Below are positions 1 to 64,000 of a stretch of 64,000 nt of DNA, piece by piece. The stretch is from Streptomyces sp. CB03234 (GTDB taxonomy: Bacteria; Actinomycetota; Actinomycetes; Streptomycetales; Streptomycetaceae). Position 1 is the first letter of the stretch. Each line of letters starts with the position of its first letter. The stretch covers positions 248,001 through 312,000 of the forward strand of contig NZ_LIYH01000005.1 of the NCBI RefSeq assembly GCF_001905885.1, written 5' to 3'. Position numbers and translations under genes: made by a program. Under the pieces are notes generated by a model, which worked only from the letters and a program-made list of their open reading frames with translations, did no database searches and was not told the origin of the DNA.

Positions 1-2
1 CG

Positions 3-329
3 GGAGGGTTCGACTTCACCCAGGAAGCCCCCGACAACGCCGTCCGCATCCTGCTGTACGGCCATGCGTGGCGACGCATCACCGAGGCGGACGCCCCACT
101 TCCCGGCCAGCACGCCGCCGAAGTCGCCTCAGCCGCCCACGTCGCCGCACTCATCCTCGGAATCACTCCGGGCCCCGCCGTCATGCCGCCGCTCGCGGGC
201 ATCATCACCCAGGACAAGAAGCCCCCGGTGCATGAGTCAGCCGTGCGCGTCATCGAGACGGGCCGCGCCATCGCCCGCGCCGTCACGACGGCCGCCGAGC
301 GCCGCCGCGAACTTGCCGTGACCAGTTGA
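3..329 (+). CDS. hypothetical protein, 5' end outside window
   Basis: An open frame enters from the left edge and ends at TGA 327-329, giving the last 108 residues of a protein (begins GGFDFTQEAP, ends RRELAVTS). I do not recognise the family. The tail is Ala/Arg-rich and probably helical, with no signal peptide, membrane segment or metal motif. Codon use is the strong third-position GC of the neighbours, which is why this frame was preferred over the overlapping Pro/Arg/Ser-rich frame that starts at 64. It precedes the first copy of the AT-box/hairpin leader at 346, so it is probably the last gene of an upstream unit. Confidence 0.6.
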   Translation, partial: GGFDFTQEAPDNAVRILLYGHAWRRITEADAPLPGQHAAEVASAAHVAALILGITPGPAVMPPLAGIITQDKKPPVHESAVRVIETGRAIARAVTTAAERRRELAVTS

Positions 330-345
330 CCCAGACCTAAGAACA

Positions 346-437
346 TGGTTTAATTAATGGTATCGGAAGGGGGAGGGCAACCCCCCGACCGAGACCCCCG
401 CCGGGGTCGACCGACCCCGGCGGAACCTCTCACCAGA
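346..437 (+). promoter_or_regulatory. structured leader element, copy 1 (AT box, hairpins, CTCTCACCAGA)
   Basis: Directly visible: TGGTTTAATTA at 346-356 (very AT-rich for this DNA); a GGGGG...CCCCC stem with GGGCAAC in the loop near 369-386; a perfect 11-bp stem at 398-408/413-423 (CCGCCGGGGTC, loop GACC); then CTCTCACCAGA at 427-437, 11 nt before the ATG at 449. The same order recurs at 4897-5035, and parts recur before 1202 and 2666. The function is inferred: promoter plus a structured 5' leader, with AGACAG acting as a weak ribosome binding site. Confidence 0.6.
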
Positions 438-448
438 CAGGACACGAC

Positions 449-871
449 ATGCTCACCACCGACCAGAAGCCCACCGTCCAGGACTTCCCCACCGCGACGC
501 TCGTCATCGCCGGACCCTGGTTCCGGGGCCACCAGCTCGACACCCGCCCCGCCGTCGTCGTCGGCCCGTTCGGCGGGCCGGAGTTCGCGGACGAGGCCAC
601 CATGTCCGTGGTCTGGTTCTTTACCCTCGGGGCCCCGCAGCCGGGTGACAGCGTCCAGGCGATGTTCCCGCACGAGCTGACTCCGCTTGACGACACGCTG
701 ACCACGATGCACCAGGACACGTTCCGCGACATCGTCCGCAGCCTGCGCCGTGGCCGGTTCGCCTACGACGACGGGGACGCGCTCCGCGCCGCCGTCCGCC
801 AGGCATGGCGCGAGCGAGCCGGACTGGCCGACGCCGACCCGGCCGCCCGGCACACCCTCCACCGCAGCTGA
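449..871 (+). CDS. hypothetical protein (140 aa)
   Basis: A 140-residue soluble protein of no family I recognise. It has a beta-rich N-terminal half (VVVGPFGGPEF, SVVWFFTLG) and a helical, charged C-terminal half. There are no Cys, membrane segments or signal peptide. ATG 449 is chosen because it lies 11 nt after the conserved CTCTCACCAGA leader sequence that also precedes the genes at 1202, 2666 and 5048. Codon use matches its neighbours. The gene is followed by a long structured non-coding stretch (882-1188). No function is proposed. Confidence 0.6.
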   Translation: MLTTDQKPTVQDFPTATLVIAGPWFRGHQLDTRPAVVVGPFGGPEFADEATMSVVWFFTLGAPQPGDSVQAMFPHELTPLDDTLTTMHQDTFRDIVRSLRRGRFAYDDGDALRAAVRQAWRERAGLADADPAARHTLHRS

Positions 872-881
872 CCAAGGCCCC

Positions 882-1188
882 GCCGGTCCGGGGGAGGGCA
901 ACACCTCCGGACCGGCAGGCCCCCCAGCACCCAGCGGACACCCCTTCGGGGCGGCAGGACAGGTCCGGTGCGTTCACCGCCGCCGGCCGACTCCGCCGCA
1001 GGCGGCTCCGCCGACCGACGACGGGCACCGGACCGCAGCGGACGCGCCCCGCGGGGGCGCGGCAGCCCCTGTCGTCGCGCAGGCGCGACGACCCGCGAGC
1101 CGATCGTCCCTCACGGCCCGCGCCGGTGGTGCAGCGCCGCTGCCAACGCACGGTCCGCCCTGCGGCCGGACCACAAACTCTCACCAGA
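882..1188 (+). promoter_or_regulatory. structured leader element, copy 2 (long)
   Basis: The 330-nt gap before the DUF3560 gene is packed with inverted repeats: 882-889/909-916 (GCCGGTCC, with an inner GGAGG/CCTCC and a GCAACA loop), 962-971/1025-1034 (GGTCCGGTGC), 1043-1050/1054-1061 (CGCGCCCC), 1071-1079/1084-1092 (GTCGTCGCG) and 1152-1157/1167-1172 (GGTCCG). It ends in CTCTCACCAGA at 1178-1188, 13 nt before GTG 1202. I see no convincing gene here. It probably forms a folded 5' leader; a terminator for the 449 gene is also possible at 882-916. Confidence 0.55.
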
Positions 1189-1201
1189 AAAGACCAGTTC
1201 A

Positions 1202-2593
1202 GTGACTATCGAGATCACCCACACCCGTCGAGAAGGAACCCTGATCGAGGGCACGAGCCGGGGCGACGGATCGGCCGAGATCCTGCGACTTCGCGAGTAC
1301 GGCCGGACCCAGCGCCAGCCCTTCCGCTGGAGCAGGAACCTTGACTGCTGGTACCTCCCGCACAGCCGTGACCACGCCACCTACACCCCCTCGCTCGAAC
1401 TCCTCGCGCAGCGACTCCGAGACGCGGGCTTCGAGGTCACGTTGACCATCGACAACGCCGACCGCCGCTCGTTCTCCGACGCCGAGAAGGAGCGGGAGGA
1501 GAAGGCCGAAGGCCGAGCGGAGAGGTTCGGCGGATACGCCGCCAGCGCCGCCCGGAATTCCGAGGCCGCGTGGAAGTCGAGCCACGAGATATCCGAGCGG
1601 TTCGCCTTCGGGCAGCCCATCCTCGTCGGACACCACTCCGAGGGCCGCGCCCGCCGTGATCACGCGCGGCTGGACAACGCGATGCGCAAGAGCATCAGCG
1701 AGCGTGACCGCGCCGACCACTGGACCGGCCGGGCGCAGGCCGCCGCGAACTACGAGCGATTCAAGAAGGACCCCGGCCGCACCCTCCGCCGTCTCGACAA
1801 ACTGCGGGCCGACCTCCGCGCAGTCGAGAAGTGGCAGCGCGGCGAGTCCGCCAAGGGCTACTCCCGCAACCCCAACGACCCGGAGCTGACGATCCGGCAC
1901 GAGGAACTGACCGAAGAGATCGAGCACTGGGAACAGATCATCAAGGACGCCGAGGCCGAAGGCTTCAAAGTCTGGTCGAAGGCCGACTTCACTCGCGGTG
2001 ACTTCGTTCTCTACCGAGGCACCTGGTACGAGGTCCTGCGGGTCAACCCCAAGTCGGTCACCATCCCGCACATCCACAACGGCACCGGCAAGCGCATCGT
2101 CCGCGCCACAGGCAACCGGCACGACGATTGGACCTGGACCGCCCCCTACGACGACGTATCCGGACGCAAGAGCGCCGACGAGATGCAGCAGCCGCCCCAG
2201 GCCGAGGCCGCCGAACACCAGGAGCAGGCCGAGCAGTCCCCGCCGATCGAGGAGCCGGTACCGGCGTCTGAGACGTGCGCGTCAGCCCCCGCCGCAGGGG
2301 CGAACTGGCAGGAGGGCATGGCGCTGGTGCTCATCGCCTCGAAAAACTCCCGCCGCACCCGCAAGCGCGCCCTGTGGGCGATGACCCGCCGCGAGGCACA
2401 GGCCGTGTGCGGCGACCCCCGCACCTCCGGCCGCTCGTACATGCTCACCTGGACCGAGCGGCCCGGCACTGAAGGCACCGACTGGGAATGGGTTCCGGAT
2501 AACGGGAGCCTCGACCCGGTCCTTGAAGACCTGGGCATCACCCCGCGCCGCGAGTGGACCACCGCCCCGAAGACCGCGGCCGAGGCCGCGTAA
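1202..2593 (+). CDS. DUF3560 domain-containing protein
   Basis: 463 residues. The N-terminal region (about 1-60) carries GTSRGD and WYLPHSRD. A DUF3560-type region follows at about 60-185, recognisable by EREEKAEGRAERF, the helical AASAARNSEAAW stretch, FGQPILVGHHSEGR and HARLDNAMRKS. The middle (about 250-315) looks like a beta barrel (RGDFVLYRGTWYEVLRV), and the last 120 residues form a separate domain after a Pro/Glu-rich linker (AEAAEHQEQAEQ). DUF3560 proteins are common on actinomycete plasmids and ICEs; their role is unknown. GTG 1202 was chosen, although the frame stays open upstream to 968, because it follows the CTCTCACCAGA leader and an AGAAAAG ribosome-binding stretch and keeps the conserved N-terminus. 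Confidence 0.8.
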   Translation: MTIEITHTRREGTLIEGTSRGDGSAEILRLREYGRTQRQPFRWSRNLDCWYLPHSRDHATYTPSLELLAQRLRDAGFEVTLTIDNADRRSFSDAEKEREEKAEGRAERFGGYAASAARNSEAAWKSSHEISERFAFGQPILVGHHSEGRARRDHARLDNAMRKSISERDRADHWTGRAQAAANYERFKKDPGRTLRRLDKLRADLRAVEKWQRGESAKGYSRNPNDPELTIRHEELTEEIEHWEQIIKDAEAEGFKVWSKADFTRGDFVLYRGTWYEVLRVNPKSVTIPHIHNGTGKRIVRATGNRHDDWTWTAPYDDVSGRKSADEMQQPPQAEAAEHQEQAEQSPPIEEPVPASETCASAPAAGANWQEGMALVLIASKNSRRTRKRALWAMTRREAQAVCGDPRTSGRSYMLTWTERPGTEGTDWEWVPDNGSLDPVLEDLGITPRREWTTAPKTAAEAA

Positions 2594-2608
2594 CCAGGCC
2601 CCCGCCCG

Positions 2609-2652
2609 CCCCCGCGGCCGAGCGCGCCGGGGCGGGCCCCTCTCTCACCAGA
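2609..2652 (+). promoter_or_regulatory. structured leader element, copy 3 (short)
   Basis: Between the stop of the DUF3560 gene and ATG 2666 lies a GC-rich stem (CCCGCCCC pairing with GGGGCGGG, ending about 2638), followed at once by CTCTCACCAGA at 2642-2652, 13 nt before the ATG. This has the hairpin and motif of copies 1, 2 and 4 but no AT box. That suggests the hairpin-motif unit works on a read-through transcript rather than as a promoter. Confidence 0.5.
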
Positions 2653-2665
2653 ACAGGGCACCACC

Positions 2666-3316
2666 ATGACCGCTGAACTCCTCGAACGACCCGCGACCGT
2701 CACCGTCCCGGACACCGGAGCGGGCAGGCTCATCGTCCCCGCGACCGAGGGCACCACCACTGTCCCGACGTACCGCGTCGGCGCCCCTGACATCCAGTGC
2801 CGGTACCCCGTGATCGTTGGCGAAGACCAGGTCATCGGCCGCGCCTACAGGTGGCACCGAGACTGGCTCGTCCTCACCACCGAAGGCGAACACAACCTCC
2901 GCCGACCGCCCAAGGGCGTCCCCGGCACCGACATGGCCGCCGCCCATCTCGTGCAGCAGTACGCCGCCGGTCGGATCGGCACCGTCCCCCTGGACCAGGT
3001 GCTTGCCGAGGCCCCCACTCCACTCTGCGGGCCGGTACCTCTTCTGCACCCCCGGATGCCGGTCACCGATCGCAACATCGAGAGCGCGCTGACCGCGTTC
3101 GCGGGGCTCGCGGCCCACCACTGGCGGGCAGTCCTGACCGGGTTCCCGGGCAGCGACAACCACTGGTACCTCAGCTGCGAATTGTGTGACTGGGAAGGTC
3201 CGAAGTTCTGGTCGCACTTGCGCGGACGCAACGGAGAGCCGCCGAGCCCGCGCCGCCACAAGGGCGGGTGCATCGGAGAGGACAAGGTCCGCCGACTGAT
3301 CCCCGCCTACCAGTAG
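2666..3316 (+). CDS. hypothetical protein with CxxCDWEGP motif (216 aa)
   Basis: 216 residues, no recognised family. The C-terminal part contains WYLSCELCDWEGPKFWSH (about residues 170-187), followed by HKGGC near the end, so a small metal site is plausible. The protein at 4242 carries the related CLACDWEGP, so the two may share a short domain. No membrane segment or signal peptide is seen. The start is fixed by the leader copy at 2642 and by agreement of this frame with local codon bias. It is followed by a strong hairpin (3327-3355) before the next gene. Confidence 0.6.
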   Translation: MTAELLERPATVTVPDTGAGRLIVPATEGTTTVPTYRVGAPDIQCRYPVIVGEDQVIGRAYRWHRDWLVLTTEGEHNLRRPPKGVPGTDMAAAHLVQQYAAGRIGTVPLDQVLAEAPTPLCGPVPLLHPRMPVTDRNIESALTAFAGLAAHHWRAVLTGFPGSDNHWYLSCELCDWEGPKFWSHLRGRNGEPPSPRRHKGGCIGEDKVRRLIPAYQ

Positions 3317-3326
3317 CAGCCCCACC

Positions 3327-3355
3327 GGGGGCGGCGGCAGTGCGCCGCCGCCCCC
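3327..3355 (+). terminator. intergenic GC hairpin
   Basis: Perfect 11-bp stem (GGGGGCGGCGG at 3327-3337, its complement at 3345-3355) with a 7-nt loop, 11 nt after the stop codon at 3316. There is no T-run, so it is either an L-shaped terminator of the kind usual in Streptomyces or an mRNA-stabilising stem. Confidence 0.5.
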
Positions 3356-3376
3356 GCCCTTCCGAAGGACAGCACC

Positions 3377-3805
3377 GTGCCGACCCGCCACACCCCCGAA
3401 AGCCTCCTCATCGCAGACACCCCGGCCGCGATCCTGGAATGGGCCGCCCGCCACATCGAACACGTCGGCATCCACCAGGGCCGCCGTCTGTTCGCCGGTC
3501 CGGGCCGTACGGCCACGCTGCCGTGCTGGCCGCGCGGCGCGCTCGAAGTCGCAGCCGGCCACGGGCGGGGCGCCGCCGGCCGGACGTACGACTGGGACCG
3601 CATCAACCACGCCCGCGACCAGGCGTTCGGCCTCCTCGCGGAAACCCTCACCGGTCACCCCATCGAGGCTGACGAACCCGCCTCCGCCAAGGCCCTGCAC
3701 CGGGAAGTCATCGACCGGTGGAGCGCCGAGCCCGGCCGGACCGCCGCCGACGCCGCCCACGCGTTCCGCACTGCCGCCGCTCGCGCCGCACACGCCCTGT
3801 TCTGA
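3377..3805 (+). CDS. hypothetical protein, DUF6197-like
   Basis: 142 residues from GTG 3377, with GAAGGA as ribosome binding site about 7 nt upstream. The pattern ILEWAARHIEHVGIHQGR followed by WPRGALEVAAG resembles DUF6197 proteins, which are small, frequent on actinomycete plasmids and of unknown role; this is from memory and is tentative. The C-terminus is Ala-rich and helical. It sits in the same rightward run as its neighbours and probably shares their transcript. Confidence 0.6.
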   Translation: MPTRHTPESLLIADTPAAILEWAARHIEHVGIHQGRRLFAGPGRTATLPCWPRGALEVAAGHGRGAAGRTYDWDRINHARDQAFGLLAETLTGHPIEADEPASAKALHREVIDRWSAEPGRTAADAAHAFRTAAARAAHALF

Positions 3806-3846
3806 CAGCCACCCGCCACCAACCCAAGTCATCGAAGGCCAGCACG

Positions 3847-4245
3847 ATGAACGAGACGACAGCTTCCCGCAGCACCACCAGGACGCCGAGCCGCCGAGGA
3901 GCCGCCACCCCCAGCCGGGACGGCGTCCACCGACTCAGCGTGCCCCTCGCCCCCCGGCTCAGTGCAACCGAGTTGATCCGCGCACTCCTCGCGGCCCCAG
4001 TGGAAACCGACCTCTCCACCCTCGATCCCGTACAGACCCGCTCGCTCATCGCCGACGTGCTCACTCAGCACGGCTACGACGTGCTCGACCGATCGCCGTA
4101 CTACCCGGAGCTCGACCGCCACCAGGAGGCCCTCCGCGCAGTGCGCCGTGCGTACGGGCCGCGATTCCTCGACGCCCCCGACGAACAGGCCGTACTCGCT
4201 GACCCGCTCCGCGAAGTGCTCGCCGCCGGAAGCGGGAAGTCGTGA
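3847..4245 (+). CDS. hypothetical protein (132 aa)
   Basis: 132 residues from ATG 3847; an in-frame start at 3718 would overlap the preceding gene by 88 nt and was rejected. The first 30 residues are Ser/Thr/Arg-rich and disordered, followed by a helical domain (LSATELIRALLAAPVETD, TRSLIADVLTQHGYDVL). No family recognised. Its stop overlaps the next start in GTGA at 4242-4245, so the two are probably translationally coupled. Confidence 0.6.
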   Translation: MNETTASRSTTRTPSRRGAATPSRDGVHRLSVPLAPRLSATELIRALLAAPVETDLSTLDPVQTRSLIADVLTQHGYDVLDRSPYYPELDRHQEALRAVRRAYGPRFLDAPDEQAVLADPLREVLAAGSGKS

Positions 4246-4850
4246 CGGCGTCCACCACCGAGCCGACCGGAGCACGGGCACGACAGACGTACTACTGGCG
4301 GGTGCGCAACGCGCGGACGCCCCAGCCGCCCATGAGCGCGGGGCACGTGTGGCACATACAGCCCGGCCATCCCGGCGGCGCGTACTGCGACCTCGGCCAC
4401 GAGCTGGAGCCGCCCTCACACCACACCCCGACCCTGCTTTCCCGTAGCCGGCCGACCGGCCGCCGAGGGTACGAGCAGGAGTTCCGGGGCGGCTGTCTCG
4501 CGTGCGACTGGGAAGGCCCCGTGTACTCCGGCGACGGGTTCGGGGACGGCGACAACGAGGCGGTGGAGGACGCCCACGACCACTGTTTCCCCGGCTGGCG
4601 GACACTGCCGCCGATCACCACGGTCGAGGACCGGTGGGCCGTTCCGCGGAGCCGGAGCCGTTGGGCTCAGCTCATCGCCCAGTACCCGGCGGGCTGGGTG
4701 GACCAGGGCGCCCCCGTCGTGGCCTGGAGACGGTACCGCCGCGAAGCTCACGCTCCGCCGCACGCGGGACGCCCCCGCTACGAACTCCGCATTACCCGGC
4801 CACCGCGCGACCGGGTCCACAGCCCCGCAGATCAGGGGGCCCTCTTCTGA
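4242..4850 (+). CDS. hypothetical protein with CxxCDWEGP motif (202 aa)
   Basis: 202 residues starting at GTG 4242 in a 4-nt overlap with the upstream gene. It contains SAGHVWHIQPGHPGGAYCD near residues 32-50 and GGCLACDWEGPVYSGD near 85-100. The second recalls CELCDWEGP in the protein at 2666, so both may bind a metal through this pair of cysteines and additional His/Cys. Function unknown; no membrane segment. It is the last gene before the second full leader element. Confidence 0.6.
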   Translation: MTASTTEPTGARARQTYYWRVRNARTPQPPMSAGHVWHIQPGHPGGAYCDLGHELEPPSHHTPTLLSRSRPTGRRGYEQEFRGGCLACDWEGPVYSGDGFGDGDNEAVEDAHDHCFPGWRTLPPITTVEDRWAVPRSRSRWAQLIAQYPAGWVDQGAPVVAWRRYRREAHAPPHAGRPRYELRITRPPRDRVHSPADQGALF

Positions 4851-4896
4851 TGGCCGCCGCCCTCCAGATCAGGGCCCCGCCCTGCGAACCCAAAGG

Positions 4897-5035
4897 TGGT
4901 TTAATTACCCCGCCGTCAGCGGAGCGGGCAACCTCCGGCCGGCCGCGTCCCACAGGACGCCGCGCACCCAGACAACAGACGACGGCCAGCGCACAAGGGC
5001 AACAAGGCGCTGGCCGTCAGCGTTCTCTCACCAGA
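4897..5035 (+). promoter_or_regulatory. structured leader element, copy 4
   Basis: Repeats the order of copy 1: TGGTTTAATTA at 4897-4907 (identical 11-mer to 346-356), GGGCAAC bracketed by GGAG/CCTCC around 4920-4937, a perfect 11-bp stem at 4981-4991/5008-5018 (GACGGCCAGCG) and CTCTCACCAGA at 5025-5035, continuing as AGAAAG, which resembles a ribosome binding site, 12 nt before ATG 5048. Confidence 0.6.
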
Positions 5036-5047
5036 AAGAACCCCACC

Positions 5048-5326
5048 ATGCTATGTGACCGACACCCCGACTGTCCCCAGCCCGGCGACATCGCCCAGCT
5101 CACGAGGGGTAACAGCATCGGAGCCGATCCCACCGACACCTTCGTCATCGTCGAGGACTTCCCGCCGACCGGCCGGCACCTCGTGCTCAACCTGCCCGTC
5201 GACCACCCCGACCGCGCCGACTGGGCCGCCGCCGTCCCCCTGGCCGACATAGCCACCCTCACCCGGCTCGAACCGGCGGGCAGCCGTACGTGGACGCCAG
5301 CCCCAGACCCGGACGACATCCAGTAA
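5048..5326 (+). CDS. hypothetical protein (92 aa)
   Basis: 92-residue acidic protein (MLCDRHPDCPQPGD...DPDDIQ). Beta-rich, with CDRHPDC near the start and no recognised family. ATG 5048 is preferred to the long open frame upstream because of the leader motif and the CAGAAAGAA ribosome binding site. It may be co-transcribed with the DNA-binding protein at 5371. Confidence 0.6.
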   Translation: MLCDRHPDCPQPGDIAQLTRGNSIGADPTDTFVIVEDFPPTGRHLVLNLPVDHPDRADWAAAVPLADIATLTRLEPAGSRTWTPAPDPDDIQ

Positions 5327-5370
5327 CCGCGCCCCGCGGTCACGACCCCGACCAAGAACAGGAGGCGACC

Positions 5371-6024
5371 GTGTCCCGCAAGACCGGCCGCACGCTCTAC
5401 TCGCGCGCGGACCTGCGCAGGGTCCACGGCATCAGCGAGTCGACCCTTCAGAACCTCTGGACCGACCGGGAGAACAACGGGCACCCGCCCGTCGCGGACA
5501 CCATCGACGGCGTCATGCACTGGGACGGCGATGCATGGGCGACGTGGCACCACGAGCTTCAGCGGCAGCGTGCCGCAGCCAGTACCACCAACCCGCCGAA
5601 GCTCGACGGCGACCCCGAAGAGATGGTCGGCCCCGCCGAAGCCGCGAAGGTCTGCGGGTTCGCCGACTCCACCACGGTCTCCCACTACGTCAAGAACCCG
5701 CCCGAAGGGTGGCCCGAGCCGGACGGCTGGGACGAGCTTCCCACCCGGCGGCGTCCGAAGTGGAAGCGCTGGAGGCTGTGGCAGTACCTCGCTGACCGCA
5801 AGGGTCGCGGTCACGCCGGCGGACGGCCCGCCGGCCGCCGCGGGCTGGCTTACCCCTACCAGGGAGACGAGCGGCTGACCCTCGCACGGCAGGCCATCAA
5901 GGCGAACCCTGGCGCGAAGAACGCCGAGCTGATCCCGCAGCTCCAGGAGCAGACGGAGAAGACCTACTCCCGTACGGTCTGGAACCTGATCCTCAAGTCC
6001 GCCCGTGAGCACCCCGAGGAGTGA
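5371..6024 (+). CDS. putative helix-turn-helix DNA-binding protein (217 aa)
   Basis: 217 residues from GTG 5371, with AGGAGG eight nt upstream. Two segments look like excisionase/MerR-like winged helices: YSRADLRRVHGISESTLQNLW (about 11-31) and GPAEAAKVCGFADSTTVSHYV (about 85-105), each followed by a turn and a basic stretch. The C-terminal 60 residues (RKGRGHAGGRPAGRRG, NAELIPQLQEQTEKTYSRTVW) are basic and helical. Likely an element-encoded regulator, but its target is unknown. Confidence 0.6.
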   Translation: MSRKTGRTLYSRADLRRVHGISESTLQNLWTDRENNGHPPVADTIDGVMHWDGDAWATWHHELQRQRAAASTTNPPKLDGDPEEMVGPAEAAKVCGFADSTTVSHYVKNPPEGWPEPDGWDELPTRRRPKWKRWRLWQYLADRKGRGHAGGRPAGRRGLAYPYQGDERLTLARQAIKANPGAKNAELIPQLQEQTEKTYSRTVWNLILKSAREHPEE

Positions 6025-6027
6025 CCT

Positions 6028-6204
6028 GTGCCCGACGCCCGCTGTCCGCGCTGCGGCGGCCCGCTCGGTGAACGGCCCGCACGTTCCCGGCTGACCACCG
6101 ACCGCGAGGTCTTCATCTGCACCGCGTGCGGTACGGACGAAGCCGTGCGTGAAGCCCGAGGTCAGGCGCCGGTGCCGTTCGGCGAGTGGCCCCTGAATAC
6201 ATAG
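6028..6204 (+). CDS. small zinc-ribbon protein (58 aa)
   Basis: 58-residue frame from GTG 6028, three nt after the previous stop, ending TAG 6202-6204. It contains CPRCGG (residues 6-11) and ICTACGTDEA (residues 30-39), two CxxC knuckles 22 residues apart, the classic zinc-ribbon spacing. Codon bias agrees with its neighbours. Probably coupled to the upstream DNA-binding protein; function unknown. It ends just before the bidirectional terminator at 6233. Confidence 0.65.
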   Translation: MPDARCPRCGGPLGERPARSRLTTDREVFICTACGTDEAVREARGQAPVPFGEWPLNT

Positions 6205-6232
6205 CCGCCGGCCGAGAAGCCGCATGGCCAGC

Positions 6233-6277
6233 ATGACGAAGGTCCCCGCTCCGATCCGGAGCGGGGACCTTCGTCAT
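6233..6277. terminator. bidirectional terminator hairpin
   Basis: Perfect 21-bp inverted repeat (6233-6253 and 6257-6277, 3-nt loop ATC) between two converging genes. The right arm includes the stop codon of the leftward gene (6274-6276). Its length and perfection make it one of the strongest hairpins in the window. Confidence 0.8.
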
Positions 6278-6552
6278 GTCGCCTCGCTGCGCAGCTTCCG
6301 CAGCCACTCACTCAGCAGCTCGGCGTTGGCCCTGTCCATCAGCATGATCATCGCGGTGCCGCGTAGTGCGGAGGCGACGGTGCGGAGGTCCTCATCGCTG
6401 TAGTCGGATGCGACGGCGAGCAGGTCCGCGTCGCTGTGGTCGCTCATGCGCAGGCCCAGATCGTTCATCCGCTCGACCAGCATGCGGAGCGCGCCTGCGG
6501 TATCGACAGCCTGGCGGGTGAGGTCAGCAAGATCGTCGTTCCGGTTCGCCAT
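6274..6552 (-). CDS. hypothetical helical protein (92 aa)
   Basis: Leftward gene of 92 residues beginning MANRNDDLADL; ATG 6552 has GGAG about 5 nt upstream and is preferred to an in-frame start at 6609. Entirely helical and acidic, with a repeated pattern SDADLLAVASDYSDEDLRTVASAL, and no recognised family. It converges on the rightward gene cluster at the terminator and diverges from the relaxase gene, so its promoter lies among the palindromes of 6600-6740. Confidence 0.6.
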   Translation of the reverse strand: MANRNDDLADLTRQAVDTAGALRMLVERMNDLGLRMSDHSDADLLAVASDYSDEDLRTVASALRGTAMIMLMDRANAELLSEWLRKLRSEAT

Positions 6553-6614
6553 GTCTCCAGGATGGCCTGGGCACCCCGGCCCGTGCCGTCTCCAGAGGTA
6601 ACAGTCCAACAGGA

Positions 6615-6637
6615 GATCAGGCTCCAGGAGCCTGATC
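6615..6637. repeat. perfect palindrome upstream of relaxase gene
   Basis: Arms of 11 bp (GATCAGGCTCC at 6615-6625, its complement at 6627-6637) around a single A. Located between the divergent small gene and the relaxase gene, it is either an operator for both or part of oriT. Confidence 0.6.
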
Positions 6638-6712
6638 CTCAGGAGCGACGAGGCCGATCCGAGTGCCCGAGGCTTCCCTCGTTGATCATGATCTTGAATC
6701 TAGAGGACCAAG

Positions 6713-6735
6713 GTATCGTCACTCCGTGACGATAC
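6713..6735. other. candidate oriT inverted repeat
   Basis: Arms of 10 bp (GTATCGTCAC at 6713-6722, its complement at 6726-6735), loop TCC, 42 bp before the relaxase start and within a locally AT-richer stretch (GATCATGATCTTGAATCTAGA). MobF relaxases bind a short inverted repeat beside their nick site and oriT is often next to the relaxase gene, so this is the best oriT candidate. The assignment is inferred; no nick site can be read. Confidence 0.4.
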
Positions 6736-6777
6736 AATCGGCCAAGATGACCGAATCTGATCGGGTGAGAGCGGGGG

Positions 6778-9700
6778 GTGAGCGGGCCGGTGGGATGGGT
6801 GACCATGATCGGCCCCTCCGACGAGCAGGTTGAGTACCGCCTTACCGGCGGTCACGGCTGCGGGAAGTCCACCACGGTCGACGCGGCCCTCCTCGTCGCC
6901 GCCATCGAGGCCAAGGCCGAAGCGGCGGGCGCACCCGTCGCATCCCTGCTCGGCTCCCGTGAAGCCAAGCGCGCCTTCTTCCGCGCCCGCGGACTGATCC
7001 GCAGCAAGGGTGCCGCGCGGTTCACCGGGTTTGACGCCGTTGAAGTCGCCTCCGCAGCCGGACTCGACGCCCGCGACCTGTACGGCGAACAGGTCCTTCC
7101 CCGACCGGCCGCCGACGGACAGGTGGACTACCACCTGGACGCCAGCGAACGCCCCTTGGTGTGGATCGGCAACGGCCTCAACGAGTTCGACATCACCCCT
7201 GGCAGCGTCCTTGCCCCGGAGCACTTCCAGGCGGCCCGCCGCCTTATGCATGGCGAGGACCCTCGGACCGGGCAGACCCTCGTGGAGCCCAAGCTCGCCA
7301 TCGCGCCGGCCGCGAAGCTCCCGGCCGCTCCGCTGGCTCGTGCGATCCGCCGCGCCGCTGCCGAACGCAGCGTGAACCCCGTGACCCTGCTGGACTCCAA
7401 GAGGAAGCAGGACGCCTTCCGTCGGATGGAGAGCCAGCTCAAGCGATTCGGTGAATCGCACCGGGTGCCGGCCTCCACCGTGCTCAAGCTCGCCGACGCC
7501 GTCGGCATCGACGCCGTCGCCCTCTACGGCGAAGACGTGCTGGGGAAGGCCGTGGCCGCCGAGGCGGGCGGCCACCTGGACGCCCGCGCACTCCTGCGCT
7601 CCGTCGAGGCCCGCGCCACTGAGACCGGGCAGCAGCCCGCCGACCTGTTCACCGCAGCTTCCATGAAGCGCCGGTACGTCCAGACGGCGGGCGAGGGCGA
7701 ACGCCGCCTTCGAGACCTCCCCATGGCCGTACGCGAAGCCGTCGCCATGGCCAAGGCGGCAGGGCTCGCGCCCGAGGACGTGTGGGACGCGGAGGAGATC
7801 AAGGCCGCTCTCCTCGAAGGGCGAGTGCAGGTCGGGAACTTCGGCGCCGACGTCACCTTGGATCTCGCAAAGTCGAAGTCCGCGTTCCTCGCCTACGCGC
7901 CGGAGGAGATCGCCGCCCAGGTGGAGGGCATCTACACCTCCGCCGGCCGCGAGTCCATCAGTGCCCTGGAGCGGTGGACCGCGTACGGCATGCGCGGTCG
8001 CCACGGTGACGGTGACGAGGCGGAGACCGTGGGGACGAGCGGGTTCTCCGGCTGGATGATGGTGCACCGCGCCGCCCGGCCCGTGGACGGCGCGCCGTAC
8101 GGCGACCCTCATTTCCACCTGCACTTCACCCTGGCCAACATGGTCAAGGGGATTGACGGCAAGTGGTCCACCATGGCCAGCGGGGGCCGCGACCTCCACC
8201 GGCACGCCCGGGCCACCCAGTCCCTCATGAACGCCCGTATCCGGAGGGAGCTGACCGACAAGTTCGGCATCAGCTTCCGCCGCGAGGAGCGAACCGGCGC
8301 GTGGGAGATCGCGGCGATCCCCGAGGCCACGATCCGCCTCTTCAGCAAGCGTGACAACCAGGTCCGGGACCTGCTGACGAAGCTGGGCATCGACTACGAC
8401 AGCGCCACCACCCGCGAGCGCACAGCGGCTTCCACCGCGTCCAAAGCCGCGAAGAACGGAGAAGCCGCAGGAGTCGCGGACGACGTCCTGCGCGAGTACT
8501 GGCAGGCCGAAGGCCGCGCCGCCGGTGATGAGCCCGAGGCCATCGCGGCCAGCGCGATGCAGCAGGACAGCCCGAAGCAGAACCCGGGCTTGGACGAGCT
8601 GTGTGCCACGATCTTCGACCCGAAGACCGGCCTGACCAGCCACTCCAAGGACTTCACCCACGCCGCCGCCATCGCCGCCGTCCTGGATGCCCTCCCGTAC
8701 GGAGTCGCGGACGCCGAGGAGGCCGAACGCCTCACCGACTCTGTCCTCCGGCACGCGGGGTACGCGGTCAAGCTCAACCCGAAGGGTGCACAGCACTTCG
8801 CGCATGCGGACCGGTACACGACGGCGGACGTCGTTGCCGCGGAAACGCTCATCGTCTCGGAGGCGACAAGCCGTCTCGGCGCGCAGGCCGCCGTCGTCAG
8901 CCGCGACACGGTCGAGATGACCCTGTCCACCGTCGAAGCCCAGCACGGCGGCACCTTCAAGTTCTCCGACGAACAGCGCGCCGTCCTCGACCGGCTGCTC
9001 ACCGCCGGACACGGGATCGACGCCGTGGTGGGCATCGCCGGGGCGGGCAAGACCACCATCATGGACACCGCCCGGCAGGCGTGGGAGGCCCACGGACTCG
9101 TCGTTGCCGGCGCCAGCACGGCCGCGGTCGCCGCCGCGAATCTGAAGGCCGAAGCGGGGATCACCTCGCGCACCCTCGCGTCCTGGCTCACCGGCATCCG
9201 TACGGGCGGCGCCGGCCTCAACGGCGTTGACGTCCTGGTCGTGGACGAGGCGGCGATGTGCGATGACCGCGACATCGCCGAACTCCTCACCCACGCGGCG
9301 AAGACTGGAACGAAGGTTGTCGGCATCGGCGACCCGAAGCAGTTGCACTCGCCGGGCATCGGCGGCAGCTTCGCTGCCGTCCACCACCTTGTTGGCGGCC
9401 TCACCCTCAGCCAAAACTTCCGGCAGAAGGACATGGTCGAGCGCCGGGCACTGGAGCTGTGGCGCGACGACAACCGAGTGGAAGCGCTCCGAACCTTCGC
9501 CGGAACAGGGCGCGTGCACGCCCTCGCGGACAAGGACGCCACCCTCGCCGCGATGCTCACCGTCTGGGCGGACAAGCGCGCCGCGCACACCGACGACCAC
9601 ACCGCCGTGCAGCAACTCCTCATGCTCGCCGCCACCAACGAGATCGTGGAGGAGCTGAATCTCGGTGCGCGCGCTCTGCGCAAGGCGAGCGGCAATCTCA

Positions 9701-11238
9701 CCGGCCCGGAGCACACGTACGCCCTGCCGGGCGGCGGCGAGCTGACGCTGTCCATCGGTGACCAGGTCCTCCTCCGGATCAACGACTACCGGGGCAAGAG
9801 GAGCCGAGGCGAGAACGAAGACGTGCTGAACGGCTACCGCGGGATCGTGCGAGCCGTGGACGAGGGACGACGTGTCCTGGTCGAGTGGCGCGAGAAGACC
9901 GCCGACGGACACCACGATGTCGCCGAATGGGTCGACGCCGACTACATCGCGCAAGGCGGACTCAGCCTCGGATACGCGATCACTGGCCACAAGTCCCAGG
10001 GCCTCAGTGTGCACGAGGCCCTGGTCTACGGTCCCGGCGCGCAGGCGAACGCGCTGTACACGATGATGAGCCGCGACAAGAAGGAGTCCCACCTCTTCCT
10101 GCCGCTGTCCGTCTACGAATCCGACGCCGACCGTGCACGCGGCGGTACCGCGCTCACCGAGCAGGAACAGCTTGACCGCGCTGTTGCCGGCCTCATCCGC
10201 GAGATCGAGAGCGGAACCGAGGAGCGCATGATCCTCACCGAACTCCCGAAGGACATGGTCCCCGCCCACGTTCGTCAGGCCGTAGCCGATCTACCGACCC
10301 CGTACGCTTCCGGAACCGGCACCCCGCACGAGGCGGACGCCGCCCATGACGCGCCGGAGTCCGATGACCGGCGTACCGCGGACACCACTGAGCGGCCCGC
10401 GACGCCGACCACACTTCCGGGACCGGCGCCGAGGGCTGACCGCTCGTACGCTCACCTCAGCAGCGCAGCCCTGCGCGACGCGGCGCGCAAGGCCGTCACG
10501 GCCGCGCGCGCCACGAGGACGGCGGCAGAGAAGGCGGAGGCCACCGCGGACCGCGCCGCACAGCAGGCCGCCGCCGGGACAGGGCCGAACGCGCTCGCGT
10601 TCAACCGTCGACACCAGGCCATTGCCGACCGGGCCGTGGCAATCCACGAACTCCGAGCACTGGGCGGCACCATCGGCGAACACACTGCTCGACTGCGCGA
10701 CACGCAGGAGCGCATCGATGGTCTTGACCAGCAGTTGGCCGCCACTGGTCGATTCGGGCGCCCGGTGCTGCGGAGGGACGCGCGGGCTGCGGTCGAGGCG
10801 GACCGCATGGAACTGCTTCGTTCGTACGAGGAGACCGGGCGCGAGCTGGAGCAGATGAACAAGCGGCTCGACGAGGTTGCCGAGCAGGCTGGACCCGTCA
10901 GCGAACACGAAGCCGTGCTGACCGAAGCGGATATGCCGCAGCAGGACAAGGCCGCGCTCCTGCGACGTGCCAAGGAGAAGGACAACCAAGCAGCGAAGCG
11001 TCTCCAGGCGGAGGCAGCTAAGGCACGCAGTACTGCTCGTGGCGCCGACCAGCGGGCGGCCGGCCTCCAAGAGGAGATGGCACGGCGAACTCAACGTGGG
11101 CTCCAGCACGCCGACGCCGAGGAGTCCGCGTCGCCGTCCGCCCCGAAGCCCGAGTCCTCGTATGCCGACCGCACCACCGCGGATTTCCCGCAGCAGTATC
11201 CGCCTTCAGAGGCCGTACAGGACGCACCGTCCGTGTAG
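6778..11238 (+). CDS. traA: MobF-family conjugative relaxase-helicase (TraA/TrwC-like)
   Basis: 1486 residues. It should nick oriT by a tyrosine transesterification and then unwind the transferred strand. The relaxase part (about 1-560) has an N-terminal Tyr in QVEYRL (residue 20), the segment LVWIGNGL...GSVLAPEHF...RLMHGEDPRTG typical of TrwC relaxases, and the metal-binding histidines in PHFHLHFTLAN (about 445). The RecD-like helicase part has Walker A GIAGAGKTT (about 755), Walker B VLVVDEAAM (about 820), GDPKQL, LSQNFRQ and GHKSQG (about 1070). The last 280 residues are Ala/Glu/Arg-rich coiled coil. GTG 6778 is used; GTG 6799 is an alternative. An unusual feature is the long insertion (about 130-380) with repeated RSxEARA/RAIRRAAAE helices between the N-terminal part and the histidine motif. 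Confidence 0.92.
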   Translation: MSGPVGWVTMIGPSDEQVEYRLTGGHGCGKSTTVDAALLVAAIEAKAEAAGAPVASLLGSREAKRAFFRARGLIRSKGAARFTGFDAVEVASAAGLDARDLYGEQVLPRPAADGQVDYHLDASERPLVWIGNGLNEFDITPGSVLAPEHFQAARRLMHGEDPRTGQTLVEPKLAIAPAAKLPAAPLARAIRRAAAERSVNPVTLLDSKRKQDAFRRMESQLKRFGESHRVPASTVLKLADAVGIDAVALYGEDVLGKAVAAEAGGHLDARALLRSVEARATETGQQPADLFTAASMKRRYVQTAGEGERRLRDLPMAVREAVAMAKAAGLAPEDVWDAEEIKAALLEGRVQVGNFGADVTLDLAKSKSAFLAYAPEEIAAQVEGIYTSAGRESISALERWTAYGMRGRHGDGDEAETVGTSGFSGWMMVHRAARPVDGAPYGDPHFHLHFTLANMVKGIDGKWSTMASGGRDLHRHARATQSLMNARIRRELTDKFGISFRREERTGAWEIAAIPEATIRLFSKRDNQVRDLLTKLGIDYDSATTRERTAASTASKAAKNGEAAGVADDVLREYWQAEGRAAGDEPEAIAASAMQQDSPKQNPGLDELCATIFDPKTGLTSHSKDFTHAAAIAAVLDALPYGVADAEEAERLTDSVLRHAGYAVKLNPKGAQHFAHADRYTTADVVAAETLIVSEATSRLGAQAAVVSRDTVEMTLSTVEAQHGGTFKFSDEQRAVLDRLLTAGHGIDAVVGIAGAGKTTIMDTARQAWEAHGLVVAGASTAAVAAANLKAEAGITSRTLASWLTGIRTGGAGLNGVDVLVVDEAAMCDDRDIAELLTHAAKTGTKVVGIGDPKQLHSPGIGGSFAAVHHLVGGLTLSQNFRQKDMVERRALELWRDDNRVEALRTFAGTGRVHALADKDATLAAMLTVWADKRAAHTDDHTAVQQLLMLAATNEIVEELNLGARALRKASGNLTGPEHTYALPGGGELTLSIGDQVLLRINDYRGKRSRGENEDVLNGYRGIVRAVDEGRRVLVEWREKTADGHHDVAEWVDADYIAQGGLSLGYAITGHKSQGLSVHEALVYGPGAQANALYTMMSRDKKESHLFLPLSVYESDADRARGGTALTEQEQLDRAVAGLIREIESGTEERMILTELPKDMVPAHVRQAVADLPTPYASGTGTPHEADAAHDAPESDDRRTADTTERPATPTTLPGPAPRADRSYAHLSSAALRDAARKAVTAARATRTAAEKAEATADRAAQQAAAGTGPNALAFNRRHQAIADRAVAIHELRALGGTIGEHTARLRDTQERIDGLDQQLAATGRFGRPVLRRDARAAVEADRMELLRSYEETGRELEQMNKRLDEVAEQAGPVSEHEAVLTEADMPQQDKAALLRRAKEKDNQAAKRLQAEAAKARSTARGADQRAAGLQEEMARRTQRGLQHADAEESASPSAPKPESSYADRTTADFPQQYPPSEAVQDAPSV

Positions 11239-11254
11239 AAGAGGCTCGGGGCGC

Positions 11255-11665
11255 TTACGCCTCCGTGACGAAGACTGCGTTGTCCGGCATCCGGTCACGA
11301 AAACTCTCCGGGATGGTGCCCATCAGCCAAAGTCGGTGTGTCGCGTGCACGGCGCCCGTTGGATCGTTCAACAGGACGTAGTGGCGCACCTCGACCCCCG
11401 CGTAGCCGATCTCGGGCGGGAAGCCCTGCTCCTCGGTCCACGTCAGGTAGTGGCGGCCTCCGATCCGCAGCACGCGACGACCGTCCGGATCTCGATCCCC
11501 GAGCATCGCGTAGCCCCAGCACGTCAGCCAGAAATCACACGAGCTGCACACCCGGTACGCAGCCATCCGCGTGCCGACACCCCGGATCTCCTGATTGTTC
11601 CCCTTGCTCGGGCACAACTTGCACTGGAACAACTCGTACCCCTCGGGTACGCGCGCCCGCCTCAC
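11255..11665 (-). CDS. hypothetical Cys-rich protein (136 aa)
   Basis: 136 residues from GTG 11665, overlapping the upstream gene by 4 nt (GTGA). It has FQCKLC (residues 14-19), then CSSCDFWLTC (about 40-49), which would suit a zinc ribbon, followed by a beta-rich part with HYLTWTEEQGFPPEIGY. No recognised family and no membrane segment. It converges on the relaxase gene with only 16 nt between stops. Confidence 0.6.
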   Translation of the reverse strand: MRRARVPEGYELFQCKLCPSKGNNQEIRGVGTRMAAYRVCSSCDFWLTCWGYAMLGDRDPDGRRVLRIGGRHYLTWTEEQGFPPEIGYAGVEVRHYVLLNDPTGAVHATHRLWLMGTIPESFRDRMPDNAVFVTEA

Positions 11666-11997
11666 GCGCCGTAAGAGGCGGACCTACGCCGGATGTGCTT
11701 GCACCTCACACCTCGTTCGACATCCTGAAGCGAGGGTTTGCGGGACGCCCCGCAGTCGATGCATTCGCTCGGCCAGGGCATCGAGCGGGCACCGGGGTAA
11801 GGTCCCTTCGGTTCGTAGCCGGCCGCACGCATCACCTCCTCGGCCTCCTGTTCATCGGCGGTCACCTCGGTGGTGGGCGTGGGCCCGGAGACGGGCGGCG
11901 GGAGCTCGAAGCTCTGGGTGTGTCCCCCGAACAGCAATCCGAGGCTCACCCATCGCTGTGCCGCGATGGAACGGTCATGGCAAGTCCTATCTCGCAC
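11662..11997 (-). CDS. hypothetical Cys-containing protein (111 aa)
   Basis: 111 residues from GTG 11997, or 95 from GTG 11949; neither has a clear ribosome binding site. The C-terminal part WPSECIDCGASRKPSLQDVERGVRCKHIRRR has a CxxC and a late CxH, suggesting a treble-clef or ribbon metal site. The N-terminal part is a hydrophobic patch plus an acidic linker (TEVTADEQEAEEVM). It is coupled to the downstream Cys-rich gene. Both lie directly downstream of the lanthipeptide genes but I see no reason to give them a role there. Confidence 0.5.
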   Translation of the reverse strand: MRDRTCHDRSIAAQRWVSLGLLFGGHTQSFELPPPVSGPTPTTEVTADEQEAEEVMRAAGYEPKGPYPGARSMPWPSECIDCGASRKPSLQDVERGVRCKHIRRRSASYGA

Positions 11998-12064
11998 AAC
12001 TACGGGTCGCGTCGCCTGGGCTTATACCTGGTGGCCCCGGCGATTTGCACGGCTAGCGGCCGAC

Positions 12065-13078
12065 CTATGTCCCGCTCTCCCCGTGGAGGATCGCCGCCCT
12101 GGCTGCCCAGGCAAGTACGCTCTGGGCCCGCATGGACAGGCCGAGCCGGTTCCAGTGGAAGATCACGTGGTAGCTGAGCACCTGCCTCAGCCCGCGGTCG
12201 AGCGTTCCTTCCTGGACGGCGTGGCCGAGTGCCTGCCCGGCACTGCGGAAGGCGGCGGCACACTCGGCGACAGGCTCCAGCGGCCCGCCGGGGCGCACCA
12301 TGGTGTCGCTATTGGCGAGGAGCAGGGGCCGAATGCCCTGGGCGAGGGCGTTGAGTCGGGCCGCCGGGACATCGCCGAGGGCCGAGCGGTGTTCGATCGT
12401 GATGACGCGGTCCCAGACGTCGCCCTGCTCGTACCACTCCAGCTTCGCCGCGCGCATCATGTGCGTGCAGAGGAGGACGGACAGTTCCCGCAGCCCGACG
12501 GTCGGGCTGTCGTGTTGCCGCAGCCGCTGCGCTTCCCGGCTGTCGGCGATGAACAGGGCGTGCGCGGCCGTCATGCTGGCCTCGCCCCCGAACGCTGCGG
12601 TTTCAGGCTCGTAGATGCCGGGCCACCAGCGCACGAGGTGGCCGTCGGCCACAAGGCGGTGCAAGCCGAGTCGGTCCAGGCCCTCCGCGGCGCCGAGCTG
12701 GGCGCCGATCCCCGGCCGGACGCGGAGACGCAGGCGCCAGCAGGGGTGCTTCCTGGTGTACCACCAGCCGCCGATGACGCCGGCGGTCTCCGCCTCCTGT
12801 AGCAGGGGCAGGACGTGCGCGGTGAAGGTCTCGTCGGCTTTCGCCCAGTCGGTGAAGTGGAGGTACACCTGCCACCAGTCGACCGTGGAGGTGTGCCGGG
12901 CCAGGGCCTCCCGACCGGCCTGGTCGTAGACCGCCACGGCGTCGGACAGGATCGTCGGCTCCATCCCGTACTGGGCTGCGACCTCGGGGATCGGCAGGCC
13001 GGTGAGGGCGGCGGCGACCGCACGCTCGATCGGGCTCGGCTCCGTCAAGATCAGTTGATCAAGAGACATGCGTCCCAT
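12065..13078 (-). CDS. thiopeptide/lanthipeptide-type SpaB C-terminal domain protein
   Basis: 337 residues. The family (SpaB_C, thiopeptide-type bacteriocin biosynthesis protein) removes the glutamate that LanB attaches to Ser/Thr, leaving dehydroamino acids. Seen here: WWQVYLHFTDW, then the elimination-domain landmarks GGWWYTRKHPCWRLRLRVRP and RWWPGIYEPETAAFGGEASM. The first 60 residues are a helical extension with an HTH-like IPEVAAQYGMEPTIL. The neighbouring LanB has its own SpaB_C region (HFN-type FTRHREMARPDADQHLNF), so this is a second copy, common in FxLD clusters. ATG 13078 overlaps the LanC stop by 28 nt; ATG 13069 is possible. Last gene of the lanthipeptide operon. Confidence 0.85.
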   Translation of the reverse strand: MGRMSLDQLILTEPSPIERAVAAALTGLPIPEVAAQYGMEPTILSDAVAVYDQAGREALARHTSTVDWWQVYLHFTDWAKADETFTAHVLPLLQEAETAGVIGGWWYTRKHPCWRLRLRVRPGIGAQLGAAEGLDRLGLHRLVADGHLVRWWPGIYEPETAAFGGEASMTAAHALFIADSREAQRLRQHDSPTVGLRELSVLLCTHMMRAAKLEWYEQGDVWDRVITIEHRSALGDVPAARLNALAQGIRPLLLANSDTMVRPGGPLEPVAECAAAFRSAGQALGHAVQEGTLDRGLRQVLSYHVIFHWNRLGLSMRAQSVLAWAARAAILHGESGT

Positions 13079-14280
13079 CCGGTGATCGGGGCCTGCTGTG
13101 AGGCGTGGGTGGTCAGGGCGAGCGCGGTGCCGGCGTCACCGTTGATCAGACCGGGCCCGGAAAGGCCGGGCTGGGCGTTCGCCGCGAGGGTGTCGCCGAG
13201 GCCCTTCGGAAGGGTCTGAAGGCGAGGGTCGAGAGCATCGGCGGCGGCGCGGGCGGCGGTCTGGTAGATGCCTGCCCAGCCGTGGCACAGACCGGAGTCG
13301 GTGACATGCGCGAGCTGTTCGGGGTCGGTCAGGGCGCGATACAGGGCGTCCTCGTAGAACTTCTGGAGCGTAGGGGAACGGAGGGCAAGCCCGGCGAGTT
13401 GCCCGGCCCGCGCGATGCCCGTCGTGCCGTAGCACCAGCTCGGACGTGCGGGCGCATCGTGGTGGGGCCGTCCGCGGTCAAGGTCGCGCCGCGAGATGTG
13501 CTCGGGCCACCAAGGGCCGGCGGGCCCGGTCTGGCACCACATATCGAGGTGTGCGCAGATGGTCCACATGGCGTCTTGGTGGCCGCTGACGGTGATGCCA
13601 CGGCGGAGGGCTTGGGCCAGCAGGAGGAGCGGGCCGGTGATGCCGTGGGCCACGCCGAAGTTGCCGTGACCGCCCGGGAAGTGGGGGGAGTCACCGCGGG
13701 CCGGATCGTACGGGACCCACCAGCCCGGCAGGCCGCGGCCGTCGGGGGCGAGGGGGCGGGTCAGGGCGACGAGGTACTTCAGGACTCGTTCCAGTGGCAG
13801 CCCTTCTGGGTCGGTCCGCAGGAGGTACGCGCCGATGCCAGTGAGGCCGTAGAAGAGGTCGTACTCGGAGAACGTGGGCAGGTACCCCTTGCGGATGCGG
13901 GTGAGCGCGGCGTCCACGCGGCGGTGGGTCAGGTCGATGATGTGCTGGTGCAGGGTCCGCCACGCCGGTTCGTACAGGTGCTGGAAGGACGGAGGGACGG
14001 TGGTGAGGACGAAGCCGAGGGCCGGGGCGCCGAGGAACAGCCCCGCGGTGTCGGCCGCGCTGATGTGCCCGGCCGCTGCGGCGGTGATCCACCGGTGGGC
14101 GGGGCGCCAGGAGCCGCCGTGACGGCTGGCCATCTCGATGTGCAGCAGGCTGATTCCGGCGGCGCCGTCGGCGAGGGACTGCACCGCCCACGGCTCGTCC
14201 GGGGGCGGAGGAGCGGGTTGTGCGAGGTGGGCGGTGTACTGCTCCAGGATTGCCGCGGTGGTGGCGGCCGGCGCGGTCAT
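13051..14280 (-). CDS. lanC: lanthionine synthetase C family cyclase (LanC)
   Basis: 409 residues. LanC adds cysteine thiols to dehydroalanine/dehydrobutyrine to form the (methyl)lanthionine rings. Diagnostic residues are present: the HGNFGVAHG segment (about 204-213), zinc ligand Cys in SWCYGTTGIAR (about 281) and zinc ligands Cys-His in LCHGWAG (about 331). Length matches stand-alone LanC cyclases. It overlaps the LanB stop by 4 nt (14277-14280) and the next gene by 28 nt, so translation is coupled. All zinc-binding residues are intact and the enzyme should be active. Confidence 0.92.
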   Translation of the reverse strand: MTAPAATTAAILEQYTAHLAQPAPPPPDEPWAVQSLADGAAGISLLHIEMASRHGGSWRPAHRWITAAAAGHISAADTAGLFLGAPALGFVLTTVPPSFQHLYEPAWRTLHQHIIDLTHRRVDAALTRIRKGYLPTFSEYDLFYGLTGIGAYLLRTDPEGLPLERVLKYLVALTRPLAPDGRGLPGWWVPYDPARGDSPHFPGGHGNFGVAHGITGPLLLLAQALRRGITVSGHQDAMWTICAHLDMWCQTGPAGPWWPEHISRRDLDRGRPHHDAPARPSWCYGTTGIARAGQLAGLALRSPTLQKFYEDALYRALTDPEQLAHVTDSGLCHGWAGIYQTAARAAADALDPRLQTLPKGLGDTLAANAQPGLSGPGLINGDAGTALALTTHASQQAPITGWDACLLIN

Positions 14281-17200
14281 CGGGCCGCCATCCGGTGCTG
14301 GAGGGCTGCGGTTCGTACGAGCCGGATCGTGGTCTCCTCGGCGCGCGGATCGACGCCCAGGGCTCGGACGTGGTGCTGGTGCAGGAGCGACCGGGCGACG
14401 TCGAGCGGATCACGCTGGCCGGTCAAGGTCTTCCGGTAGGCGTCCACGGCGGCGGCGCGAGCCCGCCATGCTTCGGCGACCGCAGGGCCGCCGGGGAGGG
14501 CCGCGAGCACGGAGGCGCCGTTCGGCGCGGCGAGTTCGAGGACCTGGGTACGCAGGGCCCGGCTCAGTCGTCCCGTGCCTTGGGGGAGGTTGCGCACCAA
14601 CCACTCTTCGGCCGCCGCGGTGTCCGGCGCCAGGGGGGTGACGAGGTGCAGGGCGCTGGCCGCGGCGAGGGCCTGCGGGGCGAGTGCGTCGGTGCGCTCG
14701 GTGAGCTGGATCTGCGCGAGGGCGGCGGCGGAGTCCGCGGCGAACACCTGGTGCGCGGTGTCCATGGCCGCCTCGCCGCCGAAGCGCCCGGTCTGCGGCT
14801 GGTAGGGAGCCAGGACGAGCCCGGCCGCCAGACCGGTCCCGTGCAGGCTGTCCGCCCACCTGCGGACGTGTTGGGCGGCGGCCCCGTATGCGTCTGGCGG
14901 CAGGTGCAGCGTGAAGTTGAGGTGCTGGTCGGCATCCGGGCGGGCCATCTCCCGGTGCCGGGTGAACCACCAGAGTGGCGGGGTGTCGCCGAACGCGGCG
15001 AGGAGGCTGGGCAGGTGGCGGCTCAGGATCTCGTCGTAGCGGCGCGGGTGGGCGTGGAGCTGCGCGAGCAGGACGTCGCCGTCGCCCGGAAGATGCCGCC
15101 CGGCGGCTAGCGCCGTGGCGGGGCGCGCCCGGGGCACATCGGCGGTGTCCGGCTCCGACCGGCCAAGGGAGAGCCAGATCTCGTGTGCCCGCCCGATCCA
15201 GCCGTGGGCGTCTGCGTCAGGGACCTCGCGCAGCTCCAGGCGCCGGGCGTTGTCGAGGTGGGCGCGCAGCGCCCGGCGGTGAACCGGGTGGGACAGGTCG
15301 AGGGGGAGGCGCTGGTCGTACTCGATGATGGCGACCTGCATCGGGACCCGCAGCCGGCCCCGCCAGACGGCGAAGGCGTTCTCCCACTCCTCGGTCGAGG
15401 CTTTGCGGCCGGGCAGGTCGTCGGCCATCAGCAGCCATCGGGCCTGCGTGAGGATGGTGCGGCGGTAGCGCACCCTGGGGAGGAACGGGAGCCGGGAGCC
15501 GGCGCCGAAGTCGAACGGCTTGTAGGCGGCGAACCGCCCGTGGGCCACTTCGGCGAGGAACCGGGCCAGCGGCGGGGTCTGCGTCCCACCTTCCAGGGCG
15601 TGCAGGACCCGCACGTCGATGCGCTGGCCGGTGGAGAGCTGCACGAGGTGGAAGCTGCGCGGGTCCGCGGTGACGGCGATGTCGGCGAGCGGGATCGTCG
15701 CCTCGTCCGTCTCCTGGTGTCCGGACAGCTCGATGACGTGCGGCAGCAGCCGCGGCGTACGGGTGACGTTCTCGTTGCGGTGGCGGCGCGGAGGGAACAC
15801 GAGCTGCGCCGTGAGGCCGTCCGGCGCCCCGCGATACGTGGCGGCGAGCGCGTCCTGATGCTGGGGCGGGAGGACGTGGGCGAACCGGCCGGCCATGCTG
15901 CTGCCGGGGCGGGGGACCGCGGTGAGGAGGACGTCGAAGGTGCCGCTGGACAGTGCCCGGGTGCTGGGTGAGTGGACCTCGAAGGCGACCTCCACCCGGG
16001 GCACGAACAACCGCTCGTCCTTCCCGGCCGCCTTCTCCAAGGCGTCGACCATGTCATCCGTCAGCCGCAGTTCACTGCCGCCGTCCAGGAGGACCTGTTG
16101 CATCAGCGCGAGCAGCAGTTCGTCGCGGTCGGTGCGCACCTTCAGGGCGGCGCCGCGTTCGGAGCCGACGTATCCGGCGGGCAGGCCCAGGCCGCTGTCG
16201 GCGACCAGGTCCATCACCGGCACCAGGGCGCCGACGCCGTACCGGGCCCGGAAGCGGCGGTGGTAGTCGCGCCAGTGCTGGTAGCCGTAGGGCTGCGGGG
16301 TGGTCCGGTAGAGGGCGGACACGGCTGCTTGCACTTCCGCGATCACGGCCTGCGGGAGCTGGGTCTCGCAGTCGAGGGCGGTGTCGATGAGCAGCGGTGT
16401 CGGGGTGACGGGGGTGAGGGCGCGCATCCGCGCGGCGACGGCGCTCACGCTGGTGTCGGAGAGCGTCGGCTGGTGGGCGGACAGCTCGTCGCGCAGGGCG
16501 TACAGCTCGTGGACCAGGTCCCGCACCTCCGGGATGCTGTCTGCCTGGAGCCGGTCCAGTTCGCGGCACAGGTGCTGGAAGGCGTCCACGGTGGTCATGG
16601 GCGCCCAGAGGCTGGCGATGAGGAATTGCTGCTCGACCAGGCTGGTGAGAAGGGCGTCGATCTTCTCCGGTGTGGCCTGCGGGAAGCGGTCGCGCAGGTG
16701 GCCGTGGAGGTTGCCGTAGGGGATGGGGGTGCGGGCCGCGTCCATGGCGGCGGCCACCGGCCGGGCGTTGCGGACGGATATCTCGACCGGGGCCAGGAGG
16801 ACGGCGTGGCCGTCGGAGGGCGGGCCCGGCGCCACGAGCCGGTCACCGCGGACGCGGGCGGCGTTGTTGGCGACGAGCGGTAACCGCTTCAGCAACGCGG
16901 GGGTGCCCTGGAGTCGGAGCACCAAGTCGGTGACCCATTCGGCGTCCGGCCGGATCATCGCGCGGTGCTTGTCGCGCCACCGCGCGCTCGCCCGGGGCCC
17001 GACGGACACCGGGGCGGTGCCGGCGAACAGGCCGAGCGGGGTCGGCCGGTGCTGCCACCGCAGGAGGTAGGAGACGGCCGAGAGCGCGGTGCGGCGGACG
17101 TGACGGGGCTCGGTCCGCCGGCCCTGGACGACGGCCTCGATGGCGTCGGACAGGACGGGGGTGGCCAGCTCCAGCGCGCTGCGGAAGTCCTCGCGCTGCC

Positions 17201-17342
17201 AGATGCGGTTCAGCCATCCGCGGGTGACGGCCACGTTGTCCAGGTTGAGGGTACGGGGGATGTCTGCCGGCCCGGGGCTGGTCGTGGCGCGCAGCATCGC
17301 AACGCCTTGCCACAGGTATCCGGCGGCTGCTCGGGAAGCCAT
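14277..17342 (-). CDS. lanB: full-length class I lanthipeptide dehydratase (LanB)
   Basis: 1021 residues, the usual length for a complete LanB. It uses glutamyl-tRNA to glutamylate Ser/Thr of the precursor and then eliminates glutamate. The N-terminal glutamylation domain (about 1-700) contains RPTPLGLFAG (about 84), the central RHRNENVTRTPRLLPH (about 520) and the conserved ending of that domain (LPRVRYRRTILTQARWLL). The C-terminal elimination domain (about 800-1015) has WWFTRHREMARPDADQHLNF and YQPQTGRFGGEAAM. ATG 17342 follows GGAAGGG. The palindrome at 17382-17419 separates it from the precursor gene and probably lowers its expression. Confidence 0.93.
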   Translation of the reverse strand: MASRAAAGYLWQGVAMLRATTSPGPADIPRTLNLDNVAVTRGWLNRIWQREDFRSALELATPVLSDAIEAVVQGRRTEPRHVRRTALSAVSYLLRWQHRPTPLGLFAGTAPVSVGPRASARWRDKHRAMIRPDAEWVTDLVLRLQGTPALLKRLPLVANNAARVRGDRLVAPGPPSDGHAVLLAPVEISVRNARPVAAAMDAARTPIPYGNLHGHLRDRFPQATPEKIDALLTSLVEQQFLIASLWAPMTTVDAFQHLCRELDRLQADSIPEVRDLVHELYALRDELSAHQPTLSDTSVSAVAARMRALTPVTPTPLLIDTALDCETQLPQAVIAEVQAAVSALYRTTPQPYGYQHWRDYHRRFRARYGVGALVPVMDLVADSGLGLPAGYVGSERGAALKVRTDRDELLLALMQQVLLDGGSELRLTDDMVDALEKAAGKDERLFVPRVEVAFEVHSPSTRALSSGTFDVLLTAVPRPGSSMAGRFAHVLPPQHQDALAATYRGAPDGLTAQLVFPPRRHRNENVTRTPRLLPHVIELSGHQETDEATIPLADIAVTADPRSFHLVQLSTGQRIDVRVLHALEGGTQTPPLARFLAEVAHGRFAAYKPFDFGAGSRLPFLPRVRYRRTILTQARWLLMADDLPGRKASTEEWENAFAVWRGRLRVPMQVAIIEYDQRLPLDLSHPVHRRALRAHLDNARRLELREVPDADAHGWIGRAHEIWLSLGRSEPDTADVPRARPATALAAGRHLPGDGDVLLAQLHAHPRRYDEILSRHLPSLLAAFGDTPPLWWFTRHREMARPDADQHLNFTLHLPPDAYGAAAQHVRRWADSLHGTGLAAGLVLAPYQPQTGRFGGEAAMDTAHQVFAADSAAALAQIQLTERTDALAPQALAAASALHLVTPLAPDTAAAEEWLVRNLPQGTGRLSRALRTQVLELAAPNGASVLAALPGGPAVAEAWRARAAAVDAYRKTLTGQRDPLDVARSLLHQHHVRALGVDPRAEETTIRLVRTAALQHRMAAR

Positions 17343-17381
17343 GAGGCCCTTCCATGAGGCGGCGCGGGGAGGGGAGAGGGG

Positions 17382-17419
17382 CCTGTGGGCCGGGCGAAGC
17401 GCTTCGCCCGGCCCACAGG
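17382..17419 (-). terminator. 38-bp perfect palindrome between precursor and lanB
   Basis: Arms of 19 bp (17382-17400 and 17401-17419, beginning CCTGTGGGCC) with no unpaired spacer, 16 nt downstream of the precursor stop. Lantibiotic operons often have a partial terminator here so that precursor transcripts exceed modification-enzyme transcripts. There is no T-run, so it may also be an RNA-stabilising stem. Confidence 0.75.
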
Positions 17420-17435
17420 TGAGGGGTTGGCCTGA

Positions 17436-17639
17436 TCAGGCCGGGTCCTCGGTGAAGGAACCGCAGGCGGAGGCACCGGTCGCGCAGGTGGTGCCGCAGC
17501 CGTCGCCCGTGGAGCACATGAGGTGGCCGTACGAGTGCTCGGCGATGACGACCTTCACGTCCAGGGGCGCGAAGTCGTCGTCCAGGTCCGCCGACGGCGC
17601 GGGCGCGACCGGGGGCGGGGCGAGAGTGGCGCTCGTCAT
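17436..17639 (-). CDS. FxLD family lanthipeptide precursor
   Basis: 67 residues. The leader is Ala/Pro-rich, then acidic (DLDDD), with FAPLDV at residues 23-28 standing in for the FxLD box bound by class I enzymes; the spacing has one extra residue compared with FDLDV-type peptides. The C-terminal core has Cys 42, 48, 52 and 59 among Ser/Thr (S43, T44, T50, T51, T54, S57, S61, T63) and ends SFTEDPA. Up to four rings are possible. Asp46-Gly47 is a likely target of the adjacent methyltransferase. ATG 17639 follows AAGAAGG. The ring pattern and leader cleavage site cannot be read from sequence. Confidence 0.9.
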   Translation of the reverse strand: MTSATLAPPPVAPAPSADLDDDFAPLDVKVVIAEHSYGHLMCSTGDGCGTTCATGASACGSFTEDPA

Positions 17640-17690
17640 GATGTGCCCTTCTTCTTGTTGGGGTGGTGCGGGATGACCTGGCTCCCGGTG

Positions 17691-18926
17691 TTACGCCGAG
17701 GGCCAGGAGAGCGAGATCCGGGTGTGCACCTTGTCGATGACCCGGTCGGCCGGGATCTGCTCATCGGGGGTGCTGGCCGGATAGACCCGGATGACCGGGC
17801 TGGGGCCGCCGCGCCGGTTGGCCTCCCAGTCGCGGAGCACGTCAGCGATCTTGTCGGCGAACTGCTCCGCGTGCGGGCCGAGGGCGTGCACGCCGTACTC
17901 CAGGTGCTTGTTGTCCTCGGTGCGGCGGGTGACGAGGTAGGCGAAGGTGTCGTCCTCGACGGCCGCGAGGGCGAACCGCTTGTTCACGGGGGCGACCAGG
18001 CCCGTGTCCGAGTTCTCATCGACGGCCATCGTGCAGAAGCCCGGCAGACTGATCGCCATCGCCATCTGGAGGGTGTCGATGAGTTCCTGGACGCGGACGG
18101 TGACACCGGTCCACAGTTCGTGGCGCGGGAACGTGACGGCGTTGTCGAGTCGGTGCGGGTCGGCCGGCAGGCCGTCATCGAACTTCAGCCCGATCTCCGG
18201 GGTGCCGTTGACGAGGAGGAGTTCTTCCCGGTGGGCGGTCGAGCCCTGCATCGGGACGAAGCCGCAGATACGCGCCGACTCGCTCTCCAGGTAGGTGCCG
18301 TGCTCGCCCGTGACCTGGGTGAAAGCGACCGACCGGGTCAGGCCGCGCATCCGCAGCGGGACGACGAGCCGACCACCCTGCTTGAGCTGCGCGGTCCAGG
18401 CCGGGGAGATGTCCCAAGCCCCGGCGGTCACCATCACGACGTCGACCTCGCCGAGGTCCGGAATCGGCTCGGCGGCATCGGCGGTGACGACGCGCACCCT
18501 GTCGTAGCCGTGCTCGTCCAGGAGCCGGCGCGCGCGGTCGGTGACGACGGGGTCGATGTCCACGGTGACGACTTCACCGCCCTCACCGACGAGCTCGGCG
18601 AGGTAGGCCGCATTCAGCCCGCCCGAGCCGATCTCCAGGACCCGCATCCCGGGCTTCACCTGAGCCTGCTCCAGCATCATGGCCTGGATCTGCGGCGCGG
18701 AGACGGAGCTGAGCTGCACACCGTGCTCGTCCGTCTTGGTGATCACGGCGGCGTACGTGTCGTACGCCTTGTCCAGCGGGGTGTCGGGAGTGAACTCGTG
18801 CCGGGGCACCTTGCGCATCACGGCTTCGACCTCCGGGGAGGAGATGTTGCCGTCCGCGCACAGCTCGTCCACCACCTTGTTCCGCAGGCGGGTCGCCTCG
18901 TCGGGATCGACGGTCGTGTTCGTCAT
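17691..18926 (-). CDS. methyltransferase, FxLD system (PIMT-like, lanthipeptide tailoring)
   Basis: 411 residues. The N-terminal 220 residues are a protein-L-isoaspartate O-methyltransferase-like fold: PRHEFTP (about 42), VSAPQIQAMMLEQ, the SAM-binding loop RVLEIGSGGLNAAYLAEL (about 93-110), VVTVDIDP and DVVMVTAGAWDI. A further 190 residues are specific to the FxLD family (AMAISLPGFCTMAVDENSD, YLVTRR). Relatives in lanthipeptide clusters methylate an Asp of the modified precursor, which then forms aspartimide or isoaspartate. It is the first gene of the operon, 51 nt before the precursor; ATG 18926 follows GAAGGAAG. SAM-binding residues look intact. Confidence 0.9.
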   Translation of the reverse strand: MTNTTVDPDEATRLRNKVVDELCADGNISSPEVEAVMRKVPRHEFTPDTPLDKAYDTYAAVITKTDEHGVQLSSVSAPQIQAMMLEQAQVKPGMRVLEIGSGGLNAAYLAELVGEGGEVVTVDIDPVVTDRARRLLDEHGYDRVRVVTADAAEPIPDLGEVDVVMVTAGAWDISPAWTAQLKQGGRLVVPLRMRGLTRSVAFTQVTGEHGTYLESESARICGFVPMQGSTAHREELLLVNGTPEIGLKFDDGLPADPHRLDNAVTFPRHELWTGVTVRVQELIDTLQMAMAISLPGFCTMAVDENSDTGLVAPVNKRFALAAVEDDTFAYLVTRRTEDNKHLEYGVHALGPHAEQFADKIADVLRDWEANRRGGPSPVIRVYPASTPDEQIPADRVIDKVHTRISLSWPSA

Positions 18927-19082
18927 GGACTTCCTTCGGTCGTTCGTGTTCGGGGGAGGTAGGTCGGCACCGCGTGCCGGTGGGCCGGGAGGTTATCGGC
19001 GAACGTCCTCCGTTCTTGCCGGACCGCCGAAGGTTGGCGGTTTCGTGCCGGACGGCGCGCGAGGGCTCGGCGCCGGTGGTGA

Positions 19083-19127
19083 GCCGCCCGGCGGCCCTGT
19101 CCGTATCACTCAGGACCACCGGGCGGC
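19083..19127 (-). terminator. hairpin downstream of the 19131 gene
   Basis: Nine-bp arms (GCCGCCCGG at 19083-19091, its complement at 19119-19127) with a long loop, immediately 3' of the leftward stop at 19131. The remaining 18927-19082 should hold the promoter of the lanthipeptide operon. A small inverted repeat (CGGCAC/GTGCCG, about 18965-18980) is visible there but no clear -10/-35. Confidence 0.45.
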
Positions 19128-19130
19128 CGT

Positions 19131-19778
19131 CTAGGCGGCAGGCACAAGATCGTCCAGTTTGACGACCTCGTAGTCCCGCAGTTCGCGTACGAGCTGAGAG
19201 GCGAGGAACCAACCGATCTGGGGGTGGCTGTAAGGGAGGGGCCTGTCTGTGCCCGAGAGGGCTTGGATGCCGTTGGGACCGTACTGGTACGCCGTGCCGA
19301 TCACGCCGTAGAGCGGAAATCGCCTGGCGAGGAGGGCTACGTGCCCCTTGCGCCTGAGCCGGGGGCACCGGCTCGCCGCCATCCGGGCGTGCGCGAGACA
19401 GACCGGCGGCTGTGCCGTTTTCACGGGACCGGTGTAGTCGAGGTCATCGGCTGTCTCCAGGAAGAGGATGCCGTCGCTGCGCTTCAACTGGACCGTGCAC
19501 ACCTGGCACCGGAGCAGAGCCATTGTCGAGCGCTGGCGAAGGGGATGGACCAGCCGCCACCTCGGGGTTCCGGTGGGCATTCCGTCGTTACCGAGCGACA
19601 TTGAGTACCGGGCCCACAGGACGCCTCGCAGGTCCCGGTCGGGCGGTTCCTCGTCCACGTACGCCAGCCGTGGGCGGCGATCTGGACCAAGGCGTACACG
19701 CAGGTTGAGGAGGGATTCCGCTTCCTCGCCCTCGCGGGCGGTGATATACGGGACGATCAGGTCGGCTGCAGTGGTCAT
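19131..19778 (-). CDS. hypothetical protein (215 aa) downstream of DUF5999
   Basis: 215 residues from ATG 19778, with GGAGG eight nt upstream; a longer frame to 20420 was rejected because it enters the transposon. It contains a CxxC (LRCQVCTVQLKRSDGILF, about 105-122) and a third Cys in PPVCLAHARM, so a metal site is possible. The rest is beta-rich (LNLRVRLGPDRRPRLAYV). No recognised family. Its start overlaps the stop of the interrupted DUF5999 gene in ATGA, showing it was translationally coupled to that gene before the transposon split the operon; it may now be poorly expressed. Confidence 0.65.
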   Translation of the reverse strand: MTTAADLIVPYITAREGEEAESLLNLRVRLGPDRRPRLAYVDEEPPDRDLRGVLWARYSMSLGNDGMPTGTPRWRLVHPLRQRSTMALLRCQVCTVQLKRSDGILFLETADDLDYTGPVKTAQPPVCLAHARMAASRCPRLRRKGHVALLARRFPLYGVIGTAYQYGPNGIQALSGTDRPLPYSHPQIGWFLASQLVRELRDYEVVKLDDLVPAA

Positions 19779-19858
19779 GCCGCGCCTCCTACGGGGGCCG
19801 CCAGGGACCGGCGCGGCGCGACGATCGTGCCGTTGGGCAGCAGTTCGCCGGTGTCCTC
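19775..19858 (-). pseudogene. DUF5999 gene, 3' half (interrupted by Tn554-like element)
   Basis: Reads EDTGELLPNGTIVAPRRSL and on to VGGAA, the typical C-terminal half of DUF5999 proteins. The 5' half lies at 23879-24001, beyond the transposon, and joining the halves at the shared CCTCGA core restores ...LLFE-DTGELLPNG... in frame. In its present setting the frame is open upstream to ATG 19909 inside the transposon end (a 44-aa product) or ATG 19870, so a hybrid fragment could still be translated. Confidence 0.85.
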
Positions 19859-19930
19859 GACTATGTCCATCAGCCTTGCGGGTGTCTTTGATGTCCAACT
19901 CGCTGCCATGAAGGGGCCTTTCGGTGCTAC

Positions 19931-21094
19931 ATGGACGGGTTCTGTTCGCCTGTCCATGTCGTTCTGGGGTGTGGTGTGTCGTTCGCAGTGCAGAGGCTGC
20001 GGTTGTCCGAGGACGGTCCGGTCTCGTACACCGTGGTGGGGGACGACGGCTTGCCCGTCGATGACGTGGAGGACTTCCTCGCGTACCTGACGGCGAGGGG
20101 TGCATCGCCGAACACGGTCCAGGGCTACGCCTACGACCTGCGCGACTTCTTCGTCTGGCTGGGTCAGGTGGGCTTGGACTTCCGGCGTGTGCGGCTGGAG
20201 GTGGTCGCCCAGTTCTTCGATTGGCTGCGCCGTCCGAAGCCTGCCCGAGCGCCGGAGGTTTTCGTGCTGCCGGGTGTCGGCCAGGCGCTGGAGAACACCA
20301 CGCTGCAGCGGAAGCGGGCCGCGCTCGCGTCGTTCTACCGGTTCCACGCCAGGCGGGATGAGAGCGTGCCCGCGCTGCTGGGAAACCTGCTGGCCAGGCA
20401 GCCGACAGGCTCCTACACACCGATGCTGGCGCACACCCAGCGAGGGGGCGAGGTCGAGTACAGCCCGATCCGCATCCACGCCCACCGCAAGCCGCCCCGG
20501 ACGCTGACGGATGACGAGGTCCGGCGGCTGATGGGCGCCTGCAACAGGCGCCGGGACCGGTTCCTGATCGCGCTCCTGGACGAGGCGGGGCTGCGGATCA
20601 GCGAGGCACTGGGCCTGCGGCACGCTGACTTGAACCTCCGCAAGGGCGAGGTGCACGTCGTTCCGCGCGAGAACAACGCGAACCATGCCCGGGTCAAGGG
20701 CATGAAGGGCCGGATCATCCCGGTGCGTCCGGAGCTGTTCGACCGCTACGCCGTCTACATGGAGAGCGAGTACGGGACGCTGGACTGCGACTTCGTGTTC
20801 GCCAACCTCTTCCGCGCGCCGATTGGCTCCCCGATGACCCGGGCGAACGTCAACGAGTTGGTCGAGCGGCTGCAGAAGCGGACCGGGATCGCGCACTTCT
20901 CGCCGCATGTCTGCCGGCACACCTACGCCACACGACTGCTGCGGGCAGAGGTGCCGATCGAGGTCGTGGCCGAACTCCTTGGTCACGCCAGCCCGCAGAC
21001 CACCGCCGAGATCTACAGCCATCTCGATGTCGAGGATCATCGCCGGGTACTCCTGTCGGCCGGGATCATCAAGGACAGGGCACCGACCCGGTGA
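19931..21094 (+). CDS. tnpA: tyrosine recombinase, TnpA of Tn554-like element
   Basis: 387 residues (372 if GTG 19976 is used; no ribosome binding site decides). N-terminal SAM-like core-binding domain (VDDVEDFLAYLTARGASPNTVQGYAYDL, about 42-70). Catalytic domain with Arg in EAGLRISEAL (about 220), HxxR in SPHVCRHTYATRL (about 325), LGHASPQTTAEIYSHL with the His and nucleophile Tyr (about 350-361). All catalytic residues are present. It overlaps tnpB by 4 nt. Length fits Tn554 TnpA (about 360). Confidence 0.92.
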   Translation: MDGFCSPVHVVLGCGVSFAVQRLRLSEDGPVSYTVVGDDGLPVDDVEDFLAYLTARGASPNTVQGYAYDLRDFFVWLGQVGLDFRRVRLEVVAQFFDWLRRPKPARAPEVFVLPGVGQALENTTLQRKRAALASFYRFHARRDESVPALLGNLLARQPTGSYTPMLAHTQRGGEVEYSPIRIHAHRKPPRTLTDDEVRRLMGACNRRRDRFLIALLDEAGLRISEALGLRHADLNLRKGEVHVVPRENNANHARVKGMKGRIIPVRPELFDRYAVYMESEYGTLDCDFVFANLFRAPIGSPMTRANVNELVERLQKRTGIAHFSPHVCRHTYATRLLRAEVPIEVVAELLGHASPQTTAEIYSHLDVEDHRRVLLSAGIIKDRAPTR

Positions 21095-23379
21095 ACACGC
21101 CCCGCGCGAGAGCAGGCTCCGACGGCCTGCTGGCCAGGCTGATGGAGACGGTGCGCCCGGAGTTCCGGGCCGAGGTGTTCTGTCCGCCGCGGGACAGCCC
21201 GGTGTTCTTCCCCGGCGAGTGCCGCATTCCGGCCTGCCCGACGACGCTGACCATGGGCCGGCTGAAGCTGTGCCGCACCCACCACCACCGCTGGGCGGCG
21301 GCGGGACGACCAGCCGATCTGGACGGGTGGTTCGCTCAGGAGGATGCGCGACTGCGCGAACGACGCCAGGTCTCGGCCTGCCGGGTCTCCGGGTGCAATC
21401 GGGCCCGAGCCGCCCACGGTCTGTGTCACCGCCACGCCTCGCGGTGGAACCACGCCGGACGCCCACCCCTCGAATCCTGGCTGGGACGGACCCTCTATCA
21501 ACCTCCGCGCAAACCCTGGTCCGCCGAGCGGACCTGCGACTTCCCCGACTGCCCGCGCTGGACCGACAGCACCGACGCTCCGCTGTGTCACACCCACCAC
21601 AACCGGTGGCGCAAGCACGGCCGACCGACCCTCGACACCTGGTACGACGACCTCGCTCACCGCGGAGACCCGAAGATCCGCCTGGACCAGCTGACCCCCG
21701 CCCTGCGCCTGGAGTTCCAGTTCGGTCTGCAACACCGGCTCGACGAAGGACTGCGCTTCACCCCCGCCCGCGACGTCCGCCGCGCGGTCACCTGGGCCTG
21801 CGAGGCACCCATCACCAGCCTCCTCGACTGGGACGAGAGCACCTGGCGCGACCACGTCGCCCCGCTCGGACCCGGCGGGAAACGCCACGGCCACAACGTG
21901 GTGGCCTTCCGCTTCATCGCGGACACCCGCTTCGCCCTGAAGCACCTGCTCATCGCCGATGATCCATGGGCTGACCAGTACCCGCGCGACGTCTGGGACC
22001 TGCGGCACTTCGCCCTGGCCGAAGGAGAGACGCGCTACCTCCGCTTCGGCCCCATACCCCAGCCCTGGCTGCGCGAGCTGGTCAAACGATGGTGCCGCTG
22101 GCGCATCAGTACGAACATCAGCGTCAACACCGTCGCGCAGAACCTGCGCTCCCTGACCCATCTCTCCGGGCATCTGCCACCGCACGCCGCGCCGGCCGAC
22201 CTGACGCGCGCCAGGATCGAGACGTGGCTCGCCGCCCTGGCCGTCGACTACCCGGACGTGTTCACCCGCCGGGCCACCGTTAACTCGCTGGGCCGCTTCG
22301 TCGCCGACGCCCGCGCCCACGACTGGCAGCCGGTCCTGCCGCGCGACGCGATCATCTACAACGACGCTCCGCCACCGCCGCCGGCCAAGCCCCGGTGGAT
22401 CTCCGAACACCTGATGCGGCAGATGGAGAACCCCGAGAACCTGGCGTTGATCTCCACCGACGACCTCCGCCTCATGGTCCCCTTGCTGATCTCCTGCGGC
22501 CTGCGGATGAAGGACGCCCGGCGCCTGCGGTTCGACTGCGTCACCCACGACGACACCGGCGCCCCCTACCTGACCTGGGTCAACCACAAGATCCACGGCC
22601 GCATCGCGTTCTTCCCCATCAGCCAGGCCCTGGCCGACGAGATCGCCGCACAACAAAAGCGCGTCCAAGCCCGCTTCCCTGCCGGAAGCCGCTTCCTGTT
22701 CCCCGGCTGGATGGCCAACCTCAACGGCAGCAAGGCCGTCTCGGACACCTGGTGCCGCGAACAGATGGAGACCTGGCTGGAGCGCATCCGCCTCATCGAC
22801 GAGCACGGCCGCCCAGCTCGCGTGACCTTCCACCAGTTCCGCCACACGCTGGGCACCCGGCTGATCAACGCCAACGTCCCGCAGCACATCGTCCAGCAAC
22901 TGCTCGACCACATGTCGCCGCAGATGACGGCCATCTACGCCCGGCTGCACCAGAAGACCCTGCGCGAGCACTGGGAGAAATCCCTCAAGATCAACGCCGA
23001 AGGCGAAGCCGTCGCCCTGCCCGCGGACCACCCGCTTGCCGATGCGACCTGGATGCGGCTGTCCCTGGTCCGCGCCAAGGTCAGTCTCCCCAACGGCTAC
23101 TGCGGAGCCCCGATCCAGACGGACTGCGAGTACGCGAACCCTTGCCTGGACTGCCGCTTCTTCATCACCACCGGCGACTTCCTCGACCAGCACCGACGCC
23201 AGCGCGAAGAGACCCGCAAGCTCATCGGCGACGCCGAAAAAGCCGGACTGTCGCGCATCGTCGAGAAGAACACCCGCACGCTCGGCAAGCTCGACACCAT
23301 CATCGACGCCCTGGAACAGGCCGGCCCGCAGCAGATCGTGGCCGGCGGGAAGGTGACCGATCTCGATGCCACCGGCTGA
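21091..23379 (+). CDS. tnpB: tyrosine recombinase, TnpB of Tn554-like element
   Basis: 762 residues, starting GTG 21091 in a GTGA overlap with tnpA. The N-terminal region has repeated Cys/His modules (CRIPACP...CRTHHHRW, CRVSGCN...CHRHASRW, CDFPDCP...CHTHHNRW at about 45-185), probable zinc knuckles not found in ordinary integrases. The catalytic domain has Arg in SCGLRMKDARRL (about 469), HxxR in FHQFRHTLGTRL (about 580) and LLDHMSPQMTAIYARL (about 602-617). A further Cys cluster CEYANPCLDCRFF lies near 680. It is longer than Tn554 TnpB (about 630) because of the N-terminal knuckles. Confidence 0.9.
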   Translation: MNTPRARAGSDGLLARLMETVRPEFRAEVFCPPRDSPVFFPGECRIPACPTTLTMGRLKLCRTHHHRWAAAGRPADLDGWFAQEDARLRERRQVSACRVSGCNRARAAHGLCHRHASRWNHAGRPPLESWLGRTLYQPPRKPWSAERTCDFPDCPRWTDSTDAPLCHTHHNRWRKHGRPTLDTWYDDLAHRGDPKIRLDQLTPALRLEFQFGLQHRLDEGLRFTPARDVRRAVTWACEAPITSLLDWDESTWRDHVAPLGPGGKRHGHNVVAFRFIADTRFALKHLLIADDPWADQYPRDVWDLRHFALAEGETRYLRFGPIPQPWLRELVKRWCRWRISTNISVNTVAQNLRSLTHLSGHLPPHAAPADLTRARIETWLAALAVDYPDVFTRRATVNSLGRFVADARAHDWQPVLPRDAIIYNDAPPPPPAKPRWISEHLMRQMENPENLALISTDDLRLMVPLLISCGLRMKDARRLRFDCVTHDDTGAPYLTWVNHKIHGRIAFFPISQALADEIAAQQKRVQARFPAGSRFLFPGWMANLNGSKAVSDTWCREQMETWLERIRLIDEHGRPARVTFHQFRHTLGTRLINANVPQHIVQQLLDHMSPQMTAIYARLHQKTLREHWEKSLKINAEGEAVALPADHPLADATWMRLSLVRAKVSLPNGYCGAPIQTDCEYANPCLDCRFFITTGDFLDQHRRQREETRKLIGDAEKAGLSRIVEKNTRTLGKLDTIIDALEQAGPQQIVAGGKVTDLDATG

Positions 23380-23782
23380 CAACGCCCGCTTCCTCGTCGA
23401 AGCCTCGAAGACACGCAGCCGGCAGGCACGCGAGCGCGCCGAAGAGGCCATCAAGACGGCAGCCCGGCGCAGCGAACGGCCCACCGTCGTCGGCATCGCG
23501 AACGCGGCCGGCGTCTCCAGGTCCTGGCTATACACGCAGACCGACCTCATCACCGCGATCAACCAGCTCCAGCAGCGAGCCCCGGCACCCCACCGCAACA
23601 CTCGGCACGCTGCCAGTGATGCCTCCCTGCAACGCAGGCTGGAGACCGCGCTCGAACGCAACCGGCAACTCCGCGACCAGGTCGCCGACCTCACCCGAAA
23701 ACTGGAGAACGCCCACGGCGAGATCCGCCGTCTCCGCACCCTGGCCCAGCCACCCGCGGCCACCGTCCTTGGCCCCCGCTGA
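23366..23782 (+). CDS. tnpC: TnpC-like accessory protein (DUF6262-like)
   Basis: 138 residues overlapping the tnpB end by 14 nt. It has an HTH-like segment (VGIANAAGVSRSWLYTQTDL, about 40-58) and a coiled-coil C-terminus (LQRRLETALERNRQLRDQVA). Tn554 TnpC affects orientation and efficiency of transposition. This third protein lacks R-H-R-Y residues, so the set is Tn554-like rather than a recombinase-in-trio element. Confidence 0.82.
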   Translation: MPPADNARFLVEASKTRSRQARERAEEAIKTAARRSERPTVVGIANAAGVSRSWLYTQTDLITAINQLQQRAPAPHRNTRHAASDASLQRRLETALERNRQLRDQVADLTRKLENAHGEIRRLRTLAQPPAATVLGPR

Positions 23783-23878
23783 GCCCACAGTCCGACCGCT
23801 GCCACTGCCCGACGAAGACATGTCCACCAGGCAAAGTCCCTGCTCAGCGGCACTATCAGCGCCAGAGATCGACATAAC

Positions 23879-24001
23879 CTCGAAGAGCAGCACCTGGTTG
23901 CACAACAGGCTCCAGCCCTGTTCCGGGTGGTACGCGATGGGCCGCGCGGCATCCCTGTCAGGAGCCTCAGCCGTGGGGCACGGCGGGGTGTGCGCGCACA
24001 T
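23879..24001 (-). pseudogene. DUF5999 gene, 5' half (interrupted by Tn554-like element)
   Basis: ATG 24001 starts MCAHTPPCPTAEAPDRDAAR, then HPEQGWSLLCNQVLLFE, the first 41 residues of a DUF5999 protein, including its two early Cys and the SLLCN Cys. Translation then runs into the transposon end (VMSISGADS...). The matching 3' half is at 19775-19858. DUF5999 proteins are small, Streptomyces-specific and of unknown function. Confidence 0.88.
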
Positions 24002-24051
24002 GGTGCTCGTCCTCTCAGGTGCGGAGCGGGAAGTCAGGCCCTCTTCGGCCT

Positions 24052-24510
24052 CTACGGGGCCGTGGGGGACGGTTCGGAGATGGCCGAAGAGGGAGTCGGT
24101 AGGTGTTGCCGTACGAACTCGGCGATGGCGGCCTCGCTGTATCCGTAGAACCGGCCGAAGACCGCGTCGTCCTCCCACCACTCGGGAGCGGGCTCGCCCC
24201 ACTCGACCGTGTGACAGGTGTCCCGGTACGGCGACCACCGGACGCGGAGGTCCGGGAACCCGGGCCGGTCCGCGAGGAGGCCGCGCGTCGCGATCGCCAG
24301 TGACAGCAGCTCGAAGGACATGTAACCGCCGCGGCGAGGGCCGCCGACCGGTACGGCGAGCAGGGGCGCCCGGAAAACTCGCACGGCAACAGCGCAATCG
24401 AGAACTGCTGGCTCGGCGAGGCGGTCACGGAAGTATTCGAAGTCGTACGCCTCCTCGGCCGGGCGAAGCGAGACGGTGATGGCGCGCGCCGGCCTCATAG
24501 CGGTGCTCAT
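24052..24510 (-). CDS. DUF6302 family protein
   Basis: 152 residues from ATG 24510, in an ATGA overlap with the upstream gene. Family landmarks as I recall them: AYDFEYFRDRLAEPAVLD, LLAVPVGGPRRGGYMSF, RVRWSPYRDTCHTVEWGE and FYGYSEAAIAEFV. Soluble, mixed alpha/beta; biochemical role unknown. DUF6302 genes usually sit in Streptomyces operons with a GHKL ATP-binding protein and an XRE regulator, as here. Confidence 0.8.
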   Translation of the reverse strand: MSTAMRPARAITVSLRPAEEAYDFEYFRDRLAEPAVLDCAVAVRVFRAPLLAVPVGGPRRGGYMSFELLSLAIATRGLLADRPGFPDLRVRWSPYRDTCHTVEWGEPAPEWWEDDAVFGRFYGYSEAAIAEFVRQHLPTPSSAISEPSPTAP

Positions 24511-25028
24511 CACTCGATCAGCCCCTTCACGATGCCGACTTCGTCCAGGCGCTGGGCGAGTTGCAGGGTGACCCGCCCGAGCCTGCGTAGGTGCCCGAGG
24601 GCCTGCCATGGGTCGCCGGGCAGCTCCTCGGAACGCAGCACGCGGGCCTGTTCGATCAGGGCCGCGATGTCCGGGTGCTTCTTGTCCGCCTCGTCGCGCA
24701 GACCTCGGTGCACGAGCTGCATGAGGGCACCGCGGAACCGTTGGGCGAGTTCGTCGGCGTCGTCGTACTCGGGCGGCGCCACGGCCCGCTTGCGTCCGGT
24801 TGACCCGGCGGCATGGTGGCTGACCTCGCCGTTGAGGAGCGCGTCCACATCTTCGAACACGGCGCTCCAGTCCACCGGCTCCCACTCGCGTACGGCGCTC
24901 AGGTACCGCTCAATGGCCGCCCTGTCGAGCGGTGCCGTCCAAGGATGCGTGGGGACGGAGGGGTCCTTGACTCGGATCGGAATCCGCTCGGCCCGCTCGC
25001 TTTGGTGCTGTACCGCGGTGCTCGTCAT
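24510..25028 (-). CDS. hypothetical protein (172 aa)
   Basis: 172 residues from ATG 25028 (ATGA overlap with the upstream gene; an in-frame start at 25058 is less likely). Mostly helical, with AERYLS-like and WQALGHLRRLGRVTLQLAQRL segments and a basic SGTRKRAV-like stretch in the middle. No family recognised. It forms a tightly coupled unit with the ATP-binding protein and DUF6302 and presumably works with them. Confidence 0.6.
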   Translation of the reverse strand: MTSTAVQHQSERAERIPIRVKDPSVPTHPWTAPLDRAAIERYLSAVREWEPVDWSAVFEDVDALLNGEVSHHAAGSTGRKRAVAPPEYDDADELAQRFRGALMQLVHRGLRDEADKKHPDIAALIEQARVLRSEELPGDPWQALGHLRRLGRVTLQLAQRLDEVGIVKGLIE

Positions 25029-25690
25029 CGGCTCGCCGCCAAACTCAGGTCGCACCATGTCGTGGCTCCGTCGTCATCGACACCCCAGGCCCCTCGTTTG
25101 CTGTGTGCGATCGCTGTGACGAGGGCCAGGCCGCGACCGTGCTCGTCTTGATCGCCGGGGTGCTGCACGGTCGGACGACGTCCGGAGACGCCGTCGTGCA
25201 CGCGGATACGGAGGAGGTCGTCTTCGAGATCGAGGGTGAGGCGAACGCGGCGGCCACCGCTGTGGAGGATGGCGTTGGTGACCAGCTCCGAGACGACCAG
25301 GGTCGCTTCCTCAGCGACGCAGTCCAGACCGTACGAGCGAAGTCGCTCCCGGGTCACGCGCCTCATGGCACGGACCCGGAGTTCGTCTTCACGTGGGGGG
25401 ACTTCGCCCGGCGCGTGCTCGGTGATGGGAAAGTCCTCCCTCACCAGGCAGCCGTCGCGAAGTACGGTCGGGCGCTGCGGCGCCGGGGCCGTCACCGCTC
25501 CGTTCCGATCTGCGATGTCCGGTCGTGCCGGGCGTCCGGATCGTCGATCGAGGAGAAGGCTCCCGTCCGGCGCCGCTGCCCCGGGACGCGCCGGAGCAGT
25601 CCGGCCAGGGCAGGCAGAGGGGTGACCGAGGCGTCGGCCAGGTTGCGGCGGCGGTGGCGGTCTCCGGGAGTCCGTGTGGTCATCGGGCAT
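25025..25690 (-). CDS. ATP-binding protein, GHKL/anti-sigma-type (HATPase_c_2)
   Basis: 221 residues from ATG 25690. The first 100 are Pro/Arg-rich and disordered. The C-terminal 130 form a GHKL ATPase domain with N-box VVSELVTNAILHSGG, G1-like RVHDGVSG and G2-like DEHGRGLALVTAIA. Streptomyces has many such RsbW-like proteins; those paired with XRE and DUF-type partners are thought to act as anti-sigma or signalling kinases, but their partners are rarely known. The N-terminal extension is long for this family. Confidence 0.8.
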   Translation of the reverse strand: MPDDHTDSRRPPPPPQPGRRLGHPSACPGRTAPARPGAAAPDGSLLLDRRSGRPARPDIADRNGAVTAPAPQRPTVLRDGCLVREDFPITEHAPGEVPPREDELRVRAMRRVTRERLRSYGLDCVAEEATLVVSELVTNAILHSGGRRVRLTLDLEDDLLRIRVHDGVSGRRPTVQHPGDQDEHGRGLALVTAIAHSKRGAWGVDDDGATTWCDLSLAASR

Positions 25691-25928
25691 CCCCTTCCGC
25701 GATCGGGAAGAGGGCACCGAGCTTGCTGTACAGAGCGACCGCTTCGTCAGCCGTCAGGACCAGCGGGACAGTCGCGGGCTCCGCGGCCCCCTCGTGCAGG
25801 TCGAGGGGCACCGCGAAACGGCCGGCCTCCGTCGGCGCGACCTCAGCCTCACTGGCAAGGCGGAGATGGCGCTTGATGGGCGGTAAAGGCGCCGCGCCAG
25901 GTACCGTCTGAGCGTGACTTCTCGTCAT
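25680..25928 (-). CDS. hypothetical protein (82 aa)
   Basis: 82 residues from ATG 25928. A helical start (IKRHLRLASEAEVAP) is followed by FAVPLDLHEGAAEPATVPLVLTADEAVALYSKLGALF, resembling the small DUF proteins that precede GHKL genes in Streptomyces. No membrane segment. First gene after the inverted repeats at 25963-25998, so probably the start of the operon running to 19131. Confidence 0.55.
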   Translation of the reverse strand: MTRSHAQTVPGAAPLPPIKRHLRLASEAEVAPTEAGRFAVPLDLHEGAAEPATVPLVLTADEAVALYSKLGALFPIAEGDAR

Positions 25929-25962
25929 AGCCCGTAAAGGTAGGGCGACTTGGGCGCCTTAC

Positions 25963-25998
25963 CCCTGAGAAAAAATCAGGGCTGAGTAACACTCAGGG
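25963..25998 (-). terminator. inverted-repeat cluster: terminator and/or operator
   Basis: Contains CCCTGA/TCAGGG arms (25963-25968, 25976-25981) and CTGAGT/ACTCAG arms (25982-25987, 25991-25996). Read leftward, the second stem is followed by TTTTTT, as in a rho-independent terminator for the XRE gene ending at 26010. The repeated CCCTGAG half-sites could equally be a regulator operator ahead of the 25928 gene. Confidence 0.5.
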
Positions 25999-26009
25999 TT
26001 GGCATATGC

Positions 26010-27230
26010 TCACGCAGCGAGGCCGATATGGACGGCGACCGCGCGTAGGTCGTCGCGCCACATCGGCTTTTCGCGCTTCAGCAGGTCGGCCACCGCCTCC
26101 CTGACCAGCGGAGAGAACACGATCTCCTCCGGTGACTGCTTCAGCAGCTTGCCGAGGATGTGGACGGTCGCGTAGTCGTCGCGCTGGATGCGGTTGAGGT
26201 TCATCACCTCGATCAGGTACCGGGTTCGCCGTTCGAGCGGAACTTCGGGGTTGACCTGGACGTGGTCAGCGGCGCGGAGCGCTTCGCTGGTGTCGCCCTC
26301 CTCCGCCTTCAGGTGCACCTCGTGCATGGCGAAGTTGGTTGGCCCGAAGCACGTGTGCCAATGGTTGAGGTCCGAGCCGACGCGCTGCACGGCTTGTTCT
26401 GCCCCGTGGTACAGGTCCCAGGCCCTCGGACCCTTGGTCGCACGGACGGCGGCGACGGCGCCTTGCAGGTGCAGCGCGCCGTACGCGGACCAGTGCTCAG
26501 GGCTGGAGTCCTCGTTTGGCCGGCACTGCGCGATGGTCTGCTGGGCCAGCTCGTAGCTGTCGTCCACGTCTCCAGCGGAGGTGAGGACGCATGCCAGGTT
26601 CCAGGCCGCAGCTGCAAGGAGGGCCGGGTCGCCTGCGTTGTCCGCGAGGGCGAGGCCGCGGTCGGCTGCGACGCGCGCCAGCGTCGGTTCGCCGACGCGG
26701 CGCAGCCAGATCTGGTGCAGGCCGTAGAGGCTGATGAGCTGCCGAAGGACGGTGCTCTCCTGCTCAGCCGGGGCGTCGCGCAGGGCGGCGTGCCCCTGCC
26801 GCAGCAGAATGGGCAGTCGGGCGCCTACGTCGCGGTACCGGTCGTCGGCCTGCGTCTCGTAGACCTTCCAGGCGTCCGTGACGGACGACTCGAAGTCGTC
26901 CGCGCTGATCGATCCGATACGCAGCGGAAGCAGCGACGCGGGCAGGGACAGGGCCTGTCGGATGAGCGGGACGTTCTCGTGCTCGGTCCCGCCGGTGGCG
27001 ATTCCGGACACATAGCCGCCGGTCAGATCTTCCAGGCTGCACCGCAGGGCCTTACTGAGCGCGATCAGGATCGGGAGCCGGTCCAGGGGCATCCGGTCGT
27101 TCTCGATCTTGTAGACCCAGTTCTCTGACCTGCCGATAAGGTCTCCCAGCATCTTCTGGGACAAGCCCCGGCGCTCACGCCACCACTTGATCCTCTGCCC
27201 GATGCTGAACAACTCTCCGTCATACGCCAT
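26010..27230 (-). CDS. XRE-family regulator with TPR-like C-terminal domain
   Basis: 406 residues from ATG 27230 (the frame stays open to 27332 but the extension is low-complexity). The N-terminal HTH (about 8-66) includes SIGQRIKWWRERRGLSQKMLGDLIGRSENWVYKIEND. The remaining 330 residues are helical repeats of TPR type (AAAAWNLACVLTSAGDVDDSYELAQQTI, HVQVNPEVPLERRTRYLIEVMNL). This is the common Streptomyces architecture of a regulator that may sense a peptide or small molecule through the TPR part. It diverges from the HAD gene and precedes the GHKL operon. Confidence 0.85.
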   Translation of the reverse strand: MAYDGELFSIGQRIKWWRERRGLSQKMLGDLIGRSENWVYKIENDRMPLDRLPILIALSKALRCSLEDLTGGYVSGIATGGTEHENVPLIRQALSLPASLLPLRIGSISADDFESSVTDAWKVYETQADDRYRDVGARLPILLRQGHAALRDAPAEQESTVLRQLISLYGLHQIWLRRVGEPTLARVAADRGLALADNAGDPALLAAAAWNLACVLTSAGDVDDSYELAQQTIAQCRPNEDSSPEHWSAYGALHLQGAVAAVRATKGPRAWDLYHGAEQAVQRVGSDLNHWHTCFGPTNFAMHEVHLKAEEGDTSEALRAADHVQVNPEVPLERRTRYLIEVMNLNRIQRDDYATVHILGKLLKQSPEEIVFSPLVREAVADLLKREKPMWRDDLRAVAVHIGLAA

Positions 27231-27336
27231 GGGTTGACCATTCGTCGTAGTGGACAGGGCACTCGTGTCAAGCGTATGCCCGCGCGCGTCAGGCAGGGGC
27301 GATACTGGTGGCCTCTCCCTCCGGGAGGGCACTCAA

Positions 27337-27369
27337 CGGTCCCCCTGCCGCCTGGCGGCCGGGGGACCG
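27337..27369 (+). promoter_or_regulatory. hairpin in the leader of the HAD gene
   Basis: Nine-bp arms (CGGTCCCCC at 27337-27345, complement at 27361-27369) with an inner CCGCC/GGCGG stem, 36 nt before the start at 27405. A smaller palindrome CCCTCC/GGAGGG lies near 27317-27329. The position between divergent genes suggests an attenuator or an operator. Confidence 0.45.
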
Positions 27370-27404
27370 CGTACACGTACGAGCAGATCGGCAGGGAGGC
27401 CCCT

Positions 27405-28037
27405 TTGCCAGCCCCATACCGTGGCCTGATCCTCGACTTCGGTGGTGTGCTCACCACCCGAATGAGACTGAACGGGCAGGCGTTCGAGAGGTCGGAGGGG
27501 TTGGCGCCCGGCGCCTACTTCGCGGCCCTGAACGAGCATCCTGACGGCGTCGCTATCTACGCCGCGCTGGAGGTCGGGGAGGCGACACAGGAGGACTGGA
27601 ACCGCGTCATCGGCGGCATCCTCGGCATCGACCCCACGGACCTGATGCGGCGGGCCTTGGCCAACCTGCACCCCGAGCCCGCGATCGTCGCCGCGGCGAA
27701 GCGCGCTCGCGCGGCCGGCATCAAGGTGGCCATGCTCAGCAACTCGTTCGGCATCGAGCCCTACAACCCCTACGAGGACAAGGGGATATGGACGGACTTC
27801 TTCGATGCCGTGATCCTGTCCGAGCTGGAGGGGGTACGAAAGCCGTCCCCCCTCATCTATCAGCGGGCGCTCGACGCTTTGGAGCTGACCGGACCGGAGT
27901 GCGTGTTCGTGGACGACCACGCGGAAAATCTGCCGCCCGCTGAGGCCCTGGGTATCCGCACTGTGCACCACACAACTGATCCCACTGGTACGGCGGCCAC
28001 CCTGGACTCTCTCCTCCTTGACCCGGCTCCGGCCTGA
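27405..28037 (+). CDS. HAD-family hydrolase
   Basis: 210 residues. HAD motifs: LILDFGGVL (motif I, nucleophile Asp; about 7-15), VAMLSNSFG (motif II), RKPSPLIYQRAL (motif III Lys) and CVFVDDHAENL (motif IV). Resembles the epoxide-hydrolase-like/haloacid subgroup; the substrate is unknown, probably a small phosphorylated metabolite. TTG 27405 is chosen because GGGAGG lies 6 nt upstream and the first residues then match the family; the frame is open back to 27234. Confidence 0.85.
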   Translation: MPAPYRGLILDFGGVLTTRMRLNGQAFERSEGLAPGAYFAALNEHPDGVAIYAALEVGEATQEDWNRVIGGILGIDPTDLMRRALANLHPEPAIVAAAKRARAAGIKVAMLSNSFGIEPYNPYEDKGIWTDFFDAVILSELEGVRKPSPLIYQRALDALELTGPECVFVDDHAENLPPAEALGIRTVHHTTDPTGTAATLDSLLLDPAPA

Positions 28038-28150
28038 CAGCCCGGACAGGTTCGAGGGCGAGGAGACCTGTTGTCGGGGTTGGCCCCTGCATAAAGGGCG
28101 CATCTGATCGGGGCACAGCAACAGGAGCTACAGACCGGAATCGGGGAAGG

Positions 28151-29278
28151 GTGACTAGTTCCAGCGAAAACGACGGCCGAAACAGGCACGTCGCGAAACT
28201 GATGCGTGAGTTCTATGAGGGACATCGTCAGCAGCGAGCGAACGGGATCTGGCCGGTTAGACTTGCAGAAATGTACTGCCGCTACCTGTGGAATGAGAGA
28301 AGTGAATCTCTCAAAGATGCGAAGCGGTTGTCGACATCGCGCTACTATCTTGGCCTGTCGGTTCAGGACTACGGTCTCAGTGAACTTACGAAGCGCAGCG
28401 CTCTAATCAGCGACACGCTTTTACTAACCCACGACGGGAGCGGTGTCACCCGTAGTGTGATCGATTCGAATCTCGCGTTTCAAAATCCCCGACGCTGGCT
28501 TCGGCAGGCTGGTCGGCACCTGGCAAGGGCCGAGCGGCGTGAAAGGTGGAACCTTCCGCGGCGTCCCTTTGAGACCACTGTCGAGGTCATATGCCCCGAG
28601 TGGGACGCATTTGGTAATTGGATCGCGGACGCGGAGCCGCTGCTCCGTGCCGGTTTGGCATGGTACCTGCCGCGATACCAACTACTAGATCAGCATGTGC
28701 GACCCGGGGAGCGGGAGGTCCGCCACCCGGAAGCGATCGATTACCTGATTCGGGATGGAAGGGTAGTCGACGCGTCCGGCGCCACCCCGGTGAAGAGTCA
28801 GCTGGTGCGACCCATTCTTGAACTCGAACTCCCATTCCTCACCGGCGTCAGCATGCGCGACTTCAGCAGAATAACGATCGAAGAATTCGCCTCCTACTGC
28901 GCCTTCCGCGACTACGTAAGGAATGTGCTGCTCAGCCTAGACGATTCGCTGAATGCAGTGCAGTCGGAGCGCGAGTTGGCCCGTATTGAGATCGCGATGC
29001 GCGACCAGGTTCGCGCCGTTAAGTCGAACATCGATCGAGTCCGACGAACGCGCGCTGTCTCGGCCACAGGCGTGGCAGTGGGCAGTGTGACTACTCTGCT
29101 CGCAGCAGTGTACGGACCTGCGCTGGAGCAAGCGATCCAGATCTTGGGCGTGGCCAGTGCGGGGGGCGGTGTTTGGAGCTACCTCAACGTCGCGACCCAA
29201 AACAGTAAGAAGACTCTCACGGAAGACAAGTGGTATTACGTTTGGATTCTCTCGAAGAAAAGTGAGCGACCGATGTAA
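28151..29278 (+). CDS. hypothetical protein with C-terminal membrane segments (375 aa)
   Basis: 375 residues, no recognised family. Base composition is lower in GC than its neighbours and codons such as TTA, ATA and AGA-type Arg appear, suggesting separate acquisition. The main part is soluble and mixed alpha/beta (LSVQDYGLSELTKRSALI, RAGLAWYLPRYQLLDQHV). A helical stretch follows (LARIEIAMRDQVRAVKSNIDRV), then a hydrophobic hairpin at about 300-345 (TGVAVGSVTTLLAAVYGPAL, ILGVASAGGGVW). A soluble sensor plus C-terminal membrane hairpin recalls abortive-infection effectors, but nothing in the sequence proves that. Confidence 0.65.
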   Translation: MTSSSENDGRNRHVAKLMREFYEGHRQQRANGIWPVRLAEMYCRYLWNERSESLKDAKRLSTSRYYLGLSVQDYGLSELTKRSALISDTLLLTHDGSGVTRSVIDSNLAFQNPRRWLRQAGRHLARAERRERWNLPRRPFETTVEVICPEWDAFGNWIADAEPLLRAGLAWYLPRYQLLDQHVRPGEREVRHPEAIDYLIRDGRVVDASGATPVKSQLVRPILELELPFLTGVSMRDFSRITIEEFASYCAFRDYVRNVLLSLDDSLNAVQSERELARIEIAMRDQVRAVKSNIDRVRRTRAVSATGVAVGSVTTLLAAVYGPALEQAIQILGVASAGGGVWSYLNVATQNSKKTLTEDKWYYVWILSKKSERPM

Positions 29279-29420
29279 CTGCCCTGCGCTAAAAATACGT
29301 TCCCAGCGGCTCTGTTGGATGTCAGTGTTGACAAAGCGGAGTTAGTCCCCATTGGTGGGCGGTTAGTCCGTCGGTGTGCCGATCGGCAGAATACGCATCA
29401 ACGACCAGCGAAGTTCAGGT

Positions 29421-29858
29421 CTAGAGCGTAGGGAGCTCGGGGTCATGCGGAGAGAACGGACCCTCTGCGAGAGCGATGCCTCCATACGATGACCGCGGTC
29501 GCACCGGCCGAGGGGGTTGATCATTGTGCACGGTTCGGTCAGGTCGAGCCTCACGGGTCTCTCGCGCGGTGACTCTCGTGAACACCTGCTCCGCCCGGTC
29601 CAGGGTCAGCCGCATCGTGCCGTACGGCCCCACCGCGTAACCGGTGCGGTGCCCGTGCAGGTGCAGTTCTTCCACGGCCTGAACGCCGGCGTCGACCTCT
29701 TGCACATCATCCGGCGGGACCAGCGCGTGCAGTTCCTCCGCCCACTCCCAGCCGAGATCGCGGAGCACGGTTCGAGCCTCTTCCTGCTCCCAGCCGCTTC
29801 GCGCGATCAGGCCGTGACGGGGGTCCGTGGAGAAGACCATATCGGGGTTCGGCATCAT
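29421..29858 (-). CDS. hypothetical protein (145 aa), end of transfer operon
   Basis: 145 residues beginning MMPNPDMVFSTDPRHGLIA (ATG 29858, ATGA overlap with the upstream gene; an extension to 29978 was rejected). Contains GWEWAEELHALVPPDD and GYAVGPYGTMRLTL, beta-alpha in character; disordered Pro/Arg tail. No family recognised. Last gene of the leftward conjugation operon. Confidence 0.6.
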   Translation of the reverse strand: MMPNPDMVFSTDPRHGLIARSGWEQEEARTVLRDLGWEWAEELHALVPPDDVQEVDAGVQAVEELHLHGHRTGYAVGPYGTMRLTLDRAEQVFTRVTARETREARPDRTVHNDQPPRPVRPRSSYGGIALAEGPFSPHDPELPTL

Positions 29859-30364
29859 CCTGCCGTCTCCTCGACTCGTTCCGTAAGCAGGGGTTCTTCG
29901 TCGCCTCCAGGGGCCTGTGCGGGCCAGGCTGCGAGCTGGAACCGTGCTGGACGGTCTTCGTGGCGTCCGACTCGGCATTCGTCGCCGGCTTTGCCGAGGA
30001 CCCTGTTCATCCGGGCCACGAAGCGGTCGTACTGCTCATGCCAGATCACGACCGAGCCCGCGTCCGCGAAGGCGTCGGTTCTGGCGAAGGCGAGCGCCGC
30101 GATCTCGTATCCAAGGCCCTCGTGCTTCGTCCAGCACGGCGGTATGACGTCCTGCGGCTGCCAGGCATACGTCCGGTTCAGCCAGCGGCACACGGAGTCG
30201 AGCCATGCGGGCATCGGCTGGATCAGCTCAGGTGACAGAGCGCCGAGATCCCACGGGGCGGGGCCGTCAACTACCGAGTCCTCCGCGCTCCGCGCCGCGA
30301 TGTACTCCAAGATCAGCGCGGGTGGTTCGGGGAAGGGCTCGAAGTGAGCAAGCTGATTCGTCAT
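29855..30364 (-). CDS. hypothetical protein, possibly DUF4913-like (169 aa)
   Basis: 169 residues, coupled by ATGA overlaps to the coupling-protein gene before it and the gene after it. The central part MPAWLDSVCRWLNRTYAWQ, then PPCWTKHEGLGYEIAALAFAR and WHEQYDRFVARM, follows the tryptophan-rich pattern of DUF4913 proteins, which commonly lie beside actinobacterial T4SS coupling proteins. The assignment is tentative. It might be a transfer accessory factor. Confidence 0.55.
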   Translation of the reverse strand: MTNQLAHFEPFPEPPALILEYIAARSAEDSVVDGPAPWDLGALSPELIQPMPAWLDSVCRWLNRTYAWQPQDVIPPCWTKHEGLGYEIAALAFARTDAFADAGSVVIWHEQYDRFVARMNRVLGKAGDECRVGRHEDRPARFQLAAWPAQAPGGDEEPLLTERVEETAG

Positions 30365-31809
30365 GCGGCAGCCGCCTCCTCATGGCCGGCCCACGCGGCG
30401 GCGTGAGCCTTCGCCTGGGTCTTCTTCGCTGCGGCCTCGCGTGAACGCTCCGCTTCGTTGGCCGCTCGCAGGTTACGGACGTGGCCCTGGATCTCGGCCC
30501 AGGACTCCCAGCTCCACATGCCGTCCAGACGGGTGACGACAGGGGGGAGGTTGTCCGCGAGGACCAGGGCGTGCCCTTCGGGCAGGGACCTGATCTCGTC
30601 CCCGCGCAGGACCGGCTCCAGCGCCATGTGCGTGGCGGTCGAGTGGCCGCCGCGGTCTCCCCCGGTCGTCGTCTTCGTGGTGCGCTCCCGTTCGACCTGG
30701 CCACACAGGTCGGACATGTCCTTCAGGAAGACGGGGTCCTTCGCTCCTCCGAAGACCACGACGTGGTTGGTGAAGGAGGCCAGCTCGTTCGCGGTGTCCT
30801 CGCCGAAGCGGGCGCGAGCCGACGCCCAGCCCTGTAGACCATAGATCACCGTGACGCCTCGTCCCCGGCCATCGGCTACGCGTTGACGAAGGCTGGGGAT
30901 CGGCGCGATGTTCGGCGCCTCGTCCAAAGCGGCGAGGAGGGGCGGGTCGAGTCGACCCGCCGGGGACGCGACGGCGTGAGCCTCCGCGACGTCTAGCAGG
31001 TCCTCGGCGATCGCTGTGGTCAGCGGAGCGACGCTGTTCACCTCCGAGTCCTTGCCGAGCAGATAGATGGTGCCTTCCGCGTCAAGGAACTCGTGGAAGT
31101 CCGTGGGGTCCTCTCCGTCTCCTTGCAGAGCACGGAGCACCGACTGGTGCATGAGGGGTTCGAGAGCCGCGTCGAGGGTCGAGGCCGTGTTGCCGACGGT
31201 GCGGCTGTCGCCGGTGGTGGCGGTCCGGAGCATGTCCGCCCAGCCGGGGCCGGCGCCAGGGTGGGCGTTGAGGATGCCGAGGGGCGCGGGGTCGGTGAGC
31301 TTGCGGGCCCACTTCAGCACCCAGTCCAAGGTGGCGCCGTCGAGAGCAGCGGCGTGGAAGAACGCGGCGAGGATCTTGGACGCCTGCCCCTTGTAGAAGG
31401 CGCTGCCCTCGCTGGACCGTGTCGCGGACCCGGGAGTCCGGGAACCGGCGACGAACGCCTTGGCCCTCATCATCGCGACCTCCGTTTCGGACGCGCCGGT
31501 GATCGGCGTCCAACGGAACTTCGGGAGGGAAGGCGCGAGGTTCTGGGGGTCGAAGACCATGACCGGTCGGTCGTCGCGCCGCCGAGCATCGAGGGTCAGT
31601 TCGACCAGGTCCGGCTTGGTCGAGGTGGCGAGGACCGGACCGGCCCAGTTGCGGATGGTCGGTGCGAAGAAGCGCAGGGTTTTTCCGCTGCCCATGGGGC
31701 CGATGACCCGGCATGCCTTGTCGGCGCGGGACCACAGCTCTACGCCCTTCGGGCGTTGGGAGGTCCCCAGCGAGTAGCCGAAATCGTGAGGATCGAGGGG
31801 GTGGCGCAT
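30361..31809 (-). CDS. virD4: type IV coupling protein (VirD4/TraG-like), soluble part
   Basis: 482 residues. Coupling proteins recruit the relaxase-DNA complex and energise transfer. Walker A GPMGSGKT at residues 37-44, then ATSTKPDLVELTLDARR and VFDPQNL typical of actinobacterial VirD4/TraG. Walker B LLAALDEAPNI (about 290-300), GVTVIYGLQGWASARARFG. There is no membrane segment: the N-terminal anchor seems to be supplied by the separate 84-aa gene upstream (31847-32101). ATG 31809 has CGGAG about 8 nt upstream. Confidence 0.9.
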   Translation of the reverse strand: MRHPLDPHDFGYSLGTSQRPKGVELWSRADKACRVIGPMGSGKTLRFFAPTIRNWAGPVLATSTKPDLVELTLDARRRDDRPVMVFDPQNLAPSLPKFRWTPITGASETEVAMMRAKAFVAGSRTPGSATRSSEGSAFYKGQASKILAAFFHAAALDGATLDWVLKWARKLTDPAPLGILNAHPGAGPGWADMLRTATTGDSRTVGNTASTLDAALEPLMHQSVLRALQGDGEDPTDFHEFLDAEGTIYLLGKDSEVNSVAPLTTAIAEDLLDVAEAHAVASPAGRLDPPLLAALDEAPNIAPIPSLRQRVADGRGRGVTVIYGLQGWASARARFGEDTANELASFTNHVVVFGGAKDPVFLKDMSDLCGQVERERTTKTTTGGDRGGHSTATHMALEPVLRGDEIRSLPEGHALVLADNLPPVVTRLDGMWSWESWAEIQGHVRNLRAANEAERSREAAAKKTQAKAHAAAWAGHEEAAAA

Positions 31810-31846
31810 AACGAGCTCCGGAACGAGGTGGGTGAGCAGAGGCGGG

Positions 31847-32101
31847 TCAGGAACCGGCGGAACGGTCCTTCGCGAAGCTCACCGGTGGTGTACGGGCGGG
31901 TCGGTCTTCATCGCGGATGAGGGATGGGCGGATCTCGGTGGCCTTCAGGACGGCCTTGGCGGACATCTGGCGCCTGAGCTGGGATTTAGCGGCGAAGCCG
32001 GCGTTGCGTCGGCCTCGGTTCGTCAGAACCCAGACGGTGATCAAGGTCACCGCGCACACGGCGGTGGCGGCGCAGAGGGCCAGGGAGACCCCGCTCGGCA
32101 T
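31847..32101 (-). CDS. small membrane protein, likely split N-terminal part of VirD4
   Basis: 84 residues. One transmembrane segment (LALCAATAVCAVTLITVWVL, about 7-26), then LTNRGRRNAGFAAKSQLRR and a conserved-looking KAVLKATEIRPSL. In single-chain actinobacterial VirD4 proteins this membrane segment and NRG...L-R-pattern precede the P-loop domain. Here they are on a separate gene in another frame, ending 38 nt before the coupling-protein start. Both have usable starts, so a genuine two-subunit arrangement is likely. Confidence 0.7.
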   Translation of the reverse strand: MPSGVSLALCAATAVCAVTLITVWVLTNRGRRNAGFAAKSQLRRQMSAKAVLKATEIRPSLIRDEDRPARTPPVSFAKDRSAGS

Positions 32102-32109
32102 GAGACCCA

Positions 32110-32496
32110 CTACTCGGCCCTCCGGGCGACCCGAGCCGCGAGGTAGCGCATCCGCCGACCGCACAGCCGGGACAGCGATGCGTCGGGCCCGGCACAGCGT
32201 GGTGGAGCTGTGTGGAAAGCGCTGTGGAGGTCTTCCGCCGCGCGCCAGATATGGGTGACGGCCGTACGGACGCGGCCACCTGCGGCGGAGTAGTCGCCGT
32301 GGTCGAGCACGGTGGCCAGCGTCTTCATACGTCGGGCGAGGTCGAGTGCATCGGCGTGCAGCTGGTCGATGTCCTGTCGCACCGCACGCTCGTCAGCCGG
32401 GAGCGTGGTCTCGTCGGTAGTGGTGGTCATGGAAGGGGCGCGCTCCGAATCTGCGTGGAAGGGGTCGGCGGCGGACAGGTGGCGGTAGCTGCTCAT
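32110..32496 (-). CDS. hypothetical helical protein (128 aa) in transfer operon
   Basis: 128 residues beginning MSSYRHLSAADPFHADSE (ATG 32496 in an ATGA overlap with the virB4 stop). Helical core DERAVRQDIDQLHADALDLARRMKTLATVL, then Arg-rich C-terminus. No recognised family. Its fixed position between virB4 and the coupling-protein genes suggests a small accessory component of the transfer machine. Confidence 0.6.
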   Translation of the reverse strand: MSSYRHLSAADPFHADSERAPSMTTTTDETTLPADERAVRQDIDQLHADALDLARRMKTLATVLDHGDYSAAGGRVRTAVTHIWRAAEDLHSAFHTAPPRCAGPDASLSRLCGRRMRYLAARVARRAE

Positions 32497-33929
32497 TCGG
32501 TGTCCGGGGAAGTGCTGGTCAGGTCGGTCATAGAGCCGGAGGAGAAGCACAGGTGCTGCTCGGCTTCGACCAGGAGATGCTGGACGCCGGGGTAGATGAC
32601 CTCACCGACCTTCCACAGCGCGATCCCGCGGCGCAGGCGCATGATGTGCTCGGCCGTCCAGGACGGCAGCCCCAGCCGTGACACTGTGGCCTCTGCCTCG
32701 GATTTCTTCTGGGAGTAGATGACGATGGTGTCGGCCATCTTCAAAGCCGCTTGGGTCTCCGGGCTGTCGTCAATGTCCGACAGGTGGTGGACGATGAAAA
32801 TGCAGCTCAGCCCATAGCCGCGAGCGAACTTCAGGAACTTCTCCAGAAGGCTGGCCAGCTGTGGAGTCCCGAGGACGTGCCATGCCTCCTCGCAGACGAG
32901 GATGCGCTTCCGCTGCGTGTAGCGGCGGCAGCCCGATTCCGGGTTCGGCCCGAGCTCCCAGGCCCCGGAGTTCGCGTCGACCACGACGCGTTCGTGCTGG
33001 CCCGGATCTGTCCCGCACTCGCACAGCGGGCGCAGCCAGACCTCTTCGAGGAAGACGCTGATGACCGCGACGAGGATCGTCATGGCGACGCCGCCGGACG
33101 GGACCTTGGTCAGGTCGAAGACGATCATGTCGGCGTCGAGATCCACGCCGAGGCTGGTCGGTCCGTCGAGCATGCCGGTGAGGTCGCCGGTCGCGTCCTG
33201 TTCGCTCCCACAGAGCCTGTCGAGTACGTACGACGCTTCCAGTCCGTCACCAAGGAGTTCGTCCCGCGTCCGCTGCTTAGCCGTGGCGTCGGACTCCTCC
33301 GGCGACCGGAGCGCGGCGGCGACGTCCGCCAGGACCGGTGTGCGGCCGAGGTCGCCCGCCCGCTGGTGGGCTCGGCGGATCGCGATGCGCAGTGCGGAGC
33401 CGGCGAACTCATCCAGGGGCTTGGCCAGGCCGAGTTCGACGATCGTCCGCACCAGTTCGATCTGCCGCTTGCCCGCGATGGCAGGGTCCATCGGGTTGAT
33501 GCACGAGGCGCCGCGGCCCCCACCCGGGGCGAACTTCACCGGGGCTTTGCCGGTCAGCGAGCGGCCAAGCGCGGCCCACTCCCCCTCCTCCCGCTCTTTC
33601 TGTTCCTTCGTGTCGAGCACGACCACCTGACGACCAAGCCGGATCTGCCGGGCGGTGTAGGTCTTGGTGAGCGCCGACTTCCCCCGGCCGGTGTCGCCCA
33701 TCACGATCATGTTGCCACCGGGAAGGCCGTCACCGAACGCCGAGAACGGGCAGTAGATGAACGCCTTCCCGCTGTACAGCTCCCGGCCGATGATCGCGCC
33801 CGCAGTACCGAGGGTGGGCGGCGCAATGGGGAGGTACAAGGCTTGGCTGGTGGTCGTCTCCGTGTAGAGCGGGCGGCGCACCGTTTCGTACATCGGGGAC
33901 AGCGGGGCGAGGTCGAGCAGGTCAGTCAC
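32493..33929 (-). CDS. virB4: VirB4-like T4SS ATPase
   Basis: 478 residues from GTG 33929 (GTGA overlap with the SCO6880 gene). VirB4 powers assembly and substrate movement of the conjugation channel. Walker A GDTGRGKSAL (about 78-87), then VVVLDTKEQKEREEGEW; CINPMDPAIAGKRQIELVR; Walker B RILVCEEAWHVLGTPQLASLLEKFLKFAR (about 340-368); arginine-finger region IVIYSQKKSEAE. Length and layout fit the short actinobacterial VirB4 whose N-terminal partner is the separate SCO6880 protein. Confidence 0.9.
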   Translation of the reverse strand: MTDLLDLAPLSPMYETVRRPLYTETTTSQALYLPIAPPTLGTAGAIIGRELYSGKAFIYCPFSAFGDGLPGGNMIVMGDTGRGKSALTKTYTARQIRLGRQVVVLDTKEQKEREEGEWAALGRSLTGKAPVKFAPGGGRGASCINPMDPAIAGKRQIELVRTIVELGLAKPLDEFAGSALRIAIRRAHQRAGDLGRTPVLADVAAALRSPEESDATAKQRTRDELLGDGLEASYVLDRLCGSEQDATGDLTGMLDGPTSLGVDLDADMIVFDLTKVPSGGVAMTILVAVISVFLEEVWLRPLCECGTDPGQHERVVVDANSGAWELGPNPESGCRRYTQRKRILVCEEAWHVLGTPQLASLLEKFLKFARGYGLSCIFIVHHLSDIDDSPETQAALKMADTIVIYSQKKSEAEATVSRLGLPSWTAEHIMRLRRGIALWKVGEVIYPGVQHLLVEAEQHLCFSSGSMTDLTSTSPDTE

Positions 33930-35452
33930 TTGATGCCTCCGGCGAGGGGGAGGGTCGTGGCGAAGGCGCGAGCGTGTTCGAGGTCGAGCCATTCGATCCG
34001 GAGGTGGGCGTTGCGGGCACGGGAAGCGGTCGTCCGCTTCGTGCGCTCCAGCTCTTCGGCGCTGCGCGCGGAGACGGTGATGTAGCCGACGACGGCGGAG
34101 CCGGCCGCGCCCGACGAGGCCAGGGCCATGCCCCGTGAGCCGGTGGCGCTGGCCGCGATCTGGTCGCGGGGGTCGATGTTCTTGCCGCGCTGACGGTCCC
34201 GGTGCATCTCCGCCTGATTGTTCGTGTCCTCCGCGAGCATCCGTTCCACGGCCTTGTCGTTCGGTTCGAGCTGCTGCGTGATCGAGACGGTGCGGATCAC
34301 GTCGGGCATCCCGATCAGCAGCGGCGACAGGAAGTCAGGGCCCACGGGTGTGGTGGGCCACCCGACGACGGCCGCCGTGGCGTGGAACCAGCTCTCGGTG
34401 GAGCCCGCTGCGCGGGTGGCGACGTGGGCGCCGTTTCGGACGTCGACGTTGCGGGGGAACGCGTGAGCCCGCGGGAGGTCCGTGTCCCAGATGGCGTGGT
34501 CCGGGTCGTAGGAGTTGCGGATGAACGCGGTCATCCGGCCTTCATCCAGGGGCGCGATCACCGAAAGGTCGGCGTCCTCCGCGCGAGACCACAGTTCCTC
34601 CAGGTACGCGGCCATAGCGGCGGCGACCCCCTCGTCACCGACGCCTCGGGCCGCGCCTTCGGCCGCCAGGTCTCGGGTGAACTTCGCGTGGATGGTGATG
34701 TAGTAGCGGTGCTCTTCCGCCGAGGTGGACACGGCATTGGCCAGTACGTCGTACGAGTCCTTCAGCCACTGCGGCGCGTCAGCCGTCGCCGCCGACTCGT
34801 CGCGCTGCGCGATGAAGCGCTGATGGGCGTAGGGGTCGGACTTCATCTGCCGGGCGAGGACCTGAATCCGCTTTACCGGGTGTTCCTCGACGTTGCCGAA
34901 CGCGTCGAGAAGTTCGCCCCAGCGCTCCAGGGCAACGACCTGTTCCCCTACCTCCTTGCCGCCCAGGCCGGGAGAGGCAATCTCCAGGGCGGCCGTGACG
35001 CAACGGGCCTCCGGCTGAAGGACCACGACCGCCTGCTGCCCGCGGACCGTGACCGGCACCCACGTCATGCCCGCGATGCCCTCCGGCTCCGCCAGGGCGG
35101 CGTCGGGCGGGGTACCGTCGCGGCCCACGCCGGCCTCGAAGGCCGGGGACACCCACACGCCCCCGGTACGGCGGAGCGCCTTGCGGTGGTAGCGGTTGAT
35201 CCGCCACCAGCGGTACAGCGTGCGCCGCTGGGACGTGCCCTTCGGCCGATACGGGGCGTACACGATGACGAGGGCGACCAGGATCGGCAAGACGAGGCAG
35301 GTCGCGGCGACAGCAGTCACGCCGTTGAAGAGGTAGCCGAACAGGATGCCGGTGACCGCACCGGCACCGAGAATGACCTGTTCACCGAGGTCGCGACGGC
35401 CGACCAGGCCCGTGGGGCGGTGCTTTCCGAACTGATACGTACGAGTCGACAT
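33926..35452 (-). CDS. SCO6880-family conjugation protein (PrgI/VirB3-VirB4 N-like)
   Basis: 508 residues. Two membrane segments near the start (VILGAGAVTGILFGYLF and TAVAATCLVLPILVALVIVY, about 26-66), then a large cytoplasmic part (TGGVWVSPAFEAGVGRDG, HRYYITIHAKFTRDLAAEG, ARNAHLRIEWLDLEHARAFATTLPLAGG). The SCO6880 family always sits next to VirB4 in actinobacterial T4SS operons and combines a VirB3/PrgI-like anchor with a VirB4 N-terminal-like domain. ATG 35452, 3 nt after the upstream stop. Confidence 0.88.
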   Translation of the reverse strand: MSTRTYQFGKHRPTGLVGRRDLGEQVILGAGAVTGILFGYLFNGVTAVAATCLVLPILVALVIVYAPYRPKGTSQRRTLYRWWRINRYHRKALRRTGGVWVSPAFEAGVGRDGTPPDAALAEPEGIAGMTWVPVTVRGQQAVVVLQPEARCVTAALEIASPGLGGKEVGEQVVALERWGELLDAFGNVEEHPVKRIQVLARQMKSDPYAHQRFIAQRDESAATADAPQWLKDSYDVLANAVSTSAEEHRYYITIHAKFTRDLAAEGAARGVGDEGVAAAMAAYLEELWSRAEDADLSVIAPLDEGRMTAFIRNSYDPDHAIWDTDLPRAHAFPRNVDVRNGAHVATRAAGSTESWFHATAAVVGWPTTPVGPDFLSPLLIGMPDVIRTVSITQQLEPNDKAVERMLAEDTNNQAEMHRDRQRGKNIDPRDQIAASATGSRGMALASSGAAGSAVVGYITVSARSAEELERTKRTTASRARNAHLRIEWLDLEHARAFATTLPLAGGIK

Positions 35453-35455
35453 GGG

Positions 35456-37099
35456 TCAGTCACTGTCCTTGCTGGGGGTCGGCCGTCCGGGAGCCTGGCC
35501 GCCCGACGGCCGCGAAGGCGGCAGGGGCGTGACCGAGGGCCCGGAGCCCGAGGCGGTTCCTGATGCAGAGGAAGGGGATGTGGGCGCCGGCGTCGGAGAG
35601 GCCGCCGGGGCCGGGCCCTGCGGCGGCGAGGGCGGCTGCGCCGTACTCGGGGCTCCACTGGTTCCCGGCGGACGTCCGGACGCTGCGTGGCTGCTGGCCG
35701 AGGACCAGTCCGGAGGAGCGCTGACGACCGGGCCGGAGGTGGCTCCCTCGGGGCGAGCAGCGGCCGGCGCACCGGATGAACTGGCCTGGTCATCGCTGCT
35801 GTGCGGGTTCTGAGGTTGTTCGGAGCCGCCGCCGTTGGCGGCATCGGTGCCCTGCATGCCCGGAGAACTCGCGGCCTTGTTCTTCGCCACATCGACGCCG
35901 GCCTTCGCCACGGCCGCCCCTGCGGCGACCAGCGGCCCGGCTGCGGCCGTTCCGCCGCCCATCTTGGTGGCCCCGGCCGCCTTGCTGCCCGCCGTCTTCG
36001 TGCCGCCGACCAAGGCGTCCTGCACGTGCGAGTTGATCGCACGGTTCGCATGCTGGCCGGGACCGTCGATCACAGCGGCCGGGCCGGAGGACTGGGCGGT
36101 CTTCCGGTCGTGGTGGAGCTGGGCCATCTCGTCACCGAAGGCGGGCACCCACTTGTAGAGCGTGCCAGAGGCGAACACCGCCAAGAGCAGGATCAGCGCA
36201 CCGACCAGCGTCTTGGAGACCGCGTCGGACATGCTGCCCGACGAGTCGCTGAGGATCGCGCCGCCGAGGCCGAGCAGGGCGAAGAGGACGGGCTTGGTGA
36301 GGCCGATCGCCACGATCGCTCCGACCCACTTCTTGCTCTTGCCCCACAGATCCCTGTCCACCAGCCCCGCGTTCACGATGGGTCCGAGCGCGACGGCCAC
36401 ATAGATGGCCGCGCTGCGGATCAGCAGCTCGACCCACATCAGCAGCGCGCCGAACATCATGATCAGGTTGACGACCAGCAGCTGACCCACACCCTCTGTG
36501 GGGTTCGCTGCCATCACCTTGAGGATGTTTTCCAGGAACGGCTTGAAGTTCGAGGTGGCGTACGGCTCGAAGATGGCCGTGACTTCGTCAATGGCCTTCA
36601 TCAGCAGGGCGATCGCGCCCGGTGTCATCGCGTTGACCACGAACTGGAGGAGCAGGAAGCCGATCGCCTCGGAGACTGCGGTGGTCACGGCGACCCCGCG
36701 GACCGCCCGCTTGGCCACGGCGATCAGCCACAGGGCCACGGTGAGCAGGCTGGAGGCCGCAAAAATGATCGCGTACTGCTTCAGGAAGCCAGCCGACGTG
36801 AGGTCGACCTTCGTCGTGTTCTGGATCAGCTCCAGCATCTTGCGCAGGAACCAGATGTTGGCCTCGGTGAGCTTCTGGAGCAGGAAGCCCAACGGGTCCT
36901 TGACGAAGTCGATCGCCGCCTTCGCCTCGCACACCATCGGGATGTAGCAGAACGGATTGGCGACCGCGGACGGGATGAAGAGGAACCCGATGATCACGTT
37001 GACCATGGCTACCGTCTGGAGGCGGTGCCTCCAGCGGCCCGGGGTGCCCCGCTCGATGGTCAGCAGGCCCGGGGCGTCGTCACGCAGTCGCAGGCGCAT
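35456..37099 (-). CDS. VirB6/TrbL-like polytopic membrane protein
   Basis: 547 residues beginning MRLRLRDDAPGLLTIERG (ATG 37099). About seven hydrophobic segments between residues 30 and 330 (VNVIIGFLFIPSAVANPFCY, AIIFAASSLLTVALWLIAVA, GFLLLQFVVNAMTPGAIALL, NLIMMFGALLMWVELLI, KPVLFALLGLGGAIL, KTLVGALILLLAVFASGTLY), then a 200-residue Gly/Pro/Ser/Ala-rich disordered tail. This is the layout of VirB6/TrbL inner-membrane channel proteins. Overlaps the upstream gene by 20 nt. Confidence 0.82.
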   Translation of the reverse strand: MRLRLRDDAPGLLTIERGTPGRWRHRLQTVAMVNVIIGFLFIPSAVANPFCYIPMVCEAKAAIDFVKDPLGFLLQKLTEANIWFLRKMLELIQNTTKVDLTSAGFLKQYAIIFAASSLLTVALWLIAVAKRAVRGVAVTTAVSEAIGFLLLQFVVNAMTPGAIALLMKAIDEVTAIFEPYATSNFKPFLENILKVMAANPTEGVGQLLVVNLIMMFGALLMWVELLIRSAAIYVAVALGPIVNAGLVDRDLWGKSKKWVGAIVAIGLTKPVLFALLGLGGAILSDSSGSMSDAVSKTLVGALILLLAVFASGTLYKWVPAFGDEMAQLHHDRKTAQSSGPAAVIDGPGQHANRAINSHVQDALVGGTKTAGSKAAGATKMGGGTAAAGPLVAAGAAVAKAGVDVAKNKAASSPGMQGTDAANGGGSEQPQNPHSSDDQASSSGAPAAARPEGATSGPVVSAPPDWSSASSHAASGRPPGTSGAPSTAQPPSPPQGPAPAASPTPAPTSPSSASGTASGSGPSVTPLPPSRPSGGQAPGRPTPSKDSD

Positions 37100-38393
37100 T
37101 GCTTGCACCCCCCACGTCCGCGAAGCTGTCGGCCGGAGCGGCCTCCTGCATGGCGGGCGGCGACGGTACGAGCGGTTCGGACGGCGTGACGGCCGTCGTC
37201 TTCCAGGTGCCGTCATCCCAAACGAGGTCCACGGTCATCCGGAGGAAGGCAACCTGCGGGCGCTGCGTCTCGTCCTTCCCGGCAACGCCGCCCACCGACG
37301 CGGTCCACAGCTCCACGCTCGCGGCTTGGCCGGAGTACGAGATCAAACGGGTGGCGAGTGCTGCCGTCCGCGTGATCAGTTCGCTTCCGTCGGCGGTCTT
37401 ACCATCGACGCCGACCCCGCGGTTCTCCATTACCAGGCGGGCCGTCGAGTCCGTGTCCGAAGTGACCGAGTGCAGCACGCTCGGCGCTGCGGTAGCCGCC
37501 AGCATCCGGTGCCGCCAGTCCTCATCGGTGAAGAACCTGGGATCGCCGTAGAGCATGGTGGCGCTGACGGCGGCGGCGCGGGCGCCGCGCTCGTCTCGTC
37601 CGTACACTGCCGGGAATCCGTCCCGTCCGGCGGCGCCGCTCAGGACGGGGTCTTCTGCAGCGGTCGGCACGTAGTCGGAGAAGTCGCTCGTAACGTTCGA
37701 CGCCTGCCGTGCGTCGATCGGTGCAACGAGCCCCGTCGTGCTCGAACTATCCTTCAGCTTCCAGTCGTTGGACTCCCAGGTGAGCGTGACCGTCACCGAC
37801 TGGAAGCCCGCCTTCGGCGTCGCGTGCCCGGCAGCGCTGCCGCGAACCGTCGTCGTCCACAGTCGGACCATCGCCCCGTGAGCGTCGAAGCCCAGGACGT
37901 GAGCCGAGAGGACACCGGTACGGGCGATGGCCTGCTTGGCGGAGACCTTGGAGTTGTCGCCCCGGAGGGCACTGACTGCTCCAGCGGCGGCGTGGTCGGC
38001 CTTCTTCGTCGCCGTGGCGGCAGTGCCCTGGGCCGCCATGACCGACACGGCGCGGTGGCGGATTTCCTTGTTCGTGAGGAACCCGGCACTGCCACTGACC
38101 GTCGTGTAGTTGGCTGCCGCAGCCTTGGCGCCGGCCTCCGTGTGCGGGTATCCCACGGGGACACCGTGCACCTCACGCACGCCCCCACCGCTCGCCTGCG
38201 GTGCCGTGTGGGCGGGTGCTGATGAGGCGGGGGCGGGGGCGGTCGGGTTGCCGGTGGCCAGGCTGACGATCACCCCGGCCACGGTGACGACCGCTGCTCC
38301 ACCGGCGGCGATGCCCCAGAGCTTCGGGGACGGCTTGCGTGCTCCGGCCGCCTTCGCGGAGGAATCGTTCCTCCGTCGGGATCGAGGGGCCAT
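37080..38393 (-). CDS. VirB8/TcpC-like conjugation membrane protein
   Basis: 437 residues. Basic cytosolic start (MAPRSRRRNDSSAKAAG), one membrane segment (LWGIAAGGAAVVTVAGVIVSLA, about 25-46), a Pro/Ala/Ser linker and two extracellular alpha+beta domains, about 75-245 and 250-400, each with the NTF2-like pattern of VirB8/TcpC (FQSVTVTLTWESNDWKLKD; AFLRMTVDLVWDDGTWKTTA). Expected to scaffold the channel in the membrane or wall. Assignment rests on topology and position rather than a signature motif. Confidence 0.72.
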   Translation of the reverse strand: MAPRSRRRNDSSAKAAGARKPSPKLWGIAAGGAAVVTVAGVIVSLATGNPTAPAPASSAPAHTAPQASGGGVREVHGVPVGYPHTEAGAKAAAANYTTVSGSAGFLTNKEIRHRAVSVMAAQGTAATATKKADHAAAGAVSALRGDNSKVSAKQAIARTGVLSAHVLGFDAHGAMVRLWTTTVRGSAAGHATPKAGFQSVTVTLTWESNDWKLKDSSSTTGLVAPIDARQASNVTSDFSDYVPTAAEDPVLSGAAGRDGFPAVYGRDERGARAAAVSATMLYGDPRFFTDEDWRHRMLAATAAPSVLHSVTSDTDSTARLVMENRGVGVDGKTADGSELITRTAALATRLISYSGQAASVELWTASVGGVAGKDETQRPQVAFLRMTVDLVWDDGTWKTTAVTPSEPLVPSPPAMQEAAPADSFADVGGASNAPATA

Positions 38394-38396
38394 GGG

Positions 38397-38735
38397 TCAC
38401 ACACCCATGCCGTACGTGATCGCGAAGATCGTGCCGAATGAGGCCACGAGGAAGACGCAGGCCAGGCCGCCGACCATCATGCCCTTGCCGCGCGAGCTGT
38501 CCATGGTGGAGTGGCCTTCACCGAACCACCCCTTGGACTTGCCGACGCCTGCGAGGAACGCGCCCGCGCCGACGACAAGGACCACGGCGGCGATGACGCC
38601 GAGGATGACCTTCGCCGTGTTGCCGAGCTTGCCGAAGGGGCCCCAGTCCGGCTTCACGCCGGAGACGACGTCGGCCCCCGCGGCGAGGGTGGTGTGCAGG
38701 GAGGGATCGGCAGCGGCAGACAGGAGGCTGTGCAT
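38397..38735 (-). CDS. small two-TM conjugation protein (VirB2-like)
   Basis: 112 residues with two hydrophobic segments, KVILGVIAAVVLVVGAGAFLAG (about 42-63) and GMMVGGLACVFLVASFGTIFAITYG (about 85-109), separated by a short polar loop GKSKGWFGEGHSTMDSSRGKG. This size and topology match VirB2-like pilin/channel subunits of Gram-positive T4SS. It ends 3 nt before the VirB8-like gene. Confidence 0.7.
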   Translation of the reverse strand: MHSLLSAAADPSLHTTLAAGADVVSGVKPDWGPFGKLGNTAKVILGVIAAVVLVVGAGAFLAGVGKSKGWFGEGHSTMDSSRGKGMMVGGLACVFLVASFGTIFAITYGMGV

Positions 38736-38781
38736 GTTGAGTCCTTGGTGCTTTAGGTGACTAGGGGGAGTTATGTGGCGA

Positions 38782-39759
38782 TTAGCCGATGTGCCGCATC
38801 GCGATGATCTGCGGCTTCCAGTAACTGAGCGGCTTGATCCGCACCTGGGCGCCCGTGTGGGGGGCGTCGATTACCTGGCCGTCGCCGATGTACATGCCGA
38901 CGTGTTCGGGGCCAGCGCTGCCGGGAACGGTGAACAGCAGGTCACCAGGCGCAAGTTGCGAAACGCTCTTGACCGGGGTGCCGGCGTGGACCTGGTCGTA
39001 GGTGGTCCGTGGGAGGTTCACTCCCGCCGCAGCCCAGGCCATTTTCGTGAGCGACGAGCAGTCGCAGCCGCCCATGCCCTCGTACGGCATGACGCAGCTG
39101 CCACCCCACCGGTACCAGGTGCCCAGGGCGGTCTTCGCTGCGGAGATCGCACGGGCGGCGCCCTTGCCCGCTGGAGCGTTCGGCCGGACGGCTTCCGCCC
39201 ACTTCGCGGCGAGTTCACGGATGTTCCGCACGTAGTCGCGGGTCTCGGGGTACGGCGGGATGCCGCCGTACTTGATCACGGCGCCGCCGCCCGCGTTGTA
39301 CGCGGCGAGCATGTTGTCCGTCGAGTCCCCCGGCACCTTCTTGACCTCTTTGGCGAGGACGCAGTCGTACTTCGCCTGTGCAGCGATGGCGTCGGCCGGG
39401 TTACGGATGTCCTTGATTCCGTCACCGTCGCCGTCCACGCCGTGCTGAGCCCAGGTCGCTGGCATGAACTGCGCAATGCCAAGAGCACCCACAGGTGACG
39501 TCGCGCCGGAGTCGAACTTGGACTCCGTGTAGAGCTGAGCCGCCAGGAGCGAGGCCGTTACCTGTGGACACTCGCCCGCGTGCTTGTTGATGAGTTCGCG
39601 GACCCAGCCAGGAACAGGTGCGTCCGTCGTGATACCGCCGCCGGGGCCGGTCTCCTGCGCCGAGGCGCTATCGGCTCCACCGAAGGTCGTCAGCAGGGCG
39701 ATACCCGAGACGACCGCGGCCGTGAACACTGCCAGGCCGGCTTGCGTGCCTTTGTTCAT
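38782..39759 (-). CDS. VirB1-like lytic transglycosylase fused to NlpC/P60 peptidase
   Basis: 325 residues, exported. Signal peptide/anchor at 8-34 (GLAVFTAAVVSGIALLTTF). SLT domain (about 50-190) with catalytic Glu79 in LYTESKFDSG, then ALGIAQFMPATW and MLAAYNAGGGAV. NlpC/P60 domain (about 200-325) with Cys in GGCDCSSLTKMAW (about 233), RTTYDQ, GDLLFTVPG and His in PEHVGMYIGDG. The pair cuts glycan strands and peptide stems so the channel can cross the wall. All catalytic residues are present. Confidence 0.92.
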   Translation of the reverse strand: MNKGTQAGLAVFTAAVVSGIALLTTFGGADSASAQETGPGGGITTDAPVPGWVRELINKHAGECPQVTASLLAAQLYTESKFDSGATSPVGALGIAQFMPATWAQHGVDGDGDGIKDIRNPADAIAAQAKYDCVLAKEVKKVPGDSTDNMLAAYNAGGGAVIKYGGIPPYPETRDYVRNIRELAAKWAEAVRPNAPAGKGAARAISAAKTALGTWYRWGGSCVMPYEGMGGCDCSSLTKMAWAAAGVNLPRTTYDQVHAGTPVKSVSQLAPGDLLFTVPGSAGPEHVGMYIGDGQVIDAPHTGAQVRIKPLSYWKPQIIAMRHIG

Positions 39760-39768
39760 CGCGGCCTG

Positions 39769-40371
39769 TCACGCCCAGGGCAAGGCGGTGACGCGCCAGC
39801 CCGCGGGGGTGTGCTCCAGGCGCAGAGCGATGTGTTCGCTGCTGCGGCGCGCGGGCCCGGACTGCGGGGTCGTCGTAAGGGTGTAAGCCACTCGGACCAG
39901 GGCGGAGGACTTCGTCACGGCCGGTGCCCCGTCGGGGACCACGGCAGAGGTGATCTCGACTGTCTGACGGGCCTTTTCGGCACGCAAGGCTGCCCAGGCG
40001 GCGTCCTGACTCGGCCGCTTCTGGGCCAGGACGCCCGCCAGTTCACCTGTCGCGAGCCTGGCCGCCCGAGCGCCGGCATCGGCGTACGAGTCGTCCTTGC
40101 CGTCACGTGCATCGTGCTCGGCGTAGGCCGTGGTGAAGGCCCGCGCCGTGTGCTCAACGTCCCTCGGCAAGGCGGTACTTGGCGGTGTTGCGGCGCTTCC
40201 CGTGCTCGGTGAGGCCGTCTCGGTGATGCCCGCCGAGACTGAATGCGGTGGTGCGGTCGTGGTCTGGGGCGGGCTGTCTGTCGAGCTGGAGCAGCCGGTC
40301 GACAGAGCTGCCAGGGAACCGACTATCCCCAAGGTGGCAGATATAGGTATAAAACGGCTGGATCGAGGCAT
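39769..40371 (-). CDS. lipoprotein, first gene of transfer operon
   Basis: 200 residues. Signal peptide ending in a lipobox LSTGC (Cys27). A 45-residue Ser/Thr/Pro linker is followed by an NTF2-like domain (HTARAFTTAYAEHDARDG, ALVRVAYTLTTTP, ALRLEHTPAGWRVTALPWA). Such lipoproteins resemble the extracellular half of TcpC/VirB8 proteins and probably join the transfer channel on the outer face of the membrane. The promoter should lie in 40372-40470. Confidence 0.78.
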   Translation of the reverse strand: MPRSSRFIPISATLGIVGSLAALSTGCSSSTDSPPQTTTAPPHSVSAGITETASPSTGSAATPPSTALPRDVEHTARAFTTAYAEHDARDGKDDSYADAGARAARLATGELAGVLAQKRPSQDAAWAALRAEKARQTVEITSAVVPDGAPAVTKSSALVRVAYTLTTTPQSGPARRSSEHIALRLEHTPAGWRVTALPWA

Positions 40372-40410
40372 GCGGGAACCACAATCTTGATGCAGGGATT
40401 TCGAGAGATC

Positions 40411-40447
40411 GGGTGTTGCGGCCCCTGAGAGAGGGGCCGCAACACCC
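40411..40447. terminator. 16-bp hairpin upstream of transfer operon
   Basis: Perfect arms 40411-40426 and 40432-40447 (GGGTGTTGCGGCCCCT, loop GAGAG). It lies 40 nt before the transfer operon start. As a leader stem it could attenuate the operon; as a terminator it would insulate it from upstream reading. Confidence 0.6.
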
Positions 40448-40788
40448 CTTCGCAGAAGGAGGGGGGAACTCCTCTTGCGGGCTTTACCGGCGATTGCCGA
40501 AGAATTAGAGGACTGGACCGGGGCCTGCGGGCCCCTATCCGGAGTACTTCTGATTCACGGGAAGGTTCAACCGTTCTTCACGTCAGCGCCGAACCCCGTG
40601 CCCATCGTCAACCCCGCGTCATGCGCTACGAGGGTGAGTCACGCAAGATTCATTACTCATATCAAGGCCATCAACCCCTCAATCGCTTAGCGAGATCGCC
40701 GAACAGATCCATCGGCCAGAAAGCGCCTTGTGGCGTTGGCCGTGCCTGAATCCTCGCAGGGGTTCGCGGACAACTCGAATCAACAAAA
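40448..40788. other. 488-bp gap (40372-40859): no gene seen between its two hairpins
   Basis: This stretch between the two hairpins has no convincing frame with local codon bias; a 71-codon frame at 40475-40690 lacks it. It is less GC-rich than its surroundings (for example ATTCATTACTCATATCAAGG near 40649) and has a small GGGGCC/GGCCCC stem near 40518-40535. It may hold the transfer promoter, a small RNA or both. Confidence 0.4.
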
Positions 40789-40825
40789 AAGTCGGAACCT
40801 AATTCCAGGAATTAGGTTCCGACTT
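40789..40825 (-). terminator. rho-independent terminator
   Basis: Perfect 18-bp arms (40789-40806 and 40808-40825) around one base. Read leftward, the stem runs straight into TTTTTT (complement of 40785-40790). It lies 35 nt after the stop of the leftward gene ending at 40860, so it ends the rep/DUF2637 transcript. AT content within the arms (CCTAATTCC) is unusual here. Confidence 0.88.
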
Positions 40826-40859
40826 CTGCGGCCGGGAGGGTGTTTCGGGCGGTCTGGCC

Positions 40860-41408
40860 CTAAAAGGTCGTGCGGTGCAAGTGCTCGATCGCCACGCCGA
40901 GCCACGGCGCGGGCGGGCCGGTGAGGAGCAGCGGCGCGCACACGGTGTACGAGAGCACGACTTCGGGCTGTCCCGTCGTAACCCCGGCCAGGAGGGCATG
41001 GTCGAACGGCAACCAAGCAGAAGACCCGAACGGCCTGAGCCGTACTCCGGCGGAGGTCAGTGCCACCCGAGCCATGGTGTGATCTCGCCACTGCGGCTCA
41101 GCGGCAGCCTCTGCCTCCTGGCGCCGCTGGGTGTCCAACCGGTGGTTGGGCACCCAGCGCCGGCCGAAGGCCGGGTGGTTCTCGAAGTAGCCCGCCGGCC
41201 GCGCCTGGACGACGTCAGTTCCGTAGAACCGGGCGACCGAGCACACGACATCCGCCAGGGCGATCTCCCCGTCTGCGAGGGGTAGGTCGTCCACCTGGAC
41301 AGGTGCAAGTTCGCCTCCGTTCTGGAGGTGGAGCGCGAGCGCTGCCGCCGCGTGAGCGGCATCAGGGCGGGCGGCGTCCTCCGACCAGCCCTGTCGGCGT
41401 CGCCACAT
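40860..41408 (-). CDS. hypothetical protein (182 aa)
   Basis: 182 residues beginning MWRRRQGWSEDAARPDAAH (ATG 41408, GGGAAGGA ribosome binding site). Ala-rich helices, then beta-rich C-terminal half (MARVALTSAGVRLRPFGSS, EVVLSYTVCAPLLLTGPP). No signal peptide or family recognised. Last gene before the terminator. Start at 41441 is possible but has a weaker binding site. Confidence 0.6.
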   Translation of the reverse strand: MWRRRQGWSEDAARPDAAHAAAALALHLQNGGELAPVQVDDLPLADGEIALADVVCSVARFYGTDVVQARPAGYFENHPAFGRRWVPNHRLDTQRRQEAEAAAEPQWRDHTMARVALTSAGVRLRPFGSSAWLPFDHALLAGVTTGQPEVVLSYTVCAPLLLTGPPAPWLGVAIEHLHRTTF

Positions 41409-41491
41409 GGTCCTTCCCTTCTGATCAAGCAGACCGTCCATGGCCTCTACAGCGAGGAGCCGCAGAGGCCATGGGCACCTGTGAGATGAAA

Positions 41492-42607
41492 TCACCAGAG
41501 GGCGCTGGAGGCAGCCGCGGGTGTCTTCGCTGCCTCGTCTTCCTCTTCCTTCAACCGGGCCAGCAGCAGGCCAAGACGATCGTTGCTGATCGGCTGGTGT
41601 GCCCGGACGGCCTGCTTCACGGCGTCACGACTTATCCGTCCGGCCTTCTCCGAAGCCGCCCGTGCGATCGGCAGTAGATCCGCCAGCCACTCATCGTCGA
41701 CCTCCCGGTCCTGCGGGGACTCGGTGCCGTCCGGGACGGGGGTCTTTTCCCCGTCCGCTTGGGTGCGGACCGTCACCGAGACGGAGGGTTCGGCTGCCGC
41801 CGGCGCCGCCGTAGCCGCCCCTCGGTCCGCCGGGGCGGCGGGCGGTCCGTCCGCCTGGTCCGGCGCCGCACCCGCGCTGTCCGCACCTGCGGAGGAGTTG
41901 CTATTCGGCTCGTCGTCATGAGGCTCACCGGTATGAGCAAATTCGGGCTTCAGCAGGTCCACTCGGGCGCCAGCAGGGCTGTCCGCCGCGGACGAACGAG
42001 CCGGAAGGCTTCGCGTTTCGTCCGCCGCCGCCCCCATCGGACGAGGAGGCTCCGGCTGGCCCGCGATGCCGCCGAGCGGCGAGACGTCTCGGCGGACCGG
42101 TCCGGGACCGCTGTCTGTGCCGTCCCGGACCGACAATTCGGCGGTCCGCGCCATCAGGATGTAGAGGTGCACGGAACCCGCCAGCGCAAGCGGTGCGAGC
42201 GTCGACAACACACCGACGACGCTGTCCGCGAGGTGGAGCGCGGACCGTCCGGCCTGCGGACCGTGGTTCAGCGTGATGGCGTGCAGCGCGTTCGCGCCGA
42301 GACTCGCGCCGGTGGCCGCGAGGAAGAGAAACCACGTGTACAGACGAGCGACGAAGCGCTGGTGGCGTAGGAGCACGATCGCCCGGACGCCGTACGCAAT
42401 GAACCCGTCGATGAACACGGGGAACAGGTAGCTCAGTGCCTCCCGCGCATGTATCGCAATGGCGATCTGCCGCAGTGCGTCGTAGGAGAACGCGAAGCCG
42501 GCCGCGCCGAGCAGGATGATCGCCGAGCGGTCCCAGGCCGTCATACCGCGGAGGCTGTAGACGCCCTGCGGCTCCGGCGCCGTCGACACTATGTGCGGCC
42601 GAGACAT
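41492..42607 (-). CDS. DUF2637 domain protein (SpdA-like), with C-terminal HTH
   Basis: 371 residues. Four membrane segments in residues 28-160 (AIILLGAAGFAFSYDAL, LSYLFPVFIDGFIAYGV, LYTWFLFLAATGASLGA, VVGVLSTLAPLALAGSVHLYIL), which is DUF2637. A long Pro/Ala/Asp linker leads to a helical, HTH-like C-terminus (ISRDAVKQAVRAHQPISNDRLGLLLARL). DUF2637 proteins with such tails are frequent on conjugative Streptomyces plasmids and are linked to plasmid spread (Spd). TGATG overlap with the upstream gene. Confidence 0.8.
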   Translation of the reverse strand: MSRPHIVSTAPEPQGVYSLRGMTAWDRSAIILLGAAGFAFSYDALRQIAIAIHAREALSYLFPVFIDGFIAYGVRAIVLLRHQRFVARLYTWFLFLAATGASLGANALHAITLNHGPQAGRSALHLADSVVGVLSTLAPLALAGSVHLYILMARTAELSVRDGTDSGPGPVRRDVSPLGGIAGQPEPPRPMGAAADETRSLPARSSAADSPAGARVDLLKPEFAHTGEPHDDEPNSNSSAGADSAGAAPDQADGPPAAPADRGAATAAPAAAEPSVSVTVRTQADGEKTPVPDGTESPQDREVDDEWLADLLPIARAASEKAGRISRDAVKQAVRAHQPISNDRLGLLLARLKEEEDEAAKTPAAASSALW

Positions 42608-43026
42608 CAGAGGTTGCCTCCGTCACGAGGGTCAATCGACTGCCAGGCCGGGGTCTGGGAGAGCAACTGTCCGAGCTGTTCCAGGGACGTCACCTCGTGC
42701 ACATGCTGACTCGGGCAGCTCACACATGAGACCCGCAGCAGGATGCGCTCCGTACCTCCTTGGTCGGTGTAGTACAGCTCCAGGTGCTGTCCACCGACGG
42801 TGTCGAGCGACGCGAAGGCTTGCAGGTGTTCTTCGAAGGAGAGGAGCCCCAGGACCTCCCAGTCGAGGGTGACCGCCTCGTCACCCAGAAGACGGCGTGC
42901 GTACTTCGTCGCCGCTGTGATGGACCTCGGGCCCCAGGTGCGGAAGGCGTTCTCCCGCGCGGCTGTGCGCCGCTCCTCGGCGGTCGTGAGGCGCTTGGCC
43001 GCAGCGAACATAAGCGGGTGACTCAT
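42607..43026 (-). CDS. hypothetical protein (139 aa)
   Basis: 139 residues beginning MSHPLMFAAAKRLTTAEERR (ATG 43026, ATGA overlap with the DUF4326 gene). Helical start, then beta-rich end with RVSCVSCPSQHVHEV, a CxxC near a His pair that may bind metal. No recognised family. Co-translated with DUF4326 and DUF2637 genes. Confidence 0.6.
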   Translation of the reverse strand: MSHPLMFAAAKRLTTAEERRTAARENAFRTWGPRSITAATKYARRLLGDEAVTLDWEVLGLLSFEEHLQAFASLDTVGGQHLELYYTDQGGTERILLRVSCVSCPSQHVHEVTSLEQLGQLLSQTPAWQSIDPRDGGNL

Positions 43027-43379
43027 CGGGGGCCTTCCAGGAAAAAGCGGGTTGGGACCGTGTCGCCTTCGACGGATTCGTTGGCGAGGCGGAGGAGCAC
43101 GTCCGCGTGACACGGCATGTCGAGGGGGCATGTGCACATCAGGTCGAGGCCGCGTAGCGCTCGCGCGAACCGGGCCGCGTAGCAGCGGCCCACCGGGCCC
43201 CGGAGCGTGGCGGCGAAGAGGTCTACTGCCTCCGCCGCGTCCATCGGCGGGCCGAGTGGAGAAGGAGAGCGGTCACCCGCCTTGAACGGGTTCTCGTACC
43301 GACTGCAAGGGCCGACGTATGCACAGGCTGTGGACAGTGCTGCGGCGTCTCCAGACCCTCCGCGAAGACGGACGGGCAT
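43023..43379 (-). CDS. DUF4326 family protein
   Basis: 118 residues. DUF4326 landmarks: YVGPCSRYENPF early, EAVDLFAATLRGP in the middle and the C-terminal LRGLDLMCTCPLDMPCHADVLLRLAN with clustered Cys/His. DUF4326 proteins occur on phages and plasmids; a nucleotide or DNA-modification link has been suggested but is unproven. Start overlaps the DnaC-like stop (TGATG). Confidence 0.85.
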   Translation of the reverse strand: MPVRLRGGSGDAAALSTACAYVGPCSRYENPFKAGDRSPSPLGPPMDAAEAVDLFAATLRGPVGRCYAARFARALRGLDLMCTCPLDMPCHADVLLRLANESVEGDTVPTRFFLEGPR

Positions 43380-44104
43380 CAGGCTGCCCTCCCGCCACGG
43401 CGCCGGTCAGCACCGATCATCGGCACGAGGCTCGTCACCATCTCGGCCAGACGGCTCGCCACCCGAGCCCCGACGAAGTCGGTCAGGTCCGGCCCGTTGT
43501 CGTCGCGAGCGGGCAGGTTAGAGGTGATGATCGTTGGCAGGCAGTGGTTGTACCTGTAGTTGATGAGCCGATACGTCACCTCCTCGGTCCACTCCGAGGT
43601 CTTCGCCGTACCGAGGTCATCGAGCAGCAGGTACTGCACCTCGCTGAGCTTCCTCAGCTCCCGCTCCGCCGCCCCCATGACATGGGACGGGCGCAGGTTG
43701 CCGTACATGTCCGCCGAGTTGACGGCGATCAGCTCGAACCGCTCGGGGCCGCCGGCCGCGATCCGCCTCAAGGCTCCATAGGCTTGGTGAGTCTTGCCCG
43801 TCCCGGTGAGGCCGGTGAGGAGTAGGGCGCCAGCGGCAGCATTGTCTGCGAGAGCGCGATCGGCCCAGGCCATGACCTCCGGGACCGTCGCTTCAGCGTC
43901 ACCGAACCGGGGAGGGGTCGCGGTCCGCCACCGGCTCAGCGCGTACTCGGCGCGAGCGCGATGGTGCCATTCGCGGTCGCCCGGGTTTTCTTCCGGTGAG
44001 TCGTCGGCAGGGCTGTCAGGCACGACCTGAATTCCTTTCGTGGCGAGTATTCGTTCCAGGGCGCGCATTGACCTGGCGCTGCCCGCGCGTTCCGGCTCCG
44101 CCAT
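43379..44104 (-). CDS. DnaC/IstB-like ATPase, probable helicase loader (Rep2-like)
   Basis: 241 residues from ATG 44104. AAA+ core with Walker A GLTGTGKTH (98-106), Walker B YLLLDDLGTAKTSEW (about 157-171), sensor PTIITSNLPARD and RVASRLAEM. Helicase loaders of this kind pair with a DNA-binding initiator, here the gene just upstream (2-nt gap). The pair matches the lambda O/P-like rep1-rep2 arrangement described for Streptomyces linear plasmids such as pSLA2, as far as I recall. Confidence 0.85.
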   Translation of the reverse strand: MAEPERAGSARSMRALERILATKGIQVVPDSPADDSPEENPGDREWHHRARAEYALSRWRTATPPRFGDAEATVPEVMAWADRALADNAAAGALLLTGLTGTGKTHQAYGALRRIAAGGPERFELIAVNSADMYGNLRPSHVMGAAERELRKLSEVQYLLLDDLGTAKTSEWTEEVTYRLINYRYNHCLPTIITSNLPARDDNGPDLTDFVGARVASRLAEMVTSLVPMIGADRRRGGRAA

Positions 44105-44106
44105 GG

Positions 44107-44958
44107 TCAAAATCCGTTCTGGTAAGCGCTGGGTTCGGCTGTGTTCTGAAATGGCACCCAGCCGCCGGTCTGGCGCCGCAGGGGAACGACGTTGCCCTGG
44201 GATGCCGCAGCGGGGGCGTGCGACGGGAGGTCCGCCCAGATGCGGAGCAGGTAGCGGGCCGACTGCGGCGGTCGATCTGCGTTCCACCGCCGAGCGACCA
44301 TCTCGACTAGCCGGTCAGGTCCCCAACGGCCTGCGAGAGCTGTTACCCGATCCCATTCCGATTCGGTCAGCCGCCATCCCACGAGCATGCCGACACCGGT
44401 TATGGCTGTTACCAGCTCCTTGGCGCCATCGGGAACCTTGACCGATTCCTGATTGGTGGCGCGGCTCTCGCGGTTCGACCCAGGCAAGCTAGCTTGCTTT
44501 TTAGTGGTGGTAATACTCCCGTAGGGAGTATTACCACCACGCGCACGCGAGGACGAAACTTCCGAATCGCGGTGCAGAGACTTCCCACTTGCAGCCGTCG
44601 AGGCAGATTTCTTGGAAGGGGCTTCCTGGAAGTGTGTTCCCTCTCCCGGCGCTTCGGAAGGCGAAGTGGGAACTTCCGTCTCTGTCTCGGCGACCTTGTT
44701 GACCAGAAGTATCGAGTAGCTGTTTGGGTTCGAGGCGCCCCCTCCGCGCTCGTGGCTGAGTTCACCGAGCGTCGCCAGCTCGCCGAGGCACTTCGTTATT
44801 GAACGCGGGGTGAGACGGGTGATGGTTGCTATCTTTTCCAAGGTCAGCGTTGCCCTGCCCTTATCGTCGGCCTCACGGGCGAGTGCCAGCATGACGAGAC
44901 GGGAACCCCTGCACGACTTGGAGTGTGTCCAAACCAATTCAGTCGCTATATCGCTCAT
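44107..44958 (-). CDS. winged-helix replication initiator-like protein (Rep1-like)
   Basis: 283 residues. Winged helix at about 1-75 (VWTHSKSCRGSRLVMLALAREADDKGRATLTLEKIATITRLTPRSITKCLGELATLGEL), like the DNA-binding part of phage/plasmid initiators and DnaD-type proteins. The middle (about 90-170) is disordered and Ser/Lys/Thr-rich, and a helical C-terminal domain (TESEWDRVTALAGRWGPDRLVEMVARRW) would contact the loader. The DNA for the disordered middle holds the palindrome and repeats annotated at 44484-44672, as in plasmids whose origin lies inside the initiator gene. Confidence 0.75.
   Translation of the reverse strand: MSDIATELVWTHSKSCRGSRLVMLALAREADDKGRATLTLEKIATITRLTPRSITKCLGELATLGELSHERGGGASNPNSYSILLVNKVAETETEVPTSPSEAPGEGTHFQEAPSKKSASTAASGKSLHRDSEVSSSRARGGNTPYGSITTTKKQASLPGSNRESRATNQESVKVPDGAKELVTAITGVGMLVGWRLTESEWDRVTALAGRWGPDRLVEMVARRWNADRPPQSARYLLRIWADLPSHAPAAASQGNVVPLRRQTGGWVPFQNTAEPSAYQNGF
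44484..44672. other. candidate replication origin inside rep gene
   Basis: Visible elements: 14-bp palindrome GCAAGCTAGCTTGC (44484-44497) followed by TTTTT; perfect 17-bp arms at 44504-44520/44524-44540 (GTGGTGGTAATACTCCC, loop GTA); then several GGAAG/CTTCC repeats, including AAGTGGGAA at 44664-44672 and its complement TTCCCACTT at 44582-44590. It is AT-richer than the rest and falls in the low-complexity linker of the initiator. Function as oriV is inferred. Confidence 0.5.
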
Positions 44959-45317
44959 CGGAAACTCCCGTCAGCTATCGCTATGCGGCGGGCGAGGGAA
45001 AGGCCAAAGGAGTGGTCATCTTCGGGTACGTACCCGTTTTGATGCGGCTCGGGAGTGAGGTACAGCGTGCCGGTGGGGAGATAGAAGTCATGGGTGCGGC
45101 GCCAGTCGGCAGCGTCGCCGAACTTGCGCCTGATCATGCGGGCCACCATTTCTCCGGATCGGCGGTCAATGAGCATGCGGTAGAAGTCCGATTCGAACAG
45201 GTGGGTAACAGACTGGCGTTCTGGATATACCCGCACTAGAACGGCCGTGGGTGCTATTTCGCGGATCGCGGCACCGAGATTCACGCACGGCGAAGCGCCG
45301 GGCTCGTTTTGTGGCAT
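44955..45317 (-). CDS. hypothetical protein (120 aa) upstream of rep
   Basis: 120 residues beginning MPQNEPGASPCVNLGAA (ATG 45317, with GGAAG about 9 nt upstream), ATGA overlap with the initiator gene. Contains TAVLVRVYPERQSVTHLFESDFYRMLIDRRSGEMVARMIRRKFG and DFYLPTGTLYLTPEP, alpha/beta. No recognised family. Its fixed coupling to rep suggests a role in replication control. Confidence 0.6.
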   Translation of the reverse strand: MPQNEPGASPCVNLGAAIREIAPTAVLVRVYPERQSVTHLFESDFYRMLIDRRSGEMVARMIRRKFGDAADWRRTHDFYLPTGTLYLTPEPHQNGYVPEDDHSFGLSLARRIAIADGSFR

Positions 45318-45382
45318 GGGGAGAACTTCCGTAATCGCAACGGCTACCGTACGAGGAGAATCGTTTCCTCGGTAGAGCTGAG

Positions 45383-45973
45383 TCAGGCAGCGTCGGCGCT
45401 GTGAACAGGCAGTGGCGCGGTCGTCCAGGACCGGGACTTCTGTCGGTGGCGTCGCGCGAGTTTCAAGAGGTAGTCGTGCGTGACGCCGAGCCCCCGAGCA
45501 ACAGCGGTAGGTTCGAGTGACGGGTCTGCCGCGAATCGAGCAATCACCGCGTCCCGCTCCGCCTTGTTGAGAACCGCGGTACAGCCCCGAAGGGCTCTCT
45601 GTATGGTTTCTTCGTTCACTCGCTGGTGCCACGCGGCGCGCAGTGCGGACCGCTCAGAGGCTAGGAGACCAGCCCGAATACCGAACTCGTCGTCGTACTT
45701 GAGCGATTCGACTAGACATCGGGCAGCCACAGCCAGCGGACACGATGCGCAGAGGTTGCGCGGCCGGTTAAAGGACGTACCCAGCTTGCTCTTTACCGCA
45801 TCAGGATCTTCGCGGGGGCCATCCCCAAGGGGGACGAAGATGTCGATGTCTTGGTTGGAGCACCGGGCTTCTTCTGCCCAGTGCTTCCCGGGGGCTTTCT
45901 TCGACTCTTCTATGAGAGGAGACCAGTCCCCCTGGTATGCAGCCTCGATGAGGCCGCGTATGTCAGTGCTCAT
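45383..45973 (-). CDS. WhiB-like (Wbl) protein with C-terminal HTH
   Basis: 196 residues from ATG 45973. Wbl proteins bind a [4Fe-4S] cluster through four Cys and control transcription with the main sigma factor. Here the Cys are 38 (EEARC), 75 and 78 (LCASC) and 86 (AARC), giving C-x2-C-x7-C; the usual spacing is C-x2-C-x5-C, so there is a two-residue insertion. The FGIRAGL turn (97-103) replaces G[VI]WGG. The last 90 residues add a second DNA-binding-like region (LEPTAVARGLGVTHDYLLKLARRH). Phage and plasmid Wbls are known; this one sits beside the rep genes. Confidence 0.85.
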   Translation of the reverse strand: MSTDIRGLIEAAYQGDWSPLIEESKKAPGKHWAEEARCSNQDIDIFVPLGDGPREDPDAVKSKLGTSFNRPRNLCASCPLAVAARCLVESLKYDDEFGIRAGLLASERSALRAAWHQRVNEETIQRALRGCTAVLNKAERDAVIARFAADPSLEPTAVARGLGVTHDYLLKLARRHRQKSRSWTTAPLPVHSADAA

Positions 45974-46031
45974 TTGTGTCTCGCGTTGTTCACGGCGCCA
46001 AGCGCTTACATGCACCCGAACGCAAAGGAGA

Positions 46032-46421
46032 TCAGAAACGCTGGCGCGAACGCTTGGAAGGCTGTAGCGACATCAGTGCCGACTCGCGTTCTTTCTCGCT
46101 CGCCATGCCCGGAGTTACCAGATGCATGTCCGAAATAGCGCGGAGGTCTTCCTCCGCGAACTGCACGAACTTCCCGAACTTCCGGTGAGGCAGCTTGGAG
46201 ATGTGTTCCCGTAGCCACTTTTCCGGGATGTTCAGCCGTTCGGCGGCTTCGCTGTATCCGATATGGAGACGCTTATCGCGAGGTTCTGACGTCCGGTTGG
46301 TTAGCAGTGCGTCGATGCCGCCGGCCTGAGCCAGCAGGTTGATTACGGCGGCGAGACCCTGCAATTCGGTGGGCTCAAAGGCGGCAGGTCCTACGTTCGC
46401 CGGTGCCACGGCCGACATCAT
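46032..46421 (-). CDS. HTH/excisionase-like DNA-binding protein
   Basis: 129 residues (ATG 46421, overlapping the upstream stop as ATGA). Excisionase-type motif IGYSEAAERLNIPEKWLREHISKLPHRKFGKFVQFAEEDL (about 53-92): helix-turn-helix plus a wing, in the pattern of MerR/Xis small regulators. N-terminal helical region of unknown role. Could be a regulator of the rep operon or an excision factor if the element integrates; no integrase gene lies nearby. Confidence 0.72.
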   Translation of the reverse strand: MMSAVAPANVGPAAFEPTELQGLAAVINLLAQAGGIDALLTNRTSEPRDKRLHIGYSEAAERLNIPEKWLREHISKLPHRKFGKFVQFAEEDLRAISDMHLVTPGMASEKERESALMSLQPSKRSRQRF

Positions 46422-46735
46422 GCTTCCAGTCCGCGGAGCTGAGCCGTCCGCAGGTCGAACGCATGGCCGCCCGAGGCTGCCCATCCGGCCTGCGGGAACG
46501 AGCGGATGATCCACCGTGCGATGGTCAGCGCCTTCGCGCGGGGGACACGGACGGCGTGCCCGCGCTCGTTTACGGCGGTGAGTCCCAGGTGGGGCCACAG
46601 GGTCCGGGGACCTTTGAGGCGGACCTCTACGACGGCAGCCTCGGGGGGCAACATGGACGTCAGCTGTGCGGCCAACCGTTCAGCGGGGCTCGAAACGATG
46701 TCCGGCTTGGGGTTGCAGCCCGCAGTAGGGGACAT
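46418..46735 (-). CDS. hypothetical plasmid protein (105 aa)
   Basis: 105 residues (ATG 46735). Contains LGLTAVNERGHAVRVPRAKALTIARWIIRSFPQAGWA and HAFDLRTAQLRG, a pattern I have seen in small Streptomyces plasmid and ICE proteins upstream of excisionase-like genes, with no known function. First gene of the leftward rep operon; a hairpin (46758-46766/46787-46795) lies in its leader. Confidence 0.65.
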   Translation of the reverse strand: MSPTAGCNPKPDIVSSPAERLAAQLTSMLPPEAAVVEVRLKGPRTLWPHLGLTAVNERGHAVRVPRAKALTIARWIIRSFPQAGWAASGGHAFDLRTAQLRGLEA

Positions 46736-46757
46736 GCGACACTCCTCTATGTGGTAC

Positions 46758-46795
46758 GCCGCTCCGTAGCGCCGTGCGAAAGGACACGGAGCGGC
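46758..46795 (-). promoter_or_regulatory. leader hairpin of the rep operon
   Basis: Arms GCCGCTCCG (46758-46766) and its complement (46787-46795), 22 nt before the start at 46735. The rest of the 346-bp divergent gap (46736-47081) holds no gene I can support. Confidence 0.45.
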
Positions 46796-46974
46796 TGTGC
46801 GAGTGATCGGTGCCCCTGTCGGGGGTTGCGGATCACGAGCTGTCTGGCGTCCGGGAGGTGCGAACTCTCGGGCGCCGATGGCGTTCAGGGGGAAGGAACG
46901 CGCACGAGTCGAGCGCGGCTTCTCCTCTCCACCGAGCCTTGCCCCAGGTGGGGTTCGACAGGCGGGCGAAGACA

Positions 46975-47001
46975 GAGGGGGGTGCGAACCCCCTCGTTTT
47001 T
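46975..47001 (+). terminator. rightward terminator-like hairpin in divergent region
   Basis: Arms GAGGGGG (46975-46981) and complement (46989-46995), loop of 7, followed by GTTTTT. Read rightward it has the form of a rho-independent terminator placed 80 nt before the XRE gene. Either it attenuates the XRE transcript or it ends a short RNA from the divergent region. Confidence 0.55.
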
Positions 47002-47043
47002 CGCTAAACTGAAGCTATCCCGGTTCCCAGAAAAAGTCAACAG

Positions 47044-47060
47044 ACCGAGGTTTCCTCGGT
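47044..47060. promoter_or_regulatory. probable operator of the XRE gene
   Basis: Palindrome ACCGAGG-TTT-CCTCGGT (47044-47060). Related half-sites are CCTCGTTTTT (46992-47001) and AAAAACGAGG (47068-47077); the last overlaps the ribosome binding site of the XRE gene. The arrangement suits autorepression. Confidence 0.6.
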
Positions 47061-47081
47061 TCGTCCAAAAAACGAGGTCCG

Positions 47082-47972
47082 ATGCCAGCTCGCCGCTTCG
47101 ATAGAGCCCGTGTGCGCGCGGTACGTCGAGCCGCCGAGGTCTCGCAGTCCGACGTGGCCTCTGCCCTTGGTGCTGCGGATTCGACGGTGGCGGGGTGGGA
47201 GTCGGGTGCAAGCGTCCCAGACCAGGAGAAGCTGCCCGCCCTTGCCAAGGTGCTCAAGCAGCCGCTTGACGACCTGTTCCCCCGCGACGGCTTGCCCGAC
47301 CTCACCGATCTGCGGTGCGACGCCGGCCTCTACCGGTACGAGATGGCAGCGGTCATTGGCACCAAGAGCGACGGTCCAGTGGCCGGCGCGGAGCAAGGCG
47401 TCCGGCGCCTCAAGGACAGGTACCTCCCTGCCTTGGCGAAGGCTTATCACGTGACCGAGGACGAGCTGAAGCGAGCGCAAGAGCGCTCCTTCGCTAAGGC
47501 CCGGGGTGAAGAGGTGAAGGGCGAGGCTGCCGCTGGCGCTGCGGTCGAGGGCCCTCCCCGAACGCTCGCCGAGAAGATCACCCACTTCTTGGAGCGCTCG
47601 TACCCGGCGGGGACGGCGCCGGATGACGAAGAGATCGCGGAGGCGGTGAACGCGCACGCGGGGTCGCAGGTCACCACAGCCGAGAACATCGAGGCCCTTC
47701 GAACGGGTGCTGACGAAGCCCCCACCCCGGTCGTCTTGGAAGGTCTCGCCGACTTCTTCGGCGTCACGCGTATGTACTTCGAGCCGGACGACGCCGTAGC
47801 CCGGCAGGTCTACGAGGGGCTTCGCCTGATGTCCGCGGCCAAGCAGGGGAAGGTGGGCCGAGTCCGAGCCCGCGGTCTCGGTGCCGAAGGTCTGCCGGCC
47901 GATGTCCTCTCGATCCTGAACGATCTCGCGAGCGAGCTGGACAAGAAGACCGACCCGGACGCCAACGGGTAG
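47082..47972 (+). CDS. XRE-family regulator with two HTH-like domains
   Basis: 296 residues. First HTH about 7-55 (VRRAAEVSQSDVASALGAADSTVAGWESGASVP), second about 70-120 (TDLRCDAGLYRYEMAAVIG...YLPALAKAYHV). A third, MADF-like region (about 160-250) ends with ADFFGVTRMYFEPDD, typical of phage and ICE repressors. Probably represses its own promoter at 47044-47060 and possibly the divergent rep operon. The ImmA/IrrE-like peptidase 3 kb away (50361) could act on it, as in ImmR/ImmA systems; that is inference. Confidence 0.82.
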   Translation: MPARRFDRARVRAVRRAAEVSQSDVASALGAADSTVAGWESGASVPDQEKLPALAKVLKQPLDDLFPRDGLPDLTDLRCDAGLYRYEMAAVIGTKSDGPVAGAEQGVRRLKDRYLPALAKAYHVTEDELKRAQERSFAKARGEEVKGEAAAGAAVEGPPRTLAEKITHFLERSYPAGTAPDDEEIAEAVNAHAGSQVTTAENIEALRTGADEAPTPVVLEGLADFFGVTRMYFEPDDAVARQVYEGLRLMSAAKQGKVGRVRARGLGAEGLPADVLSILNDLASELDKKTDPDANG

Positions 47973-48015
47973 TGCCCCGTCCCCAGGACTCAGGAAGTCA
48001 CGGAAACAGGGCACT
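47971..48015. terminator. short convergent inverted repeat
   Basis: AGTGCCC (47971-47977) and GGGCACT (48009-48015) between converging genes. Only 7 bp with a 31-nt loop, so a weak terminator candidate. Confidence 0.35.
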
Positions 48016-48027
48016 GACCGGCCACTT

Positions 48028-49215
48028 CTACTCCGCTGCGGCGTTCGGCTCGTAACGCAGGCCGGAGGCGAACACGGCGCGGACGTCCTTCAGCGCATCG
48101 AGCTCAGCGAGCGGGTCGCCGTCGACCAGAAGGAGATCCGCTCGATAGCCCGGAGCGATCCGCCCCGTGACGGAGCCCAGCCCCAGGGCCGTGGCCGCGT
48201 CGGACGTCGCCATGTCGATGATCGAAGCGTTCGGCAGGCCCAGGTACGAGTAGAACGACAGGGCCGGGACCAAGCCGTCGAAGCCCGCGCGCTGCACGCC
48301 CGCGTCGGTTCCTGCCATCAGGCGAACGCCAGCGTCGGCCATCCGCCGCACGAGGTCGAACATCGCAGCGGCGCGCTCCTCGCCGAAGAAGCGGGGCAAC
48401 ATCTGCCAGTGAGGGCTTACCGCCGGGCAGACAGCGATCCCCTGCGTGATGATCTTCTGGACCACGTCCGGGCGGAAGTCGAGGCCATCGCTCGTCATCC
48501 ACGTGCAGTGCTCGATGGTGTCCACGCCCGCCTCCACGGCGGCGGCGATGCCGTCGGCACCGTGCGCGTGGGCCGCGACGGGAACACCTGCCTTGTGGGC
48601 CTCGTCCACCAGGGCGGCCAGTTCCCCGGCGGTGAACTGGGACTGGTGGCTCTTGGGGCCGTCCTTCGTCAGTCCGCCACCAGTGACCATCGCCTTGATA
48701 ACCCCGGCGCCCGCCGCGAGGTTGCGTCGTACGAGGTTGCGGATCTCGGCTTCACCGGAAACCTCACCGCCGAGGAAGTGACAGTGCCCGCCCACGGTGG
48801 TTGCGGGGGTGCCTGCGGACACGATCCTCGGTCCCGGTGTACGACGATCGCTGATCTCCGCTGCTAGACGAAGCGCCAGCCCGCCCCGGTCACCGAGGTC
48901 ACGGACCGTGGTGACACCACTGTGCAGGAGCTGTTCCGCCCGCCGGCGCATGTCCTCGAACAGCACCTCATCCGTCGAGTTCTGGAGGGTGGCCACCGGA
49001 TCAGGCCCGCCGTCGAATGCGAGGTGAACGTGCGCGTCGATCAGCCCAGGCATGACGGTTCCGTCGAACGCGAACCGAGGTACGTTGACGCCGGCCTGCT
49101 GCTCGATCTCCTTACGCGGCCCGACAGCAGTGATCGAGTCGCCCTCGATGAGAACGGCACCGTCCTCCAGATAGGCCCCCGAGCCGACAAGCACACGGCC
49201 ACCGGTGATCAGCAT
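48028..49215 (-). CDS. amidohydrolase (imidazolonepropionase-like)
   Basis: 395 residues from ATG 49215, preceded by AAGGAGG (start 49242 rejected). Metal-dependent hydrolase: HxH in MPGLIDAHVHLAFDGG (about 55-68), carbamylated-Lys candidate in GAGVIKAMVTGG, metal His in VAAHAHG and IEHCTW, catalytic Asp in LMAGTDAG (about 310). Substrate unknown; close relatives hydrolyse prolidase-like or imidazolone-type substrates. Third gene of a leftward unit after the ImmA-like and DUF6545 genes, a grouping common on actinomycete elements. Confidence 0.88.
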   Translation of the reverse strand: MLITGGRVLVGSGAYLEDGAVLIEGDSITAVGPRKEIEQQAGVNVPRFAFDGTVMPGLIDAHVHLAFDGGPDPVATLQNSTDEVLFEDMRRRAEQLLHSGVTTVRDLGDRGGLALRLAAEISDRRTPGPRIVSAGTPATTVGGHCHFLGGEVSGEAEIRNLVRRNLAAGAGVIKAMVTGGGLTKDGPKSHQSQFTAGELAALVDEAHKAGVPVAAHAHGADGIAAAVEAGVDTIEHCTWMTSDGLDFRPDVVQKIITQGIAVCPAVSPHWQMLPRFFGEERAAAMFDLVRRMADAGVRLMAGTDAGVQRAGFDGLVPALSFYSYLGLPNASIIDMATSDAATALGLGSVTGRIAPGYRADLLLVDGDPLAELDALKDVRAVFASGLRYEPNAAAE

Positions 49216-49238
49216 CTTGCCTCCTTGATCATCGCGGG

Positions 49239-50357
49239 TCACGCCGCATCACGCAGCGCGTCGGACACTGCAATCAGTTGTTTCACATCCGACTCCCGGT
49301 CGCTTCCCAGAGCCATGGCGAGGGGGACAGCCCGGCGGGGTGCGGGGACGCCCTTCTCGATCCGGGCGGAAGCCCGGCGAAGCCGGACCGCAAGCTCTGC
49401 GGAGTCGATGTCGAAGAGCGCGCTGCCGTCGTCATCTTCATCCAGCAGGTAGGGGCTGATGTCCACCAATCCGTCGCGGCACTCCACGATGCGGCGGTGG
49501 TAACGCCGGTGCACACCACGAGCCCGCCACCGGTCCAGCGCGGCAGGAGACGCCGGCCTCAGCACGTTCTCGGGGTACGCCTCCGCCAGCAGCTCCCATA
49601 GAGGAGCGAGGCGACGATGATCACGCCGGTGGCGGAGCCACAGCCGCAGGGAGGAAATCCGGGCTCGCGCTCCGGAGTACGTGATACCCGCCGCGAACAG
49701 CAGGACGGACGCCACCAGGAGGAAGGCAACGGCGGCCATAAGAGGATGGGGCACGACGACACCGGCCCAGCGAACGGCGACGATGACAGCACGGATCGCA
49801 CAGGCCACAGCCATCGCCCCCAGGCCGACAGCCGCCATCCAGAGCCCGGTTGAGTGCGGGCGTCGGGACATGCGGGCGTAGCGGCGAGTCCACCGGCACG
49901 CCATGCCCAGGGCGTACATGAGGTAGAGCCCGGCCCCGCCGTAGAAGAAGGCGATCTGCGGAATCGTCATGTCGGCCGTGCTGAAGCTGCCAGCGAAGAC
50001 CTCGTGCGGCACGGACACCGCAGCCACCGTGATGGCTACCGCGACGACCCCGACGACGACGGCTTCCTTGCGCGCCCGGCGACGGCCCGCCTCTTCGTCG
50101 GCGGCGGAGTAGAGGTAGAAGCACATCAGGAAGTACATCGCGAGGAGCAACAGCACGTTCTGTATCAGCTTCGCTGTCCCGTGGCCGGCGACCGTATCGA
50201 CGCCGGACGCGCCGCCAGGCATGGCGACGGGATACGACAGCCCAGCACAGAGCAGACAGAGGGTGACAGAACGCAGCGGTGCGTCATGAGGAGAACGCTT
50301 CAGCTGGTAGAGCTTCCAGACGATGGCGGCCACGAGCCCCAGGAGTAGCAGTGCCAT
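49239..50357 (-). CDS. DUF6545/MAB_1171c-type membrane protein
   Basis: 372 residues with seven hydrophobic segments in the first 230 (MALLLLGLVAAIVWKLYQL, NVLLLLAMYFLMCFYLY, VVVGVVAVAITVAAVS, AFFYGGAGLYLMYALGM, MAAVGLGAMAVACAIRAVI, LMAAVAFLLVASVLLFAAG) and a soluble C-terminus (LWELLAEAYPENVLRPA, RRYHRRIVECRDGLVDISPYL) typical of this family. Often annotated as a transporter, without evidence. It regularly neighbours XRE and ImmA/IrrE genes, as here, so a role in signalling is possible. 3-nt gap from the peptidase gene. Confidence 0.82.
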   Translation of the reverse strand: MALLLLGLVAAIVWKLYQLKRSPHDAPLRSVTLCLLCAGLSYPVAMPGGASGVDTVAGHGTAKLIQNVLLLLAMYFLMCFYLYSAADEEAGRRRARKEAVVVGVVAVAITVAAVSVPHEVFAGSFSTADMTIPQIAFFYGGAGLYLMYALGMACRWTRRYARMSRRPHSTGLWMAAVGLGAMAVACAIRAVIVAVRWAGVVVPHPLMAAVAFLLVASVLLFAAGITYSGARARISSLRLWLRHRRDHRRLAPLWELLAEAYPENVLRPASPAALDRWRARGVHRRYHRRIVECRDGLVDISPYLLDEDDDGSALFDIDSAELAVRLRRASARIEKGVPAPRRAVPLAMALGSDRESDVKQLIAVSDALRDAA

Positions 50358-50360
50358 GAG

Positions 50361-50999
50361 CTACAGCCACCCTCGCCGGTCAGCAAGAGCCGACTCCACA
50401 CGACGAAGGGACGGGTCGTCCGACAGCGGAGCTGAGCCGTCCAGCAGGGATGACCACTCCAGGATGATGGTGGCGACTAGCTCGACGGAGCACTCCTCGC
50501 CGTCCTCGTACGAGCAGCGGCGTTGCGCGACGCGTTTGATCGCCTCGGGGCTGAAGACCGGCAGCATGGTGGCCCAGCCCTCAACGTAGACGGCCGTCTC
50601 CTCGTCGGAGTCGACCGCGGAAACTGCTTCCGTCTCCTCGTCCGCGGCCTTTTCTGCGGCCGCTTCGTTCTCCGCTACGAGGATGTGACCTATCTCGTGA
50701 AGCTTGATGTGATCTTGATGCAGGCGGGTTGTTTCCTGCTGGTACAGGATCACGTCGTAATCCTCGTACTCAACCCACATACCCGAAGGCCCCGGCTTCG
50801 GCAGCGGAGCTTCGCGCAGGTACAGGGGGCGCCCCCGCCGTCGGCTGAATGCCTGGCAGAGTTCGTCAACATCGAGCGGGGGAGTCACCCCGAGGTCTTG
50901 CAGCTCACGCCGAATCAGACGATGCAGGTCCCTCTCCACCGTCCGGTTCGCGGCTGAGCGCCAGCGCCCGAATCGGCGACGGCTGAGTCCGCCCTGCAC
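50361..50999 (-). CDS. ImmA/IrrE-like metallopeptidase
   Basis: 212 residues from GTG 50999 (other in-frame starts at 51005 and 51215; the upstream part looks non-coding). HEIGH zinc motif in KLHEIGHIL (about 98-106), a downstream Glu in the acidic stretch, and the N-terminal pattern LIRRELQDLGVTPPLDVDELCQAFSRRRGRPLYL common to this family. ImmA proteins cleave XRE repressors of mobile elements. Others are annotated as toxins. Its partner could be the XRE protein at 47082. Confidence 0.75.
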   Translation of the reverse strand: MQGGLSRRRFGRWRSAANRTVERDLHRLIRRELQDLGVTPPLDVDELCQAFSRRRGRPLYLREAPLPKPGPSGMWVEYEDYDVILYQQETTRLHQDHIKLHEIGHILVAENEAAAEKAADEETEAVSAVDSDEETAVYVEGWATMLPVFSPEAIKRVAQRRCSYEDGEECSVELVATIILEWSSLLDGSAPLSDDPSLRRVESALADRRGWL

Positions 51000-51612
51000 A
51001 GGCACCCCGGACTTCGCCGTTCGACCACCCTTACCTGACCACACCGAGTAATCCCTCCAACCGGCCGTGATGGCTCCCGAGCCGGGCAACTCTCCGCCCG
51101 TGTCGATGACGTCTGGTTCCCGGCGCCGGAAACGAGCGCAGGCAGATACGCCTGTGCCCCGCCACAGCCCCGCAAGGGAAGGCCGGACACCCGGCTTCGA
51201 GATCCTCTCGCCCACCTAGATGTCACTTACGCGAATCCGAGCTGGGACATCGAGCGAGCTGTCTCGGTGGAGCCCCCAGGAACCTCTTTGGACAGTACGT
51301 GACGGTTCAGACAAGGCATGGCTTGAAAGGCATGATCAATTCTTGTAGACCGCAGGTAAACGCGACCGATCAAACTGTGCCAAATCGGCCAGGCTCGGCG
51401 ATCAGGCACCTCCTTGAGCTGCGACTTCACGTCCTGGCGTGGACGCCTCAAGGTGATCGGTGGTGCCAACAGGTCCGTTATGAATCCGAGATGTTCAATC
51501 CTGAAAGGCTTATCGCAAACAGGCTCGAATAGGGCAAATGCCCAACTCGGAGCGTATGTGGCCGTGGTCACTCTGGGGCAGTTCGGGCACTTTCCCCTTT
51601 ACGCTTCTAGGC
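51000..51612. other. low-coding gap with weak leftward frame 51227-51571
   Basis: From the ImmA start to the PPOX start I see no gene with good codon bias. A 114-codon leftward frame (51227-51571; contains TDLLAPPITLRRPRQDVKSQL) is possible but has no clear ribosome binding site and its third positions are not strongly GC. It may be a decayed gene. The stretch is less GC-rich than its surroundings. Confidence 0.35.
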
Positions 51613-52059
51613 ATGCCGAACGCGATATTGAGCCAGTCGGATAGCTACTTGGAGTTTTGGGGCGAATACCATCTGTGCACATTGACCACGCTGCGGCCTG
51701 ATGGCCGCCCGCACGTTGTACCCGTCGGCGTGACGGTCGATGCCGCCGCTGGAGTGGCCCGAGTTATCACCCGCAAATCCAGTCGTAAAGTCGCCAACGT
51801 CCTTGCAGGCGGGAACGCGGCCCGTGTCGCGGTGTGCCAAGTCGATGGCGGCCGGTGGGCAACCCTTGAGGGTGTGGCGGAGGTCCGCACGGACGCCGCG
51901 ACGGTCGAGGACGCCGTCGCCCGCTACGCAGAGCGATACAGGAGGACGCCCGCCCCGGACCCTGAGCGGGTGGTCATCCTCATCACGGTCGATCGGGCGA
52001 TGGGGCAGACCCTCGCTCCGGTACCCCGGGAGATCTCAAGCTCAAGCGCTGCGGCGTAA
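51613..52059 (+). CDS. PPOX-class (pyridoxamine 5'-phosphate oxidase-like) F420/FMN oxidoreductase
   Basis: 148 residues beginning MPNAILSQSDSYLEFW (ATG 51613). Split-barrel fold: HLCTLTTLRPDGRPHVVPVGVTVD (about 18-42), RVITRKSSRKVANVL, RVAVCQVDGGRWATLEGVAEV. This matches small actinobacterial PPOX proteins that bind F420 or FMN; substrate unknown. Stands alone with its own upstream region. Confidence 0.82.
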   Translation: MPNAILSQSDSYLEFWGEYHLCTLTTLRPDGRPHVVPVGVTVDAAAGVARVITRKSSRKVANVLAGGNAARVAVCQVDGGRWATLEGVAEVRTDAATVEDAVARYAERYRRTPAPDPERVVILITVDRAMGQTLAPVPREISSSSAAA

Positions 52060-52196
52060 GGCGGCTACATGGAGCGCGGGTGATTGGGTGCGAGCGCCCC
52101 AATCACCGCAGCCTGCGTGATGCGGCGGGAGCTCGTCGGGGATCCGTGCAAACTTCCGAGACGAGCCCAACGGGGGCCATGGGATGATCTTGCTCC

Positions 52197-52427
52197 GTGA
52201 TTGATGAGCAGAATTCTGGTAAGCGCGGTAGCTGGCTGGCCCGATTCCTTGAACGTCGGCGGGAGGCGTGTCGCAGGCGTGGGCCGCGGCGGCGGTCGTT
52301 GGAGGACGCAGCTCAGCGAGCGGCCGACGACCTGGAGGGCGTCGGTTGGCGAGATAGGCGACCGGCCCGGCGGCTGACTGTTCATGAGGCTGCCGAACGC
52401 GCCGCCGACTACCTGGAGGGCCGGTAG
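52197..52427 (+). CDS. small hypothetical protein with internal repeat (76 aa)
   Basis: 76 residues from GTG 52197. Basic N-terminal half (ARFLERRREACRRRGPRRR) and a twice-repeated helix, EDAAQRAADDLEG and HEAAERAADYLEG. No recognised family; no clear ribosome binding site, so the call rests on codon bias and the repeat. Confidence 0.45.
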   Translation: MIDEQNSGKRGSWLARFLERRREACRRRGPRRRSLEDAAQRAADDLEGVGWRDRRPARRLTVHEAAERAADYLEGR

Positions 52428-52464
52428 GCGCCCAGGTCAGGCAGGCCCCGGCACCCAGGGCCGG

Positions 52465-52938
52465 TCATAGCAGGCGGCCAGATGGTGCTCCGCCAGGGTC
52501 GTCGGCCAGCACGACGGCGGCCCTGACGCGTTTACCCACTGGCTCGCGGCGGATCTCAAAGCTGTGGCACAGCGCGATGACGATTTCGAGGCCGTGCTGC
52601 CCGACCCGGCCCGGGTCTCCAGCGCATGCCGCCGGCAGGGTCGGGTTGGTGTCCCACACGCTGATCTGGACGGTGCCGTCGCTGACCTCAAGGTCCAGCA
52701 GGCAGGGGCCGGGTGCGTACTTGTAGGCGTTGGTCATCAGTTCGCTGACCACTAGCTCCACCGCGCCCATCGCACGGTTCGACACGGGGATGCCGTGCAC
52801 GGCTTGCACGTCGGTCATGAACTGGCGGGCCGCCTCGCGGGCCTCGGCGATCGGCTCGCTGCCCTCGAAGGCGAGAGCCGACAACACCGGGCGGCGGGCC
52901 CGCGACTGATCCTCGTTTTCGTGCAGCACTGGGCCCAC
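52465..52938 (-). CDS. ATP-binding protein, GHKL/anti-sigma-type
   Basis: About 157 residues from GTG 52938 (GAGGGTGG upstream); GTG 52929 or the long frame to 53262 are alternatives. GHKL motifs: AVELVVSELMTNAYKYAPG (N-box, about 78-96), ISVWDTNP (G1) and VGQHGLEIVIALCHSF (G2). RsbW-like single-domain kinase or anti-sigma factor; partner unknown. The second such protein in the window (see 25025). Confidence 0.75.
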   Translation of the reverse strand: MGPVLHENEDQSRARRPVLSALAFEGSEPIAEAREAARQFMTDVQAVHGIPVSNRAMGAVELVVSELMTNAYKYAPGPCLLDLEVSDGTVQISVWDTNPTLPAACAGDPGRVGQHGLEIVIALCHSFEIRREPVGKRVRAAVVLADDPGGAPSGRLL

Positions 52939-53341
52939 ACCGCCACCCTCGTCCTGAGCAACACGGTTAACGGCACCCGGATACCCCCGAAACGACACGG
53001 CACGCGTGCTTACGGCCAGCCGCCTCCTGGCACCGTGACCTTCCTGCGGCAGTCCGCGTTGAAGGGGGCGACACGTGCACTCCACCGGCCCTCTGGTCGG
53101 CACTCGTGTGGTGATGATGGGGATTCTTGAAAACGGCCAGGGCTGCTCGTCGCCCCACTCGGTCAGGGATTCAACAGAGTGGCGAGTGGCAACGAGCATG
53201 GTGAGTCCGACACTGAGGAACACCAGAGCGGAGATCAGGTCATCTCTGCTGGGTGCTGACAAACGGTGGACTGGGTCGGTCAGTGGCTACGGTCGGCGGA
53301 CAACAGCGCGGCGGTAGCCCCCAGCGTGACAACATCAACGC

Positions 53342-53602
53342 ATGGGCATCTTCAACTCCATCGCGCGTGGCCTCGGTAGCCTCCGCCCGCTGTCCGACGC
53401 GGAACTCGCAGACGAACGCGAGGCGCTGCGAGAGCGTTACGTATCCGCGGATGTCAACGAAGCGGATAAACTGTACGACGAGCTGCAGCGCTACGACGCA
53501 GAGATGATTCGCCGTGCAAACGATGCCTATGCCCGCGAGAACCCGAACCCACCAGAGCCCAGGCATCGCGAGCACGGGTGGTACCTGCCGAACGACGACT
53601 AG
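53342..53602 (+). CDS. small acidic helical protein (86 aa)
   Basis: 86 residues from ATG 53342: MGIFNSIARGLGSLRPLSD, ELADEREALRERYVSADVN, LYDELQRYDAEMIRRANDAY. Two coiled-coil helices; no membrane segment or family recognised. Diverges from the GHKL gene. Confidence 0.6.
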   Translation: MGIFNSIARGLGSLRPLSDAELADEREALRERYVSADVNEADKLYDELQRYDAEMIRRANDAYARENPNPPEPRHREHGWYLPNDD

Positions 53603-53774
53603 GCGTGCGTCTACAGGTGACGAGTAGGTTCTTTTGCATGCAGTTCCGGCGAACCCGCCCACCGCGTAGGGTTGTTGGGCGACAATCTCTGCATGCTGGC
53701 ACCGTTCCCCCCCTCCTCCACCGTCGCAGCGGAGCGTCATCATCAAGAAGCCCCGCAGCCTGGCCCGACGGCTC

Positions 53775-54224
53775 ATGCAGGAGGCCGGCAGCGGGCCGCT
53801 GCCCGTTCTTGCCCTGCGCATCCAGGACCGCGCCCGCGCCACCGCCAATGACTTCCTTCGCGAGCACGGGTACCGTGAACATCGGCTCTACGTCCTGGAG
53901 ATCGCAGGACACACACCCCGCATCAAGATCGGGTACAGCAGCGCTCCATGGGAACGCCTCACCCGGCACATCGGGGAAGCCAATCGCTGGCAACACACGC
54001 TGATCCAGGCCCATTTCTCCGACGCTCTGCCCGACAAGGCCACGGCCAAGAGCGCCGAGCAGCAGGCGCACGCGTTCATGAGCAAGTTCTATGACTGCGT
54101 GCCGGGCTCTCCGGAGATGTTCGCTGGCAGTGACTTCCGCGCCGGGAAGACCTGCGTGGAGACTGCCGTGGCCTGTGCGCTGTGTGGACGGTCGGAGCAA
54201 GAGTCAAGATCTGTGGACCGCTGA
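53775..54224 (+). CDS. GIY-YIG-like nuclease-domain protein
   Basis: 149 residues from ATG 53775. HRLYVLEIAGHTPRIKIGYSSAPWERLTRHIGEAN (about 41-75) follows the GIY-YIG/T5orf172 pattern: a YVL strand, KIGYS and an Arg after the helix start. C-terminal CALCGRSEQES tail. Related proteins are found on phages and mobile elements. Start uncertain; a longer frame upstream lacks a good start. Confidence 0.6.
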   Translation: MQEAGSGPLPVLALRIQDRARATANDFLREHGYREHRLYVLEIAGHTPRIKIGYSSAPWERLTRHIGEANRWQHTLIQAHFSDALPDKATAKSAEQQAHAFMSKFYDCVPGSPEMFAGSDFRAGKTCVETAVACALCGRSEQESRSVDR

Positions 54225-54226
54225 AG

Positions 54227-54620
54227 TCATGGCGCCACACGCGAAGGTGGCCAGGCCCGACGGCGGCGACCAGGGCGGTGCGGATGGTGGCCAGGTCGGC
54301 GATCTTTGCGTCGACCTCGGCGAGCTTGGCCGCAGCACGTTCCTGGAGCCCCGCCGCGGGGCAGCCGTGGCGGTGGCGGCCGGCCTCCAGCAGCTCGGCG
54401 ACCTCCTCCAGCGTGAACCCGAGCCGCTGGGCCGCCTTGATCACTCCCAGCGCGGTCACCGCCTCCTCGCCGCACAGGCGGTGACCGCCATGCTTCGTCC
54501 CGGCTCGGCCAGCAGGCCGCGCCGCTCGTAGTAGCGCCCGACCGGGCCTTGCCAGCCGGTGCGGACGCGGTCGGCGGACAGCGGCGGTGTCTGCCGGGCC
54601 TTCTTGGTCGTCTTGCCCAT
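54227..54620 (-). pseudogene. MerR-family regulator gene, frameshifted and truncated
   Basis: From ATG 54620 one frame reads MGKTTKKARQ then GRYYERRGLLAEPGRSM and stops. The next frame continues as GHRLCGEEAVTALGVIKAAQRLGFTLEEVAELLEAGRHRHGC and AAKLAEVDAKIADL, the conserved MerR dimerisation region. A one-base deletion near 54486-54492 (before GGTCAC on the coding strand) would restore R-x-x-GGHRL. The N-terminal HTH also looks poor, and the C-terminus runs on without a typical end. Either decay or a sequencing error. Confidence 0.7.
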
Positions 54621-54697
54621 GGTCGAGTCCCCCTGGTAATGCCGGCGGCGTACGGCCGCTGGTGCTGAGATGGATCTTGTTCCGGTGGTCGGGCGGC

Positions 54698-54826
54698 CTA
54701 CGGCTTGTTTTCGGCCGGATAGTCCTTGTCGGGCTCGCTCTGGTCTTCGTCCTCGCCGTCGTCGGGCCAGCGGCCGAACGGTCCGGGCAAGCCCGGGCCC
54801 ACACCGAGGACAGGGGCGCCCTTCAT
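54698..54826 (-). CDS. small acidic peptide gene (42 aa)
   Basis: Open frame ATG 54826 to TAG 54698 encoding a Gly/Pro-rich start (MKGAPVLGVGPGLPGPFGRW) and an acidic end (PDDGEDEDQSEPDKDYPAENKP). No Cys. It lies between the deformylase gene and the MerR fragment and could be cotranscribed with the former. Codon bias is good, but short frames of this type are not secure. Confidence 0.4.
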   Translation of the reverse strand: MKGAPVLGVGPGLPGPFGRWPDDGEDEDQSEPDKDYPAENKP

Positions 54827-54880
54827 GCGGTGAGGATTGTCGTAGATCACGGTGTTCTTCCAGGAAGTCTGAGGGGCGGC

Positions 54881-55450
54881 TCAGGAGTCGTATGCCCAGG
54901 CCCGGCCCGTTTGCTGGTATTCCTCGACAGGAATGGGCTCGACGCCGGGCCGCATCCGTGAGGTGTAGAGCAGCCCGTCGAGGTGGTCGATCTCGTGGGC
55001 GACGAGCCGCGCGAGCCCGCGCTCGTACACGGTGGTGACCGTCCTGCCGTCCAACGCCGTGGTCTCCACCGTGATCGTCAGCGGACGGGGGACCATGCCG
55101 CGGACGTCGAAGAAGGACAGGCAACCCTCGTACTGCTCGTCGGCCTCCTCGGAGGTCTCGGCGACCCGGGGATTCAGCAGCACAATCGCGGGCGTGTCAC
55201 GGCCGGGCGGCTGGACGACGGCGGCGGCGCGGCCGATGCCGATCTGCGGGGCCGCCAGCCCCATGCCCTTTGCGAAGGGGTGGACCTGCCCGATCCGCTC
55301 CATGGCGGCGTAGAGGTGGTCGACGCACCGCTCGGCGGCTTCGCGCTCGGCGGGCAGGTCGAAGGGCCGGGCCGGTTCGGCGAGTACGGGGGCGCCGTAC
55401 TGGACGACGCCGATCTCGCGCATCCGCTGGCTGGGTTGGACCGTGCTCAC
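54881..55450 (-). CDS. def: peptide deformylase
   Basis: 189 residues from GTG 55450 (GTGA overlap with the XRE gene). Removes the formyl group from nascent proteins. All three PDF motifs are present: GMGLAAPQIG (about 59-68), EGCLSF (109-114, metal Cys) and HEIDH (about 151-155, metal His and catalytic Glu). It lies outside the usual def-fmt operon and is co-regulated with an XRE gene, so it is an accessory PDF. Such copies can confer resistance to PDF inhibitors or act on particular peptides; which applies here is unknown. Confidence 0.92.
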   Translation of the reverse strand: MSTVQPSQRMREIGVVQYGAPVLAEPARPFDLPAEREAAERCVDHLYAAMERIGQVHPFAKGMGLAAPQIGIGRAAAVVQPPGRDTPAIVLLNPRVAETSEEADEQYEGCLSFFDVRGMVPRPLTITVETTALDGRTVTTVYERGLARLVAHEIDHLDGLLYTSRMRPGVEPIPVEEYQQTGRAWAYDS

Positions 55451-56424
55451 CTGGGCTCTCCCGGGGTCGTATCGGGTTGGGGTCGGGCGGCGCGCAGGCG
55501 CCATTCGAGACGGTAGCGGGCGTGCAGGGCCGGGGAAGTCGTGGTCCAGGTGAACACGCGCATCCCGTTCTCCTCGCTGCGGACCAGCGCGGTCCGCAAG
55601 GGTGCCGCCTCGGCCGTCATGGACGTCTCGGTGCCCCACACCACCGGGTCCAGGTGGGCGGGGAAGGCGAGCTGTACTTCGAGATGCTCGGTCGGCAGGC
55701 GTACGGCGCGCTGGAACCAGCGGCCCCACTTGTCGTCGCCAACGCTGTAGGCGTACTGAATCCACACCGACTCGCCCGGATACAGCGGGAAGCGGCCCTG
55801 CTCGTTGTCGAACAGCAGCCAGACCTCTTTGAAGGCGTCCCGGTCGTGCTTGGCCTCCCACCGCATCGCCTCGCCCCGGCAGGTGGCGCTCAGCGCCAGT
55901 TCCTCCCAGGTCAGCGGATGCGCGCGGTAGTGGGCGTTGGAGCGTTCCGGCTCGCCGGGGTAGCGGTCCACCGAGATGCGGATCAGGTAGCGGGTGACCG
56001 GCTCGCTGCCGGTGTTGCGCAGCCGGCGCCGCATCGTCAGGCGGTAGGCGTGCCCGTCGTACTCCAGGCGGGCCTGGTCGTGCTCAACCACCAGCGCGGA
56101 CCCGGTGGCATAGGGCTGCTCGGCCTGTCGCGGGGCCGGCGGGGCGGCGGGGTGCTTGGCGCGGGCCCTGGCGGCCTCGTAGTCGGTCCACCGGCGCCAG
56201 ATCGCCTTGCCCGCGTTCAGCGCCTCTTCGGCGAGGCGGGCGAACTCCTCGGTGGGCTTGGCCCGGCCGGACTCGATGTGGCTGACGTAGGACGGGTCGA
56301 AGCCCATCGCCGCCGCCAGGGCCCGCTTCGCCAGGCCCCGGACCTCGCGCCAGTAGGAGACCTCCGCGGCGAACGCCTCCGCCGCCTGCTCCACCGTCGT
56401 GCCCGTGTCCGCAGCTGTGTCCAT
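55447..56424 (-). CDS. XRE-family regulator with beta-rich C-terminal domain
   Basis: 325 residues. HTH at about 18-75 (VSYWREVRGLAKRALAAAMGFDPSYVSHIESGRAKPTEEF). The long C-terminal domain (about 110-310) is beta-rich and resembles the domains seen in a Streptomyces XRE family, with YRLTMRRRLRNTGSEPVTRYLIRISVDRYPG and LYPGESVWIQYAYSVGDDKWG. First gene of the XRE-def pair, diverging from the glycosyltransferase operon across a 147-bp region with an inverted repeat, so it probably controls both. Confidence 0.85.
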   Translation of the reverse strand: MDTAADTGTTVEQAAEAFAAEVSYWREVRGLAKRALAAAMGFDPSYVSHIESGRAKPTEEFARLAEEALNAGKAIWRRWTDYEAARARAKHPAAPPAPRQAEQPYATGSALVVEHDQARLEYDGHAYRLTMRRRLRNTGSEPVTRYLIRISVDRYPGEPERSNAHYRAHPLTWEELALSATCRGEAMRWEAKHDRDAFKEVWLLFDNEQGRFPLYPGESVWIQYAYSVGDDKWGRWFQRAVRLPTEHLEVQLAFPAHLDPVVWGTETSMTAEAAPLRTALVRSEENGMRVFTWTTTSPALHARYRLEWRLRAARPQPDTTPGEPR

Positions 56425-56452
56425 CGACGCCCCCCGAACCGCCCGGCATGGT

Positions 56453-56490
56453 GATGATGAATGAACCGTGAGTGACCTCAGTTCATCATC
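56453..56490. promoter_or_regulatory. divergent operator candidate
   Basis: GATGATGAA (56453-56461) and TTCATCATC (56482-56490) form 9-bp arms, with an inner GAAC/GTTC pair (56463-56466/56481-56484), centred between XRE and glycosyltransferase starts. Good position for the XRE protein to regulate both directions. Confidence 0.55.
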
Positions 56491-56571
56491 CCGTCACCGT
56501 CAAGGTCACCGCTTTCCTTCTCGTGAGCGGCCCGGTTCCGCCGGGCCCCAGATGAGGGAGGCGAGGGCGCG

Positions 56572-57729
56572 ATGCGCGTGCTGTACCTGCTCAACATCTC
56601 CAACCCCGACCGGCTGATGGCCGACTCCGGGTGGATCTTCGCGGACCTGCTCGCCCCGGCCCTGGCCGACGCCGGAGCCGAGGTCACCGTCGCCGCCCCG
56701 GCCCCGGCCGGTGACGGGCGGGCCGGCTTCCAGCGCACGGCGGTGCCCGGCACGAAGTACCGGGCCCGCTTCGCCCACGACCTGAACCAGCTCGCCGACC
56801 TGATCCGCGAGGTCCGCCCCGAGGCGGTGGTCGCCAACCAGATCGAAGCCGCGCCCGCCGTACGCACCGCCCTGCTGGAAGCCGGATCGGACGCGGTGCT
56901 GGCCGGGTACTGCCACTACCTGCCGTTCTCCTTCACCGGAGACCAGCAGCTGCTCGTGGACCCCTCCCTGAACGACGCCGGGCTGGGCCGCAGCGTGCTG
57001 CTGGCCTTCGCCGCCGGGCTCGCCGCCTGCGACCGCGTCCTGGTGCACTCCTCCACCGCCGCCTCGTGGACGACGGCCGCCGCCTTGCGGATGGCCGTGG
57101 ACCTGGGCGAGAAACTGCGCGTGGTGCCCGCACCGCGCGACGAGCGCCTGGTACGCGACCCCGCCGAGGTCGCCGCGCCGAACGGCGACGGGGCGGTGGG
57201 GGTCTACAACCACCGGCTCTACGCGCACTACGGCACCGCCCGCTTCGCCGACCTCGCCCGCCAGATCACCGCCCAGGCGCCGGTACGGCTGAAGGTCATG
57301 GACCTGTTCGGGGCCCGTCGCACCGACCGCACTCGCCTGGACTCCAGCCCCGAGCGGCACCGCGATCAGCTCGCCGCCCTGGACGGGGTGGAGGTCGTCT
57401 CCGACCGCGGCGACCGCGTCCGGTACCGGAACCTGCTGGCCGGCGCGCACTTCGGCATCGCGCCGTTCAGGGAGGGCTGCCCGTGGTCCATGTCGGTGAT
57501 CGACTGTCAGGGCATGGGGCTGCCGGTCATCGCCCCGCGTCTGGGCTGGCTGGCGGAGCACATCGACGCCGAGCTGCTGTTCAACACCGACGCCGAGGCG
57601 GTCGCCCTCGCCGAGCGGCTGGCCACCGACGCCGAGTTCTACACCGTGCACGCCAAGCGCGCCCACGCCTCCACCGCCGACTTCACCCCCGCCCTGGTCG
57701 CCGCCCGCTACCTTCAGGCGCTCTCATGA
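56572..57729 (+). CDS. glycosyltransferase, GT4-like
   Basis: 385 residues. Starts MRVLYLLNISNPDRLMADSGWIFADLLAPALADAGAEVTVAAP (Rossmann N-domain). Donor-domain region: APFREGCPWSMSVIDCQGMGLPVIAPRLGWLAEHI (about 300-340). GT-B fold; sugar and acceptor unknown. First gene of a four-gene unit; its stop overlaps the next start (ATGA at 57726). Promoter region shared with the XRE gene. Confidence 0.85.
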   Translation: MRVLYLLNISNPDRLMADSGWIFADLLAPALADAGAEVTVAAPAPAGDGRAGFQRTAVPGTKYRARFAHDLNQLADLIREVRPEAVVANQIEAAPAVRTALLEAGSDAVLAGYCHYLPFSFTGDQQLLVDPSLNDAGLGRSVLLAFAAGLAACDRVLVHSSTAASWTTAAALRMAVDLGEKLRVVPAPRDERLVRDPAEVAAPNGDGAVGVYNHRLYAHYGTARFADLARQITAQAPVRLKVMDLFGARRTDRTRLDSSPERHRDQLAALDGVEVVSDRGDRVRYRNLLAGAHFGIAPFREGCPWSMSVIDCQGMGLPVIAPRLGWLAEHIDAELLFNTDAEAVALAERLATDAEFYTVHAKRAHASTADFTPALVAARYLQALS

Positions 57730-58433
57730 CCGGCGGCTTCGACGCGGTGATGCTGTCCTACGACGAGCCGCTGGCCGACAAGCTCCACGCGCGTCTTCAG
57801 CGGGTGCTCGGGCTGCGGGTGAAGCGGCTGCATGGGGTGCACGGGATGCGCCGCGCCTACCGGCTGGCCGCCGAGGTGGTCGACGCTGAGCAGTTCCTGC
57901 TGGCGGACGGGGACTTCGTCATCGACACCGAGTTCGCCCTCGGCGACGTCGAGCCGCTTAGCGAGGACGTCTCGATGCGGGTGTGGCGGGCGATCAACCC
58001 GCTCAACGGTCTGGTCTACGGCTACGGCGGGCTGAAGCTGATCCGGCGCTCGGCGCTACGGGAGCTCGGTGAGGCGGTCGACGTGCTCGCAGCCCTGCCC
58101 GGCCGGATCGAGTTCGCCCAGGCGGTGGCCGGCACGACCAGGATCAACCAGAGCCCGTACCACGCGTGGAAGGCGGGCTTTCGGGAGTGCTCGATGCTCG
58201 CTCGCGGCAGCGAGTACGGCATGGACACCACCGACAGCCGCGCGCGGATCGCGGCATGGACCTCCGGCGGGACCGGCGAGTTCGCCGACTACGCCACCGC
58301 CGGCGCCCGCGAGGGGGTGGCGTTCGCCGCCGAGGCCGCGCGCGATCCGGGGCGGTTCGACGCACTGAACGATCCGGCGTGGCTGCTGGCCCGGTTCACC
58401 GCCACCCACGGCGAACAGGCGGTCGCCGGATGA
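57726..58433 (+). CDS. GT-A-like protein with DxD-type motif (YGYGGLKL)
   Basis: 235 residues. AEQFLLADGDFVIDTEF (about 55-72) looks like a glycosyltransferase DxD region, followed by VWRAINPLNGLVYGYGGLKLIRRSAL (about 88-113), a signature I also associate with phage proteins of unknown function. The rest is helical (SEYGMDTTDSRARIAAWTSGG). Likely a nucleotide-sugar-using enzyme or modified relative. Coupled by ATGA overlaps on both sides to glycosyltransferase genes. Confidence 0.65.
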   Translation: MTGGFDAVMLSYDEPLADKLHARLQRVLGLRVKRLHGVHGMRRAYRLAAEVVDAEQFLLADGDFVIDTEFALGDVEPLSEDVSMRVWRAINPLNGLVYGYGGLKLIRRSALRELGEAVDVLAALPGRIEFAQAVAGTTRINQSPYHAWKAGFRECSMLARGSEYGMDTTDSRARIAAWTSGGTGEFADYATAGAREGVAFAAEAARDPGRFDALNDPAWLLARFTATHGEQAVAG

Positions 58434-59662
58434 CCGCCGGCGGACCGCTGGTGCTGATCGAGCCTTACGCGCACCGGCTCGGCGGCCACCACCAGCACGC
58501 CCTGACCGCCCTCGCCACTGCCCGGACCGGCAGCGTGGTCATCACCCCGTACGGCGTCGCGGGCGACCTCGCCCCTCTGCGGGCAGCCGGTGCGCGGGTG
58601 CCCGCAGGTCCGGCTGGGCTGGCCTCGGCGGTGCTGCTGGCCGCCGCCCGCTGGGCGGGCGCCGCCTCGGCAGCCGGGCAACGTGCGTTCGCCTCGCGCC
58701 GCTGGCCGGATGTGATGCGGCGCGCTCCGCACCAGGTCACGCTGCTCGCACGGTGCCTGACCGAGGCGGCGTGCCTGCGCACCGCCCGCCGCCTCGCCCC
58801 CGACCCCGCCGCGGTCGTCGTGCTCAGCGCCAGCGAGGCCCTGCACGGCGCGGCTGCCCTCCTCGGCGGACTGCCCCATCTGCGGTTTCTCCACGAGGCG
58901 GTCACCGCTGAGGGCATGGTCGTACGGCTCCTCGGCCGCCTCACGCGCCACGGCGAAGCGCGGGTGCGGGCGCTGTACCCGACAGCGGCCGTACGCGACC
59001 AGTTCGCCCCGGCCTTCCCCCGCCTGGCCGGGGAGGTCCGCCCCTTCGCCGTCAACGACGGCAACCCGCTCACCGACCAAGAGCGCGACGGCGCCCGGGC
59101 CGCCTTCACCATCCCGCCCGGCGAGCCGGTGGTGAGCCTGGTCGGCGGGTGGTGGCCGTACAAGGACATCGACGTCATTAACGCCGCTCTCGCCCGGCTC
59201 ACCAGCCCGCTGCACCTGGTCGTCACCGGTCACCCGATCGACGAGACCGTACTGGAGGGGTGGCGGACACTGCCGCAGGTCCGCCTCCACACGGTCCCCG
59301 GCCCCGTCAGCGAGCAGGTGCTGCGGATCGTCTACGGCGCTGCCGACGCGGCCCTGGTCGCCCGCCGCCCCGGGGTGGGCAAGGAATCCGGGCTGGTCAT
59401 GGACGCCGTCCGCCGCGGCGTCCCGCTGATCGTCTCCGACCACGACCCCGCCCTCACCGCCCGCCTCGCCGGACAGGGATGGGCCCGCCTCTTCCCCGCC
59501 GGCGACGCCGACGCGCTTGCGAAGGTCCTGGGCGGCCTCGCCGCCGACCCGCCACCCCGTCCCGGGCCGGACGCCGCGCAAGCGGTGGGACTGCGCACCG
59601 CGGCGGAGCAGGCCGCGTTCCTGACCGACGTCTACACCCGACTGCTGGCCAAGGAGTCCTGA
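58430..59662 (+). CDS. glycosyltransferase, GT4/GT1-like
   Basis: 410 residues from ATG 58430 (ATGA overlap). GT-B fold: PLVLIEPYAHRLGGHHQHALTAL at the start with a Gly-His-rich acceptor-side loop. Donor domain has VVSLVGGWWPYKDIDVINAALA and the EX7E-like segment GKESGLVMDAVRRGVPLIVSD (about 320-340). Probably retaining; substrate unknown. Confidence 0.85.
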   Translation: MTAGGPLVLIEPYAHRLGGHHQHALTALATARTGSVVITPYGVAGDLAPLRAAGARVPAGPAGLASAVLLAAARWAGAASAAGQRAFASRRWPDVMRRAPHQVTLLARCLTEAACLRTARRLAPDPAAVVVLSASEALHGAAALLGGLPHLRFLHEAVTAEGMVVRLLGRLTRHGEARVRALYPTAAVRDQFAPAFPRLAGEVRPFAVNDGNPLTDQERDGARAAFTIPPGEPVVSLVGGWWPYKDIDVINAALARLTSPLHLVVTGHPIDETVLEGWRTLPQVRLHTVPGPVSEQVLRIVYGAADAALVARRPGVGKESGLVMDAVRRGVPLIVSDHDPALTARLAGQGWARLFPAGDADALAKVLGGLAADPPPRPGPDAAQAVGLRTAAEQAAFLTDVYTRLLAKES

Positions 59663-59664
59663 CG

Positions 59665-60534
59665 ATGCCGTCCGCGCACCCGCCGCTGATCGCCGTGATC
59701 GGCCCCGTCGAACCCGCCCTGCTGGCCGCATGGACCACCCACTACCGCGCGCTCGGTATCGAGCGGTTCCATCTCGCCTTCCACTTCCCCGAACACGTCC
59801 CCGACGCCTGGCGCCACCAGCTCGTCGCCGCCAGCCATGAGCTCGGCATCACCCCGACCGCCGTCAGCACCGGCCCGTGGCACGAGCACACCAACACCCA
59901 CCTCCGCGAGGCCCTGCGCGAGCAGGCCGGCACTGGATGGCACCTGCTCGCCGACGCCGACGAATTCCAGACCTACCCCGCCCCGCTGCCCGAGGTGATC
60001 GCGCAGGCGGAGGCCGCAGGGTCACCAGTGGTGGGCGGCCTGATGCTCGACCGCGTCGCCGCCGACGGACAGCTCGCCCACTGGAGCCCGGCCACCGGCC
60101 TGGACCACGCCTTTCCGCTCGGCGGACACCTCACCCACCGCCTCCTGCACGGCGACCCCAGAAAGATCGTCCTCGTACAATCTGGGATCGCTGTGGCCTC
60201 CGGCAACCACCGAGCCCCCGGGCACAAGCCCGACCCCGGGGCGCTCGCGTGCGTGCACCATTTCAAGTGGCGCTCGGGCGTCCTGGAGGACCTGCGGCGC
60301 CGGGTGGAACGGTTCTCCACCGGCCAGTGGGCCGAGCACACACCAGCCGTACGCGATGAGGCGTCCCGCCTGCTGGAACACGTGGGTCGGCACGGCGGAC
60401 GTATCGACGTCGCGGACCCACGCCTGGCCTTCCGCCGCGTCGCCCTGAACCGCCTGCCCGACGGCTGGGCCGCCGAGGCGCGCACGATCGCCTCCCACTG
60501 GCGCCGGCCGACCCGGGCCGATTCCCGGCGCTAG
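59665..60534 (+). CDS. glycosyltransferase, GT2/GT92-like
   Basis: 289 residues from ATG 59665. HLLADADEFQTYP (about 92-104) is the divalent-metal DxDxF-type motif of GT-A enzymes. N-terminal AWTTHYRALGIERFHLAFHFPEH and C-terminal ACVHHFKWRSGVLEDLRRRVERF resemble GT92/DUF23 relatives. Last gene of the glycosyltransferase unit; sugar unknown. Confidence 0.8.
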   Translation: MPSAHPPLIAVIGPVEPALLAAWTTHYRALGIERFHLAFHFPEHVPDAWRHQLVAASHELGITPTAVSTGPWHEHTNTHLREALREQAGTGWHLLADADEFQTYPAPLPEVIAQAEAAGSPVVGGLMLDRVAADGQLAHWSPATGLDHAFPLGGHLTHRLLHGDPRKIVLVQSGIAVASGNHRAPGHKPDPGALACVHHFKWRSGVLEDLRRRVERFSTGQWAEHTPAVRDEASRLLEHVGRHGGRIDVADPRLAFRRVALNRLPDGWAAEARTIASHWRRPTRADSRR

Positions 60535-60591
60535 CCGCCGGATCAGCGAGAATGAGCCCTGTAGGACAGTCGACGGAGGAGCGAGGAAGAC

Positions 60592-61107
60592 GTGACCGGT
60601 CCGCTGGCCGTACTGCTGGTCGGGATCACAGGCTCTGGCAAGACCGTGCTCGCCCAAGCCCTCGCCGAACGCGGCTTCGTCCGCCTGTCCGTCGACGAGG
60701 AGGTCCACCACTTGCACGGCCGGTACGGCGTCGACTACCCCGAGCACGAGTACTTCGAGCGCGAGCGTCCCGTCATCGAGGCCGTACGCGGCCAACTCAT
60801 CGAGCATCTGGCCGCCGGTCGTAATGTGGTCCTGGACCACGGCCTGTGGCTGCGCTCCGACCGCGAAGAGTGGAAGAAGACCGTGTCGGTCGCGGGCGGG
60901 CGCCCGCGCTTGGTGTACCTGCCCGTCGCCAAAGCCGAGCTGCTGCGACGCCTGGACCAGCGCAACAGGCGTCAGGACGCCAACGCGCTTACCGTCAGCC
61001 CCCAGGCGCTAGACGATTTCTTCGCCCGTTTCGAGCCCCCGGGCGACGATGAGGAAGCAGTCGTCTACACCGGTGATGTGGACGTGGTGGTCTCGCCTCT
61101 CGGTTGA
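60592..61107 (+). CDS. P-loop ATP-binding kinase-like protein
   Basis: 171 residues from GTG 60592, with GAGGAAG upstream. Walker A GITGSGKT (11-18), LSVDEEVHHL, NVVLDHGLWLRSDRE and a lid/base region PRLVYLPVAKAELLRRLDQRN. This is the AAA_33 kinase layout (polynucleotide-, shikimate- or aminoglycoside-type). Separate from the glycosyltransferase genes by 57 nt; could be in the same unit. Substrate unknown. Confidence 0.82.
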   Translation: MTGPLAVLLVGITGSGKTVLAQALAERGFVRLSVDEEVHHLHGRYGVDYPEHEYFERERPVIEAVRGQLIEHLAAGRNVVLDHGLWLRSDREEWKKTVSVAGGRPRLVYLPVAKAELLRRLDQRNRRQDANALTVSPQALDDFFARFEPPGDDEEAVVYTGDVDVVVSPLG

Positions 61108-61251
61108 CCGGGCAAGGCCCGGACGCCCCGCGCCTGCTGCTGCGCCCCCGGGCGGGCTGCGGAGACTGCCATGATCGCGCGAAGGCGGCAGGGTGGCCAG
61201 CGATAGCGCTCCCCGGTTGACGGCCTGTTCTCTCTGACGCGGCCCTCTGGG

Positions 61252-61848
61252 TTACAGCGCGACGTACTCGCGGATCTTGCCGCGGACCATAGGATGGGCG
61301 CCGCCGAGGGTGAAGGGCAGGGTGGGGAACCGCTCGGCGAGTTCCTCTGCGGTGAGCGGGGCGCCCAGCGGCAGGGCGGCCTTCTCGCCGTTGTCGTCCC
61401 ACTCCCAGCGGCGGTCTTCCACCTCGCGGACGCGGACCACGGTCCCGTCGAAGACGTAGACGACGGCGAGGAGCCTCCCCTGGTGCCCGGGGGAGATCTT
61501 GAACCACTTGCGGTCGGCTTCGAGCTGGCCATCGCTCTCCTCGCCCTGGCCGGTCTCGCCGTAGACGCGGCCGTCGGCGTCGACCTTCTCCGTGTTCCGG
61601 CCGCGGTAGACGACCATCACGACGCCTGCGGCCCGTTCGTGAGCGCGGACGGTCTTGGGGTCGATGCCGAGGATCTCGGCGGCCTGCTGGACGCCGCCGG
61701 CCTTGCGGACGATCTGGCGGGTGAACTCGGCGTGCAGGTTGCGCAGGCCCTGTTGCTGTTCCTCGTTGCGGCGCAGGGCGGCAACGAGCCCCTCGATGGT
61801 GGAGAGCGGTTCGTCGACGAGTCCGTCGAGCGTCTGGATCTTTGTCAC
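61252..61848 (-). CDS. hypothetical protein with HTH-like N-terminus (198 aa)
   Basis: 198 residues from GTG 61848 (GGAG 9 nt upstream). About residues 45-75 (RQIVRKAGGVQQAAEILGIDPKTVRAHERAAG) read as a helix-turn-helix. The following region is beta-rich (VVYRGRNTEKVDADGRVYG, WFKISPGHQGRLLAVVYVFDG). Possibly a DNA-binding regulator; no family recognised. Converges on the kinase gene across a 144-nt gap with a small CCGGGC/GCCCGG stem. Confidence 0.6.
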   Translation of the reverse strand: MTKIQTLDGLVDEPLSTIEGLVAALRRNEEQQQGLRNLHAEFTRQIVRKAGGVQQAAEILGIDPKTVRAHERAAGVVMVVYRGRNTEKVDADGRVYGETGQGEESDGQLEADRKWFKISPGHQGRLLAVVYVFDGTVVRVREVEDRRWEWDDNGEKAALPLGAPLTAEELAERFPTLPFTLGGAHPMVRGKIREYVAL

Positions 61849-61913
61849 GAGGATTCACTCCAAATGGCGGGGGCAGGGCTCCGCATCATTGCCCGCCCAG
61901 ATACCCGTGACAA

Positions 61914-62195
61914 ATGACACGGAGACCATTCCGCGTCTTTGACGGCCTGCTTGACGGCGACCGAACCAAGGCGCACGCCCCGCAGTGCCGGGTAATCGTC
62001 ACGGCGTACGAGATGAAGCGGCTGGGCCGCGACGCCGCCGAGCTGACCGCGCACGGCCTGGCTCTGGAGCCCGAGCTGGAGTCGATCTTCACCGCGCTCG
62101 CCGCGCGGTGGGAAAGCTCGGGCCGGGCCGTGCCCGGCCGACCGGATGAGGAGTGGACGATCCTCGCCCGCCGCTGCCCCTGGCCCGTAGGCTGA
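61914..62195 (+). CDS. hypothetical protein (93 aa)
   Basis: 93 residues from ATG 61914: MTRRPFRVFDGLLDGDRTK, VIVTAYEMKRLGRDAAELTAHGLALEPELESIFTALAARW. Helical and small; codon bias fits. No family recognised. Divergent from the HTH-like gene, sharing a 65-nt promoter region. Confidence 0.55.
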   Translation: MTRRPFRVFDGLLDGDRTKAHAPQCRVIVTAYEMKRLGRDAAELTAHGLALEPELESIFTALAARWESSGRAVPGRPDEEWTILARRCPWPVG

Positions 62196-62385
62196 CCGCG
62201 CGGTGCGGGCACGGCCCCCACCGCCACCCGCACCGCACCCCCGAGGAGCCCGCCGGCGCCGTACGGCGCCGCGCTCCCCGGGCTGCCGGACCGGCACACC
62301 GTGGTTGGGCCCACCGGCCCGGCAGCCACACCAGTCCACCACCAGGGCCAGGCCCGTACGGAACACCACCCCCGCAGCAGAACGA

Positions 62386-62415
62386 AGCCCTGGTCCCGAG
62401 GGGGAGACCAGGGCT
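62386..62415 (+). terminator. hairpin in 426-bp gap
   Basis: AGCCCTGGTC (62386-62395) and its complement (62406-62415) with a 10-nt loop. The rest of 62196-62621 is Pro-codon-rich GC sequence with no gene I can support; it may include the promoter of the 62622 gene. Confidence 0.5.
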
Positions 62416-62621
62416 GCCGGTCACGGTCCGGGAAGGGGAACCGCCGAGCCGTAGACGCGGCCCCGACGCCAGCGCGGGAATCGGAGCCGCGGACTGCACC
62501 GGCCCGACGTGGGGGTCCAGACCAGTGCACGTGTCAGACGTTTCAACGCCACCGAGCCGACAAGGACACGATCGGCGTCAACACCACAGCGAGTGTCCGC
62601 CTCTGCTGGGACGATGCCCTC

Positions 62622-63014
62622 ATGCAGCCGCTGCCCATCCCTTGCCCCGCTGGCCAGGTGCCCGACGCCACCGCCGTCGACGCCTTCAACGCCGCCTACC
62701 GGCAGGCCAAACGGCAGCACGCGGTGTTCGTCGCCGTTGAGAACCAAGGCCGTCGGTGGACGGTGAAGGCCGACGCGCTCACCGCCGGCCAGGACCACAC
62801 CGTCGGCGACGACGCGTACGACGCGATCCGCGCCGCCGTCATCCGCCTGATCCAGGCGAGGGAGATCCGTTCCGACTCCTCCGCGGGCCCGGTCTACTTC
62901 GTGCTGTACGACGTGGAGACTGAGCACCGGGCCCGCGAGCTCGCCGCTGCCCTTCACGCCGCCCTGTACGGCGACCTCGAACCCCTGACCCGCGCCGTGC
63001 CCGAAGCGTCCTGA
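62622..63014 (+). CDS. hypothetical protein (130 aa)
   Basis: 130 residues beginning MQPLPIPCPAGQVPDATAV (ATG 62622; the frame is open to 62301 but that part is low-complexity). Beta-rich middle (HAVFVAVENQGRRWTVKAD) and helical end (TEHRARELAAALHAALYG). No family recognised. Converges with the lipoprotein gene. Confidence 0.55.
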   Translation: MQPLPIPCPAGQVPDATAVDAFNAAYRQAKRQHAVFVAVENQGRRWTVKADALTAGQDHTVGDDAYDAIRAAVIRLIQAREIRSDSSAGPVYFVLYDVETEHRARELAAALHAALYGDLEPLTRAVPEAS

Positions 63015-63022
63015 CGCCGCCG

Positions 63023-63535
63023 TCACCCGGCAGGTGCAATACGGAGGACGGCGGCGTTGGCGCGGATCTCGATGACCTCCAGGCTCATGGCGTCGTTGAT
63101 GGTCGCGACTGTTCCCAGACCGCAGTTCAGCCCGACGCCGCCGCCCCCGTCCGATGACACACCGCCGCCACCGGAACAACCTGAAACGCTGTAGCCCGAC
63201 CCCGTCAGTGGCGCGGCCATCTCGACCGCGTCGCCGGTGATCGCAGTCACTTTGATCGGCCCGAGGCCATACCTTTCCGGCACTGTCACGACGTCTCCCA
63301 CGGTGACCTTGATCTCGCACGTCCCGTCACCACACGGCCCGGTCAGCGACGGCGCCGGCGTGACCATCCGCGTGGGAGTCGGCGTGGGGATGGACGCCGG
63401 CGCCCTGGAGCCCGATCCGCTGGGCCGGCCCGCAGCGGGGGACCCGTCCGAAGAATCCGAGGAACACGACGGGAGAGCGGCGAACACGACGGCGACAACG
63501 GCGGTGGATAACGCTCGACGCATCATGAGTGCCAT
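63023..63535 (-). CDS. putative lipoprotein (170 aa)
   Basis: 170 residues with signal peptide and lipobox ALPSC (Cys24), then a Ser/Pro/Thr linker and a beta-rich domain with Cys-rich loops (GPCGDGTCEIKVTVGDVVTVPERYG; GYSVSGCSGGGG). Extracellular protein; function unknown. Last gene before the repeat-rich right end. Confidence 0.75.
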   Translation of the reverse strand: MALMMRRALSTAVVAVVFAALPSCSSDSSDGSPAAGRPSGSGSRAPASIPTPTPTRMVTPAPSLTGPCGDGTCEIKVTVGDVVTVPERYGLGPIKVTAITGDAVEMAAPLTGSGYSVSGCSGGGGVSSDGGGGVGLNCGLGTVATINDAMSLEVIEIRANAAVLRIAPAG

Positions 63536-63720
63536 GGAACCCCGCCCTACCCGTTGTGTCCAGGGAAGTCATGCACGGCATAAGACCTCCACCGGGGGGC
63601 TCCGGTGTCGCACGTGCTTTGCTCTGCAAGGGATAGCATTGGATGCTCAACTCGCTTATCTGGCAGGGCAGGTAGAAGCATGCTCGATAAGGGAGATTCG
63701 CTGTAGCAACGCACATGGGC

Positions 63721-63744
63721 CCCGTGCTGACACGTCAGCACGGG
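63721..63744. repeat. GTGCTGAC palindrome, copy 1
   Basis: Perfect arms CCCGTGCTGAC (63721-63731) and GTCAGCACGGG (63734-63744) with AC between. A related palindrome, CTGACGTGTCAG within GTGCTGACGTGTCAGTA, lies at 63928-63944, so copies sit on both sides of the tRNA-like core and may be recombinase or regulator sites. Confidence 0.65.
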
Positions 63745-63782
63745 AGCCGGATCGAGGCGGATGGAGCCGGATGTAGGCGGAT
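63743..63782. repeat. 20-bp tandem repeat
   Basis: GGAGCCGGATCGAGGCGGAT (63743-63762) followed directly by GGAGCCGGATGTAGGCGGAT (63763-63782), differing at two positions. Confidence 0.75.
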
Positions 63783-63813
63783 GGAAACAGGGTCTAATGT
63801 CCGATTCTCCGGC

Positions 63814-63896
63814 GTTTCCGCAGGTCAGGAAGGTAACAATTTCGGGTTCGACTCCCCTAGGCTCCACACGGCAAGACCCCTCCGACCTGCGGAAAC
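63814..63896. other. candidate attachment site with tRNA 3'-end-like core
   Basis: GGGTTCGACTCCCC then TAGGCTCCA (63844-63866) reads like a T-arm and acceptor 3' end of a tRNA (AGGCTCCA as in tRNA-Ala), but the matching T-stem 5' arm, anticodon and acceptor 5' strand are absent, so it is not a whole tRNA. It is bracketed by 13-bp inverted repeats, GTTTCCGCAGGTC (63814-63826) and its complement (63884-63896). This is the form of an att duplicate left by integration into a tRNA gene. Confidence 0.5.
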
Positions 63897-63916
63897 ACGG
63901 TTGGAGGGGTCTTTTT
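63873..63916 (+). terminator. rho-independent terminator
   Basis: AAGACCCCTCC (63873-63883) and its complement (63903-63913), then a T-run to 63916. It starts 7 nt after the tRNA-like end, where the terminator of a tRNA gene would be expected. One arm of the 13-bp repeat lies in its loop. Confidence 0.75.
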
Positions 63917-63927
63917 GTCTCTTTTTC

Positions 63928-63944
63928 GTGCTGACGTGTCAGTA
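63928..63944. repeat. GTGCTGAC palindrome, copy 2
   Basis: GTGCTGACGTGTCAGTA, core CTGAC-GT-GTCAG, related to the palindrome at 63721-63744. Past this point to the window end (63945-64000) I see no gene. Confidence 0.6.
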
Positions 63945-64000
63945 TGCCGGTGCTGCCGAATGCTCGCGGAGGCCCGTGCTCGTGGGGCTTCGGGGGCCAC

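Follow-up and report, generated by a model that had tools for sequence, protein, structure and literature searches.

The 64,000-nucleotide stretch of Streptomyces sp. CB03234 DNA analysed here (the window) contains a transposon inserted into a DUF5999 gene. It very probably represents a Streptomyces branch of the Tn554 family, whose address is a conserved stretch of DUF5999 genes (...F-[E/D]-D-x-G-x-L-L-P...) and which enters this stretch by TnpA/TnpB recombination of a circle joint with six base pairs of the target, without target duplication. The genes, ends, core and target of the element, its empty sites, the unequal cores and the variable cargo were observed directly. The branch thereby gains a precisely bounded target, and complete plasmids provide natural sites with and without the element, which makes the strand polarity and circular form of a little-studied transposon type testable in harmless soil bacteria. 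DUF5999, a small gene of unknown function, also stands out as one that is disrupted repeatedly. Loci and genomes are cited below by L and G numbers.

The element and the gene it splits

The split DUF5999 gene runs on the minus strand from 24001 to 19775, and the element lies in its interior. The features of the region are as follows (window positions):

19131..19778, minus strand: gene downstream of DUF5999, its start overlapping the DUF5999 stop (ATGA, 19775-19778)
19775..19854, minus strand: DUF5999 gene, C-terminal part, with the stop TGA at 19777-19775; the joined product matches PF19462
19855..19860, unstranded: left 6-bp core CCTCGA, on the tnpA side, in the same place in relatives
19862..19871, plus strand: left terminal repeat TATGTCCATC, separated from the core by one base and variable at two positions in 11 aligned copies
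19890..19897, plus strand: left sub-terminal motif GATGTCCA, putatively functional, conserved in 11 aligned copies except for the T (C in L013 and L014)
19931..21094, plus strand: tnpA, tyrosine recombinase of up to 387 aa (PF00589, 8.9e-36, and PF02899)
21091..23379, plus strand: tnpB, large tyrosine recombinase of 762 aa (PF00589, 3.1e-17)
23366..23782, plus strand: tnpC, 138 aa, DUF6262 (PF19776, 6.5e-12)
23817..23825, plus strand: right sub-terminal motif GACATGTCC, putatively functional, invariant in 11 of 11 aligned copies
23867..23876, minus strand: right terminal repeat, GATCGACATA on the plus strand and TATGTCGATC on the minus strand, separated from the core by one base and without variation in 11 of 11 aligned copies
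23878..23883, unstranded: right 6-bp core CCTCGA, read in the sequence
23884..24001, minus strand: DUF5999 gene, N-terminal part, with the start ATG at 24001

The span 19775-24001 given in the preliminary description is precisely the split gene, from stop codon to start codon. When 19861-23883 is deleted and one CCTCGA is kept, MCAHTPP...LLFE is brought in frame with DTGELLPNG..., and the joined 67-aa product matches PF19462 (DUF5999) with E 6.9e-32 and 109.7 bits (cut-off 27.5), as expected from the earlier proposal that excision restores a DUF5999 protein. In a search of its own genome, the C-terminal half (19775..19854) was 90% identical to the joined protein, and one further, intact DUF5999 gene was found with 70% identity.

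The element is 4,023 bp long with one core counted (19861-23883) and spans 19855-23883 with both cores included. The ends named in the preliminary description are upheld by relatives and by empty sites, and the imperfect terminal inverted repeats, one base from each core, hold across the 11 aligned copies. Inside the split gene, tnpA, tnpB and tnpC form three overlapping genes on the plus strand; tnpA and tnpB overlap by four bases, and tnpC is the sole gene after tnpB. The true start of tnpA is perhaps a few codons later, as similarity to the Staphylococcus TnpA begins at residue 18. Catalytic-type motifs can be read both in TnpA (GLRISEA / HVCRHT...GHAS...IYSHL) and in TnpB (GLRMKDA / HQFRHT...DHMS...IYARL); the two proteins carry the catalytic residues of tyrosine recombinases, and activity is predicted. 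The G+C content of the element (68.3%) and of its flanks (69.4%) is alike. The genome contains a single full copy of tnpB and, in addition, two weak matches, one of them inside tnpA of the same element. The weak TnpB-like match elsewhere in the genome (29%, E 1.3e-10) lies at C3:7649-8302 (L002). An Rfam scan of window positions 18500-25500 gave no match.

Since the start of the downstream gene overlaps the DUF5999 stop, the insertion may affect that gene as well. Another neighbour (17691-18926, minus strand) encodes a 'methyltransferase, FxLD system' (TIGR04364, E 7.5e-175), and DUF6302 and DUF6415 genes lie near the split gene; judging by such neighbours, the DUF5999 gene may be part of a peptide natural-product locus.

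Empty and filled sites

CCTCGA is present 30 times on one strand of the window and 46 times on the other (76 in total), so common that the 6-mer by itself proves nothing; moreover, many host genomes are drafts. A split gene with two 6-bp repeats might in principle be a product of chance or of an assembly join, with no discrete element involved. However, such an element distinguishes two complete plasmids whose Streptomyces hosts were isolated at one place in Denmark: NZ_CP108499.1 has a whole DUF5999 gene and NZ_CP130723.1 the same gene with a 4,755-bp copy, and with the element taken out the two align over 11,134 nt, showing a single mismatch and no gap. The one-contig genome G231 carries the element, whereas its joined flanks match four empty loci (L190, L192, L193 and L194) with 97.4-98.1% identity over about 1,880 nt. 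Together with the many separate insertion sites, this leaves chance or misassembly practically no probability, and the empty sites, seen both in aligned flanks and in the exact plasmid pair, prove that the element is real.

The window locus was found in 12 of 392 genomes at E 1e-40: ten were empty and two filled, namely the genome itself and G231. The empty-site test of the preliminary description, carried out here by alignment, thus found uninterrupted homologues matching the joined sequence in 10 of the 12 genomes with the locus. The joined flanks align across the junction to L188 (G084) with 80.4% identity over 3,025 nt and, in shorter stretches of 68-81%, to L189, L190 and L192-L198. L194, one of the ten empty loci, gave a continuous alignment, yet the motif search called no intact DUF5999 there. 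Site 1 of S. indicus, joined in the same way, matches the empty L188 with 97.6% identity over 3,005 nt and no gap, and for the joined flanks of L012 the identity to intact loci is 91.5% (3,011 nt) and 88.6% (2,014 nt).

The element lies at the orthologous locus in the window strain, G231 and S. indicus, as a single ancestral insertion inherited vertically would have left it. Such a history is very unlikely, since the relatives of G231 and of S. indicus mentioned above, 97.4-98.1% and 97.6% identical, are empty and the element tree separates the copies. Its clade 1 contains the window element, L007, the plasmid copy, G231 and L015, clade 2 contains S. indicus, L008, L012 and L016, and clade 3 contains L013 and L014; G231 is thus placed with L015 and the plasmid copy, and S. 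indicus falls among copies from other sites. The elements of G231 and S. indicus occupy orthologous loci but belong to different clades, and close relatives have no element there; this locus was therefore hit more than once.

The preliminary description had also called the insertion recent, as both halves of the gene are undamaged. The joined protein is identical to those of S. indicus, G231, L188, L190, L195 and L198 at 47-49 of 59 positions, close to the range among the relatives themselves (S. indicus and L188 agree with others of that set at 48-57 of 59, a little above the joined protein); there is thus no sign of heavy decay. Recency itself is another matter: among the uninterrupted empty orthologues found, the best has a DNA identity of only about 80%, and the undamaged halves point no more than weakly to a recent insertion of the window copy. 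For G231 and S. indicus site 1, a recent insertion relative to their 97-98% identical empty relatives is supported by the alignments, and it is most strongly supported for the plasmid copy in NZ_CP130723.

Target rule and core sequences

A contig scan yielded 27 loci, ten of them close (82-95% TnpB), and plasmid and genome searches added more. The close relatives occupy the same spot of the DUF5999 family on chromosomes and plasmids of other Streptomyces. Sixteen insertions were readable: the window, L007, L008, S. indicus sites 1 and 2, L012, L013, L014, L015, L016, L064, L065, G231, G421, G186 and G063. The 16 exclude copies without a readable junction, namely G612 (L141, L153), the NZ_CP119146 fragment, G705, G419 and G427 (partial, 67-69%); in G612, neither the end patterns nor the DUF5999 profile gave a match. 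The contig pairs of S. indicus were assigned by synteny (site 1) and by exclusion (site 2). A count of three copies in this species (L009-L011) was rejected: the contigs overlap the repeat, and there are only two insertions.

Fifteen of the 16 insertions are in DUF5999 genes, and wherever both ends are present the cut falls at the same codon pair, F-[E/D], in agreement with the target rule proposed beforehand. Both junctions were seen in 12 of the 15 and one only in L065, G186 and G063; in the last, eleven DUF5999 residues (GLLCNGVLLFE) beside the right end were read from the translation, with no profile score. The exception is L015 of S. aureocirculatus (1669 and about 5771), whose left end lies in non-DUF5999 DNA adjoining CCCCGA; this is either an off-target insertion or a rearrangement. 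Its tnpC is cut, and the break is directly followed by CCCCGA again. The rule is established for the close branch only, as 23 more distant loci (L017-L033, L066 and L070-L074; about 38-73% TnpB by best segment), several with short flanks, gave no DUF5999 match at E 0.01. A junction pattern with two mismatches was too loose, matching 352 of 392 genomes; among the matches listed, only the zero-mismatch pair G186 and G098 was used. Viral contigs contained no relative of the element by tblastn, and phage records gave no match to a DUF5999 protein.

The cores of each copy, left/right in window orientation, are as follows:

CCTCGA/CCTCGA: window, L007, L064, G231, G421
CGTCGA/CGTCGA: L008, S. indicus site 2
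CGTCGA/CCTCGA: S. indicus site 1, L012, L016
CCTCGA/CGTCGA: L013
CCTCGA/CTTCAA: L014
right core only: CGTCAA in L065, CTTCGA in G063
left core only: CGTCGA in G186, CCCCGA in L015

The core described earlier is confirmed in its length of six bases and its place, but not as a fixed CCTCGA (CGTCGA, CTTCAA, CGTCAA and CTTCGA also occur). Likewise, the search suggested there, for the same three genes flanked by CCTCGA in other DUF5999 genes, found copies, but often with other cores. Identical 6-mers, as in the window, L007, L008, L064, G231, G421 and S. indicus site 2, are what an ordinary insertion by another transposase class with a 6-bp target-site duplication would leave. The left and right cores of one copy can differ, however, as they do in S. 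indicus site 1, L012, L013, L014 and L016, and so there is no target duplication; in addition, family scans of the three genes gave tyrosine recombinases and DUF6262 only. An ordinary duplicating insertion is accordingly extremely improbable.

For the preferred Tn554-type recombination, the circular form, the roles of the three proteins and the strand order are taken from the Tn554 family. By this analogy, the two recombinases TnpA and TnpB would probably attach to the terminal repeats (TATGYCSATC), which lie one base away from the cores, and TnpC would assist them; the ends would close around the 6-bp core, giving a circle that reads right end - 6 bp - left end. The circle joint would then recombine with the six base pairs of an intact DUF5999 gene, leaving the new copy flanked by one target core and one core from the previous site, with no target duplication. 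Published passages on the Tn554 family and SEs describe such carry-over of a 6- or 7-bp core; they put the core of the target on the left side and that of the donor on the right (PMC10214605, PMC12486829).

In the window copy the two cores are equal, so the target's own core is not distinguishable, and empty orthologues of other copies have to be compared. For L012 and L016 the native core is the left one, as their empty orthologues L157 and L158 carry CGTCGA. Four of the six full-length plasmid matches to the L014 site other than its own were fetched, and three of these empty orthologues carry CCTCGA (L201, L202 and L204; CGTCGA in L203), so that its native core is likewise on the left; in 28 genomes searched for this site, only its own matched. 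These two loci fit a target core on the tnpA side and overturn the assumption of a right core that is native in every case. S. indicus site 1 contradicts the published order: CCTCGA is present in L188 and in eight of nine orthologues read by motif, hence its native core is on the right. L065 has lost its left end, and its right CGTCAA is the native sequence in a 98% match, L205; it may keep the native core opposite to the published rule, and a donor with the same core would look identical. The locus nearest to L013 has CCTCAA, which is neither of its own cores.

If the left core were built into the element and the target supplied the right core alone, it would be clear why left cores follow the three clades (CCTCGA, CGTCGA and CCTCGA, respectively, except for CCCCGA in L015) and why S. 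indicus site 1 and L065 have native sequence on the right; the native cores on the left in L012/L016 and L014 make this unlikely. Gene conversion within S. indicus, whose two copies have 14 bp in common beyond the left core, could also account for the reversed cores at site 1. Within Tn554-type recombination, it is also conceivable, though rather doubtful, that the target core may end on either side, integration being not strictly one-stranded, both strands exchangeable and a mismatched core resolved either way. Unequal core pairs would then be a travel record whose direction is readable only with empty sites. The six-base tag can partly record where a copy came from.

Cargo, relatives and distribution

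While the ends are conserved, the cargo varies (HAD hydrolase, YceI or none). The right end GATCGACATAA and the right sub-terminal motif are common to all 11 aligned copies, and the cargo site is between tnpC and the right end. It is occupied by a HAD-family hydrolase gene in L007, S. indicus, L014, L064 and G231, by a YceI-like gene on the opposite strand in L012 and L016, and by a gene for a 140-aa protein with no Pfam match in L013; the Pfam run covered the L007, L012 and L013 products. In the window element and L008, the plus strand has no further gene of at least 100 aa. G421 (L152), which belongs to another genus of the family, carries a 1,122-bp derivative (about 6087-7214, minus strand) that has kept both ends and lacks most of tnpA and all of tnpB and tnpC, the tnpA start being fused to a HAD hydrolase. 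Judging by its ends, this derivative could be movable in trans. A search for termini at nine distant loci (L017-L023, L025 and L027) gave no convincing end pair. In L021 (Saccharopolyspora soli), CTGCACATAA-TCGTCG-TTATGTGGATC was noted downstream of tnpC, near 4995-5022; it looks like a right end, core and left end adjacent to each other, the arrangement that a tandem or a circle joint would show.

The branch is rare: TnpB was found at E 1e-100 or better in 9 of 295 genomes of the genus, four of which, the window genome included, belong to the close branch by identity. All three proteins are similar to those of a staphylococcal set on an S. aureus plasmid (L207), which gene order and annotation suggest to be of the Tn554 type: TnpA with 32% identity (E 2e-60), TnpB with 29% over 469 positions (E 3e-58) and TnpC with 35% over 63 aa (E 3e-11). 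The relationship to Tn554 named in the preliminary description is well founded in these matches. In L207, the third gene is also DUF6262, a JAB-domain gene lies beside tnpA, and TnpB is shorter (637 versus 762 aa). Tn554 itself targets radC. Tn554, Tn558 and their kin in Staphylococcus and Enterococcus share with the present branch the tnpA-tnpB-tnpC order on one strand, site-specific insertion with a 6-bp footprint, no target duplication and cores that may differ, and imperfect terminal inverted repeats, whereas the target here is DUF5999 instead of radC and the cargo, in the copies examined, is a HAD hydrolase, YceI or none instead of resistance genes. The published passages on Tn554 describe the same target specificity, 6-bp footprint and imperfect terminal repeats (PMC10214605).

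Actinobacterial Tn554-related transposons are already a defined class, described in Streptomyces, Rhodococcus, Mycobacterium and others, with one long and one normal-sized tyrosine recombinase and often a TnpC-like third gene (PMC3414803). The present branch is like this class in its recombinase pair and TnpC-like gene; the passages of that source give no target gene, ends or core, and what is added here is the target gene, the exact ends and the cargo variation. Tn552-II of Staphylococcus, as described in passages of PMC12486829, likewise has tnpABC, a target core on the left and the core of the previous site at the right end, but differs in its 7-bp core, other target gene and blaZ cargo, and in its circular form, which was detected there and is predicted here. 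By their description, SEs also resemble the window element in having two tyrosine recombinases, one of them large, and a 6-bp fingerprint carried to the right; their fourth gene, tfp, is absent here. Unlike RIT elements with their three tyrosine recombinases, the window element has DUF6262 as the third protein, and tnpC matched no recombinase family in the family scan. A literature search found no title or abstract naming DUF5999 as a target of Tn554-type elements; most subscription journals were outside this search.

DUF5999 was found by profile in 60 of 61 genomes of the genus, and one protein matched 380 of 392 genomes at E 1e-18, so the site could be usable as a natural landing point for integration tools. 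The core CCTCGA (TCGAGG in the coding strand) is present in 39 of 43 intact rows, which were ranked by profile score and count at least two genes twice (L004/L081 and L110/L111). In the L012 subfamily of 30 loci, all 27 readable by motif have CGTCGA. Full-length DUF5999 genes persist under 10 of 12 handles with an element or remnant; the 12 are 10 distinct genomes, as G280/G399 and G098/G395 gave the same hits. Each of these 10 handles has an intact MCQHQ-type DUF5999, and the halves beside elements are of other types. A DUF5999 protein also matches 145 plasmid records, 140 of them from Streptomyces, and five (L199 and L201-L204) of the seven intact plasmid loci inspected (L199 and L201-L206) have a gene for a WhiB-family regulator nearby.
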